DNA of 64,000 nucleotides, taken from Lachnospiraceae bacterium MA2020 (GTDB taxonomy: Bacteria; Bacillota; Clostridia; Lachnospirales; Lachnospiraceae). The stretch is from positions 1 through 64,000 of the forward strand of contig JQKK01000010.1 of assembly GCA_000746015.1 (NCBI GenBank). The letters run 5' to 3'. Below the pieces are notes generated by a model. The model saw only the letters and a program-made list of their open reading frames with translations. It had not been told where the DNA came from and did no database searches. A program made the translations under genes and the position numbers. This document shows positions 1 to 64,000 of the stretch, piece by piece. Each line of letters begins with the position of its first letter. Position 1 is the stretch's first letter.

Positions 1-2631
<2,631 letters not shown>

Positions 2632-2654
2632 TTCATTAGAGGATGGACTGAACG

Positions 2655-3263
2655 ATGGTTGCTATCATTGACTATGATGCTGGAAATATCAGAAGTGTTG
2701 AGAAAGCTGTAAACAGCCTTGGCTCTGAAGTTATGATTACCCGTAATGCAAATGAAATACTGTCACAAGACCATATTATACTCCCAGGCGTGGGTGCTTT
2801 TGGCGACGCCATGGAGAAGCTTTCTAAATATGGTCTTGTAGATGTAATAAAAGAAGTTGCTGACAGGCAGATTCCCTTATTGGGAATCTGTCTTGGACAG
2901 CAACTTTTTTTTGAAAGAAGCGAGGAATCAGAAGGTGTTGAAGGTCTTGGCTTGCTAAAGGGAGAAGTTGTAAAGCTTCCAACTGAAACGGGGCTTAAAG
3001 TTCCAAATATCGGATGGAATTCACTTGAACTGCATAATGGTGGAAGGCTCTTTAAGGGTATAGAAGAAGGCTCTTTCGTGTATTTTGTACATTCATATTA
3101 CTGCAAGGCAGAGCAAAGAGATGTAGTAAAGGCTACGATAGAGTATGGCACAAGAGCGGATGTTTCTGTGGAAAAGGGAAATATCTTTGCTACGCAGTTT
3201 CATCCGGAAAAAAGTTCAGATATAGGATTGAAGATACTTGATAACTTTTTGCAGGTGAGGTAA
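2655..3263 (+). CDS. hisH: Imidazole glycerol phosphate synthase, glutaminase subunit HisH
   Basis: HisH hydrolyses glutamine and passes ammonia to HisF in histidine biosynthesis. The 202-residue protein has the class I amidotransferase layout: N-terminal [12 protein letters not shown], oxyanion region PGVGAFG, nucleophile Cys79 in [10 protein letters not shown], and His183 and Glu185 in QFHPEKS. Length is normal. The ATG is preceded by AGAGGATGG. hisF starts 6 bases after the stop, so the two subunits are co-transcribed. No other his genes are near, so the rest of the pathway must be encoded elsewhere. Confidence 0.97.
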
Positions 3264-3269
3264 GGAGCT

Positions 3270-4037
3270 ATGTACACTAAGAGAATAATTCCATGTCTGG
3301 ATGTAAATGCCGGAAGAGTAGTGAAGGGTGTAAATTTTGTAAATCTGAAGGATGCCGGTGATCCCGTAGAAGTCGCAAAGGTGTATGATCGAGAAGGGGC
3401 TGATGAGCTGGTATTTCTCGATATAACTGCTACAAGTGATAAAAGGCGCACAGTTACGGAGCTTGTAAGAGAAGTTGCAAGTCAGGTATTTATACCGTTT
3501 ACAGTTGGCGGCGGTATCAGAAGTGTAGATGATTTTAAGGCTGTACTGAGAGAAGGCGCTGATAAGGTAGCTGTAAACAGTGCTGCACTTGATAATCCTG
3601 AGCTGATAAGTGAGGCGGCAGCAAAATTCGGAAGCCAGTGTGTAGTAGTGGCTATCGATGCCAGAAGGCGTGAAAATGCCGAAGGTTGGACAGTATATAA
3701 GGCCGGTGGAAGGATAGACACCGGAGTAGATGCAATAGAGTGGGCAAAGCGCGCAGTATCATTGGGAGCCGGAGAAATATTGCTTACGAGCATGGATTGT
3801 GATGGAACAAAGGACGGCTATGATATAGAGCTGACGAGGAAAATTGCAGATAGTGTCCCTGTACCGGTAATTGCATCGGGTGGAGCAGGAACAAAGGAGC
3901 ATTTCCTTGAAGCATTGACGGAGGGACATGCAGAAGCAGCGCTTGCGGCATCGCTATTTCATTACAAGGAATTGACTATAAGTGAAGTCAAGCAGTACTT
4001 AAAGGAACAAGGAGTTAATGTTAGATGTCAGCAATAA
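3270..4037 (+). CDS. hisF: Imidazole glycerol phosphate synthase, cyclase subunit HisF
   Basis: HisF is the (beta/alpha)8 barrel that uses ammonia from HisH to convert PRFAR to imidazole glycerol phosphate and AICAR. The 255-residue protein starts [19 protein letters not shown], with catalytic Asp11, and has the second catalytic Asp near residue 130 in VVVAIDARR. Phosphate-binding loops FTVGGGIRS and ASGGAG are present. SD AAGGAG lies just before the ATG. The 3' end overlaps ung by 13 bases. The AICAR by-product is the substrate of the formyltransferase encoded at 5526-6704, although shared use here is only an inference. Confidence 0.97.
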
Positions 4038-4717
4038 GTAATGACTGGCTGGAGGCAATCTCGGATGAGTTTACCAAGCCGTATTATAAAGAATTATATA
4101 AATTTGTTAAGGAAGAGTATTCAACACATGTGATATATCCTCCGTCGGATGATATTTTTAATGCAATGCATCTGACACCACTGAAAAAGGTAAAAGCGGT
4201 AATACTTGGACAGGATCCATATCACAATGAGCATCAGGCACACGGGCTTTCATTTTCCGTACTTCCTGATGTACTTCCAAAGGACATACCGCCATCATTA
4301 AAAAATATATATAAAGAGCTGCATGAAGATCTGGGATGCACAATACCAAATAACGGTTATCTGAAAAAATGGGCTGAGCAGGGCGTACTTATGCTCAATA
4401 CGGTACTTACTGTGAGGGCACATGAGGCGGCTTCACATCAGAAGCATGGATGGGAGCAGTTTACCGATGCGATAATTCGCGCGGTGGAAGCTCAGGACAG
4501 GCCGATAGTCTACATGCTTTGGGGCAGACCTGCGCAGGCAAAGGCGGATATGATCACAAATCCAAAACATCTTGTGCTCAAGGCTGCACATCCAAGCCCG
4601 CTTTCTGCGAGCAGAGGATTCTTTGGGTGCCGACACTTTTCTGCATGTAATAAGTTTTTGGCAGAAAATGGAGAAAATGCCATAGACTGGCAGATAGAGG
4701 ACATTCCTCGCGAATAA
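4025..4717 (+). CDS. ung: Uracil-DNA glycosylase, family 1
   Basis: Removes uracil from DNA as the first step of base excision repair. The 230-residue protein has the family 1 signatures: water-activating loop GQDPYH with Asp64, and the Leu-intercalation loop [13 protein letters not shown] with His189. Length matches the family. The ATG lies inside the last codons of hisF (13-base overlap, different frame), which implies translational coupling. Confidence 0.97.
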
Positions 4718-4767
4718 GCGGGTTGTCAAATAGATAGTATTTATGAGTTTTTACAAAGGAGAAACTA

Positions 4768-5481
4768 ATGCAAACAAAGAAATTAACAGAGCTTCTTACA
4801 AACAATGCTTATCCGGGACGCGGAATCGTGATCGGTCGTTCTGCTGATGGCAAGAAGGCTGTAATTGCTTATTTCATCATGGGAAGAAGTGAGAACAGCA
4901 GAAACAGAGTTTTTGTTACAGATGGTGAGGGTATCAGGACACAGGCCTTTGATGAGTCCAAGATGGAAGATCCATCACTTATCATCTACGCTCCGGTACG
5001 AGTTCTTGGAAACAAGACTATCGTTACAAATGGTGACCAGACAGATACTATCTACGAGAACATGGACAAGCAGATGACATTTGAGCAGTCACTGCGTTCA
5101 AGAGAGTTTGAGCCGGATGCTCCAAACTACACACCACGTATTTCAGGAATCGTTCATGTATTAAATGGCGAGTGCAACTATGCCATGTCTATCTTAAAGA
5201 GCAACGATGGAGATCCTTCATCATGCCTTAGATACAATTTTGCTTATAATAACCCAAAGAACGGAGAGGGAAGATTCATCCACACTTATGAAGGTGATGG
5301 AAATCCACTTCCAAGCTTCTCAGGCGAGCCTAGAAAGGTTGAGATAGCCGGAGATATTGATGAGTTTACAGAGTCAGTATGGAATGCGCTTAACGAAGAT
5401 AATAAGGTTTCATTGTTTACAAGATTTATTGATATCGAGACAGGAAAATACGAGTCAAGAATTATCAATAAGAACAAGTAA
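4768..5481 (+). CDS. purO: IMP cyclohydrolase, PurO-type
   Basis: The 237-residue protein resembles the stand-alone IMP cyclohydrolase family first known from archaeal PurO, with the N-terminal signature YPGRGIVIGRS and NSRNRVF about residue 45. This family closes the ring of FAICAR to give IMP. The next gene encodes a separate AICAR formyltransferase, so the pair would do the two steps that bifunctional PurH does in most bacteria. SD AAAGGAG precedes the ATG and the gap to the next gene is 44 bases. Assignment is by family resemblance and context. Confidence 0.85.
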   Translation: MQTKKLTELLTNNAYPGRGIVIGRSADGKKAVIAYFIMGRSENSRNRVFVTDGEGIRTQAFDESKMEDPSLIIYAPVRVLGNKTIVTNGDQTDTIYENMDKQMTFEQSLRSREFEPDAPNYTPRISGIVHVLNGECNYAMSILKSNDGDPSSCLRYNFAYNNPKNGEGRFIHTYEGDGNPLPSFSGEPRKVEIAGDIDEFTESVWNALNEDNKVSLFTRFIDIETGKYESRIINKNK

Positions 5482-5525
5482 AAGTAACAGAGATTTATAT
5501 TTAAAACATATATAGAGGAGCAAAA

Positions 5526-6704
5526 ATGAACGAATTATCACTTAAGTATGGATGCAACCCAAATCAGAAGCCAGCAAGAGTATTTATGGAAAACGGAAGT
5601 GATCTTCCGCTTACAGTACTCAACGGCAAGCCAGGATACATCAACCTTCTTGATGCATTTAATGGCTGGCAGCTTGTAAAGGAGCTCAAGGAGGCTACAG
5701 GTCTTCCGGCAGCAACATCCTTTAAGCATGTTTCACCTGCAGGTGCGGCTGTGGGACTTCCACTGTCACCAGTTGAAGCAAAGATTTACTGGGTAGATGA
5801 TCTTGGTGAGCTCAGCCCACTCGCATGTGCATATGCAAGAGCCCGCGGCGCTGACAGAATGTCTTCATACGGAGATTTCATTTCTCTTTCAGATACATGT
5901 GATGTGGATACTGCTAATCTTGTAAAGAGAGAGGTATCTGACGGAATCATCGCTCCCGGCTACACACCGGAGGCTCTTGAGATACTTAAGAGCAAGAAGA
6001 ATGGTAATTACTGCATCCTTCAGATTGATGAGAACTATGTGCCGGAAGCTATCGAGAGAAAGCAGGTATTTGGTGTAACATTCGAGCAGGGAAGAAATAA
6101 CTTTGTTATCAATAAAGAGCTCCTTGAAAATATTGTTACAAAGAATCATGACCTTCCTGAGTCGGCAAAAGTGGACCTTATGCTTTCACTTATAGTTTTG
6201 AAGTATACTCAGTCAAACTCTGTAGCATACGCAAAGGGTGGACAGGCAATCGGTATCGGAGCAGGACAGCAGTCAAGAATCCACTGCACTCGTCTTGCAG
6301 GCTCAAAGGCTGACAACTGGTTCCTCCGTCAGTCTCCACAGGTACTTGAGCTTCCATTCCTTGATGATATCAGACGTGCTGACAGAGATAATGCTATCGA
6401 CATCTACATCGGACACGACTATATGGATGTACTTGCCGATGGCGCATGGCAGAAGGTATTTAAGACAAAGCCGGAGGTATTTACAGAAGAGGACAAGCGC
6501 GCATGGCTTGACAAGAATACAGGAGTTTCTCTTGGTTCTGATGCATTCTTCCCATTTGGCGATAATATTGAGAGAGCTGCAAAGAGTGGCGTTTCTTATA
6601 TCGCTGAGCCGGGTGGATCAATCAGAGATGATAATGTAATCGAGACTTGTGATAAGTACAACATGACAATGTGCTTTACCGGAATGAGACTTTTCCATCA
6701 TTAA
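5526..6704 (+). CDS. AICAR formyltransferase (stand-alone, PurH C-terminal type)
   Basis: The 392-residue protein corresponds to the formyltransferase half of PurH. It transfers a formyl group from 10-formyl-THF to AICAR. Visible signatures are [12 protein letters not shown] near the N-terminus, [14 protein letters not shown] around residue 65 (catalytic Lys-His region), and [20 protein letters not shown] around residue 230. It lacks the N-terminal MGS-like cyclohydrolase domain; the preceding gene supplies that activity. SD GAGGAG precedes the ATG. A 12-bp hairpin terminator follows. Confidence 0.9.
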
Positions 6705-6725
6705 TACATTAATAAAAGTGTGAAA

Positions 6726-6758
6726 AAATGCAGCGCCTATTGATTGGGCGCTGCATTT
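6726..6758. terminator. Bidirectional terminator between convergent genes
   Basis: Bases 6726-6737 pair perfectly with 6747-6758 (12 bp, 9-base loop). The upstream side is A-rich and the downstream side T-rich. It can therefore end the formyltransferase transcript on + and the nuclease-like gene on -. Confidence 0.85.
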
Positions 6759-6767
6759 GCGTATGGA

Positions 6768-7661
6768 TTATTTTCCTAATGCGGCAAGCTGAGCCTCAAG
6801 CTCTTTAATGCGGGCAATTGCCTTAGCGTTTTCGGCCTGAGCTTTAGCGCTTTCGGCCTGAGCTTTAGCACTTTCCAATTGAACTGATGCTATAATGGCG
6901 TCCTTTTCTGCCAATAAAACATCTTTTTCTGCTAGAGCAGCTTCTTTTTCGGCTTCAAATAATCTACCAACTTTAGTCATTCTTATCCACCCCTTTACCT
7001 TGTCACCTAACTCATCATCAATGATCTTGTCGGCAAAAACCAACATACCTGCCAGCACAAAAGTCATTGTGTCTTCGTCTGCAAGATTTTTTGCTAAGTT
7101 AAATGATTTTTCTAAGGCAAATGCCTTTCGCTCTTTGTCTTTGTAAGTTAATGGGAGTATTATAAACTCCATCAATTCTTCCTCAGTAAGTTTTTCTCCT
7201 GAATTAACTTTAGAAGTAAGTCTATTCATGACTTCTTCTGAGTTTATTTCGGAAAGAAAAGCACTATCAATCTCCAACTTCAATGATCCTATATCATAGC
7301 TATTGCATACGGAGGATTTTGTTACATCCGCTGTATAAATAACGATCATACGGATTTTGATATCGAGTTTACCTTGTTTTTTGTATCGTTCTACTACTCT
7401 TGTAATATAGTTTAGGTACTTAACTTTGTTTTCTTCTTTGTAGACACTTTCGTAGTCGATTATAGCAATAGTGCCATCTTCAAGCAAAAACAAATTGTCA
7501 ATCCTAAGCTCATTGGCTGATACATCAGGAAGGTTAGTGGGAAGAACCTGTACAACTTTGGGCAAGTCTAACCCATAAACTTTCAAAGATTTTCCAACAA
7601 AATTATCGGCAAAAACTTTACTAATAATATCTTTGTTTTGATAAGCAATGTCATCACTCAT
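6768..7661 (-). CDS. PD-(D/E)XK nuclease-like protein (Rpn/YhgA-type) with C-terminal coiled coil
   Basis: The 297-residue product has an N-terminal region (about 40-110) with ELRIDNLFLLEDG, then AIIDYESVYKEE, then YLNYITRVVERY. This spacing of Asp, Asp-x-Glu and the following helix fits the PD-(D/E)XK fold of Rpn-type recombination-promoting nucleases and related transposase-like families. The C-terminus is a coiled coil with an Ala-rich heptad repeat (AQAESAKAQAENAKA). It is the only clear minus-strand gene in the window. An AGGA box lies just before the ATG and a good promoter lies upstream. Such families are often multicopy in Lachnospiraceae. The nuclease activity is inferred. Confidence 0.65.
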   Translation of the reverse strand: MSDDIAYQNKDIISKVFADNFVGKSLKVYGLDLPKVVQVLPTNLPDVSANELRIDNLFLLEDGTIAIIDYESVYKEENKVKYLNYITRVVERYKKQGKLDIKIRMIVIYTADVTKSSVCNSYDIGSLKLEIDSAFLSEINSEEVMNRLTSKVNSGEKLTEEELMEFIILPLTYKDKERKAFALEKSFNLAKNLADEDTMTFVLAGMLVFADKIIDDELGDKVKGWIRMTKVGRLFEAEKEAALAEKDVLLAEKDAIIASVQLESAKAQAESAKAQAENAKAIARIKELEAQLAALGK

Positions 7662-7717
7662 GTTTAAAGTCCTATCTTAAGTAAATTTGTGATATCCTTG
7701 CAAGAAGTATCAAGTTA

Positions 7718-7746
7718 ATTATAGCACTAATGTTCGGGGGTGTCTA
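7718..7746 (-). promoter_or_regulatory. Sigma-A-type promoter of the nuclease-like gene
   Basis: On the minus strand, TAGACA (7746-7741) and TATAAT (7723-7718) are 17 bases apart. The -10 lies about 57 bases before the start codon. Confidence 0.6.
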
Positions 7747-7850
7747 GGAGGAAATGGAAAAAGAATTATTGATAATGTATACAATAATATTTAAATTGTA
7801 TTACATTAAGTACAATATTTTTAAAACCAATTAAATTATGTCGGGTACTA

Positions 7851-7887
7851 TATAATGTAACATCAAAGCTGAGAAGAGGCACAGCTT
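7851..7887 (+). promoter_or_regulatory. -10 box and leader hairpin of secreted paralogue 1
   Basis: TATAAT at 7851-7856 lacks a convincing -35 box. The leader then holds AAGCTG (7866-7871) pairing with CAGCTT (7882-7887) around a loop that includes GAGGCA. A hairpin with a GAGGCACA loop also precedes the paralogue at 10790. Confidence 0.45.
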
Positions 7888-7931
7888 ATTCAGCAAATAC
7901 TTGGTTAAATTTTTGAAAGAGGGAAGAAATT

Positions 7932-8888
7932 ATGAACAGAAGAAAAGCACTTTCACTTCTTCTTGCAGCATCTATGATATTCACAATGAATTCAGTTGCA
8001 TTCGCTGCAGAAGAGACAACAGACAATGTTGAGACTATTGAGACACAGGTAGTTTATAAGGATGATGCTGAGAAGGAAAAGGCATTAGGTCAGAGCACTA
8101 ACGAATATGGCGGAAAAACATATAAAACATCCTCTGAAAATAGTAAGGTTCTTGAAACAGCATTTAAGGCTGGTATTGCTTTACGCGGTATAAGAGGTAC
8201 TACGACTGCAACAGGAAGCAAAATCAAAGGAACAGCATTTACAGGAACAAAGAAGACTGGCTTTAGAATGTATGTTTCTGCAAATGGATACAGAACATCT
8301 GTAAAGAGTGTTAAGATTACTTCTAATGCTAAAGATTGTGGTTCTGAGATTTCTTATAAGATTAGTGCATTAAATGGTGCCCAGTTTGTAGAGAAGTATG
8401 ATCCTACTAGCCCATTAGACAATGATCGTGATGGATTTATTTCACTTCAGCCAAAGGACGCAAAAGAAGGCTTCAAGGCACTCAAGAACAGCCTTTCAAC
8501 AATCAAGGGTTATGAATTTAAGGCTGTTATCGTTCCACAGAGGTTGACAGGTGCAGTTTCTGATAACTATGTAAAGTCACTTGGTAAGACAGTATCTGCT
8601 GGTGATATTGATGGTTCAAATGGATCTGGATATGATCTTACAGAGAAAGTAGTAGTTACAACTAAGGGTGGTGCTGTTAAGAAGGTACAGGTTGTAGAGC
8701 CACAGTACATTAAGTCAACAGATTCTGAGTGGGGTAACCTTGTACAGGGAACATATGCAAAGCTTAAGCTCAGAACACTTAAGAAGAACAAGGATTATAC
8801 ACTTAGTGGAAATACAGTTGTAATCGACAATTCTAAGGTATTCTATACATATAGCGATGAGCTCAAGAATTTTGAGGCTAAGTGGTAA
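7932..8888 (+). CDS. Secreted protein of unknown function, paralogue 1
   Basis: The 318-residue protein starts with a classic signal peptide (NRRKALSLLLAASMIF, then cleavage site AFAA near residue 26). No domain is recognised. It is a paralogue of the product of 10790-11878. Shared parts are the signal peptide, TGSKIK, a strand-rich block VSANGYRTSVKSVKITS, and the C-terminal block LKKNKDYTLSGN followed by VVIDNSKVF. No sortase motif or SLH repeat is seen, so the product is probably released or held non-covalently. SD GAAAGAGGG is identical to that of the paralogue. I infer an exported surface or extracellular protein. Confidence 0.8.
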   Translation: MNRRKALSLLLAASMIFTMNSVAFAAEETTDNVETIETQVVYKDDAEKEKALGQSTNEYGGKTYKTSSENSKVLETAFKAGIALRGIRGTTTATGSKIKGTAFTGTKKTGFRMYVSANGYRTSVKSVKITSNAKDCGSEISYKISALNGAQFVEKYDPTSPLDNDRDGFISLQPKDAKEGFKALKNSLSTIKGYEFKAVIVPQRLTGAVSDNYVKSLGKTVSAGDIDGSNGSGYDLTEKVVVTTKGGAVKKVQVVEPQYIKSTDSEWGNLVQGTYAKLKLRTLKKNKDYTLSGNTVVIDNSKVFYTYSDELKNFEAKW

Positions 8889-8937
8889 TTAATAGTTTTT
8901 TGCTAATATAGCAGAGAGAAGAGAGAGTTTATATAAT

Positions 8938-8975
8938 AAACCCCAGTCGTGGCGGGTCTGCCACGGCTGGGGTTT
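8938..8975 (+). terminator. Rho-independent terminator of paralogue 1
   Basis: Bases 8938-8953 pair with 8960-8975 through a CCCCAGTC...GGGG stem with one G-U pair and a 6-base loop, followed by T4. The same stem type ends paralogue 2. Confidence 0.9.
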
Positions 8976-9049
8976 TATGTTTGTTGAAGGAGATAATAGA
9001 TTTGTGCTATATTAAAAAAATAAAGTGAAAATGGGATGGATGGTTTGAA

Positions 9050-9502
9050 ATGATTGATATTTATACAGTGAAAAAAAATGATCCTGATTGGATTATAAAG
9101 AATGATCTGTTTTTTAACTTAAATACAGGTAATGAAGAATTATCTGAAAGAGATACTGAGATTATCAAAGAAATTGATGATGCGGAGCTGAAAGATGACA
9201 AGCGGATACAGACAAAATATGGTTTGGGGACAATAAGAAATCTGTCATCAGGATGTAAGACTTTATTAAATATTATTAAACATCCAGAAAAGGTCGTGTG
9301 TGTAGAAGAATGTGGACCTAATGTGCTCAAATATATTTTTTCTATGGACAATATAAAAATATATATGTCACGTCCAACATTAACGGATATTTCAGAAGAT
9401 ACACAGTTTAGATTTAATGATAATGAAATTGTAACCGGAAGTGCGGGATATAATGAATGGTGGAGTAGAGAGTATGAAAGGAGAGAAAAACTTGATATAT
9501 AA
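9050..9502 (+). CDS. DUF4869-like protein
   Basis: The 150-residue protein has the central signature LSSGCKTLLNIIKHPEKV followed by ECGPNVLKYI. From memory this matches the DUF4869 family of gut Firmicutes, whose role is unknown. No signal peptide or membrane segment is seen. The SD is weak (GGATGG). It is the first gene of a three-gene module: its last 29 bases overlap the P-loop gene, which indicates translational coupling. The region is clearly AT-richer than the flanking housekeeping genes. Function is not known. Confidence 0.6.
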   Translation: MIDIYTVKKNDPDWIIKNDLFFNLNTGNEELSERDTEIIKEIDDAELKDDKRIQTKYGLGTIRNLSSGCKTLLNIIKHPEKVVCVEECGPNVLKYIFSMDNIKIYMSRPTLTDISEDTQFRFNDNEIVTGSAGYNEWWSREYERREKLDI

Positions 9503-9893
9503 TAATATCCATTTTAAGGCTGATCCTTATTCGTATGACTTGTCATTTGAAGATAGAATTACACTTGTTGGTGGCGATAGCGCTACGGGAAAAACCGTTC
9601 TTTATGAATTGCTGGAAGATGTAAAGCAAACTAATGAATATAATGCAATTAAATTGTTCAACTATAAGACAGATGATATTTGTGATGCCGTTACGAAATG
9701 CAGAAATAATTTCATAGTTATAGATAATGCAGACATTTTGATAGATGATGAAATTAGAAGATTTATTAATTTTGAATTTTCCAATCAGTATATGCTTTTT
9801 TTGAGAAATTGTGATGGATTAAATGTATCAGACAAAAGTTTTAAGGTATTAAAGCTTGAAAACAATATAATATCTTTGAAAGAGGAAATTTGA
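9474..9893 (+). CDS. Short P-loop ATPase
   Basis: I chose ATG 9474 because GGAG lies 8 bases upstream; an earlier in-frame ATG at 9441 has no SD. The product is about 139 residues. It has Walker A GGDSATGKT near residue 35 and Walker B NFIVIDNADIL near residue 85, then FINFEFSNQYMLFLRN, which could hold a sensor residue. It is much shorter than normal AAA+ or ABC ATPases and probably acts with its neighbours. It overlaps the DUF4869-like gene by 29 bases and ends one base before the next gene. Confidence 0.7.
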   Translation: MKGEKNLIYNNIHFKADPYSYDLSFEDRITLVGGDSATGKTVLYELLEDVKQTNEYNAIKLFNYKTDDICDAVTKCRNNFIVIDNADILIDDEIRRFINFEFSNQYMLFLRNCDGLNVSDKSFKVLKLENNIISLKEEI

Positions 9894-9894
9894 A

Positions 9895-10572
9895 GTGAAG
9901 TATTTATGGACAGAGGATACTGGAGCTGGATTACATTTTTGGCAGTTGGTAAATCAGCTCTTTTTTAATGGAGTCATGGTGCTTGAAAGCAAAGGGAGTA
10001 ATCAGGGAATACTTGACTCACTTTCAAGTACGATTTTACAAGATGATGACATTATATATATTGCATTTGACCATGTTGTTGATAATCAGGATATACGAAA
10101 TAAGTATAGAATGCTTAGATCATATGCAGATAATTCTGATGGTAAAATCATAATTTTGGATATGATTTGTTTTGAATATCTGATTTTGGCATTTGAGGAT
10201 CTGGTTGCTTGGACCGGTACAGGTAAGGCAGACAAGATTATAATGCGAAAAGATATACTTTCATCGATAGAGGGACATAAAATAGAATTGTCTAACATAA
10301 AGAATGAAAAAACGCTGCACTACATTTCAAGTTTTAAGAGATACTCAACAGAAAAGGTTATGAAATCTTTATTGGGAGAGCTAACAGAAAATGAAAAGTG
10401 GTCCGTAAAAGGGGCACTGATGGGAGAATGCTGGTATAAAGATTGTTGCGTATCTGATCATCATAATAATATCAGATGTGGTAAACCAGATACCAACATG
10501 GGAAAAGAGAAAATGATGAGATTAATCCTTTCAGATAAGGTACAAGATGTAATAAAGAGTATTGTTTTGTGA
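9895..10572 (+). CDS. Unknown protein, possible TOPRIM-like fold with Cys/His tail
   Basis: Start GTG at 9895 is preceded by AGAGGA and lies one base after the ATPase stop. The 225-residue protein has an N-terminal alternating strand/helix pattern: VMVLESKGS, DIIYIAFDHVVDN and KIIILDMICFEYLIL. The Glu followed by a Gly-Ser turn and the later Asp resemble a TOPRIM core as in OLD/DUF4435 proteins, but this is an impression only. The C-terminus holds a Cys/His cluster, ECWYKDCCVSDHHNNIRC, suited to bind a metal. Linked to a P-loop ATPase, it recalls a split ATPase/TOPRIM pair. Function is not known. Confidence 0.5.
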   Translation: MKYLWTEDTGAGLHFWQLVNQLFFNGVMVLESKGSNQGILDSLSSTILQDDDIIYIAFDHVVDNQDIRNKYRMLRSYADNSDGKIIILDMICFEYLILAFEDLVAWTGTGKADKIIMRKDILSSIEGHKIELSNIKNEKTLHYISSFKRYSTEKVMKSLLGELTENEKWSVKGALMGECWYKDCCVSDHHNNIRCGKPDTNMGKEKMMRLILSDKVQDVIKSIVL

Positions 10573-10685
10573 TGCATTTAAATAATAATTATTCTAAAAA
10601 GTCTATAAACATTGTAAATATGCCATATGGAATCTGTTTATAAATTTTGCATTTTATTTAGAACACAAAATCTACACAAATGTGG

Positions 10686-10714
10686 TTGACTTTGTATACA
10701 GTATATCGTATACT
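10686..10714 (+). promoter_or_regulatory. Sigma-A-type promoter of secreted paralogue 2
   Basis: TTGACT (10686-10691) and TATACT (10709-10714) are separated by exactly 17 bases. The spacer and -10 include two GTATAC palindromes. Confidence 0.75.
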
Positions 10715-10723
10715 TGCAAACGT

Positions 10724-10746
10724 TGAGTCGAGGCACAAGCGACTCA
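10724..10746 (+). promoter_or_regulatory. Leader hairpin of secreted paralogue 2
   Basis: TGAGTCG (10724-10730) pairs with CGACTCA (10740-10746) around the loop AGGCACAAG. It lies at the expected 5' end of the transcript. The GAGGCACA core is shared with the leader at 7866-7887, although the stems differ. Confidence 0.55.
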
Positions 10747-10789
10747 TCGGTAAAAATGTTTTATTATTTTGAAAGAGGGAATAATTATT

Positions 10790-11878
10790 ATGAACAAGAA
10801 AAAGGCACTTTCACTTCTTCTTGCAGCTTCAATGGTATTTTCTATGAATACAGTAGCATTTGCTGCAGAGACAACAACAGCCGTAGAAGGAACTGAGACA
10901 GTTAATGTACAGGCAGCAGCTAGTAGGAATGAGATAAAGGAGACCCATGGTCAGTACCTTACAGCTGAACTTGTAGATAAGCTCCTTGAAGTTCAGAAGG
11001 CTAATGCATCACAGACTGCAAATGCAAAAGGATCATATAGTTCAAACGCTAGTAGATATGAGTATGATTATGATTCTTTTGAAAACGAAGCTGCAATAGA
11101 TCCAGCAAAGACAGCTCAGCTTGATTTCGATGGATTTAATGCACTTTCAGTTGTAACAGCTACAGGAAGCAAGATTAAGGCTGCTGATATTTTTGGTAAT
11201 AACCGTGGCTATCATTTCGATGTAGTTGTAAGTGCAAATGGTTATGCAGTTCCACTTAAGTCTATAAAGATTACAAGTAAGGGAAAGAACGTTGGTGATG
11301 TTGTTAAGTTTAAGTTTAACAATATCATGAGTGCAAAGAATGTTGTCAAGGTAGATTCAACAGGTAATTATTCTGGTGTATCACTTACAGAGGCAAAGAA
11401 GGCATATAAGGATCTTAAGACTGCATTCAAGAGCATCAAGAGCATGGAATTCCAGACAGTTGTTTGCCCTAAGTTCTATACACATACAGTTTCTATGGAT
11501 TATGTAAAGGAAGTTATCAAGGCTTCACCAAAGAAGATTGTATCATATAATGCTTATAATGGTTTTGATATGACAACAGGCGCATATGATTTTAAGAGAG
11601 ACATGGAAGGTGCACTTGTTGTTACTGTAAAGAATGGTTCTATTAAAAAGGTTCAGGTACCAGTTTTTAAGAGTCAGAAAGAGACAAATTGGTATTATGG
11701 TAGAGAGAGAGCTGATGGAACAATTCAGGGACTTAAGAATGGTTATGACTGTAAGATAAGCTTTAAGACACTTAAGAAGAACAAGGACTACACAATATCA
11801 GGTAATTATGTATTACTCGATTCTTCAAATACTTATTTCTACTACAAGGACGATGTTGCTAATTTTGAGACAAAGTAA
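10790..11878 (+). CDS. Secreted protein of unknown function, paralogue 2
   Basis: ATG 10790 is chosen over the in-frame ATG at 10769 because GAAAGAGGG lies just upstream and it places the signal peptide (NKKKALSLLLAASMVF, cleavage AFAA) at the N-terminus. The 362-residue product is a paralogue of 7932-8888. It shares TGSKIK, VSANGYAVPLKSIKITS, the 'KAYKDLKTAFKSIK' type helix and the C-terminal LKKNKDYTISGN. The N-terminal third after the signal peptide differs and is Ala/Asn/Ser-rich. No anchor motif is visible. It has its own good promoter and terminator. Confidence 0.8.
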   Translation: MNKKKALSLLLAASMVFSMNTVAFAAETTTAVEGTETVNVQAAASRNEIKETHGQYLTAELVDKLLEVQKANASQTANAKGSYSSNASRYEYDYDSFENEAAIDPAKTAQLDFDGFNALSVVTATGSKIKAADIFGNNRGYHFDVVVSANGYAVPLKSIKITSKGKNVGDVVKFKFNNIMSAKNVVKVDSTGNYSGVSLTEAKKAYKDLKTAFKSIKSMEFQTVVCPKFYTHTVSMDYVKEVIKASPKKIVSYNAYNGFDMTTGAYDFKRDMEGALVVTVKNGSIKKVQVPVFKSQKETNWYYGRERADGTIQGLKNGYDCKISFKTLKKNKDYTISGNYVLLDSSNTYFYYKDDVANFETK

Positions 11879-11922
11879 ATAATACTTTGACGAGAGAGCA
11901 GAGAGAGTAAAAAATAATAAAA

Positions 11923-11964
11923 AAACCCCAGTCGGTGGCGGGTCTGCCATTGACTGGGGTTTCT
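11923..11964 (+). terminator. Rho-independent terminator of paralogue 2
   Basis: Bases 11923-11939 pair with 11946-11962 (17 bp with two G-U pairs, 6-base loop), followed by a T-rich tail. The loop and upper stem match the terminator at 8938-8975. Purine-rich GAGAGCAGAGAGAG precedes it, as it does in paralogue 1. Confidence 0.9.
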
Positions 11965-12195
11965 TTTCGTTTAAAAATAATGCAAAAACTGAATGTTGAC
12001 GATAATTTTTTAGGTGATAATGTAAAATCACATATTGCTGATGAGAGTTATTATTAAAAAAAGCTGATTTTGAATTTGCAAGTGATAATGAAATATATAG
12101 AATGGGTGTGATAGGACAGTTTAATTTAACATTTGAACTGGGATGATAAATAATTTTTAGTATGCAAAAAAGTACATTATACATTGCCCCAATAA
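11965..12195. other. Gene-free AT-rich stretch, possible gene remnant
   Basis: No intact gene is seen between terminator 11964 and the rubrerythrin promoter. On +, an ATG at 11980 opens 25 codons that end at TAA 12055. The reading continues in another phase with FEFASDNEIYRMGVIGQF, vaguely like the C-terminus of the DUF4869-like protein. This could be a decayed copy. Support is weak. Confidence 0.2.
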
Positions 12196-12225
12196 ATTGA
12201 ATACTATTCAATAATGTGCTATACC
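12196..12225 (+). promoter_or_regulatory. Rubrerythrin promoter with Fur/PerR-type palindrome
   Basis: ATTGAATACTATTCAAT at 12196-12212 is a perfect 8-1-8 palindrome, and its core TTGAATA-C-TATTCAA has the 7-1-7 shape of Fur/PerR-family operators. TTGAAT (12197-12202) inside it and TATACC (12220-12225), 17 bases apart, fit a promoter. A bound repressor would cover the -35. Confidence 0.65.
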
Positions 12226-12282
12226 TATTTTACTATATTATTATTGGCTTGAATCATAATAGTTAAATAGGAGGACTTTCGT

Positions 12283-12819
12283 ATGAGTAAGTACGCTGGA
12301 ACACAGACAGAGAAGAACTTATTGGCAGCTTTTGCAGGTGAGTCTGAGGCACGCAACAAGTACACTTATTTTGCTTCTAAGGCTAAGAAGGAAGGCTATG
12401 AGCAGATAGCTGCGCTTTTCCTTAAGACGGCTGATAACGAAAAGGAGCATGCTAAGCTGTGGTTCAAGGAGCTTGAGGGTATCGGTGATACAAAAGAAAA
12501 TCTGAAGGCAGCAGCAGATGGTGAGAACTATGAGTGGACAGATATGTACGAGGGCTTTGCGAAGACTGCGGAAGAGGAAGGTTTCCACGAGCTGGCAGAA
12601 AAGTTCAGACTTGTGGCTGCGATCGAGAAGCACCATGAGGAAAGATACAGGGCTCTCCTTAAGAATGTAGAGACTGCACAGGTATTTGAAAAGAGTGAAG
12701 TAAAGGTCTGGGAGTGCAGAAACTGTGGTCATATCGTTGTGGGCACAAAGGCACCGGATGTTTGTCCTACATGTAATCATCCACAGAGCTATTTTGAAGT
12801 TCACGCAGAAAATTACTAA
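12283..12819 (+). CDS. rbr: Rubrerythrin
   Basis: Non-haem di-iron peroxidase of anaerobes that reduces hydrogen peroxide in the cytoplasm. The 178-residue protein has the ferritin-like four-helix domain with iron ligands in [20 protein letters not shown] and the [10 protein letters not shown] helix. A C-terminal rubredoxin domain has CRNCG and CPTC. Length is normal. SD AGGAGG lies before the ATG. It is monocistronic: own promoter with a palindromic operator upstream and a hairpin downstream. Confidence 0.97.
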
Positions 12820-12829
12820 TTTTTATATG

Positions 12830-12858
12830 TCGGGCAGAGGAATATACTCTCTGCCCGA
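12830..12858 (+). terminator. Terminator after rubrerythrin
   Basis: TCGGGCAGAG (12830-12839) pairs with CTCTGCCCGA (12849-12858); only a short T tract follows. Confidence 0.75.
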
Positions 12859-12972
12859 TTTGACATTCCTACCTATTTGTTATATAGTTTCTTTTGTTAT
12901 GTCTTAAATCATATCTCATATATTCTATGAATGTAATCCCATATAATTCTGGAATTTTGGAGGTTTTTTATA

Positions 12973-14508
12973 ATGTTCAGCAGCGTTAATTCGGTTGCTC
13001 TTTTTGGCATGGATGCGTGTATGGTCTGTGCAGAGGCAGATCTGTCGGAGGGCGGATTGCCTGTTTTTGAGATGGTAGGATTTTTGGGGAGTGAGGTAAA
13101 GGAGTCGAGAGAGAGAATACGGACAGCAATGAAAAACAGCGGCTATCTGATACCACCAAAGCGAATCACGGTCAATCTTTCGCCCGCAGACTTGAGAAAG
13201 AGTGGTTCGTCATTTGATCTTGCGGTCGCTTTGTCTCTTCTCATGTCTATGGGTATTTTTCCGCCTGAAAGGCTGGAAGGTACTGTGGTAGCAGGTGAGC
13301 TGAGCCTGTCAGGAGAAGTGAAGCAGGTGACGGGTATATTGCCGATGGTTTTGGAGGCAAAAAAACGCGGATATAAGAAGTTTATATTGCCGGAAGTGAA
13401 TGCCCTTGAGGGAGGCGCGGTAAGTGATATGGAAGTCATAGGGGTGAGCAGCTTAAAGCAGGTTGTGAGTTATCTGCAGGAAGGTGAGGACATTGCCCCT
13501 ACGACGGTTTCACTTGAAGATAAACTTATGGAGAGAAGGGAAGCCGGAGCAGATTTTGCAGATGTGAGCGGACAGGCTCTGGTAAAGCGAGGCATGGAGA
13601 TAGCGGCAGCCGGAATGCACAATATCCTTATGATAGGGCCGCCCGGCAGCGGGAAATCGATGATGGCAAAGTGCATTCCTTCCATACTTCCGCCGCTGAG
13701 CGTATCGGAATGTCTTGAAATATCAAAAGTGTATAGTGTTGCCGGACTCTTGGGAGAAGATGGACTAGTAATGCAAAGACCGTTTGTGGCACCGCACCAC
13801 ACCATATCTCCACAGGCACTGGCTGGAGGAGGCGTGGTCCCACGTCCGGGAGCCGTGAGCCTTGCACATAGGGGAGTATTGTTTCTGGATGAATTTCCGG
13901 AGTTTCATACGCAGACACTGGAGATACTCAGGCAGCCGATAGAAGATAAAGTGGTACATATTCAAAGAGCCCAAGGAGCGTGTACTTTCCCGACTGATTT
14001 TTTACTATGTGCAGCGATGAACCCCTGCAAATGCGGTTATTTTCCTGACAGGAACAGATGCAATTGTACGCAGGTTCAAGTGAAAAAGTATCTTTCTAAA
14101 ATAAGTGGACCACTTCTTGACAGGATCGATATCTGTGTTGAGGCATCTGAGATAGGATTTAATGAACTTATAAGGGAAAATGCGAAGGAGGAGCCGTCTG
14201 AAAATATCAGGCAGAGGGTTGTAGATGCGGTAGAGATACAGAAAAAGAGATTTGAAGGTACTAAATTGAGATTTAATTCTGACATTGGTGTTAAAGAAAT
14301 GCGCAAGTATTGCAGCATTGGTCAGGAGGAAGAAAAACTTCTTGAAAAAGTTTTTTCTAAAATGGGATTTTCTGCCAGGGGATATCACAGAGTCCTCAAG
14401 ACGGCGAGGACGATCGCTGATCTTGATCACAGTGATGAAATAAATACGACTCATATCAGCGAGGCGCTTGGATATCGGGGAATAGACAGGAGATATTGGA
14501 GTGCTTAG
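12973..14508 (+). CDS. comM: ComM/YifB-family Mg-chelatase-like ATPase
   Basis: The 511-residue protein has the family layout: N-terminal Lon-like fold with SSVNSVALFGMDA and VNLSPADLRKSGSSFDLAVA, then an AAA+ module with Walker A GPPGSGKS at about residue 222, Walker B LFLDEFPEF, and a central Cys cluster (CKCGYFPDRNRCNC). The C-terminal domain contains GYHRVLKTARTIADL. In naturally transformable bacteria ComM is a helicase that extends recombination of incoming DNA. The gene overlaps dprA by 8 bases, which supports a role in DNA uptake or recombination. SD GGAGG lies upstream. Confidence 0.93.
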   Translation: MFSSVNSVALFGMDACMVCAEADLSEGGLPVFEMVGFLGSEVKESRERIRTAMKNSGYLIPPKRITVNLSPADLRKSGSSFDLAVALSLLMSMGIFPPERLEGTVVAGELSLSGEVKQVTGILPMVLEAKKRGYKKFILPEVNALEGGAVSDMEVIGVSSLKQVVSYLQEGEDIAPTTVSLEDKLMERREAGADFADVSGQALVKRGMEIAAAGMHNILMIGPPGSGKSMMAKCIPSILPPLSVSECLEISKVYSVAGLLGEDGLVMQRPFVAPHHTISPQALAGGGVVPRPGAVSLAHRGVLFLDEFPEFHTQTLEILRQPIEDKVVHIQRAQGACTFPTDFLLCAAMNPCKCGYFPDRNRCNCTQVQVKKYLSKISGPLLDRIDICVEASEIGFNELIRENAKEEPSENIRQRVVDAVEIQKKRFEGTKLRFNSDIGVKEMRKYCSIGQEEEKLLEKVFSKMGFSARGYHRVLKTARTIADLDHSDEINTTHISEALGYRGIDRRYWSA

Positions 14509-15382
14509 ACTTGATAATGATGTTAGATTTATTACTCCTTTTGATGAGGAATTTCCCGAAAAACTAAAATTTATCCCAAGCGCGCCTAAAGGGCTTTATG
14601 TGAAGGGGAAGCTTCCGGATGAAAATGCAAAATCAGTAGCTATCATAGGCTCAAGAGACTGCTCGGCATATGGGGCTTCGATGTCGAGATATTTTGCAGA
14701 GATCCTGTCTAATGCAGGAGTGCAGATAATAAGTGGTATGGCAAGAGGAGTTGACGGGATTGCACAGCGTGCAGCCATGAATAATGGTCATCCTACCTTT
14801 GGAGTGCTTGGAGGAGGTATAGATGTAGTTTATCCTAAATCAAATAAAGATATTTTTGATGGAATATTAAAATCCGGAGGACTAATATCGGAATTTGCAC
14901 CAGGGACACAGCCAATAGCCAGACAATTTCCTTCCAGAAATCGTATAATAGCCGGACTTGCAGATATTGTGCTTGTCATAGAGGCAAAAATCCGCTCCGG
15001 AACGGGGATAACTGTGAGGCGTGCAATAGAGCAGGGAAGGGATGTCTACGCCGTTCCCGGGCGCATCACAGATCCTTTGAGTGCAGGGTGCAATAAGCTG
15101 ATAGAAGATGGTGCAGGAGTAGCACTTACGCCGGAACGAATTTTGGAAATTTTAGGTATATTTGAAGAAAAATCTGAAAATTTTCATAAAATTAGTGCTC
15201 CTAGACTTGCAAAGCGTGAAAAAATGGTGTATAGTGGCTTGGATTTATATCCAAAATCTTTGGAAGAACTGACTCACATTACGGGGGTCGGGATACCGGA
15301 GCTTTTGGGTGTTTTGCTTCAACTGGAGCTTAAAGGGCTCGTAGCTGAATGCGGTAAAAATAATTATATCAGGAAGACGTGA
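14501..15382 (+). CDS. dprA: DNA processing protein DprA, short form
   Basis: DprA loads RecA on incoming single-stranded DNA. Start GTG 14501 has SD GGAGATATTGGA and overlaps comM by 8 bases. The 293-residue protein has the Rossmann-like core: AIIGSRDCSAYG, SGMARGVDGIAQRAA, GGGIDVVYP, FPSRNRIIAGL and RSGTGITVRRAIEQGRDVYA. A C-terminal winged-helix-like part follows (SLEELTHITGVGIPELL). It lacks the N-terminal SAM/HhH-like domain of full-length DprA (about 60-70 residues shorter). No in-frame upstream extension is possible without deeper overlap with comM. Confidence 0.93.
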   Translation: MLRLDNDVRFITPFDEEFPEKLKFIPSAPKGLYVKGKLPDENAKSVAIIGSRDCSAYGASMSRYFAEILSNAGVQIISGMARGVDGIAQRAAMNNGHPTFGVLGGGIDVVYPKSNKDIFDGILKSGGLISEFAPGTQPIARQFPSRNRIIAGLADIVLVIEAKIRSGTGITVRRAIEQGRDVYAVPGRITDPLSAGCNKLIEDGAGVALTPERILEILGIFEEKSENFHKISAPRLAKREKMVYSGLDLYPKSLEELTHITGVGIPELLGVLLQLELKGLVAECGKNNYIRKT

Positions 15383-15386
15383 GGGA

Positions 15387-17480
15387 ATGGCAAAAAAACT
15401 GGTTATCGTTGAGTCACCTGCAAAGGTTAAGACCATCAAAAAATTTTTAGGGAGCAATTATTCAGTTGTTGCTTCTATGGGACATGTGCGCGACCTGCCT
15501 AAAAGTAAAATGGGTATAGATTTTGAAAATGGCTTTGAGCCAAAGTACATTACTATACGCGGCAAGGGCGAGCTGCTTGCATCACTCCGCAAAGAGGTCA
15601 AGAAAGCAGATACTGTATATCTCGCAACTGACCCGGATCGCGAGGGAGAAGCAATATCATGGCACCTGATGAAGGCTCTGAAGCTTGAGCCGGGCGAGAC
15701 CGACAAAAAAGTCGAGAGGATCACATTCAATGAGATCACAAAGACTGCTGTGAAAAACTCACTTAAAAACCCAAGGGAGCTCGATATGAACCTTGTGGAT
15801 GCGCAGCAGGCAAGACGTGTACTTGACAGAATGGTTGGCTATGGCATCTCACCGCTCCTCTGGGCAAAAATAAAGAGAGGACTGTCTGCCGGACGTGTAC
15901 AGTCTGTAGCGTTGCGGATCATTTGTGACAGAGAAAAAGAGATAAATGATTTTATCCCTGATGAATATTGGACGATAGATGCTCAGTTTAACGTTGAAGG
16001 CGAGAAAAAGCAGCTTGAAGCCAAATTCTATGGAGACCTCAATGGCAAGATCGCTATAGCTGACAAGGCACAGGCGGATGAAATCGGTGATTATTGCCGC
16101 AAAGCTTCATATAAGGTAGCTGATGTCAGAAAAGGTGAGAGGGTAAGGAAGGCACCGCTCCCGTTTACTACAAGTACTCTTCAGCAGGAGGCAGCATCGG
16201 TTCTCAATTTTGCAACAAGCAAGACTATGAGGATCGCGCAGCAGCTCTATGAAGGTATTGATGTAGGCGGCGGAACTGTCGGACTTATCTCTTATCTCAG
16301 AACTGACTCCACAAGAATTTCTGAGGAGGCAGAAGCACAGGCTGCAGCTTATATCGAGGAAAACTACGGTAAGGAGTATCTTGCAGATAAGTCAGGTGCT
16401 AAGAAGGATGCAAAGAAGATACAGGACGCTCATGAAGCTATCAGACCTACTGACATTTCAAGAGCACCATCTGTCATCAAGGAGTATCTTTCAAGAGACC
16501 AGTTCAGACTTTATCAGTTAATATGGAAGAGATTTGCTGCAAGCCAGATGGCAAATGCCAGATTTAACACAACTAACGTAAAGCTTCAGGCTGGTGATAA
16601 GTATCTCTTTACTGTTTCTGCTTCAAAGCTTGCATTTGCAGGTTTCTTGAATGTCTATAACGATGGTGAAGAAGAAAAGAGCAGCGGAAATCTTCTTTCC
16701 AAGGAGCTTTCAACAGACAGCGTGATAAGCCTTGGAAACCTTGAGGAGAAGCAGCACTTTACACAGCCTCCGGCACACTACACCGAGGCATCGCTTGTAA
16801 AGGCACTTGAGGAGCTTGGCATAGGCAGACCTAGTACATATGCTCCGACGATCTCGACTATACTTGCAAGAAGATATGTGACAAAAGAGCAGAAAAATCT
16901 TTATATCACAGAGATAGGACTGGCAGTAAACAAGATTTTGTCAGAGGCTTTTCCAAGTATTGTTGATGTAAACTTTACAGCTAATTTTGAGATGCTTCTC
17001 GATGGCGTAGAGGACGGCAACGTAAAGTGGAAGACTATCATCGAGAATTTCTATCCGGATCTTGAGGAGGCTGTTAAAAAGGCCGAGCAGGAGATCGCTG
17101 AGATCAAAATCGAGGATGAGGAAACTGACGAGATATGTGAGAACTGCGGAAGAAAGATGGTCATCAAGTATGGCCCTCATGGCAAGTTTATCGCATGCCC
17201 TGGTTTCCCAGAGTGTAAAAATACCAAGCCTTTCTTTGAAAAGACTGGTGTTAAGTGCCCTAAGTGTGGAAATGATATTGTGATGAAGATGACAAAGAAG
17301 GGAAGAAGATACTATGGATGTCTCGGATTCCCGGATTGTGACTTCATGAGCTGGCAGAAGCCGTCACCGGTTCCGTGTCCGAAGTGTGGCTCAATAATGG
17401 TAGAGAAGGGCAATAAACTTGCTTGTACAAATGATGAGTGCAAGCATGTAATGGATAACATAAAGGAAGAGAAGGAATAA
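15387..17480 (+). CDS. topA: DNA topoisomerase I
   Basis: Type IA topoisomerase that relaxes negative supercoils. The 697-residue protein begins with the TOPRIM domain (KLVIVESPAKVKTIKKFLG, with DPDREGEA near residue 73). The catalytic Tyr is at about residue 303 in SYLRTDSTRIS. The C-terminus has three zinc-ribbon units with Cys pairs CENC/CPGFPEC, CPKC/CLGFPDC and CPKC/CTNDEC. The gene is 4 bases after dprA and 3 bases before codY, so comM-dprA-topA-codY form one operon. Confidence 0.98.
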   Translation: MAKKLVIVESPAKVKTIKKFLGSNYSVVASMGHVRDLPKSKMGIDFENGFEPKYITIRGKGELLASLRKEVKKADTVYLATDPDREGEAISWHLMKALKLEPGETDKKVERITFNEITKTAVKNSLKNPRELDMNLVDAQQARRVLDRMVGYGISPLLWAKIKRGLSAGRVQSVALRIICDREKEINDFIPDEYWTIDAQFNVEGEKKQLEAKFYGDLNGKIAIADKAQADEIGDYCRKASYKVADVRKGERVRKAPLPFTTSTLQQEAASVLNFATSKTMRIAQQLYEGIDVGGGTVGLISYLRTDSTRISEEAEAQAAAYIEENYGKEYLADKSGAKKDAKKIQDAHEAIRPTDISRAPSVIKEYLSRDQFRLYQLIWKRFAASQMANARFNTTNVKLQAGDKYLFTVSASKLAFAGFLNVYNDGEEEKSSGNLLSKELSTDSVISLGNLEEKQHFTQPPAHYTEASLVKALEELGIGRPSTYAPTISTILARRYVTKEQKNLYITEIGLAVNKILSEAFPSIVDVNFTANFEMLLDGVEDGNVKWKTIIENFYPDLEEAVKKAEQEIAEIKIEDEETDEICENCGRKMVIKYGPHGKFIACPGFPECKNTKPFFEKTGVKCPKCGNDIVMKMTKKGRRYYGCLGFPDCDFMSWQKPSPVPCPKCGSIMVEKGNKLACTNDECKHVMDNIKEEKE

Positions 17481-17483
17481 GAA

Positions 17484-18251
17484 TTGAGTAGCGTAGAATT
17501 ACTGGATAAAACAAGAAAAATTAACAGACTTTTGCACAACAATAAGACTACAAAGGTAGTTTTTAACGACATCTGCAGCTGTGTAGCTGAGCTTATCGGT
17601 TCTTGCACATTTGTCCTCAGTAAGAAGGGCAAGGTTTTGGGATGCAGCGATGGATCAGAGCAGCACGCAAAGCCTTTTGGAGATGATGTTGGAGATTTCA
17701 TCACAAAGGAAGTTAATGCGAGACTTCTTGAGATCCTTTCAACACAGGAAAACGTAAATACTGAGACACTTGGTATTGAGATGCCAGCCGGAAATCAGTG
17801 GTTTACAATGATCGCTCCTATCTATATCGCAGGTGAGAGACTTGGTACACTTTTTGTATGCCGTACAGAGCGTGGATACTCTATCGATGATATCATCCTT
17901 TGCGAGTATGCAACAACTGTAGTAGGACTTGAGATCATGCGCTCACTCAGCGAGGAGATCGCTGAAGAGAGAAACAGAGAGCAGATCGTGCGTTCAGCAG
18001 CAGGCTCACTTTCTCTTTCAGAGGCAAAGGCTATGAAGCAGATCCTTATGGAGATCAATGGTACAGAAGGTACTATCGTAGCTTCAAGAGTAGCTGACAG
18101 AGTTGGTATCACAAGATCAGTTATCGTTAATGGTCTTCGTAAGCTTGAGAGTGCCGGCGTTATCGAGTGTAAGTCATCAGGTATGAAGGGCACATTCATC
18201 AAGGTCATCAACAGCGAGATCTACGATGAGATTGCGGACGATTTAAAGTAA
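17484..18251 (+). CDS. codY: Global transcriptional regulator CodY
   Basis: CodY senses GTP and branched-chain amino acids and represses stationary-phase genes in Firmicutes. Start is TTG 17484, with GGAAGAGAAGG upstream. The 255-residue protein has the N-terminal GAF-like ligand domain (LLDKTRKINRLL, SSV) and a C-terminal winged helix with recognition part VADRVGITRSVIVNGLRKLE. Length is normal. It is the last gene of the comM operon and is followed by a strong terminator. Confidence 0.97.
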   Translation: MSSVELLDKTRKINRLLHNNKTTKVVFNDICSCVAELIGSCTFVLSKKGKVLGCSDGSEQHAKPFGDDVGDFITKEVNARLLEILSTQENVNTETLGIEMPAGNQWFTMIAPIYIAGERLGTLFVCRTERGYSIDDIILCEYATTVVGLEIMRSLSEEIAEERNREQIVRSAAGSLSLSEAKAMKQILMEINGTEGTIVASRVADRVGITRSVIVNGLRKLESAGVIECKSSGMKGTFIKVINSEIYDEIADDLK

Positions 18252-18302
18252 AAGCAAACAAATAGTTTACAATTGGTTAACATATATGTTATATTATAGG
18301 GT

Positions 18303-18341
18303 AAAGGCGTGTAACAATTGCTACGCGCCTTTGCCTTTTTT
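18303..18341 (+). terminator. Rho-independent terminator after codY
   Basis: Bases 18303-18313 pair with 18322-18332 (11 bp, one G-T pair, 8-base loop), followed by GCC and T6. Confidence 0.9.
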
Positions 18342-18423
18342 GTTTTGTTCAATAATAGTTTAAAAGTTGTTCTATGCATTGTGTACAAAAGATAATACTT
18401 ATTACTTTAAAAAGCATAGCACA

Positions 18424-18451
18424 TTGACTTTTTAATTCAAATCTTTATAAT
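18424..18451 (+). promoter_or_regulatory. Promoter of the ATP synthase operon
   Basis: TTGACT (18424-18429) and TATAAT (18446-18451) are 16 bases apart. The sequence around it (CACATTGACTTTT and CTTTATAAT) is nearly the same as at the flagellar operon promoter 26005-26032. About 200 bases of leader follow and contain the four-hairpin element. Confidence 0.75.
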
Positions 18452-18496
18452 TAATTGTAGGTGTTTGTGCTTAATGAATATACAAATTTGTATGAC

Positions 18497-18613
18497 TTTT
18501 CGCGGACAATTTAGGAAAACATCCGCGAAAATCCGCCTTTGGCGGATACGCAACTCTAATACAGAGTTGCTAGTCCAATACGAATATTGATTTTTTGATA
18601 AAAATCAATATTC
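18497..18613 (+). repeat. Four-hairpin element, copy 1
   Basis: Four successive hairpins: TTTTCGCGGA 18497-18506 with 18522-18531; ATCCGCC 18531-18537 with 18541-18547; GCAACTCT 18550-18557 with 18563-18570; and a 14-bp stem 18582-18595 with 18600-18613. The linker TAGTCCAATAC separates hairpins 3 and 4. A second copy lies in reverse orientation at 36841-36955. Stem differences between the copies are compensatory. It lies in the untranslated leader of the ATP synthase operon. Confidence 0.85.
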
Positions 18614-18653
18614 TATATGATTTTGTACATAAATTTCAAGGGGGAGCTTGATC

Positions 18654-18932
18654 TTGGGTATGCAGATAAAGGATTTTAGCAGGATATCAACACAGCTAGC
18701 AATGATAGGCCAGCTTGGTCTGTCTCTTATCATGCCTTTACTTATCTGCATTTTTTTCTGCTATTATCTCACAGCAAAATTTTCTGTCGGAGTATGGGTC
18801 TATATTCCGGGTTTCTTCTTTGGCTTAGGTGGCTCGATAACGACGGCATATAAGGTCTATCTTGATATAGACAGAAAGATAGAGAAGCCAAAACGCGATA
18901 AGGATGAAGTTTCATTTAACAGGCATATATAA
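18654..18932 (+). CDS. AtpZ/AtpI-family small membrane protein
   Basis: The protein of about 92 residues has two membrane helices: one in QLGLSLIMPLLICIFF and one in VGVWVYIPGFFFGLGG. This is the layout of the AtpZ/ATP synthase I family, which helps c-ring assembly or Mg/Ca transport. TTG 18654 is chosen because AAGGGGGAG ends 8 bases upstream; TTG 18648 is too close and ATG 18660 is also possible. First gene of the ATP synthase operon. Confidence 0.75.
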   Translation: MGMQIKDFSRISTQLAMIGQLGLSLIMPLLICIFFCYYLTAKFSVGVWVYIPGFFFGLGGSITTAYKVYLDIDRKIEKPKRDKDEVSFNRHI

Positions 18933-18962
18933 AATACATTAGGAGAGTTGGAGGGCATAGAC

Positions 18963-19385
18963 GTGGTATTGGTTGTTCAGGATGCGGTTAAAAAGGAAAC
19001 ACAGAATATAGCAGTCGGAACTTCTGTCGGCTGCATATTAGTTATAGCTGCTTTTTTTATTTTGCATCAACTGGAACCAGAAATGGTGCCATTTGATTAT
19101 ACGGTTATTTTGGCAGCGGTAGTCGGACTTGCCGTGGCTGTAGGAAACTTCTTCTGGATGGGACTTACAGTTCAGAAAATAGCCGAAATGAGTGAAGAGG
19201 AGAATGCGAGAGCCAGAAGCACTATGATGGTGAGTTTAAGGTATCGTATGATGATGCAGCTCGGCTGGGTTATCGTTGCGATATTGGCACCTTGCTTTAA
19301 TGTGCTGGCAGGAGTTTTACCACTCTTCGTTCCAAGTATTGTAATAAAAATTCGCGGTATCATCTCCGCGAGGAAAGGAAGGTGA
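18963..19385 (+). CDS. atpI: ATP synthase protein I (AtpI-like)
   Basis: The protein of about 140 residues has four predicted membrane helices (VGCILVIAAFFIL, VILAAVVGLAVAVG, MQLGWVIVAILAPC and a last one in LPLFVPSIVIKI). It sits directly before atpB, the usual place of AtpI, which assists c-ring assembly. GTG 18963 is chosen because GGAGGG lies 7 bases before it; TTG 18948 would be in contact with its SD. Identity rests on topology and position, as AtpI sequences are poorly conserved. Confidence 0.7.
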   Translation: MVLVVQDAVKKETQNIAVGTSVGCILVIAAFFILHQLEPEMVPFDYTVILAAVVGLAVAVGNFFWMGLTVQKIAEMSEEENARARSTMMVSLRYRMMMQLGWVIVAILAPCFNVLAGVLPLFVPSIVIKIRGIISARKGR

Positions 19386-19395
19386 TATTTAACGT

Positions 19396-20157
19396 ATGAA
19401 CTTTGAAATAGCCGGCAGCAAGATCTATTACAGTATCCATACGGGTGTGCCGGTACTTGGTGATTTTAACATCACTGAGACACTGGTAGTCAGCTGGATA
19501 GTAATGGCTATCATAACCTTGCTGTGTATCTTCTTGACGAGAAACATGTCGGTGGAGAATATTTCAAAGCGTCAGGCAGTTGCAGAAATGATAGTGGAGG
19601 CAGCCAACAATCTGGTGCGGAGTAATACCGGGTCAAATCGTTTTGATTGGCTTATACCGCTGGTAGCAGCGATATTTTCAACGAGTATTATTTCAAACCT
19701 CATCTGTCTGGTGGGACTTAGAAGTCCGACAGCCGATCTGTCAACTGAAGCAGCATGGGCGGTAGTGGTTTTCATCATCATTACCGGTTGTAAGATCAAG
19801 GCAGGAGGTATAGGAGGATACCTTAAAGGATTTACTACTCCTATAGCGGTAATGACACCGTTTAATATCCTCTCAGAGCTTGCAACTCCAGTAAGTATGG
19901 CTTGCCGTCATTTCGGTAATATCCTTTCCGGAATAGTTATCGACGGACTTATTTATGCTGCACTTGCTATAGCTTCATCTGCAATCTTTGGAGCAATCCC
20001 GGGAGCAGTGGGAGATTTTCTTTCACAGATTCCAATCCTCAGCGTAGGTATACCGGCTGTGCTCGGTTTTTACTTCGACTGGTTCACAGGATGCATGCAG
20101 GCGTTTATCTTCTCTATGTTGACGATAATGTATATCGCCAATGCAGCAGAAGGTTGA
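19396..20157 (+). CDS. atpB: ATP synthase F0 subunit a
   Basis: Subunit a forms the ion half-channels beside the c ring. The 253-residue protein has five to six membrane helices. Conserved parts are NRFDWLIPLVAAIFS, FITP-like GFTTPIAVMTPFNILSE and SMACRHFGNILSG, which holds the essential Arg. The C-terminal helix contains GCMQAFIFSMLTIMYI, with the Gln expected there. SD GGAAGG lies upstream. An intercistronic hairpin follows before atpE. Confidence 0.95.
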   Translation: MNFEIAGSKIYYSIHTGVPVLGDFNITETLVVSWIVMAIITLLCIFLTRNMSVENISKRQAVAEMIVEAANNLVRSNTGSNRFDWLIPLVAAIFSTSIISNLICLVGLRSPTADLSTEAAWAVVVFIIITGCKIKAGGIGGYLKGFTTPIAVMTPFNILSELATPVSMACRHFGNILSGIVIDGLIYAALAIASSAIFGAIPGAVGDFLSQIPILSVGIPAVLGFYFDWFTGCMQAFIFSMLTIMYIANAAEG

Positions 20158-20191
20158 TCATTTTGATCTAACAGAAATATTTTGTTGATTC

Positions 20192-20219
20192 GTATCCATT
20201 GGCTCATTGTAATGGATAC
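20192..20219 (+). promoter_or_regulatory. Intercistronic hairpin between atpB and atpE
   Basis: GTATCCATT (20192-20200) pairs perfectly with AATGGATAC (20211-20219), loop 10 bases, no T tract. It lies in the only long gap (92 bases) of the operon, just before the gene for the multi-copy c subunit. Confidence 0.7.
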
Positions 20220-20231
20220 ACAATTAAATAA

Positions 20232-20528
<297 letters not shown>

Positions 20529-20558
20529 GGTACGGATGCATATTTTGGAGGAACTTAA

Positions 20559-21062
20559 ATGGGTACACAGGAATTAGTAGGAGTTATCCCGTGGACGTTC
20601 ATTGCTCAGATCTGTAACCTTTTCATTCAGCTTTGGCTTCTTAAGAAGTTTCTTTTCAAGCCTGTAAATGAGATCCTTGAGAAGAGAAAGGCGCTTGCTG
20701 ATAAAGAGATCAAGGATGCAAGAGCTGCTAAGGCAGAAGCCAGAAGCATGAAGGAACAGTACGAGACCAGTCTTTCCAAGGCACAGGCTGAGGCTGCCGA
20801 CATTGTTGCTGCTGCACAGAAAGATGCTCAGCGCAAGGCAGAGACAGTTGTTAAGGAGGCTGAAAGCCAGGCTGCACATATTAAGGCAAAGGCAGAAGCG
20901 GATATCGAACAAGAGAAAAAGAAAGCTATCAATGAAGCTAAGGATACGATCGGCGGTCTTGCTATGGATATAGCCGGCAAGGTTGTCGAAAAAGAGATCA
21001 ATGAAAAAGATCACAAAAAGCTCATTGAAGAATTTATAGGAAATGTAGGGGAGGCGTCATGA
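20559..21062 (+). CDS. atpF: ATP synthase F0 subunit b
   Basis: Peripheral stalk subunit. The 167-residue protein has one N-terminal membrane helix (VIPWTFIAQICNLFIQLWLL) with the typical FKPV after it, then a long charged coiled coil of A/E/K-rich heptads (residues 40-150). Length is normal. SD TGGAGG. Its 3' end overlaps atpH by 4 bases (ATGA). Confidence 0.95.
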   Translation: MGTQELVGVIPWTFIAQICNLFIQLWLLKKFLFKPVNEILEKRKALADKEIKDARAAKAEARSMKEQYETSLSKAQAEAADIVAAAQKDAQRKAETVVKEAESQAAHIKAKAEADIEQEKKKAINEAKDTIGGLAMDIAGKVVEKEINEKDHKKLIEEFIGNVGEAS

Positions 21063-21598
21063 CGAGAACGGGAGATTTATACGGACAAAGTCTGTATGAT
21101 CTGGCGCTTTCGGAAAACCTTACGGATAAGATTTTATCCCAGATGGAAACTGTTAAGAAAATTTTTGATGAAAATCCTGACTATGTCAAGCTTTTATCTG
21201 AGCCATCCGTTCCTAAAAAGGAGAGGATACAGCTTATAGATGATGCTTTTGGAGATAGCCTCGAGGAGTATCTTATGAGCTTTTTAAAGATACTTATCGA
21301 AAAAGATCTTTTGAGACAGTTCCCCTCATGCATGAAGAGATTCAGGACCAGCTACAACAAAGATAAGGGCATTGCAGATGCGATCGTCACAAGTGCTGTA
21401 GCTTTGAGTGATTCCCAGTCAGAAGCACTTAAAAAGAAGCTTGAATCTATTAGTGGAAAGAAGATCATACTTCGACAGAAGACCGATCCGTCAGTACTTG
21501 GCGGTATCAGAGTCGAGGTCGAAGGAAAGCTCTATGACGGTACAGTCGAAAGACGCCTCGAAGAGCTTAGACGCAAGGTTGACGAGACCGTACTTTAG
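21059..21598 (+). CDS. atpH: ATP synthase F1 subunit delta
   Basis: Links the peripheral stalk to the F1 head. The 179-residue protein starts with the helical N-terminal domain (GDLYGQSLYDLALSENL) and ends with the conserved DPSVLGGIRVEVEGKLYDGT motif. Start overlaps atpF by ATGA. Length is normal. Confidence 0.95.
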   Translation: MTRTGDLYGQSLYDLALSENLTDKILSQMETVKKIFDENPDYVKLLSEPSVPKKERIQLIDDAFGDSLEEYLMSFLKILIEKDLLRQFPSCMKRFRTSYNKDKGIADAIVTSAVALSDSQSEALKKKLESISGKKIILRQKTDPSVLGGIRVEVEGKLYDGTVERRLEELRRKVDETVL

Positions 21599-21622
21599 TT
21601 TAAACCCACGGAGGCTTTTATC

Positions 21623-23146
21623 ATGGAATTAAAACCTGAAAAAATATCCGAGGTTATTCGAAGCCAGATCAAGAATTATAAGAATGCGATCATTCAGAAT
21701 GAGACAGGAACAGTTCTGACTGTCGGCGACGGAATTTCCCGTGTCAGTGGACTTTTGAACTGCATGGCCGGCGAGCTCCTTGAGTTCGAGAACGGCACAT
21801 TCGGAATGGCTCAGAACCTCGAAGAAACAGTAGTATCGGCGGTTTTGTTCGGTGAAGATGTAGGTATCAGAGAAGGACAGACCGTAAAGCGTACCGGCAG
21901 AGTTGTATCTGTACCGGTAGGCGATGCTATGATCGGACGTGTTGTAAACGCTATTGGACAGCCTATTGATGGCGCTGGAGCAATTAAATCAGATGATTAC
22001 AGGCCTGTAGAAGTAAAGGCACCTGGTATCATCGAGCGTCAGCCTGTTAAGGAGCCTCTCCAGACAGGTATCAAGGCTATCGACTCTATGATCCCTATCG
22101 GACGTGGTCAGAGAGAGCTTATCATCGGTGACCGTCAGACAGGTAAGACCACTATTGCTATAGATACTATCATCAACCAGAAGGGTAAGGATGTTATCTG
22201 TATCTATGTTGCAATCGGTCAGAAGAGATCAACAGTTACCTCACTTGTGGCAGAGCTGCAGGAGGCAGGTGCTATGGACTACAGTATCGTAGTTGCAGCT
22301 ACAGCATCAGAGCCTAGCCCATTGCAGTTCATCGCTCCATATACAGGATGTACCATGGGTGAGTACTTTATGAATAAGGGTAAGCATGTGCTGGTTATCT
22401 ATGATGACCTTTCCAAGCACGCGGTAGCATACCGTGCACTTTCACTCCTTATCCGCAGACCACCTGGACGTGAAGCATATCCTGGTGATGTATTCTATCT
22501 GCACTCAAGACTTCTGGAGCGTGCAGCTAAGCTGTCAGATGAAAACGGCGGCGGCTCACTCACAGCGCTCCCTATCATTGAGACGCAGGCAGGTGACGTA
22601 TCGGCTTACATCCCGACAAACGTTATCTCCATTACTGATGGACAGATCTTCCTTGAGACAGAGCTTTTCCACTCAGGTATCATGCCAGCGGTTAACCCTG
22701 GTATCTCAGTATCCCGAGTTGGTGGTAATGCTCAGATCAAGGCTATGAAGAAGGTTGCAGGTACTCTGAAGCTTATCTACTCACAGTTCCGCGAGCTGGC
22801 AAGTTTCGCTCAGTTCGGCTCTGACCTTGACGAAGATACAAAGTCCCGTCTTGCACAGGGTGAAAGAATCGTGGAAGTACTTAAGCAGGATAAGAGTACA
22901 CCTATAGCTGTAGAAAAGCAGATCGCTATTTTGTATGCTGTTATCAATAATGTCTTAGTAGACGTTGCTCCAACAGACATTGCTGAGTATGAGAAGGGAC
23001 TGTTTGAGTTCCTTGATACAAATCCTGACGGCAGCGCTGCAATGGATGCGATCCGTACAACAGGCGCACTTTCTGAGGATACAGAGAACAAGATGAAGAA
23101 TGCTCTTAAGGCATATACAGACCGCTTTATCGCTGGTAAAAAGTGA
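21623..23146 (+). CDS. atpA: ATP synthase F1 subunit alpha
   Basis: Non-catalytic nucleotide-binding subunit of F1. The 507-residue protein has the N-terminal barrel ([10 protein letters not shown]), Walker A GDRQTGKT near residue 169, and the signature [25 protein letters not shown]. It lies 24 bases after atpH and 19 before atpG in the standard order. Confidence 0.98.
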
Positions 23147-23165
23147 TTAACAAAGGAGAATAAAC

Positions 23166-25459
<2,294 letters not shown>

Positions 25460-25462
25460 AAT

Positions 25463-25876
25463 ATGGCTACATATCGTTTACAGATTGTATCCCTTGACGG
25501 GGTGGAATATGAAGGCGATGTGGAGAGGATCATGCTTCGCAGTATCGATGGTAATGTAGCAGTGCTTGCACGCCACATGAACTATTGTACAGGCATAGGC
25601 ATGGGTACTGCCCACGTCACCTTAGCTGACGGAACCGTAAAGCGGGCTGCCTGCATAGGCGGTATGCTGTCTGTTATGGATGGTGTTGTCCGTGTTTTCC
25701 CTACCACATGGGAGTGGGATGATGACATAGATCTCGAAAGAGCGAGAGCCGCAAAAGAGCGAGCTGAGCAGAGGCTTAAGGATGAGGCACTCTCAAACGA
25801 AGCCAGACTCAGAGCTGAGGCAAAGCTACTGAGAGCACTTGTCAGAATCGGTTCTGCAAGAAAAAAGAATTATTAA
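25463..25876 (+). CDS. atpC: ATP synthase F1 subunit epsilon
   Basis: Regulatory rotor subunit. The 137-residue protein has the N-terminal beta sandwich (LQIVSLDGVEYEGDVE and IGMGTAHVTLADG) and a C-terminal helical hairpin (ERARAAKERAEQRLKDE). Last gene of the operon; a terminator follows at once. Confidence 0.95.
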   Translation: MATYRLQIVSLDGVEYEGDVERIMLRSIDGNVAVLARHMNYCTGIGMGTAHVTLADGTVKRAACIGGMLSVMDGVVRVFPTTWEWDDDIDLERARAAKERAEQRLKDEALSNEARLRAEAKLLRALVRIGSARKKNY

Positions 25877-25899
25877 AAGAATATAAAAAAATACAAAAA

Positions 25900-25937
25900 T
25901 CCCTTGCCGGAAAACACATCCGACAAGGGGTTTTTTT
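25900..25937 (+). terminator. Terminator of the ATP synthase operon
   Basis: CCCTTGCCGGA (25901-25911) pairs with TCCGACAAGGG (25919-25929) with one mismatch, followed by T7. Confidence 0.9.
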
Positions 25938-26004
25938 GTTCACGATTTTCGTACACAATCTTGTATAAAACTCCGTACTATCAGTATTTATAAGGGTTTT
26001 CACA

Positions 26005-26032
26005 TTGACTTTTAGTTTAAATTCTTTATAAT
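26005..26032 (+). promoter_or_regulatory. Promoter of the flagellar/chemotaxis operon
   Basis: TTGACT (26005-26010) and TATAAT (26027-26032) are 16 bases apart. The box is almost the same as the ATP synthase promoter at 18424. No sigma-28-type box was recognised here. This implies sigma-A transcription of the early flagellar genes. Confidence 0.75.
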
Positions 26033-26068
26033 AAATTATGTACATTCGTTGTGAAGAGCTATGTTAAT

Positions 26069-26097
26069 TGACAGAATATTTTATCGAATAATTTGTC
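26069..26097 (+). promoter_or_regulatory. Imperfect palindrome in the flgB leader
   Basis: TGACAGAATATT and AATAATTTGTCA form an imperfect inverted repeat with TGACA/TGTCA ends, about 37 bases downstream of the -10 box. It could be an operator or an RNA hairpin before flgB. Confidence 0.35.
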
Positions 26098-26124
26098 ATA
26101 GTGCATAATAATGAGGGGATGCTT

Positions 26125-26514
26125 ATGATAAATACTGATGTTTTTAATTATATCGATGTGCTGCATAAGGCGGCAGATGCCGGAGCACTGAGAAATAAAG
26201 CTATCGCAAATAATATTTCAAATGTTGATACTCCTGGTTATAAGAGACAGGATGTATCTTTTGCTACAGAGTTTGAGAGAGCACTTCGCCATTCACGTTT
26301 TAAGAGCCTTGATGAGAAAATCGATAATCTGAACATCGGAAGGCTGAAGGGAAGAGTTTACACAGACGCGATAAGCTATTCATACAGGCTTGACGGCAAT
26401 AACGTTGATGTTGACACAGAGAATGTAGAGCTTGCATCCAATCAGATACTTATGGAGGGAATTACCGGAAGTATTACTTCGGAATTCAAAAATTTGATGT
26501 CTGTATGCAAGTAA
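26125..26514 (+). CDS. flgB: Flagellar basal-body rod protein FlgB
   Basis: Proximal rod subunit. ATG 26125 is chosen because GAGGGG lies 6 bases upstream; GTG 26101 and ATG 26119 are in-frame alternatives without good SD spacing. The product of about 129 residues has the rod/hook signature IANNISNVDTPGYKRQDVSF near residue 30 and the C-terminal helix NVELASNQILMEGITGS. First gene of the flagellar cluster, with flgC 61 bases on. Confidence 0.95.
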   Translation: MINTDVFNYIDVLHKAADAGALRNKAIANNISNVDTPGYKRQDVSFATEFERALRHSRFKSLDEKIDNLNIGRLKGRVYTDAISYSYRLDGNNVDVDTENVELASNQILMEGITGSITSEFKNLMSVCK

Positions 26515-26575
26515 CATAAAAGTTAGACTTAAAGGTTTTGCCTTGGCAATGGAGTGCTGAGGAAGGGGTGAGCTT

Positions 26576-27034
26576 ATGGGAATGTTTGACAGTTTTCACA
26601 TCAATGCATCCGGTCTTACCGCGGAGAGGTTTAGAATGGATGTCATATCTCAGAATGTAGCCAATGCAGATACTACAAGGACAGATGATGGGACACCTTA
26701 CAGAAGAAAGGTCGTCACATTCGTAGAGAAAAATGATCCACATGCATCATTTAGTGCATATCTGGCTTCTAATCAAAGTAAGTACAACAGAACAGGAATG
26801 CTCGGCGTAAAGGTAGGCGGAGTCTATGAAGATAATACACAGGACTTTAAACTTGTGTATGATCCGTCTCATCCAGATGCAAATGAGAATGGATATGTCG
26901 AGTATCCTAATGTGAATATTATACAGGAAATGACAAATCTGATCGATGCGAGCCGCGCATATGAGGCTAATGCTACAGCTTTTAATACAAGCAAGAGCAT
27001 AGCAACAATGGGGCTGCAGATAGGTAAGTCATAA
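26576..27034 (+). CDS. flgC: Flagellar basal-body rod protein FlgC
   Basis: Rod subunit assembled on FlgB. The 152-residue protein has the N-terminal helix SFHINASGLTAERFRMDVIS with the QNVANADTTRT motif, the middle PYRRKVVTF, and a C-terminal helix NLIDASRAYEANATAFNTSK typical of rod proteins. SD GGGGTGAG before the ATG. Confidence 0.97.
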   Translation: MGMFDSFHINASGLTAERFRMDVISQNVANADTTRTDDGTPYRRKVVTFVEKNDPHASFSAYLASNQSKYNRTGMLGVKVGGVYEDNTQDFKLVYDPSHPDANENGYVEYPNVNIIQEMTNLIDASRAYEANATAFNTSKSIATMGLQIGKS

Positions 27035-27082
27035 AACTATAAAACTATATTGTAGATATCTTTTCGAGGGGGAGAAAGAGAT

Positions 27083-27397
27083 ATGGATATAGCTAAGCTT
27101 TATAATGTTACATCGCCGGCAATAGGTGCGGCTGAAATAAATAGTCCAAACTTTAAGGCAAATGCTGAGAAGAGCTTTGGGACTTTTTTGGATGCTGCCA
27201 TGAATCAGATCAATGAAACAAATGGATATTTAGTTAAACAAGAGGAAGAGGAAATGAAGCTTTCGCTCGGACTCACAGATAATGCGCATGATCTGACTAT
27301 TGCACAGGCAAAAGCGCAGACTGCACTGCAATACACTGTAGCGCTCAGGGACAGATTTCTTGAGGCTTATAAAGAGATTATTCAGATTCAGATTTAA
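27083..27397 (+). CDS. fliE: Flagellar hook-basal body protein FliE
   Basis: Joins the MS ring to the rod. The 104-residue protein has the FliE helices: SFGTFLDAAMNQINETN and AHDLTIAQAKAQTALQYTVALRD near the C-terminus. SD GGGGGAG. It sits before fliF as usual. Confidence 0.95.
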   Translation: MDIAKLYNVTSPAIGAAEINSPNFKANAEKSFGTFLDAAMNQINETNGYLVKQEEEEMKLSLGLTDNAHDLTIAQAKAQTALQYTVALRDRFLEAYKEIIQIQI

Positions 27398-27425
27398 TAT
27401 TTGTTTTTTAAAGGGGTGAAATATC

Positions 27426-29030
27426 ATGCAGGAGCGCATCAAGGAGCTGTTTAACAGGCTCAAAGAGTGGTGGGACCGTTTTTCGACTAAGCAGAAAACA
27501 CTGATAGTTTCTATTGCTGCAGCAGTAGTAGTTGCTATCACTGTATTCGTGTGGGTTCTTTCTGTTCCTCAGTATACTATACTTGTGTCTAGTGAGACGA
27601 CAAAGCAGACGACAAATATAAGAGGTCTTTTGGACGATGCAGATATGGATTATAAGATCTCTGAAGATGGTCTTACTATCCAGATCAATAAAAAGCAGCT
27701 GTCAGAAGCGAGATTGCTGCTTGGCTCTAATGATATAGTCACACAGAATTATGATATTTCGAATGTTTTCAGTGGTGGTTTTTCTACTACAGAAGCAGAT
27801 AAAGAGAAAAAGTATCAGGTTTACTTAGAAAACATGTTGGCGTCTGACTTAAAGAATCAGGATAATATTGAGGGCGCAACGATAAATCTCAATATCCCAA
27901 ATAATGATGGCACACTTCTTTCAGAAGAAAAAGAATCTTATGCAAGTGTTATGCTTACATTGAAAAATCCGGATAAGATGACAGATGATATCGCTGCATC
28001 TATTGCAAGATTTGTTGCAACAGCGATAGGTAATGACTCAACTGCAAATGTTGTCATCATGGATTCTGAAGGCAATATGCTCTTTTCGGGAGAGGATGAT
28101 GGAACATCATCGACAAGTGCTTCTAACAGGCTTTCCTATAAGACAAAATACGATAATATCGTAAAGCAGGAGATACGTAATGCTTTAGTAGGTGCAAAGA
28201 TATTTGACAATGTTGAAGTTGTTCCAAATCTTGCATTTGACTGGGCAGATACAGATACAACTGAACATAATTACTCAGCTCCTGACGGACAGGATCAGGG
28301 TGTTCTTTCTCATGAGGATTCATACAGCCAGACAGCTGAGAATTCAAGTGGTCAGGTTCCCGGTACTGATACAAATGGCGACAACACTTATGTTTATAAC
28401 AACAATGGTAATTCCAGCACAAATACCGATGAAAGCTCTAAGGACTATCTTCCAAATGAGAAGATAACCGTAACAAAGAAGGGCGGCGGAGTCATTAATT
28501 ATGATTCATCTTCTATCGGTATCACAGCTATCAAATATGTTATCTATAATGAGGACGATATGAAGGCGCAGGGTCTTCTTGACGGACAGACCTTTGATGA
28601 ATTTAAGGCACAAAATGGCGACAGAGTCAAGACAGAAGTTGATGAAGATGTTGCCAATGTTGTTGCAAAGGCTACCGGTATCCCGGTTGCAAATATACAG
28701 ATAGTTGCCTACAATGAGCCGGTATTTGTACCAAGCAGCGGCTCAGGACTTTCATGGCAGACTATACTAATGATCGGTCTCATCGTTTTGATACTTGCAT
28801 TGCTTGCGTTTGTAGTTATCCGCTCTATGCGTGCGGAGAAGGTTATCGAGCAGGAGCCAGAGATCGCACTTGATGATCTTTTACAGAGCTCACAGCAGGC
28901 ACAGCTTGAAGATATAGGTACAGAGGAAGTGAAGTCTGAAGCACGAGTACTGATAGAAAAATTCGTTGATGACAATCCAGAGGGTGCAGCAGCGCTTTTG
29001 AGGAACTGGCTAAACGAGGATTGGGGGTAA
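27426..29030 (+). CDS. fliF: Flagellar MS-ring protein FliF
   Basis: Forms the MS ring in the membrane. The 534-residue protein has two membrane helices (VSIAAAVVVAITVFVWVLSV near residue 25 and ILMIGLIVLILALLAFVVIR near residue 445). Between them are the ring-building motifs with LLGSNDIVTQNYD and a Ser/Asn/Gly-rich loop around residues 290-340. The C-terminal tail FVDDNPEGAAALLRNWLNED is the FliG-binding part. fliG starts 4 bases later. Confidence 0.97.
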   Translation: MQERIKELFNRLKEWWDRFSTKQKTLIVSIAAAVVVAITVFVWVLSVPQYTILVSSETTKQTTNIRGLLDDADMDYKISEDGLTIQINKKQLSEARLLLGSNDIVTQNYDISNVFSGGFSTTEADKEKKYQVYLENMLASDLKNQDNIEGATINLNIPNNDGTLLSEEKESYASVMLTLKNPDKMTDDIAASIARFVATAIGNDSTANVVIMDSEGNMLFSGEDDGTSSTSASNRLSYKTKYDNIVKQEIRNALVGAKIFDNVEVVPNLAFDWADTDTTEHNYSAPDGQDQGVLSHEDSYSQTAENSSGQVPGTDTNGDNTYVYNNNGNSSTNTDESSKDYLPNEKITVTKKGGGVINYDSSSIGITAIKYVIYNEDDMKAQGLLDGQTFDEFKAQNGDRVKTEVDEDVANVVAKATGIPVANIQIVAYNEPVFVPSSGSGLSWQTILMIGLIVLILALLAFVVIRSMRAEKVIEQEPEIALDDLLQSSQQAQLEDIGTEEVKSEARVLIEKFVDDNPEGAAALLRNWLNEDWG

Positions 29031-29034
29031 GTAG

Positions 29035-30042
29035 ATGTCTGATGGTGATCTTTCAGGATTACAAAAAGCTGCAGTCCTGTTAATTTCATTAGGCCCGGAA
29101 AAGTCTGCCAAAATCTTCAAGCATCTTAAAGAAGAGGAGATTGAGGAACTGACATTGGAGATTGCCAATACTCGTTCCATTACTCCGCAGGTTAAGGAAG
29201 AGGTCATAAATGAGTTTTATCAGGTATGCCTTGCACAGCAGTATATTGCTGAAGGTGGTATTGGATATGCAAAAGAGCTTTTGGAAAATGCACTTGGTGC
29301 AGAGAAAGCGGTGGATGTTATTTCCAGACTTACAGCCTCACTTCAGGTTAAGCCGTTTGAGTTTGTAAGAAAGACGGATGCATCGCAGCTCCTTAACTTT
29401 ATTCAGGATGAGCATCCGCAGACTATAGCATTGATTCTTTCATATCTGTCTGCGAAGCAGTCATCTCAGATAATAGGTGCTTTGCCTCCGGATAAGCAGG
29501 CGGATGTTGCAAGGAGAATAGCAAAGATGGATAGAACTTCACCGGATGTAGTAAAAGAAGTAGAGAAGGCTTTGGAGACAAAGCTGTCATCTTTGGTAAA
29601 CCAGGATTACACTATCGTTGGTGGTGTAGATGCGATCGTAGAAATCCTCAATACTGTTGACCGCAGTACTGAGAAACATATCATGGAGACTCTCGAAGTT
29701 GATGAGCCTGAGCTTGCAGACGAGATCAGAAAGAAGATGTTCGTATTCGAAGATATCCTGCTGCTTGATGACAGAGCTATACAGAGAGTACTCAGAGATG
29801 TTGATAATAATGATCTTGCAATGGCACTTAAGGGAGGTAATGAGGAAGTACAGAGTGCTGTATTCCGAAATCTTTCAAAGCGTCTTGCAGCCATGATCAA
29901 GGAAGATATGGACTTTATGGGTCCTGTACGAATGAAGGATGTTGAAGAAGCCCAGCAGAAGATCGTAAGCGTTATCAGAAAGCTTGAGGACGCAGGCGAA
30001 ATCGTTATTTCAAGAGGCGGAGGAGACGAGATAATTGTCTAA
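29035..30042 (+). CDS. fliG: Flagellar motor switch protein FliG
   Basis: Rotor protein that meets the stator. The 335-residue protein has the N-terminal FliF-binding domain, the EHPQ motif (FIQDEHPQTIALILS) at about residue 123, and the C-terminal torque helix with alternating charges (LLDDRAIQRVLRDVDNNDLA). Its stop overlaps the fliH start region by 8 bases. Confidence 0.98.
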   Translation: MSDGDLSGLQKAAVLLISLGPEKSAKIFKHLKEEEIEELTLEIANTRSITPQVKEEVINEFYQVCLAQQYIAEGGIGYAKELLENALGAEKAVDVISRLTASLQVKPFEFVRKTDASQLLNFIQDEHPQTIALILSYLSAKQSSQIIGALPPDKQADVARRIAKMDRTSPDVVKEVEKALETKLSSLVNQDYTIVGGVDAIVEILNTVDRSTEKHIMETLEVDEPELADEIRKKMFVFEDILLLDDRAIQRVLRDVDNNDLAMALKGGNEEVQSAVFRNLSKRLAAMIKEDMDFMGPVRMKDVEEAQQKIVSVIRKLEDAGEIVISRGGGDEIIV

Positions 30043-30916
30043 TGTGATAAAGAGTTTCTATACGGTGTGTGAAAATCCGGGAGAAAAATTAGTCATTGAC
30101 AGTAACCAACGCGTTGCAGAAAAGATTGATTTTATAATCAGGGAAATGCAAAAAAACGATATCGATCCAGACGGCTTTTCAGAGGGCTTAAATGCCGAAA
30201 GAGTCGAATTGCTGGTTGATGAGGATACTTATGATGGGGAGATGGGCGATATAGAGGGTGAAGCCGGCGGCTATGCCGGCGACCCCCGTCCGTCAACTCG
30301 TATGTCAGAAGAGGCGGCGCGTGAGGCTGAGGAGATCATCAGTCAGGCACATGCTGAGGCTGAAGCGATAATTAGCCAGGCAAGAGAAGAGGCTGAGGAT
30401 ATAAGGATCCGGGCGCAGGAAGAAGGACGAAGAGAAGGCGTTGAGATTGGCAGAGAAGAGGGGCTTGAAGAGTCTGAAAATGTCAAGATCGAATTTGCCG
30501 AAAGGGCGCAGCAGCTTGAAGATGAGTATAATAAAAAGCTTGAAGAACTAGAGCCGATGTTCGTAGATACCCTGACCGATATTTATGAGCATGTTTTTCA
30601 TGTAAGGTTTGCAGATAATAAGGAAATTATCTTTCACCTGATACAGGATGCTGTAAGAAAGGTTGAAGGAAACACTAATTTTATAATACATGTTTCAAAG
30701 GACGATTATGGATTTGTATCGATGCAGAAAAAAGAGCTGCTTTCCGGTACATCAAATGGCGAATCTGCTGAGATAGTAGAGGATGTCACACTTAAGCCAA
30801 ATGAGTGTCTTATAGAGACAGGTTTTGGAATATTTGACTGTTCTTTGGAAACACAGTTAGCAGGATTAAAAAGAGAGCTGAAGCTCCTGTCATATAAGCC
30901 GAATTCTATATCATAA
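30035..30916 (+). CDS. fliH: Flagellar assembly protein FliH
   Basis: Peripheral-stalk-like regulator of the export ATPase FliI. TTG 30035 with GGAGGAG nine bases before it is the likely start; GTG 30044 is possible. The product of about 293 residues has an extended Ala/Glu-rich coiled coil (EEAAREAEEIISQAHAEAEA) about residues 90-150. The C-terminal domain follows with LKPNECLIETGFGIFDCS, the family's characteristic end. It is a homologue of F/V-type b/delta stalks. Confidence 0.92.
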   Translation: MSNVIKSFYTVCENPGEKLVIDSNQRVAEKIDFIIREMQKNDIDPDGFSEGLNAERVELLVDEDTYDGEMGDIEGEAGGYAGDPRPSTRMSEEAAREAEEIISQAHAEAEAIISQAREEAEDIRIRAQEEGRREGVEIGREEGLEESENVKIEFAERAQQLEDEYNKKLEELEPMFVDTLTDIYEHVFHVRFADNKEIIFHLIQDAVRKVEGNTNFIIHVSKDDYGFVSMQKKELLSGTSNGESAEIVEDVTLKPNECLIETGFGIFDCSLETQLAGLKRELKLLSYKPNSIS

Positions 30917-30932
30917 ATGAGGGGAGTGGGCG

Positions 30933-32264
30933 ATGGAAGGTTTTTCAGTCAACTTTAATAAATACTTAAAAGTAAGGGAGATGAACTTTTACAAAAAGCT
31001 TGGAAAAGTTGTAAATGTCGTTGGACTTACAATAGAGTCGCTTGGACCGGACGCAAAGCTGGCAGATCTGTGTAAGATAATGCCGGAGGATGATGACAAG
31101 CCTCCTATATTGGCTGAAGTGGTAGGTTTCAAGGACTCAAAGACCCTATTGATGCCGTACGAAGAGACAGAGGGCATCGGATCGGGGTGTACAGTAGAAA
31201 ATCTTGGGCATCCTTTGACTGTTACAGTGGGTGATGAACTTTTGGGTCATACTCTAGACGGTCTCGGGCGTCCTACTGATGGTACAGAGATACTGGGTGG
31301 ACAGGAGTATCCGGTAGAGGCTGCACCACCAGATCCTATGGACAGAGTTATCATTCATGACGTACTTCCGCTTGGAGTAAAAGCTGTAGATGGATTGATG
31401 ACTGTCGGCAAAGGACAACGTATAGGGATATTTGCAGGCTCAGGTGTCGGCAAAAGTACACTTATGGGAATGTTTGCGAGGAACACCAAGGCAGATATAA
31501 ATGTGATAGCCCTTATAGGTGAGCGAGGCAGAGAGGTACGTGAATTCGTTGAGCGTGACCTTGGGGAAGAAGGTATGAAGCGGTCGGTTGTAGTAGTCGC
31601 AACTTCTGATAAGCCTGCTCTTGTAAGAAACAAAGCTGCCAAGACAGCAACGGCTGTGGCAGAGTACTTTAGAGATCAGGGTAGAGATGTTCTACTTATG
31701 ATGGACTCTCTGACAAGATTTTCCATGGCACAGCGTGAGATAGGACTTGCATCGGGTGAGCCTCCTGTAACCAGAGGTTATCCGCCGTCAGTTTACGCAG
31801 AGATGCCGAGACTTCTTGAGAGAGCCGGAAACGGAGCGAGAGGATCTATAACCGGGCTCTATACAGTACTTGTAGATGGTGATGATTTTAACGAGCCAAT
31901 CACTGATACGGCGAGATCAATACTTGACGGACACATAATGCTGTCGCGAAAACTTGGTCATCAAAATCATTATCCGGCGATAGATGTACTTCAAAGTATA
32001 TCAAGATGTATGTCACAGATAGCGACCAAAGAGCACAAGGCGCTTGCGTCTAAGCTCAAGACGGTGCTTGCTACATATCAGGAGGCAGAAGACCTTATAA
32101 ATATTGGTGCATATCAGAAAGGTTCATCAAAGAGTATTGACTATGCAATATCTAAGATTGATGAGGTAAATGAATTCTTATGTCAGGATGTCGAGTCTAA
32201 GTTTTCCTTTGATGAAGTGCTCAGCCGTCTGGGTGAAGTCTTTAATGATGCTGCAGAGGGGTAA
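30933..32264 (+). CDS. fliI: Flagellum-specific ATPase FliI
   Basis: ATPase of the flagellar type III export apparatus, homologous to F1 beta. The 443-residue protein has Walker A FAGSGVGKST at about residue 167, GERGREVREFVERDLG, Walker B VLLMMDSLTRF, and the export ATPase signature LASGEPPVTRGYPPSVYAE. SD GAGGGGAG. Confidence 0.98.
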   Translation: MEGFSVNFNKYLKVREMNFYKKLGKVVNVVGLTIESLGPDAKLADLCKIMPEDDDKPPILAEVVGFKDSKTLLMPYEETEGIGSGCTVENLGHPLTVTVGDELLGHTLDGLGRPTDGTEILGGQEYPVEAAPPDPMDRVIIHDVLPLGVKAVDGLMTVGKGQRIGIFAGSGVGKSTLMGMFARNTKADINVIALIGERGREVREFVERDLGEEGMKRSVVVVATSDKPALVRNKAAKTATAVAEYFRDQGRDVLLMMDSLTRFSMAQREIGLASGEPPVTRGYPPSVYAEMPRLLERAGNGARGSITGLYTVLVDGDDFNEPITDTARSILDGHIMLSRKLGHQNHYPAIDVLQSISRCMSQIATKEHKALASKLKTVLATYQEAEDLINIGAYQKGSSKSIDYAISKIDEVNEFLCQDVESKFSFDEVLSRLGEVFNDAAEG

Positions 32265-32270
32265 TGATCT

Positions 32271-32720
32271 ATGGGTAAGTTTCGCTACAGGATGCAAAAT
32301 ATCCTTGACCTTAAGCTGAAGCTCGAGGAACAGGCGAAAATGGAGTATGCCGAGCAGAGAAAGAGGCTTACAGAGGCAGAGCAAAAGGAACAGGAACTTC
32401 GTGATCAAAAGGACGACTATATGGACGAGGCCGTAAGGCTGAGGCAGGATAAGCTGAATATCCTTGATATAAAGGGCAATGTTGGTGCTTTGAATACGAT
32501 GGACATACTGATAGAAAAACAGGTTGAAGTAGTCAGACAGGAGGAAGAACAGCTTGAAGAGCGCCGGGCAAGACTTGAAAATGTTATGAAGGAGAGGAAG
32601 GCTCAGGAAAAGCTCAGGGAAAAAGCTTTCGAACGTTATATGCATGAAGAAAATGCGGCAGAAAGCAAAATGATTGATGAGTTGACAAGCTATACCTACG
32701 GTAACAGGCGCAAGGAATAA
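32271..32720 (+). CDS. fliJ: Flagellar export chaperone FliJ
   Basis: Coiled-coil protein inserted in the FliI hexamer. The 149-residue product begins FRYRMQNILDLKLKLEEQ, the usual FliJ start, and is almost wholly charged helix to the end. It lies 6 bases after fliI, which confirms the identity of this poorly conserved family. Confidence 0.9.
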   Translation: MGKFRYRMQNILDLKLKLEEQAKMEYAEQRKRLTEAEQKEQELRDQKDDYMDEAVRLRQDKLNILDIKGNVGALNTMDILIEKQVEVVRQEEEQLEERRARLENVMKERKAQEKLREKAFERYMHEENAAESKMIDELTSYTYGNRRKE

Positions 32721-32730
32721 AGGGGAATAT

Positions 32731-33681
32731 ATGGCTGATGAAGAAACAAGACCAGCAGTGACAGAAGACGAAACTGGTGGAAAGAAACCAAAAAAAGATA
32801 AAAAGGACAAGACACAGGATAAAAAGGGTGCAAATCCTGAAGATGAGGATGAGGACGAAGATTCCGGTACATTGTCTATCATATTGGTAACGATTTTCAT
32901 AGTGATCGTATGGCTTGCGATTCTGGCATTGCTTGTTAAGCTTGATATCGGAGGCTTTGGCTCGGGAGTGCTTGAACCGGTCCTTAAGGACGTGCCTTAC
33001 GTCAACAGGATATTGCCGGGGTATTCACTTACAGCGAGCGGAAACTCAGTGAGCGAAGACTCAGTATATGCCGGTTACAAGACGGTTGATGAGGCTGTGG
33101 CGAGGATCAAGCAGCAGGATGACGAGCTGGCGCAGGCGCAGGTACGCGTCAATGACTATGAGCAGACTATAGCTGATCTGCAGGCAGAAGTGGCAAGACT
33201 TAAGACGTATGAAAACAATCAGGTTGAATTTGAAAAGATCAAAGATGAATTTTACAATGAAGTAGTCTTTGGAAGTAATTCACTTGATATTTCGGAGTAT
33301 CAAAAGTACTACGAGACGATAGATCCGACTAATGCACAGATCCTGTATAAGCAGGTAGTGCAGCAGGTGCAGACGGATAAGGAGATACAGGATTATGCAA
33401 AGGCATATTCTGCAATGAAGGCGAAAGATGCAGCGGAGATCTTTAATACCATGACGAGTGATCTGAACCTTGTGGCAAAGATACTTGGTGCAATGGGAAC
33501 TGATGCAAGAGGACAGATACTTGCACAGATGGATGCAGATACTGCGGCAAAGGTTACAAAGATAATGGAACCAAGTAATTCCGGCTCGACTTCCGTGCCG
33601 TCAGTCAAAACTTCTACTCCGACAACAGAGGTTGGGGCTGATGAAAACTCAAAAGATGCATCTGAAGAAGGAATAGAATAA
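32731..33681 (+). CDS. MotE-like flagellar protein (MgtE-N-like domain)
   Basis: The 316-residue protein has a charged Lys/Glu/Asp-rich N-terminus, one membrane helix (ILVTIFIVIVWLAILALLV near residue 60), a coiled coil (QQDDELAQAQVRVNDYEQ), and a C-terminal MgtE-N-like domain with KAKDAAEIFNTMTSDLNLVA and GQILAQMDADTAAKVTK. This matches proteins called MotE or FliK-region MgtE-like, which occur between fliJ and fliK in Firmicutes and may act as chaperones for the stator. The stretch SGNSVSEDSV recalls the tail of the gene at 62609. A perfect terminator-like hairpin follows. Confidence 0.8.
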   Translation: MADEETRPAVTEDETGGKKPKKDKKDKTQDKKGANPEDEDEDEDSGTLSIILVTIFIVIVWLAILALLVKLDIGGFGSGVLEPVLKDVPYVNRILPGYSLTASGNSVSEDSVYAGYKTVDEAVARIKQQDDELAQAQVRVNDYEQTIADLQAEVARLKTYENNQVEFEKIKDEFYNEVVFGSNSLDISEYQKYYETIDPTNAQILYKQVVQQVQTDKEIQDYAKAYSAMKAKDAAEIFNTMTSDLNLVAKILGAMGTDARGQILAQMDADTAAKVTKIMEPSNSGSTSVPSVKTSTPTTEVGADENSKDASEEGIE

Positions 33682-33707
33682 ATTACAAAATGTATACAAA
33701 AAAGTAC

Positions 33708-33737
33708 GAGGTGGAAGTAAACTTCCACCTCTTTTTT
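33708..33737 (+). terminator. Terminator-like hairpin between motE and fliK
   Basis: GAGGTGGAAGT (33708-33718) pairs perfectly with ACTTCCACCTC (33721-33731), followed by T6. It lies inside the flagellar gene series, so read-through or a new start is needed for fliK onwards. Confidence 0.85.
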
Positions 33738-33796
33738 GTCGATATAGAGGGTGATAGGAATTATCTCATTTATATATACAAGAAAGGAGGAACTTG

Positions 33797-35608
33797 ATGG
33801 CAGTAGAAAGAGTAAATGCAAGCTCTTTTATTGACACTTCGACACTTAGCGGAAGCGGAGGACTTGGAAAAGGAAGCAGAAAGGCGGATTTGTCTTTTGG
33901 CTCGATACTTTCAAGGGCTCAGTATCAGAATCTGGCAAATAGCTATAGTTCAGCTAATAACAATAATAATTCAGACAGGATAGTTGAAGGCCAGAAATTT
34001 GAGGTTAATGTAAATAAAACGGATGGCAAAGAGTTTGGACAGGATAGTGCAAATGCCGGAAGTGAAAAACTGGTAAAGTCGACCACAAGATCATCTGTGG
34101 ATACGACTAAAGCAGAAAACAAGATCGAAGGTGCTATAGCTAAGGCGGTCGAAGAAGTAAGAGAGGTCATAAAAGATGAGCTCGATATCACTGATGAGGA
34201 GCTTACAGCAGCGATGGAAGTACTTGGACTGACGATGACAGATCTCTTAAAGCCGGAATCGATCACAGCTATCATTGCAGAAGTGACAGGTGCTGAAACA
34301 GCAGATATTCTTCTTAATGAAGATCTTGCAGCATCAGTAATGGATATCATGAGAGTACAGAGAAACGTGACTTCGGATCTGATAGAAGAGCTGGATATAT
34401 CACCGGAAGAGTTCAAAGCAATGCTGGATGGAAAAGCTATCAATATAGTTTTACCGGATACAGAGGTAAGTGGAGAGGATGCTCCTAGATTTGAACTCAA
34501 ACTTGATGCTTCAAAAGATGGATTGCAGGCGGTCATAAATACAGATGATACTCCTGACACTATCAAATCTGAAGCGAAAGAAGTAATTACTACTGATACG
34601 GACAAGGCTCCTGTGGTAGAAGCTAAGGAAGAAGGATCAAAGGAAGAGACAGTAAAGGTTATTGCAAACGAAGATCCGAGGACAAAAGAAGGTAATGATC
34701 AGGTAAAGGGAAATGTTGAAGTGATTTCTGATGAAGATAAAGAAACGATAAGGACCAACACGGAAGTCGTGAATTCTTCATCTGGGGCCGCTGAGTCGGA
34801 CAGACAGCCGAAGAGCGACACAGAAGTCATAGATAATACTCAGGATAATGAAAATGCAGAAAATGCTGTGGAAGTAAAGCCGGAAGCACAGGATAAAAAA
34901 GATAATGCTAAGGGCGACGGCAAGGAGAGCAGTGGTGAAGAAAAAGATATGCCTGCACCAAAGACTGCAACCCGGGCTTCAGCAAATATAAGGCATTTTG
35001 ATGGCACAAAAAGTGCAAAGCCTGATGTATCAACATCATTCCAGCAAAATATGACAGATGCCATTAAAGAAGCTGTGGGAAACACAGTGGAGGCAAATGT
35101 CACTGAACAATTGAATAACGCGGCAAGGGCAGAAGATATCATGCGTCAGATAACTGAGCAGGTAAAGGTACAGATCAAGGCTGATACCGCTTCAATGGAG
35201 CTTGAGCTTAATCCTGCATCACTTGGAAAAGTGGGATTGCACATCGAGTCCAAGGGCGGAGTGGTCACAGCACATATCCTTGCTCAAAATGAGACAGTAA
35301 AGAGTGCGATCGAGTCGCAGGTTGTCACACTTAAAGAGTCAATAGAAGCCAAAGGTATAAAGGTGCAGGAAGTTGAAGTAACTGTTGCATCGCATGCGTT
35401 TGAACATAATCTCATGGGAGATCAGTCATCAGGAAACAGATTTGGAACTGATGACAGAGGCGGAAGTGAGAGGTCTTCAAGACTTAGACGTATAAATCTT
35501 GGCAGTGATGGAACCTATAATGGTCAGGCTGAGGCGATTGACGAAGGCGAAGAACTGGCAAGACGTATAATGATCGACAACGGCGGAAGTCTGGATCTTA
35601 TGGCATAA
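33797..35608 (+). CDS. fliK: Flagellar hook-length control protein FliK
   Basis: Secreted ruler for hook length. ATG 33797 is chosen with AAAGGAGG 6 bases upstream. The 603-residue protein has a long, low-complexity Glu/Lys/Asp/Ser/Thr-rich middle (about 60-420) and a conserved C-terminal hook domain (about 440-560) with MELELNPASLGKVGLHIES and VTAHILAQNETVKSAIES. The N-terminal half contains repeats of acidic helices (DELDITDEELTAAME, LDISPEEFKAML). Context between fliJ/motE and flgD agrees. Confidence 0.92.
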   Translation: MAVERVNASSFIDTSTLSGSGGLGKGSRKADLSFGSILSRAQYQNLANSYSSANNNNNSDRIVEGQKFEVNVNKTDGKEFGQDSANAGSEKLVKSTTRSSVDTTKAENKIEGAIAKAVEEVREVIKDELDITDEELTAAMEVLGLTMTDLLKPESITAIIAEVTGAETADILLNEDLAASVMDIMRVQRNVTSDLIEELDISPEEFKAMLDGKAINIVLPDTEVSGEDAPRFELKLDASKDGLQAVINTDDTPDTIKSEAKEVITTDTDKAPVVEAKEEGSKEETVKVIANEDPRTKEGNDQVKGNVEVISDEDKETIRTNTEVVNSSSGAAESDRQPKSDTEVIDNTQDNENAENAVEVKPEAQDKKDNAKGDGKESSGEEKDMPAPKTATRASANIRHFDGTKSAKPDVSTSFQQNMTDAIKEAVGNTVEANVTEQLNNAARAEDIMRQITEQVKVQIKADTASMELELNPASLGKVGLHIESKGGVVTAHILAQNETVKSAIESQVVTLKESIEAKGIKVQEVEVTVASHAFEHNLMGDQSSGNRFGTDDRGGSERSSRLRRINLGSDGTYNGQAEAIDEGEELARRIMIDNGGSLDLMA

Positions 35609-35623
35609 AGAGAGGTAAATAAT

Positions 35624-36409
35624 ATGGGCGTTGAAGCAGTAGTCGGCGATGACGGCAAAATTTCAAATATAAGTCAGCTTGAAACTGGCAATAAACCTAA
35701 GGGCAGTAGCAAACTTGATAAAAATGCATTTCTTCAGCTTCTTGTAGCTCAGATGCAGTATCAGGATCCACTGGAGCCTACAGATAACACAGAGTACATT
35801 GCACAGCTTGCTACTTTCTCACAGCTTGAAGCTACTACTAACATGGCGACCTCCATGGAGCAGTCGGCAGCTTACAATCTGGTAGGAAAGACCGTAAAGA
35901 TCAACGCAACTGACAGTGTAACAGGTAAGACGACCGAGGTTACAGGAACAGTTGACTACGTACAAAAGAGCGGATCAAAAGTTAAGCTCTGTGTAAATGG
36001 AGTCCTTTATGATTATGATGATGTTGCAGAGTCTTACAGTGACGAATATGCGGCATTTAAGAGTTTTGAGTCAGCATGGAATGCTACATACGCACTTCTT
36101 CCTGCGAAGAGCAGCGTAAATGCATCCAATGCAGAAGGACTTAAGGATAATCTTCAGACACTCTGGTCTTCGTATAGTGCTCTGACAGATACGCAGAAGA
36201 GTACTCTTGATAAGGATAAGATAGCTAACCTTAAGGCCATCATAGAAGAAGTTGCACATTATGGAGTGAAGATCGATGGATATACATATCCGGCTGAGTC
36301 AGATAGTTCGACAGATTCAAGCAGCTCCATAGCTCCTACGGAACCTACAGATTCCACGGATTCTTCAAATACCAATGATAGCTCAGGTGAAGGAACTACA
36401 GCAGGCTGA
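35624..36409 (+). CDS. flgD: Flagellar hook capping protein FlgD
   Basis: Scaffold for hook assembly. The N-terminal part has the family signature KNAFLQLLVAQMQYQDPLEP and EYIAQLATFSQLEATTNM. After residue 140 the 261-residue protein does not show a usual FlgD beta domain but a helical segment (ALTDTQKSTLDKDKIANLKAI) and a Ser/Thr/Asp-rich tail. This C-terminal half is unusual. SD AGAGAGG. Confidence 0.92.
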   Translation: MGVEAVVGDDGKISNISQLETGNKPKGSSKLDKNAFLQLLVAQMQYQDPLEPTDNTEYIAQLATFSQLEATTNMATSMEQSAAYNLVGKTVKINATDSVTGKTTEVTGTVDYVQKSGSKVKLCVNGVLYDYDDVAESYSDEYAAFKSFESAWNATYALLPAKSSVNASNAEGLKDNLQTLWSSYSALTDTQKSTLDKDKIANLKAIIEEVAHYGVKIDGYTYPAESDSSTDSSSSIAPTEPTDSTDSSNTNDSSGEGTTAG

Positions 36410-36436
36410 TGAATTACGAACACGGAGGTTTGTAAT

Positions 36437-36841
36437 ATGAATATCGCAAAAGGAAACTACCTTTCCATAAATCAAATAGCCGACCAATATGGGCTCGGGC
36501 AAAAAAATGGAGCGGCAGCGTCTGTCAGGGAAGACAGGACCTTTGCAGAGATCCTTGCTGAGAAACGGGACAACCTGAAAGAAGCTTCGGGATTGAATTT
36601 CTCAAAACATGCAGCACAGAGGCTGTCGGAGAGAAATATCGAGATGAGCTCAGAGCAGCTCGGGAGACTCGCAAGCGGAGTAGACAGGGCAGGCAAGAAA
36701 GGCATCAATGATTCGCTTGTAATGGTTGATGATCTGGCATTTATCGTAAATACCAAGAGCCAGACAGTAGTCACAGCAATGGATGCTAAAGATACAAAGG
36801 ACAGCGTCTTTTCAAATATTGACGGCGCGGTTATAGCATAG
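36437..36841 (+). CDS. Flagellar operon protein, TIGR02530 type
   Basis: The 134-residue protein has the conserved part of the TIGR02530 family: LNFSKHAAQRLSERNIEMSS, then VDDLAFIVNTKSQTVVTAMD near the end. The family always lies between flgD and flgE in Firmicutes; its role is unknown. SD GGAGG. Its stop codon touches the four-hairpin element copy 2. Confidence 0.9.
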   Translation: MNIAKGNYLSINQIADQYGLGQKNGAAASVREDRTFAEILAEKRDNLKEASGLNFSKHAAQRLSERNIEMSSEQLGRLASGVDRAGKKGINDSLVMVDDLAFIVNTKSQTVVTAMDAKDTKDSVFSNIDGAVIA

Positions 36842-36955
36842 AACATTGATTTTTATCGAAAAATCAATGTTCGTATTGGACTAGCAACTCTTAATAAGAG
36901 TTGCGTATCCGCCAAAGGCGGATTTTTGCGGACGTTTCCTTGGTTGTCCGCAAAA
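36841..36955 (-). repeat. Four-hairpin element, copy 2 (reverse orientation)
   Basis: Reverse complement of copy 1 at 18497-18613. Stems: 36841-36854 with 36859-36872; GCAACTCT 36884-36891 with 36897-36904; 36907-36913 with 36917-36923; and 36924-36933 with 36946-36955. Relative to copy 1, one outer pair changes C-G to T-A in the first stem and one changes T-A to C-G in the fourth. It fills most of the 143-base gap before flgE and shares one base with the preceding stop codon. Confidence 0.85.
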
Positions 36956-36984
36956 AGTTATTAAAATTCGGAGGTAAATGACTT

Positions 36985-38370
36985 ATGATGAAATCACTTT
37001 TTGCCGGTGTAACTGGTCTTAAGACACACCAGAGCAGGATGGATGTTATTGGTAATAATATATCTAACGTTAATACAGTAGGTTATAAGGGAAGCTCAAT
37101 GAGATTCCAGGATCTCCTTTATCAGACAACTCAGGCAGCAACCGGTCCTAGCAGCACAGGACGTGCCGGAACAAACGCGCGTCAGATAGGTCTTGGTGCA
37201 CAGACTGCATCTATCGTAACCAATATCGCACAGGCAGGTTCACCTGAGACGACAGGTATGGCGCTTGATATGTATCTTGATGGAGACAGCTTCTTTATGG
37301 TATCTCCTGACGGAAGCCAGAATCTTTACTATACAAGAGCAGGCGCATTTACCGTTGATGCAGAGGGTACACTCTGTATGGCATCAAATGGTTATCCTGT
37401 AATGGGCTATGGCACGACTCAGGTTGATGACGGCAGTGGTACAGGAACTATGATCACGGCAGTTGATAGCAGCAAGCTTCAGACACTGCCTATACAGAAT
37501 GTATCTAATTCTACATGTGAGCCTTCGGCAACAACTAAGGCATACATGACAGGAATAGTAGATCAGGATGATACTGATTTTGATGTTAATGGTAAGGCTG
37601 TATCATTTTCTTTCTACGATAATGTAGGATATATGTACACGGCAAATTACTATTTAACCAGAGATGCATCAAAGTCTCCTGTTGAATATACATTGACTTT
37701 GAATAATATTAAAGACGCTAAGGATAATGTTGTGACAAGTGCTACTGGAGGAAGCGAAACAAGTGTTACTGTAACATTTAATACAAAAGGAACCTTGTAT
37801 GAGGAATCTACTACGGCTACTGCAGCAGAAGCAAAAGAGGCATTGCTTTCAACCAAGCCATTGACGTTTACATTTACAAGTCCAGTTTCGGGCGGTACAA
37901 ATACGATAACGGTTGACTATGCAGAGCTTACAAACTATGCAAATAATAAGAGATGTTCGATAACAGCAAATCCTGGTGCTTCATCAGCTGACTCTACTGG
38001 TAGTGGTTGGGCAACCGGTACCCTTAGAGGCTTCAACATCGGTACTGACGGTACTATCTACGGCACTTACACAAATGGCCAGACAAAGCTCCTTGGACAG
38101 ATTCCTGTAGCTACATTCTCAAATGCGGCAGGTCTTTCTAAAGAGGGTGATAACCTTTATGCATCAACACTTAACTCAGGTACACGTACTATCAGTGATC
38201 CTACAGCGGGTGGTGGAAAGCTTGTCACAGGACAGCTTGAAATGTCAAACGTAGATCTTGCACAGGAATTTACAACAATGATCACAACACAGAGAGGTTT
38301 CCAGGCAAACAGCCGTATCATAACAGTTTCAGATACAATGCTTGAGGAACTTACAAATCTGAAGAGATAA
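36985..38370 (+). CDS. flgE: Flagellar hook protein FlgE
   Basis: Major subunit of the hook. The 461-residue protein has the N-terminal SLFAGVTGLKTHQSRMDVIG with NNISNVNTVGYKGSS, and the C-terminal helix NVDLAQEFTTMITTQRGFQA. The central D2/D3 part (about residues 180-330) is Thr/Asn/Ala-rich and variable. ATG 36985 follows SD GGAGG; ATG 36988 is also possible. A long perfect hairpin follows the stop. Confidence 0.97.
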   Translation: MMKSLFAGVTGLKTHQSRMDVIGNNISNVNTVGYKGSSMRFQDLLYQTTQAATGPSSTGRAGTNARQIGLGAQTASIVTNIAQAGSPETTGMALDMYLDGDSFFMVSPDGSQNLYYTRAGAFTVDAEGTLCMASNGYPVMGYGTTQVDDGSGTGTMITAVDSSKLQTLPIQNVSNSTCEPSATTKAYMTGIVDQDDTDFDVNGKAVSFSFYDNVGYMYTANYYLTRDASKSPVEYTLTLNNIKDAKDNVVTSATGGSETSVTVTFNTKGTLYEESTTATAAEAKEALLSTKPLTFTFTSPVSGGTNTITVDYAELTNYANNKRCSITANPGASSADSTGSGWATGTLRGFNIGTDGTIYGTYTNGQTKLLGQIPVATFSNAAGLSKEGDNLYASTLNSGTRTISDPTAGGGKLVTGQLEMSNVDLAQEFTTMITTQRGFQANSRIITVSDTMLEELTNLKR

Positions 38371-38378
38371 TTTTAGTA

Positions 38379-38410
38379 GTACTTCACAACCCAAATGGGT
38401 TGTGAAGTAC
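38379..38410 (+). terminator. Perfect 15-bp hairpin between flgE and flbD
   Basis: GTACTTCACAACCCA (38379-38393) pairs with TGGGTTGTGAAGTAC (38396-38410). No T tract follows, so it may stabilise or cut the mRNA more than end it. Confidence 0.65.
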
Positions 38411-38473
38411 GATTGTATGTGATATTGTATGTACTTTTTTGGACACAAGGCACATACGACTGTTTATTTATGC

Positions 38474-38479
38474 TATAAT
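38474..38479 (+). promoter_or_regulatory. Possible -10 box close to flbD start
   Basis: TATAAT lies only 9 bases before the flbD ATG (38489), and no SD is visible. If used, the transcript would be nearly leaderless. No clear -35 box is seen. Confidence 0.3.
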
Positions 38480-38488
38480 TTTTACATT

Positions 38489-38671
38489 ATGATAGAACTT
38501 ACAAGACTTGATGAATCAAAGATTTGGGTGAACGAGGATCTGTTTCTCACAGCAGAGGAAACTCCTGATACAGTTATAACTTTTGTTACGGGGCAGAAGT
38601 TGATAGTACAGGAATCCTGTGAAGAAATCAGAAATCGTATTTGGAGATTCGATCAAAAATTTGAGAACTAA
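38489..38671 (+). CDS. flbD: Flagellar protein FlbD
   Basis: The 60-residue protein has the typical FlbD start IELTRLDESKIWVNEDLF and TVITFVTGQKLIVQES. ATG 38489 is chosen because the family begins with MI.LT; the in-frame ATG at 38429 would add 20 residues unlike the family. The family lies between flgE and motA in Firmicutes; its exact role is unknown. No SD is evident. Confidence 0.9.
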   Translation: MIELTRLDESKIWVNEDLFLTAEETPDTVITFVTGQKLIVQESCEEIRNRIWRFDQKFEN

Positions 38672-38701
38672 AGACTCACGCTTATTGGGGTGGAGGAAAG
38701 T

Positions 38702-39508
38702 ATGGATATAGCTTCTGTAGTAGGATTAGCTCTATGTCTGGCACTTGTATTCTATGGAATCGTAGGTTCCAATGGTATGTCAGCTATTTTCAGTTTCCTG
38801 GATAGAGACTCAGCCATTATTACATTCGGTGGAGCAATCATGGCGGTGCTCGCACAAAATTCAATCGATTCTTTCAAAACCGGTTTCGGTACTTTCAAGA
38901 TCATTTTCAGAACACCTACAGTACAGACTGGCGATGTAATTAAACAGGTAATGAATCTCGCCAACGTGGCGAGAAAAGAAGGTCTTCTCTCACTCGAAGA
39001 AGCAGCGGGAAATGTCGAAGATGCTTTCTTGAAGAAGGGCATAATGCTTGTAGTCGATGGTACAGATCCTGAGCTGGTACGAGCTATCATGGAGACAGAG
39101 ATGGATGCCATTGAAACAAGACATAAAGATGGTAAAACATTCTGGGAGAACCTTGGAGCCATGGGTCCTGCATGGGGAATGATCGGTACACTTATCGGAC
39201 TGGTTAACATGCTTAAGAACCTTTCAGATGCAGCAGCTATCGGACCTGCTATGGCCGTTGCCTTGCTGACAACTCTTTATGGTTCGATGCTTTCAAACTG
39301 GATATGTACACCTGTTGCCAATAAGCTCGGTATGAGAAATGCCGAAGAAATGGCGATCAAGGGTATACAGGTCGAGGGACTTCTTTCCATACAGGCAGGA
39401 GAGAACCCGCGAGTAATAGAGGAGAAACTTAAATCATACCTGACACCTAAGGATGCTGCAAACTTCACATCAGAAGGTGAAGGCGGTGGCGGAGGAGAAG
39501 GAGGCTAA
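38702..39508 (+). CDS. motA: Flagellar stator protein MotA
   Basis: Ion-channel subunit of the stator. The protein of about 268 residues has four membrane helices (ASVVGLALCLALVFYGIVG, AIITFGGAIMAVLAQ, WGMIGTLIGLVNMLKNL and AMAVALLTTLYGSMLSNWI) and a charged cytoplasmic loop. ATG 38702 follows GGTGGAGG. The C-terminus is Gly/Glu-rich (GEGGGGGEGG). motB begins 6 bases later. Confidence 0.97.
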   Translation: MDIASVVGLALCLALVFYGIVGSNGMSAIFSFLDRDSAIITFGGAIMAVLAQNSIDSFKTGFGTFKIIFRTPTVQTGDVIKQVMNLANVARKEGLLSLEEAAGNVEDAFLKKGIMLVVDGTDPELVRAIMETEMDAIETRHKDGKTFWENLGAMGPAWGMIGTLIGLVNMLKNLSDAAAIGPAMAVALLTTLYGSMLSNWICTPVANKLGMRNAEEMAIKGIQVEGLLSIQAGENPRVIEEKLKSYLTPKDAANFTSEGEGGGGGEGG

Positions 39509-39514
39509 TGTCTA

Positions 39515-40360
39515 ATGGCTAAGAAAAAGAAAGAAGAAGCGGGACCGCCTGGGTCACCGGCATGGATGGCGACCTTCTCAGATCTGATGAATCTGCTTCT
39601 ATGTTTCTTCGTTTTGCTTTTCTCAATGTCAAGCGTAGATGCAGCAAAGTACGAGCAGGTAGTTAATTCATTTGCCGAAACTTTCAGCGTGTTTAAGGGC
39701 GGCGGCTCTTCTATTGGTGATGGTGTAATGATAAGCAATGGCATAAGCCAGCTTTCAAATTTATCAACTTTTTCAAACTCGATGGGACGTGTACAGGAAG
39801 GTGAAGAGGACAATACTGAAGCAGATCAGGCCGGAAAGGCTGAGGAAGAGCAAAAGGATGCAAAAGAGGAGCTCTTAGAGGAGCAGCTTGAGGCATCAGA
39901 AAAACTGGCAGAGCAGATAGAAGAAGTCCTCGCTGAGTCTGAGTATGGCAGGGAAATTGATATCGATTTTACATCACAGTACGTGTCGCTGACAATGAAC
40001 GGTGCGTTGTTATTTGACTCCGGAAGTGCTACAATTAAAAAGGATGCATTACCTTTAGTGGGTCAGATTGGAAAGATACTTGAGCGTTATGCGGATAATG
40101 TTGTGGAGGTTGAAGGGCACACAGACAATATTCCGATACACAATTCCAATTTTTCAGACAACGACGAGCTCTCTGGGGCGAGAGCATTAAGTGTATTTCA
40201 TTATTTAGTGAGTAATACATCGTTAGATCCGGCTATGGTGAAGCATTCAGGACGTGGAGAATATTTACCGGTAGCTGACAATTCTACGGCGGAAGGTCGT
40301 GCGAAGAATCGCCGCGTAGAGGTGAAGATTTACAATGAGCTTTCCGATGCGGCTTCATAG
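39515..40360 (+). CDS. motB: Flagellar stator protein MotB
   Basis: Anchors the stator to peptidoglycan. The 281-residue protein has the plug/channel helix WMATFSDLMNLLLCFFVLLF, with the ion-binding Asp in SDLMN, and a C-terminal OmpA-like domain with VEVEGHTDNIPIHN and SGARALSVFHYLV. A Glu/Lys-rich linker lies about residues 105-150. Whether it uses H+ or Na+ cannot be decided from this. Confidence 0.97.
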   Translation: MAKKKKEEAGPPGSPAWMATFSDLMNLLLCFFVLLFSMSSVDAAKYEQVVNSFAETFSVFKGGGSSIGDGVMISNGISQLSNLSTFSNSMGRVQEGEEDNTEADQAGKAEEEQKDAKEELLEEQLEASEKLAEQIEEVLAESEYGREIDIDFTSQYVSLTMNGALLFDSGSATIKKDALPLVGQIGKILERYADNVVEVEGHTDNIPIHNSNFSDNDELSGARALSVFHYLVSNTSLDPAMVKHSGRGEYLPVADNSTAEGRAKNRRVEVKIYNELSDAAS

Positions 40361-40429
40361 CAATGGTTTGTATTATAGCTCTTTGGTAAATGTTAACTCC
40401 AGCTTATGAGAAATGGGGAATTTGGGGAT

Positions 40430-40960
40430 ATGAAGAGAAATCTTATCGCAATCATCATTTTGGCACTTCTTGTAGTGAATACAGTCATGACAGGTATCAT
40501 GATGTTCACTATCATTCCTGCAAACAAAAAGACAATGGAACTTGTGGGCGATATTTCGAGCGCAATACAGCTTGACCTTGGTATAGCCGGAAGCGGTGCA
40601 GTAGACAGCGCTACAGCCGGTGTTGCAATGGCAGATATCGCAACTTACAACATTGCAGACGAGATCACGGTAAACCTAAAGAACGAAGATGGGGATGACA
40701 AGTCTCATTATGCAGTTGTTGGTGTGACACTTTCGCTTAATACAAAGGACGAATCTTATGCTACATACGGAGAGACGATGTCACAGTATGAAGGCATAAT
40801 TAAGGATATCGTAAATGTGACTATTGGCAAGTACACAAAGTCACAGCTTGCAGAGCTCGGCACTCAGGAAATACAGTCTGAGATAGTTGAAGCTTTACAG
40901 GAGAAGTTTAATTCTCAGGTGATCACAGCTGTATCATTCAGTCAGTGGATCATACAGTAA
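40430..40960 (+). CDS. fliL: Flagellar basal body-associated protein FliL
   Basis: Membrane protein near the stator. ATG 40430 starts the product (about 176 residues) right at the signal-anchor KRNLIAIIILALLVVNTVM. The periplasmic part has NLKNEDGDDKSHYAVVGVTL and the C-terminus typical of FliL (FNSQVITAVSFSQWIIQ). It lies before fliM as usual. An upstream ATG at 40406 is less likely. Confidence 0.9.
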   Translation: MKRNLIAIIILALLVVNTVMTGIMMFTIIPANKKTMELVGDISSAIQLDLGIAGSGAVDSATAGVAMADIATYNIADEITVNLKNEDGDDKSHYAVVGVTLSLNTKDESYATYGETMSQYEGIIKDIVNVTIGKYTKSQLAELGTQEIQSEIVEALQEKFNSQVITAVSFSQWIIQ

Positions 40961-40968
40961 AGATAAAA

Positions 40969-41013
40969 CCCACATATACAATGCAAAATAAGGATGTTTT
41001 GATTGTGTGTGGG
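40969..41013 (+). other. Hairpin between fliL and fliM
   Basis: CCCACATATA (40969-40978) pairs with TGTGTGTGGG (41004-41013) including G-U pairs, with a 25-base loop. Weak structure with no T tract. Confidence 0.35.
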
Positions 41014-41052
41014 AGCAGATACTAATGGACGTTATCATAGGAGAAGTAACGT

Positions 41053-42033
41053 ATGGGTGAAGTACTGTCACAAAGTGAAATAGACAGCCTGCTTGCGGCC
41101 CTTAGCAGTGGAGATATCGATGCCGAGGAAATAAAGGAAAATTCTGACAAACCAGTCAAGGAATACGACTTTGCCAGACCGGCTAAATTCTCTAAAGAAC
41201 ATCTGCGAACACTAGAGATCATATTTGAGCATTACGCGAGACTCCTTGCGACAAACCTGCCGGTTTACCTGCGCATGAATGTTCAGGCCTCGGTAATCAA
41301 CTCAGAGGCGATAACATACTCTGAGTTCTCAAATTCGCTTCCCAATCCGGTAATACTGGGAGTTGTGAACTTCCATCCGTTAAAGGGAAACATCATGATC
41401 GAAGTTGCTGCAAACTTAGGTTTTACTTATATTGATAGAATGCTTGGCGGTCAGGGCGAAACGCTCGAAAAGACGAGAGAGTTTTCAGATATTGAGCTTT
41501 CGATACTGGAAAAATTCGTCGTCATAACGACGCGGCTTATGCGTGATCCGTGGAAAAACGTTGTGGAACTTGAACCGATGCTGGAGAGAATCGAGACAAA
41601 TCCACAGTTTGCACAGATCATTGCACCTAACGAAATGATATCTGTCGTTACTTTGAGTATCAAGATAGGTGAAGTAGAAGGTCTTATGAATTTCTGTTTA
41701 CCATTCCTGACTCTTGAGGATATCATGGATAAGCTCAATACCAAGTTCTGGTTCTCTACAATGCAGAACGCAGATGAGGTTGACTACCATGAACATATTG
41801 AGGATATGATCAGGCATGTAGAGATGCCGGTGAAAGCGGTACTTGGAAAGAGTATCATTTCACTGCAGGATTTCGTCAATCTACAGCTTGGAGATATCAT
41901 ACGACTGGACAGAAGGGTTGCAGAGGAACTTGACGTCTATGTCGGTAATATCAAAAAATTCACCGCATTGCCGGGCGCCGTGAAAAAAGATTACGCCGTC
42001 CGCATAACATCGGTAATAAGAGAGGAGGAATAA
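41053..42033 (+). CDS. fliM: Flagellar motor switch protein FliM
   Basis: C-ring switch protein that binds phospho-CheY. The 326-residue protein starts with the CheY-binding motif LSQSEIDSLLAALSSGD, has the CheC-like middle domain (FEHYARLLATNLPVYLRMNV), and a C-terminal SpoA domain (LQLGDIIRLDRRVAEELDVY). Length is normal. fliY follows after 4 bases. Confidence 0.98.
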   Translation: MGEVLSQSEIDSLLAALSSGDIDAEEIKENSDKPVKEYDFARPAKFSKEHLRTLEIIFEHYARLLATNLPVYLRMNVQASVINSEAITYSEFSNSLPNPVILGVVNFHPLKGNIMIEVAANLGFTYIDRMLGGQGETLEKTREFSDIELSILEKFVVITTRLMRDPWKNVVELEPMLERIETNPQFAQIIAPNEMISVVTLSIKIGEVEGLMNFCLPFLTLEDIMDKLNTKFWFSTMQNADEVDYHEHIEDMIRHVEMPVKAVLGKSIISLQDFVNLQLGDIIRLDRRVAEELDVYVGNIKKFTALPGAVKKDYAVRITSVIREEE

Positions 42034-42037
42034 GCGC

Positions 42038-43237
42038 ATGGACGGAATGTTATCTCAGGACGAGATAAATTCACTCCTTAACGGTATGGGTGCCGAGGGC
42101 GGTGATGACGCAGGCGCAGCAGCCGATGCAGGGGGTGCATCGAGTGGCATAGATGAAAGTCTTTTGACTGATGCTGAGAAGGATGCGTTGGGAGAAGTTG
42201 CCAATATCAGTATGGGTTCTTCCGCTACAACTCTTTTCTCGCTTGTTAATCAAAAGGTAAATATTACTACGCCACAAGTTTCATTACATACATGGGATAC
42301 AATGGCCGCAGGGTTTGAACGCCCTTGCGTATTTGTACAGATTCAGTATAAGGTAGGTCTTGATGGAACAGATATCATGGTCTTAAAAGAACATGATGTA
42401 AAGGTTATCACAGACCTCATGATGGGTGGAGATGGAACAAATACAGATGGAGAGCTTGGAGAACTTCATCTCAGTGCCATTTCTGAAGCAATGAACCAGA
42501 TGATGGGAGCAGCGGCAACGTCGCTTTCTACAATGCTTGGTAAGATGGTCGATATCAGCCCGCCAGAGGCTTCACTTATTGACCTGACGGATTTTGGAGA
42601 TCCGGCTGACATAGCAGAGTTCCTGACAGGAACATTTGCAGTAGTAACATTCAGAATGCAGATTGGTGAGGACCTCGTGGACTCAACTATCATGCAGCTC
42701 TATCCTATTGATTTTGCAAAGGAATTGCAGACACTATTTGTGGCTCCGGATCTGGCATCAGATCAGTCGGCTCCGCCTGCAGAGGCAGCACCGCCACCGG
42801 CTCCGGCCGCAGCAGCAGCGCCACCACCGCAGCCTATGCCGCAGCAGCAGATGCCGCCGCCAAATATGGGAATGCCGCCACAGGGTTATGCAATGCCGAA
42901 TATGGGGATGCCGATGGGTTATGGAATGCCTATGCAGCCTAATGTAAATGTACAGCAGGCTACTTTCCAAAATTTCTCGTCAGATATTAATCCTATGCAG
43001 CCGCAGGAGAATATCGACCTTATCAAAGATGTACCGCTGGAGGTTACGGTTGAGCTTGGACGGACGAGAAAGACTATCACTGAAATATTAGACTTTGCAC
43101 CTGGAACTATCATCGAGCTTGAAAAGATTGCCGGCGAACCTATAGATGTACTTGTAAACGGCAAGTATGTTGCAAAGGGAGAAGTAGTAGTAATCGAAGA
43201 AAGCTTTGGTATAAGAGTTACAGAAATAGTCAAGTAA
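42038..43237 (+). CDS. fliY: Flagellar motor switch phosphatase FliY
   Basis: FliN-type switch protein fused to a CheY-P phosphatase. The 399-residue product has an N-terminal CheY-binding motif (MLSQDEINSLLNGMG), two CheC-like active sites (EKDALGEVANISMGSSATTL and LSAISEAMNQMMGAAATSL), a Pro/Gln/Met-rich linker (about 245-315, with MGMPMGYGMPMQP), and a C-terminal FliN/SpoA domain (VPLEVTVELGRTRKTITEIL). The very Met-rich linker is unusual. Confidence 0.97.
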   Translation: MDGMLSQDEINSLLNGMGAEGGDDAGAAADAGGASSGIDESLLTDAEKDALGEVANISMGSSATTLFSLVNQKVNITTPQVSLHTWDTMAAGFERPCVFVQIQYKVGLDGTDIMVLKEHDVKVITDLMMGGDGTNTDGELGELHLSAISEAMNQMMGAAATSLSTMLGKMVDISPPEASLIDLTDFGDPADIAEFLTGTFAVVTFRMQIGEDLVDSTIMQLYPIDFAKELQTLFVAPDLASDQSAPPAEAAPPPAPAAAAAPPPQPMPQQQMPPPNMGMPPQGYAMPNMGMPMGYGMPMQPNVNVQQATFQNFSSDINPMQPQENIDLIKDVPLEVTVELGRTRKTITEILDFAPGTIIELEKIAGEPIDVLVNGKYVAKGEVVVIEESFGIRVTEIVK

Positions 43238-43252
43238 TAAGGGGAGAAGAGA

Positions 43253-43615
43253 ATGGCAAAGAGCGTATTAGTCTGCGATGATGCAGCATTCATGCGAATG
43301 ATGATCAAAGACATTCTTTCTAAGAATGGTTATGAGGTAGCCGGAGAGGCTGAGAACGGTGCGATTGCAGTCAAAAAGTATGCCGAACTAAAGCCGGATC
43401 TGGTTCTCATGGATATCACTATGCCGGAGATGGATGGCATACAGGCTTTGAAAGCTATTAAAGGCTCAGATCCTTCTGCGCTTGTGATCATGTGCTCTGC
43501 TATGGGACAGCAGGCGATGGTTATCGAGGCAATACAGTCTGGAGCAAAGGATTTTATTGTAAAGCCATTCCAGGCTGAACGTGTACTGGAAGCTGTCAAA
43601 AAGGTAATTGGTTAA
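43253..43615 (+). CDS. cheY: Chemotaxis response regulator CheY
   Basis: Carries the CheA phosphate to the switch. The 120-residue receiver has the acidic pair Asp9/Asp10, phospho-acceptor Asp54 (LMDITMPEMDG), Ser82 in MCSAMG, and Lys104 in IVKPF. Its last base pairs with the fliO start (TAATG). SD GGGGAGAAG. Confidence 0.97.
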   Translation: MAKSVLVCDDAAFMRMMIKDILSKNGYEVAGEAENGAIAVKKYAELKPDLVLMDITMPEMDGIQALKAIKGSDPSALVIMCSAMGQQAMVIEAIQSGAKDFIVKPFQAERVLEAVKKVIG

Positions 43616-44016
43616 TGACCGGGATACTATTGGCAGGTTGGGAAAATGCGGTTCAGCTTATCACGGCAATATTAATATTTGTGTTTGTATTGGGACTTAG
43701 CTATGTTACGACACGTTTTGCAGCCAGACAGGCGAAAAAGAGCACTATGTGTCGTAACATAGAAGTTATAGATACTTTCCCTATAACTCAAAGCAAATAT
43801 ATTCAGATTGTCAGATGCGGGACAAAGTATTTAGCCATCGCTGTCACAAAAGAGAGTATTACTATGTTGACGGAGCTTGGGGAAGATGATCTTGATCTGA
43901 CGAATGTAGATGATAATTTCAGAAAACTTGAATTCAAAGATTTTATGGATCAGGCAAAAAAAGTTCTTAAAAAAGGCGGCATTCGGTATGAAAAAAAAGA
44001 CGAGCAGCATTTTTAA
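43615..44016 (+). CDS. fliO: Flagellar export protein FliO/FliZ
   Basis: The 133-residue protein has an N-terminal membrane helix (LITAILIFVFVLGLSYVTT) and a cytoplasmic part with MCRNIEVIDTFPITQSKYIQ and VRCGTKYLAIAVTKESI, as in FliO. It begins on the cheY stop and overlaps fliP by 29 bases. Position between cheY and fliP supports the name. Confidence 0.88.
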   Translation: MTGILLAGWENAVQLITAILIFVFVLGLSYVTTRFAARQAKKSTMCRNIEVIDTFPITQSKYIQIVRCGTKYLAIAVTKESITMLTELGEDDLDLTNVDDNFRKLEFKDFMDQAKKVLKKGGIRYEKKDEQHF

Positions 44017-44935
44017 CAGCTTCATGGTGCGCCTGGTCCTTTTTTGCAGTGTTTTGATATCGGTATATTGTCTGCATCCTGCCGCTGTTGTAAGGGCGGA
44101 GGAAAGTGCGTATTCAGCACTGGGAGACAACAAGACATCAGATGTTGATGGGGAGAGATCTGCAAAATACAACGGACTGGGACTTAATGATAATCGATAT
44201 AATTCAAGAACGATAATAAAAGAGCCCGGCTCAGCTGATACTTCTGATGAGTTATCGGAGATCAATGTCGGGAACAATTTAAATATTACATATACTGACA
44301 CCAAAGGGAATATGTCAGGAACTCTGCGTATACTTATTACGCTGACGCTTATAGCGATAGCGCCGATGCTTTTGATCATGCTTACATCATTTACGAGAAT
44401 AATCGTGGTCATGCATTTTACACGTCAGGCAATAGGTGCGCAGACAGCGCCACCCAATCAGGTACTTGTGGGGCTGACACTGTTTTTGACATTTTTTATC
44501 ATGCAGCCGACTATCAATAAGATAAATACAGAGGCTGTAAAACCTTTTGAGGCAGGGCAGATAACACAGCAGGAATTTATTGACACGGCAATGGATCCTC
44601 TGCGTGACTTCATGTATGGACAGACGCAGAAAAAAGATGTCAGGCTTTTTATGGATATCGCAAAGCTCGAAATGGTGGAGGAGCTTGATGAAATTCCAAA
44701 CTATGTTCTTATACCTGCATTTATGATCTCGGAACTAAGAACGGCTTTTATCATAGGTTTTTTGATATATATCCCGTTCATAGTCATAGATATGGTGGTG
44801 GCGTCAACCCTTATGAGTATGGGTATGATGATGCTCCCGCCGACAACAATATCAATGCCATTTAAGATCTTGCTGTTTGTACTGGCAGACGGCTGGAATC
44901 TGGTAATTGGCTCGCTGGTGAAGACTTTTTATTGA
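43988..44935 (+). CDS. fliP: Flagellar export gate protein FliP
   Basis: Core of the export gate. ATG 43988 gives a signal peptide (lysines, then MVRLVLFCSVLISVYCL) before about 70 variable residues; the start overlaps fliO by 29 bases. The 315-residue protein has the conserved LIAIAPMLLIMLTSFTRIIV, RQAIGAQTAPPNQVLVGLTL and the end MMMLPPTTISMPFKILLFVL. Four membrane helices are seen. Confidence 0.97.
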   Translation: MKKKTSSIFNSFMVRLVLFCSVLISVYCLHPAAVVRAEESAYSALGDNKTSDVDGERSAKYNGLGLNDNRYNSRTIIKEPGSADTSDELSEINVGNNLNITYTDTKGNMSGTLRILITLTLIAIAPMLLIMLTSFTRIIVVMHFTRQAIGAQTAPPNQVLVGLTLFLTFFIMQPTINKINTEAVKPFEAGQITQQEFIDTAMDPLRDFMYGQTQKKDVRLFMDIAKLEMVEELDEIPNYVLIPAFMISELRTAFIIGFLIYIPFIVIDMVVASTLMSMGMMMLPPTTISMPFKILLFVLADGWNLVIGSLVKTFY

Positions 44936-44947
44936 TGAGGGGAAAAT

Positions 44948-45217
44948 ATGGACATTGGAACAGTTACAGACCTTACGCGCGAAGCACTATACACGATCAT
45001 GATCACAGCATCACCATTGCTTTTGATATCACTGTGTGTGGGACTTACGATATCAGTCTTTCAGACAGTTACATCAATTCAGGAGCAGACATTGACGTTT
45101 GTTCCAAAAGTTTTATCGATCTTTTTGGGAATCATGCTTTTGGGACACTGGATGCTCAATAATATGGTGCATTTTATGACAAGATTGTGGTCTGATTTCG
45201 CGGTATATATTAAGTAG
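44948..45217 (+). CDS. fliQ: Flagellar export gate protein FliQ
   Basis: The 89-residue protein has two membrane helices (LYTIMITASPLLLISLCVGL and LSIFLGIMLLGHWMLNNMV) and the family motif TVTSIQEQTLTFVPKV. SD GAGGGG. It lies between fliP and fliR. Confidence 0.97.
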   Translation: MDIGTVTDLTREALYTIMITASPLLLISLCVGLTISVFQTVTSIQEQTLTFVPKVLSIFLGIMLLGHWMLNNMVHFMTRLWSDFAVYIK

Positions 45218-45225
45218 GTAAGGCT

Positions 45226-46008
45226 TTGATAAACTATTCGTTATCTGTCCAGGATTTAGAGTTTTTTCTTCTTATCTTAACACGGGTATCATGCTTTGTG
45301 CATACTGCTCCTTTCTTCAATAATACCAGTACTCCAAGAAGGGCTAAGGTAGCAGTTTCGGTGTTTATATCTTTATTGGTATATAACTTTATAGCAAGGC
45401 ATACCACGCTTGAATATAATACGCTGATGGGCTACATGATACTTGTGATCCATGAGGCAAGCTGTGGTCTGATAATAGGTTTTATGTCTAATATCTGTCT
45501 GCAGACGGTACTTTTTGCCGGAGCATTGATCGATATGGATATAGGAATATCCATGGTAAACCTTTTTGATCCTGTATCAAGAACACAGGTAGGTTTTACC
45601 GGAGTGCTTTATCAGTATGCATTAATTCTTGTATTGCTTGCTACTAATTTTCATCATTATCTGCTTAGGGCATTTGTAAGGACATTTGAGCTTATCCCGC
45701 TCGGGCATGTTATTTTGGATGCGGATAAGCTGTTTGTTCTGGCAACTAAATTTCTTGTAAGGTCTTTTGAAATAGCATTTGAGATTTTTTTGCCTGTCTT
45801 TACAGTCATGCTGCTTTTGAATGTTGTGCTTGGAATACTTGCAAAGGTTGCACCGCAGATGAATATGTTTTCTGTAGGTATCCAGATAAAGATACTTGTA
45901 GGCATGTCAGTATTGATACTTTCGTGCTCACTTTTACCGTATGTTGCGGATTATATTTTTGGACAGATGAAAGAAGTTATAACTCAGGCGGTAAATGCGA
46001 TGAGGTAG
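45226..46008 (+). CDS. fliR: Flagellar export gate protein FliR
   Basis: The 260-residue membrane protein has six helices and the motifs LTRVSCFVHTAPFFN and NTSTPRRAKVAVSVF, and ALIDMDIGISMVNLFDP. Start is TTG 45226 with AGGTAAGG nearby, a weak site. flhB begins 5 bases after the stop. Confidence 0.96.
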   Translation: MINYSLSVQDLEFFLLILTRVSCFVHTAPFFNNTSTPRRAKVAVSVFISLLVYNFIARHTTLEYNTLMGYMILVIHEASCGLIIGFMSNICLQTVLFAGALIDMDIGISMVNLFDPVSRTQVGFTGVLYQYALILVLLATNFHHYLLRAFVRTFELIPLGHVILDADKLFVLATKFLVRSFEIAFEIFLPVFTVMLLLNVVLGILAKVAPQMNMFSVGIQIKILVGMSVLILSCSLLPYVADYIFGQMKEVITQAVNAMR

Positions 46009-46013
46009 ATCTT

Positions 46014-47147
46014 ATGAGTGGGGAGAGGTTATTATACTTAAATCTGCAGTTCTTTGCTAAAGATGGACCGGGAGGAGAAAAAACAGAAGAGCCTACCGGT
46101 AAAAAGCTGGAGGATGCGAGAAAAGAGGGTCAGGTTGCAAAGAGTATGGAATTAAATTCTTCTATCTCTTTGCTGGCAGTTTTTACGATCATAAGGCTTT
46201 GGGGCGTTGTACTTGCTACCAACTTTACCGAGATGATAAGGTGGATATACAGTAATCTGCATAATTTCAGATATATGACAGGCAGCAATGTTGAGATACG
46301 CAATTTTGTAATTCTTTTAAATACGGTCATATTGCGGATGATGCTGATGCTTCTTCCTGTATTTGCAGTTGGATTTATAGTAGCTTTTATAGTAAATGTG
46401 GTTCAGGTTAAATGGAAAGTCACTACAAAACCGCTTCAGCCAAAGCTTAGTAAGTTTAATCCGATCAATGGCATGAAAAGACTGTTTTCTAAAGAAAAAC
46501 TGTTTGAACTGGTCAAATCAATTTTTAAGATAAGTCTTATCGTATATGTTGCATGGACATTTCTGAAGAAAAAGCTGGGAATGATATACGTGCTTTATGA
46601 TTATGATCTGTTTGGAGCTGTGGGGCTGGTATGTTCTACAGTGGTAGAATTAGGTATAAGGATCAGTGCGACATACCTCATAGTAGGTATCCTGGATCTG
46701 ATATACCAAAAGCATAAGTTCCATGAAGATATGAAGATGACCAAGCAGGAAGTAAAAGATGAGTATAAGAACTCAGAAGGAGATCCACAGATAAAGGGAA
46801 AGATCAAGCAGAAGATGAGAGAAGCGTCTATGAGGAGAATGATGAAATCAGTTCCTCAGGCAGATGTTGTAATCACAAACCCGACGCACTATGCAGTAGC
46901 ACTTAAGTATGATGCTGAAGTTGCAGCTGCACCGATAGTAGTGGCAAAGGGTGCTGATCTGATAGCCAAAAGAATTAAGGAGATTGCTAAGGAAAATGAA
47001 GTAGAAATAGTTGAAAACAAGCCATTGGCAAGGATGCTGTATGCTAACGTAGAGATAGGTGAGATGGTTCCTCCGGAACTCTATCAGGCTGTGGCAGAAG
47101 TATTGGCATTTGTATATAACTTGAAGAGGGAAAAGGAGGCAGGATAA
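46014..47147 (+). CDS. flhB: Flagellar export switch protein FlhB
   Basis: Switches export from hook to filament proteins. ATG 46014 is chosen from family alignment (EKTEEPTGKKLEDARKEGQV follows soon after); a longer open frame upstream overlaps fliR. The 377-residue protein has four membrane helices, and the auto-cleavage site NPTH at about residues 289-292. C-terminal DLIAKRIKEIAKENEVEI and PLARMLY are present. Confidence 0.97.
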   Translation: MSGERLLYLNLQFFAKDGPGGEKTEEPTGKKLEDARKEGQVAKSMELNSSISLLAVFTIIRLWGVVLATNFTEMIRWIYSNLHNFRYMTGSNVEIRNFVILLNTVILRMMLMLLPVFAVGFIVAFIVNVVQVKWKVTTKPLQPKLSKFNPINGMKRLFSKEKLFELVKSIFKISLIVYVAWTFLKKKLGMIYVLYDYDLFGAVGLVCSTVVELGIRISATYLIVGILDLIYQKHKFHEDMKMTKQEVKDEYKNSEGDPQIKGKIKQKMREASMRRMMKSVPQADVVITNPTHYAVALKYDAEVAAAPIVVAKGADLIAKRIKEIAKENEVEIVENKPLARMLYANVEIGEMVPPELYQAVAEVLAFVYNLKREKEAG

Positions 47148-47150
47148 CAT

Positions 47151-49205
47151 ATGCCGGTAAAAAAATCTAAAATCAATGTAATGGATGTTGGAGTTGGATT
47201 GTATCTGCTGGCTGCATTTGTGTTTTTCATTATCACATTGCCGGCGATGCTTTTGGATATCTGTCTTTGTTTTAACATGGCAGTTGCGTTTGCAATCCTT
47301 TTTAATACGCTTTTTGTTCATGAAGTGCTGGATATGTCTTTCTATCCTACTATGCTTCTTTTTACAACTATTTTCCGTATTTCACTGAATGTATCATCAA
47401 CAAAGCTGATACTTACCACAGGTGAGCCGGGAAACGTTGTATCAACATTTGGTCAGTTTGTGGGCGGCAATGATCTGATCGTAGGTACTATCGTTTTCAT
47501 TGTGCTCATTATCATACAGTTTGTTGTTATCAACAAAGGTTCTGAGCGTGTGTCTGAAGTAACGGCAAGATTCACGCTTGATGCTATGCCAGGAAAACAG
47601 ATGGCTATCGATGCCGACTTAAATACCGGTGCCATAGATGATGTGGAGGCAAAGAAAAGACGTGATAAGATCCAGGAAGAGGCAAGCTTCTTTGGATCTA
47701 TGGATGGTGCTGTTAAGTATGTTAAGGGAGATGCAACCGCTTCTCTGATCATCACGGGAGTAAATATCATAGGAGGACTTCTCATGGGTGTGCTGCGCCG
47801 CGGCATGCCTCTTGCTGATGCTGCCCAGAAATTTACTATCCTTACTATTGGTGATGGCCTTGTTGGTGCGATCCCTTCCCTTCTTATATCACTTGCAACA
47901 GGTATTTTGGTCACCAAAGGTGCAAAACAGGCAGACTTTGGCCCTACAATCGTAAAACAGATTTTCTCGACGCCGAAGGTAATGACATTCTCCGGCGCTG
48001 TTATTGCGTTTTTGGGTATTGCAACTCCGCTAAATCCTGTTATCTTTGTAACTATGGGAGCACTTTTTATCGTTGGCGGCAGAGTAATGGCAAATCAGCT
48101 TGAGGAAACCGCCATTGAGTCTGAAGTAAACAAGGAAGAAAGCTCTGCTGAGGAGATAAGGAAACCTGAAAATGTTGTTTCGCTTCTTAATGTTGATCCG
48201 ATCGAGCTTGAATTTGGATACGGCATAATCCCGCTTGCCGATGTTAATCAGGGAGGAGACCTCCTTGACCGAGTAGTAATGATCAGAAGACAGGTCGCAC
48301 TTGAACTTGGTACGGTAGTTCCGATCATAAGATTAAGAGATAATATACAATTAAACCCTAATCAGTATATAATAAAGATCAAGGGTGTACAGGTCGCTGA
48401 TGGTGAGATATTGTTTGATCACTATATGGCGATGAATCCCGGCTATGTAGAGGAAGAGATCACTGGTATCCCGACATTTGAGCCATCATTCCACCTGCCG
48501 GCTATATGGATCACTGAAGGACAGAGGGAAAGAGCAGAGTCGATGGGATACACGGTAGTAGATCCGCCTTCGATAATCGCAACACACCTGACAGAAGTCA
48601 TCCGCAATCATATTGCAGAGCTTCTTACAAGACAGGATACACAGAATCTTATCAACAATCTCAAAGAATCCAATCCTTCTGTTGTTGAGGAGCTTATTCC
48701 AAAGCTTCTTGGGCTTGGTGAAGTGCAGAAGGTTTTGCAGAATCTCTTACAGGAGGGTGTTTCAATAAGAGATCTGCTTACAATATTTGAAACATTGGCA
48801 GATTATGCTTCTACTACAAGGGATACAGATATACTGACAGAGTATTCGAGGCAGGCTCTTAAGCGTGCCATAAGCGCAAAATTCTTTGCCGGAGGAGAGC
48901 CGACAAGTGTAGTAACACTTGATCCAAAAGTGGAAAAAGAGCTTATGGATTCTGTCAAACAGACAGAGCAGGGTGCATATCTCACACTGGCACCGGAGAG
49001 AGTAAAGGCAATAATGAATTCTGCAGAGAAAGAAGTGAAAAAGTTGGAGGACCTTGGCAGAAATGCTATCGTTATCACTTCTCCCATAGTCAGAATATAT
49101 TTTAAAAAACTTTCTCAAGATTATTTGAGCGATCTGGTAGTTATATCGTATAATGAAGTAGAGAGTAATGTCGAATTGCAGTCTATCGGCATGATCTCTG
49201 CGTGA
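47151..49205 (+). CDS. flhA: Flagellar export protein FlhA
   Basis: Largest export-gate component. The 684-residue protein has seven to eight N-terminal membrane helices, the FHIPEP loop motifs (RFTLDAMPGKQMAIDADLN and RRDKIQEEASFFGSMDGA), and a C-terminal cytosolic domain (from about residue 350) with IRLRDNIQLNPNQYIIKI. It follows flhB after 3 bases. Confidence 0.98.
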   Translation: MPVKKSKINVMDVGVGLYLLAAFVFFIITLPAMLLDICLCFNMAVAFAILFNTLFVHEVLDMSFYPTMLLFTTIFRISLNVSSTKLILTTGEPGNVVSTFGQFVGGNDLIVGTIVFIVLIIIQFVVINKGSERVSEVTARFTLDAMPGKQMAIDADLNTGAIDDVEAKKRRDKIQEEASFFGSMDGAVKYVKGDATASLIITGVNIIGGLLMGVLRRGMPLADAAQKFTILTIGDGLVGAIPSLLISLATGILVTKGAKQADFGPTIVKQIFSTPKVMTFSGAVIAFLGIATPLNPVIFVTMGALFIVGGRVMANQLEETAIESEVNKEESSAEEIRKPENVVSLLNVDPIELEFGYGIIPLADVNQGGDLLDRVVMIRRQVALELGTVVPIIRLRDNIQLNPNQYIIKIKGVQVADGEILFDHYMAMNPGYVEEEITGIPTFEPSFHLPAIWITEGQRERAESMGYTVVDPPSIIATHLTEVIRNHIAELLTRQDTQNLINNLKESNPSVVEELIPKLLGLGEVQKVLQNLLQEGVSIRDLLTIFETLADYASTTRDTDILTEYSRQALKRAISAKFFAGGEPTSVVTLDPKVEKELMDSVKQTEQGAYLTLAPERVKAIMNSAEKEVKKLEDLGRNAIVITSPIVRIYFKKLSQDYLSDLVVISYNEVESNVELQSIGMISA

Positions 49206-49238
49206 GAAGGATATTAATAACTGAAGGGGAACTACAAA

Positions 49239-50441
49239 ATGATAATCAAAAAATTCGTTGGGAAAAGCGAAGCTGAGGCGACAGCTGCAGCAAAAAAGGC
49301 GCTTGGAGAGAACGCCGTTATCATGAATGTCAAAGACCTGAAGAAAAAAGGCCTTATGGGTGTTTTTGCTCAGGCGCAGGTGGAGGTTACTGCGGCTGTA
49401 GAAGAAGTCAATGACATGAGGGTAGCTAACGATAAGCCGATCGCAGTCCCACCGCATCTGAGGATGGAGAGGGAAGATACTAAAAGGCAGGCTGCTGAGG
49501 AAGGGCAGTCATCAGAGCATGTGCTTGATGAGAGTGCCCTAGAGCAGAAGCTTGAAAGTCTTCATACTCTTATAGAGCAGCAGATGAAGAGCTCAGCAGG
49601 TGAAGAGAAGGGTGAAGCGAAGGTGGAAAGACACGACGAGAATGATGAGACAAAGCGTTTTTTCGAGCTTATACGTGACACTCTTGAGGATAACGAGGTA
49701 AGCGGAAAATATGCAAGAGCACTTCTGGAAGAAATTGAAAAACTCAATAAACCGGGGGTGACGATTGATTACCTTCTCTCAAATATATATCAAAAGATGG
49801 TACTCAAATTTGGAGAGACAAAGCTTATAAGAAAATCCGGTAAAAATGCAGAGGTGATATTTTTTGTGGGTCCGACCGGAGTGGGAAAGACAACAACTAT
49901 TGCCAAGATCGCATCAAAGTTCTGTGTGGCTGACAAGGCGAGCGTAGCTTTGATAACAACTGATACATACAGGGTTAAGGCAGCAGAGCAGCTCAGAACT
50001 TATGCGGATATCCTCGATGTTCCTTTCAGGATAATTTACGAGCAGGAGGATATGACGGAAGCACTTAAGGAGTTCCAAAACTACGATTACATACTTGTTG
50101 ATACGGCAGGTCATTCACCGCAAAACAATGAGCAGATAGAAAATCAAAAGCAGTTTATTGAAACTGCAGAAGCATTGCTTCCGGTACAGGTATATCTTGT
50201 ATTGTCAGTTACGACAAAGTACAGGGATCTTTTGCATATTGTAGATCAGTATAAGCGTGACAAAGGCTACAGGCTTATATTTACAAAGTTGGACGAGACA
50301 ATGGCGCTTGGAAATATGCTCAATCTGAAGATATATACAGGAGCAGATGTTTCATATGTGACAAATGGCCAGGATGTTCCAGATGATATTCAGGAATTTA
50401 ACGCACAAAGGATTGTGAGAACTCTTTTAGACACAAAGTGA
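49239..50441 (+). CDS. flhF: Flagellar GTPase FlhF
   Basis: SRP-type GTPase that fixes flagellar place and number. The 400-residue protein has a variable B domain (residues 60-150), the N domain, and the G domain with Walker A FVGPTGVGKTTTIAKIA at about residue 208, DTAGHSPQN and FTKLDETMALGN. SD AGGGGA. flhG follows. Confidence 0.97.
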   Translation: MIIKKFVGKSEAEATAAAKKALGENAVIMNVKDLKKKGLMGVFAQAQVEVTAAVEEVNDMRVANDKPIAVPPHLRMEREDTKRQAAEEGQSSEHVLDESALEQKLESLHTLIEQQMKSSAGEEKGEAKVERHDENDETKRFFELIRDTLEDNEVSGKYARALLEEIEKLNKPGVTIDYLLSNIYQKMVLKFGETKLIRKSGKNAEVIFFVGPTGVGKTTTIAKIASKFCVADKASVALITTDTYRVKAAEQLRTYADILDVPFRIIYEQEDMTEALKEFQNYDYILVDTAGHSPQNNEQIENQKQFIETAEALLPVQVYLVLSVTTKYRDLLHIVDQYKRDKGYRLIFTKLDETMALGNMLNLKIYTGADVSYVTNGQDVPDDIQEFNAQRIVRTLLDTK

Positions 50442-50458
50442 TATCGGGGGAAAACGAT

Positions 50459-51340
50459 TTGGATCAGGCTGAGAAATTACGAAACATAATTAAGAAAAAT
50501 CAAATATCGTCTTCTGAATCTAAAGTCCAAACAGCAAGAGTTATAACAGTAAGCTCAGGGAAGGGCGGAGTTGGCAAGTCAAATGTAGCTATAAATCTTG
50601 CAGTGCAGTTCAAAAAAATGGGAAAGAAAGTCTTGATTCTTGACGCGGACTTTGGACTTGCAAATATTGAAGTTATGTTTGGAGCAATACCTAAGTATAG
50701 CCTTGCAGACGTTATATATAAAGGAATGGGGATCAGAGATGTCATTACAAACGGACCTATGGATATAGGCTTTATTTCAGGAGGATCCGGGGTTGTAGGC
50801 ATGAATAATCTCGGAAGTGACACTTTGAATTTCCTTGTAAAGAATATTGCAAAACTGGATGAGATGGCAGATGTCGTGATAATAGATACAGGAGCGGGTA
50901 TATCTGAGGCAGTGCTTGAGTTTTTACTCGCATCTGAGGAGATCATCCTCGTTACGACACCTGAGCCGACTTCAATAACAGATTCATATTCGCTTTTGAA
51001 GGCATTGAAGTCTAATTCAAGATTCAGAAATGAGACGAAACTCAGAGTAATAGCAAACAAGGTTGCGTCCACTGAAGACGGACAGCAGCTTTATCATAAA
51101 CTGGCAACTGTAGTTGAACAGTATTTAGGGCTTGAAACCAGCCTTTTGGGCGTCATACCGCAGGACGTTGCTTTGAAAAATGCGGTGATGCAGCAAAGTC
51201 CGGTGACGATCGCGTCGCCATCGGCACAGTCCGCAAGGGCTTTTCAGGATATTGCAGATACCTTGATGAATGTCCCACATACTGATAAAGTATATAAAAA
51301 GGGAATGGCTGCATTTTTTGCCAGATTTACCGGCACGTGA
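50459..51340 (+). CDS. flhG: Flagellar MinD-like ATPase FlhG
   Basis: Partner and antagonist of FlhF. TTG 50459 with CGGGGGA seven bases upstream gives the family start MDQAEKLRNIIKKN; GTG 50438 (overlapping flhF) is an alternative. The 293-residue product has the deviant Walker A SSGKGGVGKSNVAINLA, DADFGLANIEVMFG and VVIIDTGAGISEAVL. The C-terminal helix (VYKKGMAAFFARF) could be membrane-binding. Confidence 0.95.
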   Translation: MDQAEKLRNIIKKNQISSSESKVQTARVITVSSGKGGVGKSNVAINLAVQFKKMGKKVLILDADFGLANIEVMFGAIPKYSLADVIYKGMGIRDVITNGPMDIGFISGGSGVVGMNNLGSDTLNFLVKNIAKLDEMADVVIIDTGAGISEAVLEFLLASEEIILVTTPEPTSITDSYSLLKALKSNSRFRNETKLRVIANKVASTEDGQQLYHKLATVVEQYLGLETSLLGVIPQDVALKNAVMQQSPVTIASPSAQSARAFQDIADTLMNVPHTDKVYKKGMAAFFARFTGT

Positions 51341-51356
51341 GGAGAGGAGATATAAC

Positions 51357-52115
51357 ATGTTAGCGGATTATATTACACCGGGCGACAGATTAGAAATAAC
51401 TGCTTCAGAAAAGGATGGTGTCAGTCTTGCACCAAGCGATTTTGGAGAAGATGAGTTTTACGATGTAAATAAATCTTATAGGACGAGGGTCTATGACCTT
51501 CTTACTGATGATGTGATATCAGTTGAAATGCCTATGGATAAAACCAAACTGGTTCTATTGCCTGTAGGCGGAAGCTTTGACCTTTGCTTTTATACGAGGA
51601 AAGGTCTGTATCAGTGCTATGCCAGAGTAATAGACAGATACAGGACAAATAATGTTTATATCCTTGAGATGCAGCTTACAACAAACCTGCGTAAATTTCA
51701 GCGTAGAGAATACTATAGATTCAGCTGTGTACTGGATATGAGATGCAGGCGTCTTCTTCCGGAAGAAGAGGAACGTATGGTAAATCATGAAGTTGAGTTT
51801 ATAGACACAGATATTTTGCTCGAAGATGGAATGATAGTAGATATAAGCGGCGGTGGAGCAAGATTTTTGTCAGAAACACAGTATGATATAGGCACATTTA
51901 TACTTTTTGAGTTTACTCTTGATATAGAGGGCAAGCCGAAAGATTATTCTATCATCGGACGTGTCGTTGATTCAAGTATGCCACCAGGACGTGATTCTTA
52001 TGAAAATAGAATAAAATTTATAAATATCAATGACAAAGACAGAGAGAGTATTATAAAATATATTTTTGAAGAGGAACGTAAGATAAGAAATAGAGAATTT
52101 GAGAAACGAAGCTGA
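51357..52115 (+). CDS. PilZ-domain c-di-GMP-binding protein, YcgR-like flagellar brake
   Basis: ATG 51357 has GGAGAGGAG upstream. The 252-residue protein has an N-terminal YcgR-type domain and a C-terminal PilZ domain with the c-di-GMP motifs: RRExxR-like FQRREYYRFSC about residue 115 and DISGGGARFLSE about residue 160. Both binding motifs are intact. Its place between flhG and cheB fits a motility brake regulated by c-di-GMP. Confidence 0.88.
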   Translation: MLADYITPGDRLEITASEKDGVSLAPSDFGEDEFYDVNKSYRTRVYDLLTDDVISVEMPMDKTKLVLLPVGGSFDLCFYTRKGLYQCYARVIDRYRTNNVYILEMQLTTNLRKFQRREYYRFSCVLDMRCRRLLPEEEERMVNHEVEFIDTDILLEDGMIVDISGGGARFLSETQYDIGTFILFEFTLDIEGKPKDYSIIGRVVDSSMPPGRDSYENRIKFININDKDRESIIKYIFEEERKIRNREFEKRS

Positions 52116-52181
52116 CAACGCATAGAATTGGCGATGATGCACAAAATTGAGTGTACAACATTGTTGAAAGTGTGATATTGT

Positions 52182-53423
52182 ATGAAAAAAAGAATTCTGG
52201 TAGTTGATGACTCTGCACTCATGAGAAGGGTTGCAAGTGATATAATAAATTCAGACAGTCGATATAACGTTGAAGCTACCGCCAGTAATGGAATTGAAGC
52301 TCTTGATCTTATCAGGAAGAACACATATGATGCGGTAGTACTTGACGTAAATATGCCCAAAATGAGTGGTCTTGAACTGCTTCGCGAACTCAACAAGAAT
52401 AATATCAATGTGAGAATAATGATGTTTTCTTCAACTACATCAGAAGGGGCAAAGGAAACTATCGAGGCGTTGGAACTTGGGGCTATTGATTTTATCAAAA
52501 AGCCTGATGGTCTTGCAGAAGTTAAGGGTGAGTCATTTAAGGAAAAGTTCCTTCAAATGCTGGCTGTTGTCTCCGGTGCAAATATTGTAAGTTCACCGGC
52601 AAGCGAGAGAAGAAGCACATCGGTAAGTACGTCTTCGAGATTACAGGAAAGAAGAAGTACGACAGAGACATCTAAGCCTGACATGACAAGGATGCAGCTT
52701 AAGAGCCGTATATTCAATGATAAGAAAGATACGACGCCAAGCAGGCCTTTATCAACGGACAGGACATTTGGAAAGGGAGGATTCATGGTACGTGATCCTA
52801 TCGATAAGGAAATCGTTCTGAGGAAGACCTCCAAAAAGATCAGCGGACCGAAGATAGTTGCGCTAGCGAGCTCGACAGGAGGACCAAGGGCACTTCAAAG
52901 TGTCATACCGCTTTTACCGGAAAATCTTGATGCGGCAGTACTTCTGGTACAACATATGCCGGTTGGATTTACCAAGTCATTGGCAGAGAGACTCGATTCA
53001 CTTTCAAAATTGAAGGTTGTTGAGGCAGAAGAGGGACAGACCATAGAAAAAGGTACGGTCTATATAGCTGCCGGTGGTCGACATATGATAGCTGTCAAGA
53101 GCGGAAGTGGCATGAAAATTAAATATACGGATCTCCCTATGCGGGAGGGTGTGCGTCCTGCAGCGAATTATATGTATGAATCGCTTATGGATTCACCGTT
53201 TGCGGAGATCTGTTGTGTAGTATTGACTGGTATGGGGGCTGACGGCACAGCCGGAATAAAGAACCTTGAAACAAAGAAGGATATTTATGTGATAGCTCAG
53301 GATGAGTCGACCAGTGCGGTTTACGGAATGCCGAAGGCCGTAGCACAGGCGGGTCTGGTAAATGAGATACTACCGCTGGATAAGGTAGCAGATGCTATCA
53401 CCAAGGATGTGGGGGTCAAATAA
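52182..53423 (+). CDS. cheB: Chemotaxis methylesterase/deamidase CheB
   Basis: The 413-residue protein has an N-terminal receiver (Asp55 in VVLDVNMPKMSG, Lys in FIKKPDG), a long Ser/Arg-rich linker (about 145-215), and the methylesterase domain with catalytic Ser in ASSTGGPRALQ, His in VQHMPVGFT and Asp in TGMGADGTAG. It demethylates receptors in the adaptation step. The SD is poor. The partner CheR is not in this window. Confidence 0.97.
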   Translation: MKKRILVVDDSALMRRVASDIINSDSRYNVEATASNGIEALDLIRKNTYDAVVLDVNMPKMSGLELLRELNKNNINVRIMMFSSTTSEGAKETIEALELGAIDFIKKPDGLAEVKGESFKEKFLQMLAVVSGANIVSSPASERRSTSVSTSSRLQERRSTTETSKPDMTRMQLKSRIFNDKKDTTPSRPLSTDRTFGKGGFMVRDPIDKEIVLRKTSKKISGPKIVALASSTGGPRALQSVIPLLPENLDAAVLLVQHMPVGFTKSLAERLDSLSKLKVVEAEEGQTIEKGTVYIAAGGRHMIAVKSGSGMKIKYTDLPMREGVRPAANYMYESLMDSPFAEICCVVLTGMGADGTAGIKNLETKKDIYVIAQDESTSAVYGMPKAVAQAGLVNEILPLDKVADAITKDVGVK

Positions 53424-53424
53424 T

Positions 53425-55596
53425 ATGGATGTTAGCCAGTATTTGGGTGTTTTCCTCGATGAGTCACAGGAGCATATTCAGACACTGAACGATCAGTTGA
53501 TGGTGCTCGAACAAGATCCGGAAAATGAAGACAGTATTAACGAGATATTCCGTGCGGCGCACTCATTAAAGGGTATGTCCGGAACTATGGGATACAAGCG
53601 CCTGCAGCATCTGACACACGATACAGAGGATGTGTTCAGTGCGGTAAGAAGCGGACAGATGAAGGTTACAAGTCACCTTATCGATATCCTCTTCCAGGCT
53701 CTTGATGCGATCCAGGAGTACGTTGATACTATCCGTGAGACTACGGAAGAAGGTGACAACGACAACGAGCCTATCATACAGGAGTTGAATAAGGCTCTTG
53801 CAGAAGGAACAGGGGAAGCTCCTGCGGCAGCGCCTGCAGCATCTGCACCGGCAGCGCCTGCAGCAGCTGCACCGGCAGCGGAAGCAGCACCAGCGGCTCC
53901 GGCAGCAGATTTACCGGCTTACAAAAGGATAAAGCTTGAGGACGCACAGCGTGACGTAATGAAGGACGCTATCGTCGCAGGCAAGAAAGTTATGGGTATT
54001 ACGGTCAAGATAGAAGATGCCTGCATGCTTAAGGCAGCAAGAGCATTCCTCGTATTTAAGGCTGTAGAAGAGAGTGGTGAAGTTGTGCTTACAAATCCAT
54101 CCTCTCAGGATATAGAAGATGAAAAGTTTGATTTTGTATTCAGCTTTTTCCTTATCACAGATGATGATCTGGATAAGGTCCTTTCAGAATGTAAAGGCGT
54201 ATCCGAAATCGAAAATGCAGAAGGTGAGCTCTTCGATGAAAAGATGGTAGAAGATGCTTACAATCTTTCAGACAAGCCTGAAGAAGCAGCGCCTGCGGCA
54301 GCAGAAGCAGCACCTGCACCGGCGGCAGCACCTGCAGCAGAGACAGCACCTGCACCGGCAGCACCTGCGCCTGCAGCAGAAGCAAAGCCTGCAGCAGCTA
54401 AACCTGCAGCAGCGAAGCCTGCACCTAAAAAGGCGGTTGTCAGTCATACAGTTCGCGTGGATACTGAGAAACTTGATGTACTCATGAATCTCGTATCTGA
54501 GTTGATCATAGCAAAAAACTCCCTTGTTTCAGCTGCGTCCAAAACGGACGGTGAAAATACAGCACTTGCTGTTAACGAGCAGGTCGAATATCTTGAGAGC
54601 GTTACCACAAGCCTTCATGAGTCAGTCATGAAAGTTCGAATGGTGCCTATTGAGAGTGCCCTCCAGAAGTTCCCACGAATGATCCGTGACCTTGAGAAGA
54701 AGCTTGGCAAGAAGATGTCACTTACCATCACTGGTGAAGAGACAGAGCTTGATCGTACTGTTGTGGATCAGATCGGCGATCCTTTGATGCACTTGCTCAG
54801 AAACAGTGCTGACCATGGTCTTGAGACTCCTGACGTTAGAGCACAGAGAGGTAAGCCTGAGACTGGTTCTATCTTCCTCAATGCTTATCAGGATGGTAAT
54901 AACGTTACTATCGAAGTAGGTGATGATGGTAATGGTATTGATGTCGAGGCTATCAGACAGAAGATCATAGAGAGAAACTATGCACCTGAGGAGCAGGCAA
55001 TGCAGATGACAGATAAAGAAGTCATCAATGTGCTCTTTGATCCAGGTTTCTCAATGGCAAAGAAAGTTACAGATATTTCAGGTCGAGGCGTTGGTCTTGA
55101 CGTTGTTAAGAGTAATATCGAGCAGCTCGGTGGTGATGTAGAAGTTAAGGCTAAGCTTGGCGAAGGTTCTACATTCATTATCAGACTTCCTCTTACACTC
55201 GCTATCATACAGGCACTTATGGTACTGGTAGGTGGAGAGAAGTATGCTATCGCTCTTGGAAATATCACTACTATTGAGGATGTGCCGAGGTCAGATATCC
55301 GTCTTGTAGAAAACAGGGAAGTTATCCAGCTTCGTGGCTCTGTCATCCCGATCATCAATCTTGCAGAGATATTGGATGTTAAGTCTAATCGCGAAGAAGA
55401 CGAGAACCTTGTCATTGTTATCGTTAAGAAGGGCGAGAGCCTTGCAGGTCTTGTGGTAGATGAGCTGGACGGACAGCAGGAAATCGTTATCAAGTCTCTT
55501 GGAAAGTACATCAAGCCAAGCAGGATGATAAGTGGAGCAACTATCTTAGGAGACGGCGAAGTTGCATTGATTCTTGATTCTAACGCACTTATCTAA
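53425..55596 (+). CDS. cheA: Chemotaxis histidine kinase CheA
   Basis: ATG 53425 starts one base after cheB stop. The 723-residue protein has the HPt domain with His46 (FRAAHSLKGMSGTMGY), a first Ala/Pro linker, a P2-like domain (about 170-280), a second longer Ala/Pro linker with PAAA repeats (about 285-345), the dimerisation helices, the ATPase with HLLRNSADHGLETP and DISGRGVGLDVV, and a C-terminal CheW-like domain. The Ala/Pro linkers are longer than usual. Confidence 0.97.
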   Translation: MDVSQYLGVFLDESQEHIQTLNDQLMVLEQDPENEDSINEIFRAAHSLKGMSGTMGYKRLQHLTHDTEDVFSAVRSGQMKVTSHLIDILFQALDAIQEYVDTIRETTEEGDNDNEPIIQELNKALAEGTGEAPAAAPAASAPAAPAAAAPAAEAAPAAPAADLPAYKRIKLEDAQRDVMKDAIVAGKKVMGITVKIEDACMLKAARAFLVFKAVEESGEVVLTNPSSQDIEDEKFDFVFSFFLITDDDLDKVLSECKGVSEIENAEGELFDEKMVEDAYNLSDKPEEAAPAAAEAAPAPAAAPAAETAPAPAAPAPAAEAKPAAAKPAAAKPAPKKAVVSHTVRVDTEKLDVLMNLVSELIIAKNSLVSAASKTDGENTALAVNEQVEYLESVTTSLHESVMKVRMVPIESALQKFPRMIRDLEKKLGKKMSLTITGEETELDRTVVDQIGDPLMHLLRNSADHGLETPDVRAQRGKPETGSIFLNAYQDGNNVTIEVGDDGNGIDVEAIRQKIIERNYAPEEQAMQMTDKEVINVLFDPGFSMAKKVTDISGRGVGLDVVKSNIEQLGGDVEVKAKLGEGSTFIIRLPLTLAIIQALMVLVGGEKYAIALGNITTIEDVPRSDIRLVENREVIQLRGSVIPIINLAEILDVKSNREEDENLVIVIVKKGESLAGLVVDELDGQQEIVIKSLGKYIKPSRMISGATILGDGEVALILDSNALI

Positions 55597-55612
55597 GGAG
55601 GGGGATGAGATA

Positions 55613-56068
55613 ATGGCAAACGAAGTAGCTGTAGTAAATGAAGGAACCCAATATATAGTTGTTGGTCTCGGAAACGAGCAGTACGGAATCGATATCAAGT
55701 ACATTGACAATATTGTAAGAATGCAGAGTATAACCAGAGTTCCGAAGGTACAGGAATATTTCAAGGGTGTCATAAACCTTCGTGGTGAGGTTGTTCCTGT
55801 AATGAGCCTTAGGATCAAGATGAATCTTACTGATGATGAGATAACCAACAAGTCCAGGATCATTATTCTGAAGCTTGAGTCAAATGCCAATATAGGTATT
55901 TTAGTGGATGAAGTTAAGAAGGTTGTGACTATCTCTGATGGAGATATTGAGAGAACTTCCCATGACAGAAAGAGCGGAAGTCAGACTTTCATAAGTGGCG
56001 TAGGAAAGGTAGAGGGCGGACTTATATCCCTGCTTGATCTTTCTATGATAATAGATGACGAAGAATGA
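55613..56068 (+). CDS. cheW: Chemotaxis coupling protein CheW
   Basis: Links receptors to CheA. ATG 55613 follows AAGGAGGGGG. The 151-residue protein has QYIVVGLGNEQYGIDIKYID near the start, FKGVINLRGEVVPVMSLRI and ISGVGKVEGGLISLLDLS, all CheW signatures. Length is normal. Confidence 0.97.
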   Translation: MANEVAVVNEGTQYIVVGLGNEQYGIDIKYIDNIVRMQSITRVPKVQEYFKGVINLRGEVVPVMSLRIKMNLTDDEITNKSRIIILKLESNANIGILVDEVKKVVTISDGDIERTSHDRKSGSQTFISGVGKVEGGLISLLDLSMIIDDEE

Positions 56069-56103
56069 TCTTAAAATGATCTATTAAAGCGGAGTGAGAT
56101 TAT

Positions 56104-56727
56104 ATGGCAGATTTTGATTTAGAGCATGTAGATGACGTCTATTTTGATGTGCTGAGAGAAATCGGAAATATTGGAGCAGGAAATGCAGCAACATCACTTG
56201 CCCAGATGCTCAGTTCTAAGGTTGATATGAAGGTGCCAAAGGTTGAGCTTCTTGACTTTAACCAGATTGGAGATGCAATGGGTGGTGAAGAGCAGATCAT
56301 GGCAGGTATATACCTCGTCGTAGAGGGGGATATATCCGGCAGTATCATGTTCTTGCTTGAAGAAGCATCTGCTCATGTTCTTGTTTCAAAATTAATGGGA
56401 GGAATGGAGACCGGTGAGCCGGGGCAGTTTAGTGAAATGGAATTGTCAGCTCTCAAAGAGATAGGCAATATCATTACCGGTGCTTATCTTAATTCACTGT
56501 CTTCTCTTACAGGACTTACCATTACAGAGTCGATACCAGACCTGACGATAGATATGGCAGGAGCGATACTGAGTGTTCCGGCTACAGAGTTCGGAATGCT
56601 TGGAGATAAGCTTCTTATGATTCAGACAGCATTTACGGATGATGTCGAGCTAAATGGCTATTTCATACTTGTTCCGGATCTACCGTCTTATGGTAAATTA
56701 CTTAAGGCACTAGGAGTTATGCAGTAA
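56104..56727 (+). CDS. cheC: CheY-P phosphatase CheC
   Basis: The 207-residue protein has two active-site motifs: VLREIGNIGAGNAATSLAQM with Pro 22 residues after the Asn, and ALKEIGNIITGAYLNSLSSL. Both Glu/Asn pairs are intact, so it should be active. CheC works with CheD, encoded next. Confidence 0.97.
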   Translation: MADFDLEHVDDVYFDVLREIGNIGAGNAATSLAQMLSSKVDMKVPKVELLDFNQIGDAMGGEEQIMAGIYLVVEGDISGSIMFLLEEASAHVLVSKLMGGMETGEPGQFSEMELSALKEIGNIITGAYLNSLSSLTGLTITESIPDLTIDMAGAILSVPATEFGMLGDKLLMIQTAFTDDVELNGYFILVPDLPSYGKLLKALGVMQ

Positions 56728-56753
56728 GACAAAGCAGGAAGGTGATCTTTTAC

Positions 56754-57239
56754 ATGGGTAATTTAATTAAAGTAGGAATGGCCGACCTGAAGCTTTGTCC
56801 ACCCGATGAGGGCATAACCACACTGGGACTGGGCTCCTGCGTTGGAGTTGCAATAGTAGATAAAGTATCGAGACAGGGCGGTCTGGCACACGTCATGCTG
56901 CCTGATAGTACAACTATCAGAAATAATACTAATGTTGCAAAATTTGCTGATACAGGAGTTGCGGAGCTTGTTCGCCAGATGGAGGCTGCAGGTGCCAAAC
57001 GCTCTAGAATGGTAGCAAAGATTGCCGGTGGAGCTCAGATGTTCTCTTTCCAGAATAATTCATCTTTGGTGAAGGTAGGAGAAAGGAATGTTGAGGCTGT
57101 AAAGAAAAAATTAAAGGAACTTGGTATACCAATCCTTGCCGAGGATACGGGACTAAACTTTGGACGTACGGTCGAGTTCTTTCCAAAGACAGGGGACTAT
57201 GTGATCAAGGCTGTTGGAAAGCCACCTAAAACTATATGA
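56754..57239 (+). CDS. cheD: Chemoreceptor glutamine deamidase CheD
   Basis: ATG 56754 is chosen because CAGGAAGG lies upstream; GTG 56742 is closer to it and possible. The product of about 161 residues has catalytic Cys29 (GLGSCVGVAI), His46 (GGLAHVMLP) and Thr23, plus the KIAGGAQMF motif. It overlaps the next gene by ATGA. Confidence 0.97.
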   Translation: MGNLIKVGMADLKLCPPDEGITTLGLGSCVGVAIVDKVSRQGGLAHVMLPDSTTIRNNTNVAKFADTGVAELVRQMEAAGAKRSRMVAKIAGGAQMFSFQNNSSLVKVGERNVEAVKKKLKELGIPILAEDTGLNFGRTVEFFPKTGDYVIKAVGKPPKTI

Positions 57240-57646
57240 GCGATGAAGATATCAGAATAGAGGAAACTGTAGGGCCTGAAGGAACAGCTGAAGATGGAGA
57301 AATGTCGGAAGATGGTAAAAAAGAAGGTACTGTGACCATTAAGGAAGAAGAAGTACATCTTAAGACCAAGACTATTCCGGCTGTGATAATGCTTTTGGCA
57401 GGAGCGGTTACTGCGATAGCAGCATTTATAAGGCACTATCCGGTACTGCTCATGCTTGAGCTTACGCTTGGGGCATTGGTGCTGTTTCTTGTGATAGGAG
57501 AGATCGTAAAAATAATATTGGACAGGATTGTTGTCATCAGGCGAATTGAAGTCGTTGAAGAAAAATCTGAGGACGAGGCAGAAGAGGGTAGTGCAGATTT
57601 AAAAGACGGAGATTCAAGGCAGGAGCAAGCTGAAAATAACTATTAG
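57236..57646 (+). CDS. Hypothetical membrane protein of the che cluster
   Basis: The 136-residue protein has an acidic N-terminus (about 40 residues), two membrane helices (IPAVIMLLAGAVTAIAAFI and LMLELTLGALVLFLVIGEIV) and an acidic C-terminus. It overlaps cheD by 4 bases. No known domain is recognised. The position between cheD and fliA suggests a motility role. Confidence 0.7.
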   Translation: MSDEDIRIEETVGPEGTAEDGEMSEDGKKEGTVTIKEEEVHLKTKTIPAVIMLLAGAVTAIAAFIRHYPVLLMLELTLGALVLFLVIGEIVKIILDRIVVIRRIEVVEEKSEDEAEEGSADLKDGDSRQEQAENNY

Positions 57647-57713
57647 TACGTAAAAATGAGTAAGCTTACGAAATGTTTCTGAATGTCTGAAAGTAAAGGG
57701 GACTTTCAAGTAC

Positions 57714-58484
57714 ATGGATGAAGCGAATAGAAGAAAACTATGGGAGGAGTACAACAGTACGAAATCCCACGAGATCCGGGAACAGATCATAATTGAATAC
57801 TCACCTTTGATCAAAGTGGTAGCCGGACGTCTCAGCATGTACCTTGGGTATAATGTTGAATATGATGACCTGGTTGGATATGGGGTGTTTGGACTTATTG
57901 ATGCAATAGACAAATTTGACCTGGAAAAAGACGTTAAATTTGAAACCTATGCATCTTTAAGGATAAGGGGTGCCATACTTGACCAGATAAGAAAGATGGA
58001 CTGGATACCGCGTACTATCAGGCATCGTCAGAAAAAGATAGATGCTGCACTGCAAAATCTTGAGTGTAAGGGAGGTAAGATGCCTTCCGATGCAGAGATC
58101 GCAGCTGAGATAGGAATTACAGAGGATGAATATTTAGAGTGGCAGTCACAGATGGCTGTTACGAACATAGTGTCTTTAAATGAGTTTATGGATAATGGTC
58201 TCGACTCCCCTATGAAGGAGACGCCATACACCAGCATAAAGGGACCGGAGGAGACCGTTGAAAAAGATGAACTTAGACAAAAACTTGCGGAATCCCTGGA
58301 AATTTTGACGGATAATGAGAAAAAAGTGATTCTGCTCTATTATTATGAAGATCTGACATTGAAGGAAATTAGCAATGTTCTTGGAGTTTCAGAATCACGA
58401 ATTTCCCAACTGCATGTACGGTCACTCAATAAGATGAGAAGCAAGTTGGGCAAATATATGGGACTTATCACGGAGCAAATCTGA
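57714..58484 (+). CDS. fliA: Flagellar sigma factor FliA/SigD
   Basis: Sigma-28 that transcribes late flagellar genes. The 256-residue protein has region 2 (EYDDLVGYGVFGLIDAIDKF and KFETYASLRIRGAILDQIR), region 3, and region 4 with LKEISNVLGVSESRISQLHV. Start ATG 57714. The SD is weak (AAAGGGGA farther upstream). A hairpin overlaps its stop. Confidence 0.97.
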   Translation: MDEANRRKLWEEYNSTKSHEIREQIIIEYSPLIKVVAGRLSMYLGYNVEYDDLVGYGVFGLIDAIDKFDLEKDVKFETYASLRIRGAILDQIRKMDWIPRTIRHRQKKIDAALQNLECKGGKMPSDAEIAAEIGITEDEYLEWQSQMAVTNIVSLNEFMDNGLDSPMKETPYTSIKGPEETVEKDELRQKLAESLEILTDNEKKVILLYYYEDLTLKEISNVLGVSESRISQLHVRSLNKMRSKLGKYMGLITEQI

Positions 58485-58507
58485 TTTCTTAGATCAGATT
58501 TGCTTTT
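58475..58507 (+). terminator. Terminator-like hairpin after fliA
   Basis: GCAAATCTGAT (58475-58485) pairs perfectly with ATCAGATTTGC (58493-58503), followed by T4. The stem includes the fliA stop codon, so ribosomes at the end of fliA would disturb it. Confidence 0.7.
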
Positions 58508-58526
58508 CGTGTTTAGGGGGTAATTT

Positions 58527-60113
58527 ATGAACGGATATTTTGAGTTGATAGGTGGAGAAAAGGGAGCAATAAAATTCTATCCACCGACGGATGGCGGAGA
58601 TGCAATTGATATCAAAGAATTGGAATATTATCTGAAAAAACATGGTATAGATTACAATTTGAAAGATATTAATGAAGCAATTGAGAAAAAAGAAGAAAAA
58701 ACAGTTCCACTTATTTGTCCTGTGAGTTATACTATTGACGAGGATGTTTCATTTCGTATCAGTGATGATGCAATGGAAGCTTATGCGAGATTTTATCCTC
58801 CTACACGTGATGGAAAGGGCATAGATGAAGAAGCCCTGACTCGCGAGATAAGACTTGAGAAGCTTAGGTATGGCATAGATATGAGTGCGCTTGATAAGTT
58901 CCGTGCGGACAAAAAGTATTGCACAGATTATCTTATTGCAAAAGGAGTAGCTCCGGTACAGGGTATTGACGGTGTTATCGAGTACTTCTTTAATACCGAT
59001 ACTTCTGCAAAACCTACAGTAAATGAGGATGGTACTGTTGACTTTTATCACTTAAATACAGTCGTGTCCTGTAAAAAGGGCGATAAGCTTGCAAAAATCC
59101 GCCCAGGTAAGGATGGCACTGCCGGAGTTGATGTATATGGTACAAAGTATCTTCCGAAAAAAGTAAATAAGCCGAGACTGTCATTCGGAAAGGATGTCGA
59201 GATCTCAGAAGATGGCATGGAGCTGACTGCCGGCAGGGATGGACATGTAAAGCTGCTTCAGGGAAAGGTATGTGTATTTACCGTACTTGAGATGCAGGAC
59301 ATTGGTCCGGCTACCGGAAACATTGAGAATTTCCAGGGCAATCTTCTGATCAAGGGCAATGTCATGGCAGGTTTCAAGGTAAGTGCGACGGGTGATATAG
59401 AGGTCAAGGGCGTCATAGAAAGCGCAGATGTAGAGGCCGGTGGACAGATAATTGTCGCTAAGGGCATCAATGGCTCAGGTCATGCTACTATTAAAGCAGG
59501 CACTAATATCATCGCAAAATATGTTGAAAATGCCAAATTGATCGCTGAAGGCTATATTCATGCTGATTGTCTCATGAACTGTGAGGCAAGTGCAGGTGAT
59601 TCGATCACTGTAACGGGTAAAAAAGGACTTATCGCGGGTGGAACCATCAGAGCCACCAAGTACATCGAGACCAAGAAGCTTGGTTCTGCAATGGGTGTAT
59701 TTACAGAGGCTCAGGTAGGTACTGATCCTAAGCTTAAGCTTAGGCATGAGGAGCTTATCCAAAGAAGGATGGACTTGCAAAAGGATATAGAGCGCATTAA
59801 GCCAATATTAGTTGCAACAAAGCAGAAGATTTTAAATAAGGAAAAGATAACTGACGAGTTAAGGCAGGCAACGCAGGCTTATTCACAGAAATTTGTCGCA
59901 TCAGAAAAAGAGCTTGGGGAGATCCAGAAAGAGCTGGAAGCTATCGAGACCAAGATGAAAGACAATTCTCATGGATATGTTTCTGTTTCAGAGCTGGCGT
60001 ATGCAGGCACCAGGATAATGGTAGCGGCAGATGTACTAGTGCTTAAGAACAACTATAAATATTGCAGATTCATGAAAAAGGACGGAGAGGTCAAAATGGT
60101 ACCATTTGTTTAA
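58527..60113 (+). CDS. FapA-like DUF342 protein
   Basis: The 528-residue protein has an N-terminal domain, the DUF342/FapA beta-solenoid core (about 200-400) with repeats such as VMAGFKVSATGDIEVKGVI and IIVAKGINGSGHATIKAG, and a C-terminal coiled coil (IQRRMDLQKDIERIKPILVA). FapA-type proteins occur in Firmicute motility operons, but their role is not settled. SD AGGGGG. Confidence 0.88.
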   Translation: MNGYFELIGGEKGAIKFYPPTDGGDAIDIKELEYYLKKHGIDYNLKDINEAIEKKEEKTVPLICPVSYTIDEDVSFRISDDAMEAYARFYPPTRDGKGIDEEALTREIRLEKLRYGIDMSALDKFRADKKYCTDYLIAKGVAPVQGIDGVIEYFFNTDTSAKPTVNEDGTVDFYHLNTVVSCKKGDKLAKIRPGKDGTAGVDVYGTKYLPKKVNKPRLSFGKDVEISEDGMELTAGRDGHVKLLQGKVCVFTVLEMQDIGPATGNIENFQGNLLIKGNVMAGFKVSATGDIEVKGVIESADVEAGGQIIVAKGINGSGHATIKAGTNIIAKYVENAKLIAEGYIHADCLMNCEASAGDSITVTGKKGLIAGGTIRATKYIETKKLGSAMGVFTEAQVGTDPKLKLRHEELIQRRMDLQKDIERIKPILVATKQKILNKEKITDELRQATQAYSQKFVASEKELGEIQKELEAIETKMKDNSHGYVSVSELAYAGTRIMVAADVLVLKNNYKYCRFMKKDGEVKMVPFV

Positions 60114-60159
60114 TCTTGCAATTAAGGATATCCAAATGTAGTATTAAAGGGAGGTTTTT

Positions 60160-60477
60160 ATGGCAATAAGTCCGATTGTGCTTAATGGAACTATTACCGC
60201 ATCTCAGAATGTATCTGCTTACAAGGCACATGATGACTCAAAGGCTGCAATCTTGCAAAGCAATACGCATACAAAGATTGAGCATCAGATTGAAAAAAAG
60301 CTGAGTCGCGTGAGGGAGCAGGATGATACAGAGATGAAACACAAAGGATTTGACGCGCGCGAGAAGGGCAGCAATGAGTATGAGGGTGACGGAGGAAAAC
60401 ACAGGCACACCGAGTACAAAAGCGAGGACGGCGCGGTCTATGTAAAAGAAAAAGGTGGGTTTGATATATCAATATGA
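60160..60477 (+). CDS. Small conserved motility-cluster protein
   Basis: The 105-residue hydrophilic protein has no membrane segment. It has a charged helix (KIEHQIEKKLSRVREQDD) and a His/Gly/Lys-rich C-terminus (GDGGKHRHTEYKSEDGA). SD GGGAGG. Its stop overlaps the next start (ATGA). Function not known. Confidence 0.7.
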   Translation: MAISPIVLNGTITASQNVSAYKAHDDSKAAILQSNTHTKIEHQIEKKLSRVREQDDTEMKHKGFDAREKGSNEYEGDGGKHRHTEYKSEDGAVYVKEKGGFDISI

Positions 60478-62609
60478 CGGGAATAGAAATCGTACTCCTT
60501 CTTTCGGGAGGTCTTATATTTACATTGAGTTTCCTGTTGCCTTCATCTTCTAATGATGAGAGCACCGACAGTGAGATAACTACTCAGGGGAGTGAAAAGT
60601 TGAATCGTACCCTTGATCGCATGATGGATGCGAAGGAAACTGAGATCCGTCACAGAGTAAGGGAGATTGCCGATGATGAGGCAGTAGAGGCCGGCAATTC
60701 AACAAAGAGAAACCTTGAGCGTATTACAAATGAGAAGATCATGGCTGTTGACGAGTATTCAAAGACAGTGCTTGATGCAATAGAAAAGAATCATCAGGAA
60801 GTGATCTTTCTATATGATATGCTGAATAATAAATCAGTAGATCTGAAAAATACTATACGAAAAGCTGAGCAGACTAAAAAAGAAGTTGAAGCAGAGAGGG
60901 CGGCTGAGGAGCAGAGAGCTGCACAGGTTGTGCAGGCTGCACGTGCTCTGAGAGTTGCTGAAGATAAGCATAAAGCTGATGTTGAAGCTTCAAAACAGCT
61001 ATTTAACGCTATGGAGAGCGCAGCTGAGAGTAACAGGGTTCATAAAGAGCCCGTGACTCAGGCTACACCTATTATGGAGCGCATTAAAAAGCTTAAGGAT
61101 GAGCAGACAGCTGATTCTGAAAAGCCTGCAGCTAAGCGTACAGAGGCTATCATGCCTTCTCCGGCTGAGATAGAGTCTGGATTTTTGTCAAACGGACAGC
61201 TGAAGCCTGCACCGCAAAAGCCTGTTGCTCCGGTCAGACCTGCAGTTGCAAGTCAGGCGGTAAGGACTACTGCGCAGGGTGTAAGACCTGCATCACAGGT
61301 TGCTGCGTCTCAGGTTTCTAAGCCTGCAGCGGCAGCAAAGCCTGCAGCGGCAGCAAAGCCTGCAGCTACAGCAGTGAAGACAGCATCAACAGCGGCAAGA
61401 CCAGCAGCAACAGCTACAAGATCAGCTGCAGCAGCAAAGCCTGCAGCTACAACTCAGACTGCGGCAGCAAGGTCTGCAACTACAGCTGTGAAGACCGCGT
61501 CAACAGCGGCAAAGCCAGCAACTGCTGCAACAAGAGTGACAGCTACGACAAAGCCTGCAGCTACAGCTAAACCAGCAGCTACGGCAGTGAAAACTGCTGC
61601 AACTGCAAAAACAGCGCCTGCGGCAACAAGACCTGCAGCCACTACAACCGCAAGACCAGCAGCAACAGCAGCAAAGCCGGCAGCTGCAGCAGCAAGGCCG
61701 GCAGCAACAGCAGCCAGAACAGTGCAGACAGCTCAGCAGGCTACAGCTAAACAGGTGCAGACGATTAAAAGTGCATCTGGTGCGGCAGCAAGGACTGCGG
61801 TAACGGCAACAACTGCAAAGGCCGGACAGGTTGTAAGAACAGCGGCAGCGGTTAAGAGCGAAAATAAGAGTAATACTTCAAAAGAGGCTGAGCTTGAAAG
61901 AATGCTCGCTGAGCTTTCAAATTCATCTGGCACAAGGAAGTCAGCAATGGACAGGCTCAGGACAAAAAATGAGCAAAGTGCGGCAACAAAGGTTGAAGCA
62001 AAGCCGGCAGTAAAGACTGTGGCAAAGCCAAAAACTGATGAGCTGGAGATACCTGAGATAGATCTTTCCAAAACCGAGCCTCTTGCTATGGAAGAGCCTC
62101 TTGTTATAGACGAGATAGTATCTATCGAAGAGCCTGTAATAGATAATGATAAGATAAGTATTGATGATCCTGTACTTATCGATGAACCGGTTTTCCTCGA
62201 AAATCCTTTTGATAATGTAAAGAAGGTTGCAAAGCCTAAAGCTGTACAGGCGGCTGAAAAGAAAGAAATGCCGATAAAGCCTGCATTTGAGATAAAAGCA
62301 GTCAGAGAGGCATTACCATCTGAAGTGGCTGAGACGGAGGAGACAATGGTTGAATACGAAGAGCCTATTGAGGCTTCGGAGCCTGTGAGGGATGATGTGC
62401 CTAATATGAGAATTGTGCTTGAGGAGCAGGCAAAGAGCGCTCCTGTAGCAATTTCCAATGGTGGATTGAGCAGGAACGAGCAGGTTCTTGCAATGCATCA
62501 TGAGGGCAAAACCAACATAGAGATTGCAAAGGCACTTGCTATGGGTGTAGGCGAGGTTAAGCTTGTAGTCGGTCTTTATGATAAAGAAAACAAGGGAGCT
62601 AAGGTATAA
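60474..62609 (+). CDS. Membrane-anchored Ala/Lys/Thr-rich protein with C-terminal HTH-like end (DUF6115-like)
   Basis: The 711-residue protein has an N-terminal membrane helix (EIVLLLSGGLIFTLSFLL), a coiled coil (about 30-180), a long low-complexity region (about 245-465) of KPAATA/TAARPA units, an acidic stretch with EEPLVIDE-like units, and a C-terminal helix-turn-helix-like block NEQVLAMHHEGKTNIEIAKA then MGVGEVKLVVGLY. The end matches DUF6115-type proteins found after fliA/fapA in Firmicutes. Function unknown; I infer a cell-envelope scaffold. Confidence 0.75.
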   Translation: MTGIEIVLLLSGGLIFTLSFLLPSSSNDESTDSEITTQGSEKLNRTLDRMMDAKETEIRHRVREIADDEAVEAGNSTKRNLERITNEKIMAVDEYSKTVLDAIEKNHQEVIFLYDMLNNKSVDLKNTIRKAEQTKKEVEAERAAEEQRAAQVVQAARALRVAEDKHKADVEASKQLFNAMESAAESNRVHKEPVTQATPIMERIKKLKDEQTADSEKPAAKRTEAIMPSPAEIESGFLSNGQLKPAPQKPVAPVRPAVASQAVRTTAQGVRPASQVAASQVSKPAAAAKPAAAAKPAATAVKTASTAARPAATATRSAAAAKPAATTQTAAARSATTAVKTASTAAKPATAATRVTATTKPAATAKPAATAVKTAATAKTAPAATRPAATTTARPAATAAKPAAAAARPAATAARTVQTAQQATAKQVQTIKSASGAAARTAVTATTAKAGQVVRTAAAVKSENKSNTSKEAELERMLAELSNSSGTRKSAMDRLRTKNEQSAATKVEAKPAVKTVAKPKTDELEIPEIDLSKTEPLAMEEPLVIDEIVSIEEPVIDNDKISIDDPVLIDEPVFLENPFDNVKKVAKPKAVQAAEKKEMPIKPAFEIKAVREALPSEVAETEETMVEYEEPIEASEPVRDDVPNMRIVLEEQAKSAPVAISNGGLSRNEQVLAMHHEGKTNIEIAKALAMGVGEVKLVVGLYDKENKGAKV
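61200..61860 (+). repeat. Ala/Pro/Lys/Thr low-complexity coding repeat
   Basis: Irregular tandem units near GCAAAGCCTGCAGCTACA encode KPAAT, RPAAT and VKTAST blocks. The pattern is similar to the linkers in CheA but longer. Confidence 0.8.
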
Positions 62610-63022
62610 TGAAGCTGAAATATTATCTTCGCGGACTAGGGGTAGGAATGGCAGTAACGGCGATAGTACTTAGTCTTTCTTTTGCAGGCAGGGATAGAAA
62701 GCTCAGTGATGAGGAAGTTCGGGTACGCGCCAAGGAAATGGGACTTACGGAGGCACATGAGGTGCTGGCTGAGCGTAAGGCCGGCGAAGCTGATGTGACT
62801 TCGATGGAAGCTGTAGAGACAATAGATACTTTTGAGACAGAGATGCCTGTTGAAGATAATCCAGAGGAAGACTCTGTGTCAGAAGATAGTATTGTGTCTG
62901 TCAATAGTACTGTATCGAGTGATACTGTATCAAATGATACCGTTTCAGACAGTACGGTTTCAGACAGCTCTGTATCCGGAAACTCCGTTTCAACAGACGG
63001 AACGTATCATCCGGAGCCGTGA
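62609..63022 (+). CDS. Small membrane-anchored protein with VS pentad tail
   Basis: The 137-residue protein begins KLKYYLRGLGVGMAVTAIVL, a short basic start and one membrane helix, like the N-terminus of MltG/YceG-type proteins, followed by LSDEEVRVRAKEMGL. The catalytic domain is absent. The C-terminus is made of pentads ending in VS (SDTVS, NDTVS, DSTVS, DSSVS, GNSVS). It begins on the previous stop (TAATG). Function unknown. Confidence 0.7.
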   Translation: MKLKYYLRGLGVGMAVTAIVLSLSFAGRDRKLSDEEVRVRAKEMGLTEAHEVLAERKAGEADVTSMEAVETIDTFETEMPVEDNPEEDSVSEDSIVSVNSTVSSDTVSNDTVSDSTVSDSSVSGNSVSTDGTYHPEP

Positions 63023-63065
63023 CAATTGATCTGAAAAAACAATATTTATAAAAAGAGAAAATGTA

Positions 63066-63094
63066 TTGCACAACGCACCCGCGTGTGTTATAGT
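63066..63094 (+). promoter_or_regulatory. Promoter of rpsB
   Basis: TTGCAC (63066-63071) and TATAGT (63089-63094) are 17 bases apart. A GC-rich hairpin (63072-63089) lies in the spacer. A leader of about 135 bases follows. Confidence 0.65.
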
Positions 63095-63130
63095 AGTCAA
63101 GTATGTGGCTTATCATGCCCGTACTTGACT
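63095..63130 (+). promoter_or_regulatory. Hairpin at the start of the rpsB leader
   Basis: AGTCAAGTA (63095-63103) pairs perfectly with TACTTGACT (63122-63130), followed by ATTTTATT. It could end the flagellar transcript or act in the rpsB leader. Confidence 0.5.
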
Positions 63131-63234
63131 ATTTTATTAATCAGATATACTGATCTGTGGTCGGTGCCTTATGATAATGAGGTCTTCTGCAGAGCTGACG
63201 TATATCGACGCTACAAACCGTAGGAGGTAAGAAA

Positions 63235-63954
63235 ATGAGCGTTATTTCAATGAAGCAGTTACTCGAGGCAGGTGTACACTTTGGACACCAGACAAGAAGA
63301 TGGAACCCTAAGATGGCTCCTTACATCTACACAGAGAGAAATGGTATCTATATCATCGATCTTCAGAAGTCTGTAGGTAAGGTTGACGAGGCTTACAACG
63401 CAATCGGTGACATCGCAGCTAACGGCGGCACAATCCTTTTCGTTGGTACAAAGAAGCAGGCTCAGGACGCTATCAAGTCTGAGGCAGAGCGTTGCGGAAT
63501 GTACTATGTAAACGAGAGATGGCTCGGTGGTATGCTCACAAACTTCAAGACAATCCAGTCAAGAATCAAGAGACTTAAGGAAATCGAGACAATGTCTCAG
63601 GACGGTACATTCGATGTTCTTCCTAAGAAGGAAGTTGCACTTCTTCAGAAGGAGTGGGATAAGCTTGAGAAGAACCTTGGCGGTATCAAGAACATGAAGC
63701 AGATCCCAGACGCTATCTTCGTTGTAGATCCTAAGAAGGAGAAGATCTGCGTACAGGAAGCTCACAAGCTTGGTATCACTCTTGTTGGTATCGCTGATAC
63801 AAACTGCGATCCTGAGGAGCTTGATTATGTAATTCCTGGTAACGATGATGCTATCCGTGCAGTTAAGCTTATCGTTTCTAAGATGGCTGACGCTGTTATC
63901 GAGGCTAACCAGGGTGTAACTGAGGCTGATGCAGCTGAGGAAGCAGCAGAATAA
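63235..63954 (+). CDS. rpsB: 30S ribosomal protein S2
   Basis: Essential 30S protein. The 239-residue product starts with [19 protein letters not shown] and has the S2 motifs [38 protein letters not shown] and [16 protein letters not shown]. Strong SD GTAGGAGG. Codon use is that of a highly expressed gene. The downstream gene is expected to be tsf. Confidence 0.98.
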
Positions 63955-64000
63955 TCAAATAATCAACGAGTAACATTTACTTCACTTGATTTTAAGGAGA
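63955..64000 (+). promoter_or_regulatory. Intergenic end with SD of the next gene
   Basis: AAGGAGA at the last bases is a ribosome-binding site for a gene beginning just outside the window, by synteny probably tsf (elongation factor Ts). Confidence 0.6.

Follow-up and report, generated by a model that had tools for sequence, protein, structure and literature searches.

A repeated, AT-bordered element with a covarying five-stem fold in Lachnospiraceae, very probably a mobile DNA

Why should one hairpin-rich sequence stand both ahead of the atp operon and, in the opposite orientation, beside flgE in the window, by which we mean the whole stretch of 64,000 nucleotides from Lachnospiraceae bacterium MA2020 that was analysed? 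The original prediction described two inverted copies with four stems each, an unchanged linker and two stem differences that preserve pairing, and hesitated between a mobile MITE/REP-like element and a structured RNA family. Its description held: the copies lie where it had put them, the full units being slightly longer (Table 1), the linker TAGTCCAATAC is identical in both, and the two compensatory changes are real, with one pair in hairpin 1 and one in hairpin 4. What lay beyond its view was an outer GACT/AGTC stem, seven further full-length copies in this genome along with several fragments, and an AT at either border. As for its two readings, the evidence set out below favours a MITE/REP-like element (dispersed and identical copies, empty sites, a defined target motif) and speaks against an RNA family (no orientation bias, no G.T excess in the hairpins, no Rfam match), so that we regard the element as, very probably, a non-autonomous MITE-like mobile DNA.

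Table 1. Coordinates of the element, its parts and its surroundings in the window, and of related repeats on plasmid pNP243
Feature	Position	Strand	Remarks
Copy 1, AT to AT	18492..18616	+	leader between codY and atp operon; model match and Pfam context
Left AT of copy 1	18492..18493		2-bp direct repeat or crossover dinucleotide
P1, 5' strand GACT	18494..18497	+	pairs with AGTC 18572-18575; RNAalifold, DNA fold
P2 (hairpin 1), ten pairs	18498..18530	+	both-side changes in 9 of 10 pairs
P3 (hairpin 2), seven pairs, three-base loop	18531..18547	+	
P4 (hairpin 3), about eight pairs	18550..18570	+	
P1, 3' strand AGTC	18572..18575	+	RNAalifold, covariation
Linker CAATAC	18576..18581	+	
P5 (hairpin 4), fourteen pairs	18582..18613	+	right-end half-site on its 3' arm
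Right AT of copy 1	18615..18616		
Promoter-like TTGACT-16-TATAAT, 11 of 12 consensus	18424..18451	+	upstream of copy 1; consensus match alone
CodY domain	17484-18251		Pfam, around copy 1
ATPase_gene1 domain	18648-18932		Pfam, around copy 1
ATP-synt_A domain	19396-20157		Pfam, around copy 1
Copy 2, AT to AT	36838..36961	-	between small flagellar gene and flgE; model match and Pfam context
Flagellar_put domain	36437-36841		Pfam, around copy 2
Flg_bbr_C/Flg_bb_rod domains	36985-38370		Pfam, around copy 2
pNP243 repeat family one	127448-127599, 5839-5989		left end AT-GACTTYTTG
pNP243 repeat family two	237931-238109, 146629-146776, 1464-1641		left end AT-GACTTYTTG
pNP243 further dispersed repeats, ~190 to 350 bp	63112-63304, 132011-132204, 169721-169913		palindrome-rich by eye
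pNP243 further dispersed repeats, ~190 to 350 bp	90244-90543, 101553-101791, 137880-138123, 151021-151369		palindrome-rich by eye

The folded body and its covariation

The element is about 122-125 bp long; between the two window copies identity is 89% (E 2.5e-39 in a search of the own genome). Judged from the promoter-like site 5' of it, copy 1 may lie within the atp leader transcript; three such sites were found in all against a shuffle mean of 2.3 (sd 1.5), i.e. no excess. At copy 2 the flagellar frame 36437-36841 takes its TAG stop codon from the end of the element (window 36839-36841), and in the aligned empty sequence of two relatives a stop codon is seen by eye at the same point (TGA in L279, TAA in L280).

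We name the outer stem P1, hairpins 1-3 P2-P4 and hairpin 4 P5. The original prediction of four stems per copy is borne out by the folding of both window copies, each with a z of about -10 against dinucleotide shuffles under RNA parameters, and under DNA parameters copy 1 again gave the four hairpins plus the outer stem (z -9). RNAalifold, run on the nine full-length copies of the own genome (3.72 Mb in 49 contigs, with fragments besides), returned 43 pairs, 12 of them with changes on both sides, and had P1 close hairpins 1-3 into a cloverleaf. The covariance model built from these nine copies was then used for a larger set of 74 aligned matches, 69 of them distinct, drawn from 72 chosen loci; in this set 94.1% of cells are paired and 39 of the 43 pairs have both-side changes. 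The covariation score of this set is 0.588 compared to 0.180 after shuffling, with none of 500 shuffles reaching the observed score, and the signal vanishes when the partners are slid by 1-3 columns. The 74-match alignment was fitted to the model and so leans to structure; the changes are visible too in an unfitted alignment of 42 diverse copies. In the latter, the linker TAC together with the first G of P5 (18579-18582) is invariant, as is one loop A of P5. In P1, both-side changes occur in two of the four pairs, and the pairing differs by lineage, GACT being matched with AGTC or GGTC, AGGT with GCC and TGGT with GCCA. We do not claim a P2-P5 loop-loop pairing, for which the signal was weak (reached by 5 of 300 shuffles with Watson-Crick pairs and by 88 of 300 when G.U was allowed).

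Distribution of the family

Model matches, which are not strictly equal to copies, were found at E <= 0.1 in 26 of the 48 genomes of the genus, the own genome included, with up to 27 per genome; 14 genomes had at least five and 22 had none. Thus neither a lack of further copies in the genus nor a loss of pairing in them, the two outcomes that the original prediction had named against itself, was what the search returned. For the comparisons below, 80 stretches were fetched and 95 copies analysed, 9 from the own genome and 86 from others; these 86 come from 94 listed matches, of which the 8 weakest, mostly opposite-strand or overlapping, were dropped. Since the copies were taken from the better-scoring matches, degenerate ones are under-represented, and because overlapping matches were left out of the search results, the set of 95 lacks the second member of some tandem pairs. 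At the level of the bacterial family, at least 4 of 397 genomes match, in four genera including the own genus, a lower bound as just 8 candidates per genome were scored. Among public genome contigs sharing a 15-mer with the element, 2 of 42 stretches hold it (one Butyrivibrio, one Lachnospiraceae) and 40 have no model match.

Phages and plasmids gave zero matches to window copy 1, and plasmids zero to the version of genome G023; the version of G046 had two partial matches to plasmids of Sphingobium and Xanthobacter (E 0.03 and 0.09, coverage 31% and 29%), which we take as chance. Of 25 viral-contig stretches that contain one or other of two short words, none had a model match. In G188, a genome of another genus, six of eight copies (L255, L259, L262, L265, L270, L273) sit in a mosaic, partly inverted repeated array and have the left flank AGTGGGTGTT in common.

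Borders, targets and empty sites

The borders were studied in 88 copies that passed a border filter, reduced to 87 by deduplication and to 77 by a pattern filter against neighbouring copies, which let through at least one tandem copy (L189). In the 87 copies the left border has A in 97% and T in 93%, and the right border the same, so that the border repeat which the original prediction had proposed to look for as a target-site duplication is present as a 2-bp AT. The target logo from the 77 sites, C A A W A A W B Y [AT] R V W W T W T T G, is a palindrome; its central AT was written in by the script, and the AT frequency is to be taken from the 87-copy count. Outside the AT the target holds 5.57 bits of information, compared to a maximum of 0.98 among 500 samples of random flank ATs. 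The palindromic match between the two halves of individual targets is 0.384 against a mean of 0.364 with the halves shuffled; the halves therefore vary independently, as expected for symmetric contact by a protein and not for a folded target.

The commonest left end is AT-GACTTCTTG, and the commonest right end, read inwards, AT-AGATTATTG. Both resemble the target half-site: against random AT half-sites, the median left end ranks in the top 2.0% and the median for the right end in the top 0.1%. Relative to each other the ends are weak inverted repeats at most. Neighbouring copies overlap by exactly the AT. The tandem neighbours in G046 and G010 are different variants (94% and about 80% alike, respectively) and are therefore insertions; the nearly identical tandem pair in G032 could be a duplication.

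When the joined flanks of the nine own-genome sites were searched in the 48 genomes, matches spanning the joint appeared at three of them. For L002 the G023 sequence runs TTCTATAAATTT and has one AT, which makes this the one site where the single AT is clear; a further two loci compared with L002 did not span the joint. At the L006 site, one locus was aligned and it spans the joint. The site of copy 2 is uninterrupted in 18 of 25 loci of relatives, the other seven having a spacer longer than the joined sequence, and a model search found the element in none of the 25; the few bases where the flanks meet differ among the spanning loci, and some only have an AT exactly there. The other six sites, window copy 1 included, gave no joint-spanning match among the matches listed.

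Movement has been recent in some lineages and looks older in the window's host. Identical copies make up 6 of the 14 fetched from G023 and 5 of the 12 from G046, with differing flanks in both genomes, and further ones were seen as groups of three and two among 11 copies in G010 and as pairs in G012, G041 and G044, while there were none among the 9 own-genome, 6 G037 and 11 G032 copies fetched. One right flank is common to a copy of G010 (L183) and one of G046 (L167), so that some insertions predate species splits and vertical descent accounts for part of the pattern. The own genome also has two 30-bp derivatives (L012 and L015, ~1498-1530) with the left end joined directly to the right half of P5; they could be mobile mini-elements or else the result of parallel deletions between TTTTCG repeats. 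In G023 a solo P5 hairpin stands between ATs (L143, ~386-422), just after a phosphoribosyltransferase-like frame (upp by eye).

How the element might move

Two alternatives dispense with mobility or with a selected fold. A family of structured RNAs (cis-leaders or sRNAs), present in many copies incidentally, would also account for the strong covariation and for the promoter-like site ahead of copy 1. A fold kept as RNA should prefer G.U to A.C on its own strand, and P1 does so, with 49 G.T cells against 8 A.C on the plus strand. P1 is, however, the exception: in P2-P5, once three pairs with poor alignment are excluded, Watson-Crick cells make up 96.6%, G.T 0.77%, A.C 1.18% and other combinations 1.46%, and with no excess of G.T over A.C the hairpins do not follow the RNA expectation. 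Nor are the 95 copies biased in their orientation to genes, as judged on long-ORF proxies and not on annotation: both neighbours run the same way in 23, both the opposite way in 27 and they are mixed in 28, with 14 copies at a contig edge and 3 inside a long frame. Rfam had no match in the whole window at gathering scores and none over the element in six element loci at E up to 1. Together with the empty sites in relatives, this makes an RNA family highly improbable. The other alternative is that the compensatory changes are mutational, template switching having corrected the hairpin arms to perfect palindromes in the absence of selection on the fold. This would suit stems that are nearly pure Watson-Crick and devoid of wobble intermediates, and template switching could explain part of the covariation pattern. 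As the whole explanation it seems unlikely, given that the unpaired linker TAC and the P5 loop A are invariant in the 42 aligned copies and that the outer P1 covaries though it is not a local palindrome.

If the element is mobile DNA, as we think, the question turns to its mover, and the hairpins in body and ends bring to mind REP/PATE-type elements moved by an HUH Y1 transposase, of the RAYT or IS200/IS605 kind, that works on folded single strands. Y1 genes are indeed present in 24 of the 48 genomes of the genus, but in co-occurrence tests, which here and below involve small numbers and many incomplete MAGs, they do not track the element, being found in 6 of the 14 genomes with at least five matches and in 14 of the 22 element-free ones, and the lack of association was the same in 9 and then in 48 genomes. 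No element sequence (R1 match at E <= 1) lies within ~1.5 kb on each side of 30 Y1 loci, so no Y1 gene was seen flanked by the repeat. The orientation of copies relative to local GC skew is random (47 of 95, p = 1.0), and the target is palindromic with AT on both sides. A Y1 mover is thus very doubtful. A serine recombinase, integrating the element by a 2-bp AT crossover between dyad sites, would suit the borders, as a palindromic target with a central dinucleotide and ends that act as half-sites fit the chemistry of these enzymes. Resolvase-domain genes were found in 14 of 15 genomes searched, in 7 of 8 carriers but also in all 7 element-free genomes, and the one carrier without a match at E <= 0.001, G041, is 98% complete and has 18 element matches, some of them identical copies. 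We consider this route improbable, if less so than a Y1 mover.

Our best reading is a MITE-like family under structural constraint that a putative dimeric transposase moves in trans. Many short, dispersed copies lacking a transposase gene, a target duplication and empty alleles are all found, as expected of a MITE. Terminal inverted repeats shared with an autonomous element are not, the ends having a weak half-site likeness only and the searched stretches holding no parent, and we therefore speak of 'MITE-like' and give no family name. Against a mobile reading it can also be said that a standard DDE-moved MITE needs no conserved internal hairpins. By analogy, an IS30-like enzyme is a tentative candidate for the mover. 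According to PMC9333248, IS30 of E. coli makes a 2-bp target duplication, prefers nearly palindromic hot spots and inserts beside its own ends with 2-bp spacing, and the element is alike in its 2-bp duplication, its palindromic target and its insertion beside its own ends. It is unlike IS30 in lacking a transposase, in having short half-sites where IS30 has long inverted repeats, and in its five covarying stems. In such a pathway, a dimeric transposase supplied in trans would bind the half-sites and join the element ends 2 bp apart, followed by the copy-out, paste-in steps and the 2-bp duplication of IS30, and insertion would go to palindromic hot spots or to the element's own ends. The five stems could then have been kept since the element passes through, or is recognised in, folded DNA such as hairpins or cruciforms.

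The original prediction had suggested looking for a linked transposase, and none was found in the stretches searched. IS30 itself failed as an identified partner: the transposase matched in 3 of 10 carrier genomes, twice over the cut-off, and in none of the other seven, including G023 with its 15 element matches; half-sites were absent from three IS30-type loci in three genomes, where the ends did not match the element, and two such loci, inspected for inverted ends, had no convincing pair. DDE_Tnp_1 has no link to the element either (present in 8 of the 14 genomes rich in the element and in 12 of the 22 that lack it). The stretches fetched contain no longer element or gene whose ends match. 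Partial matches in four genomes (G000, G023, G046 and, apart from C149 and C91, G010), considered as traces of an autonomous parent, were rejected as such, some reading as truncated, internally deleted or solo-hairpin copies and one, L328, as a divergent full copy. Retrotransposition was considered as 5'-truncated copies seemed common at first, yet 3'-truncated and internally deleted ones occur as well. Among representatives of the 25 largest clusters of neighbouring ORFs, some apparently joined by translations of the element itself, no transposase was recognised by eye as a recurrent neighbour.

Conserved palindromic hairpins in many copies are found in REP/RAYT and PATE elements, and the present element is like them in this, but differs in its palindromic target and in having neither a Y1 association nor a strand bias. 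Integron attC sites are likewise folded DNAs kept by structure more than by sequence; here, in contrast, there is no cassette, and the units are AT-bordered, single and dispersed. According to PMC2229807, CIR of Caulobacter and RUP of pneumococcus are ~110 bp, repeated, intergenic and non-autonomous, as our element is, and CIR also forms hairpin arms. Whereas CIR consists of two arms and a linker, the element has five stems, and whereas RUP has TA and ends shared with IS630-Spn1, the element has AT and no parent was found. Small hairpin-rich bacterial MITEs have been described (PMC2229807), so the kind is known; what is new, as far as checked, is the combination of a covarying body of five stems with a palindromic target centred on AT, and among the matches listed in the open-access literature none describes such elements from Butyrivibrio or Lachnospiraceae. 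A mobile DNA whose whole body, and not just its ends, is held to a five-stem fold, and which has a sharply defined symmetrical target, makes it testable why a transposon would need folded DNA and offers a handle for finding the mobilising enzyme. It is also a warning that, in these genomes, intergenic clusters of hairpins with strong covariation are not necessarily regulatory RNAs.

A possible wider setting is offered by plasmid pNP243 of B. fibrisolvens D1 (NZ_CP146964.1; L389-L393), which has no convincing copy of the family (one match, E 0.31) and holds at least two other repeats with a left end of the same type (Table 1). Copies of both these pNP243 families adjoin near 127598 with the AT in common; family one folds strongly (z -10) and family two, over the stretch chosen, modestly (z -2.5). 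This suggests a possible common mobiliser for the pNP243 repeats and the window element. One may go further, on a speculative footing, and envision in Butyrivibrio and its kin a class of multi-stem mobile DNAs with varied folded bodies and the same AT-centred half-site ends, moved by one putative recombinase that needs folded DNA, of which the window family would be one member.

A second, smaller hairpin element, AAGGAATCC...ACCCCTT of ~46 bp, lies within the present element, at its P3, in both L151 and L152 (~2050-2110), and also occurs outside it in L200 (near the start, minus strand).
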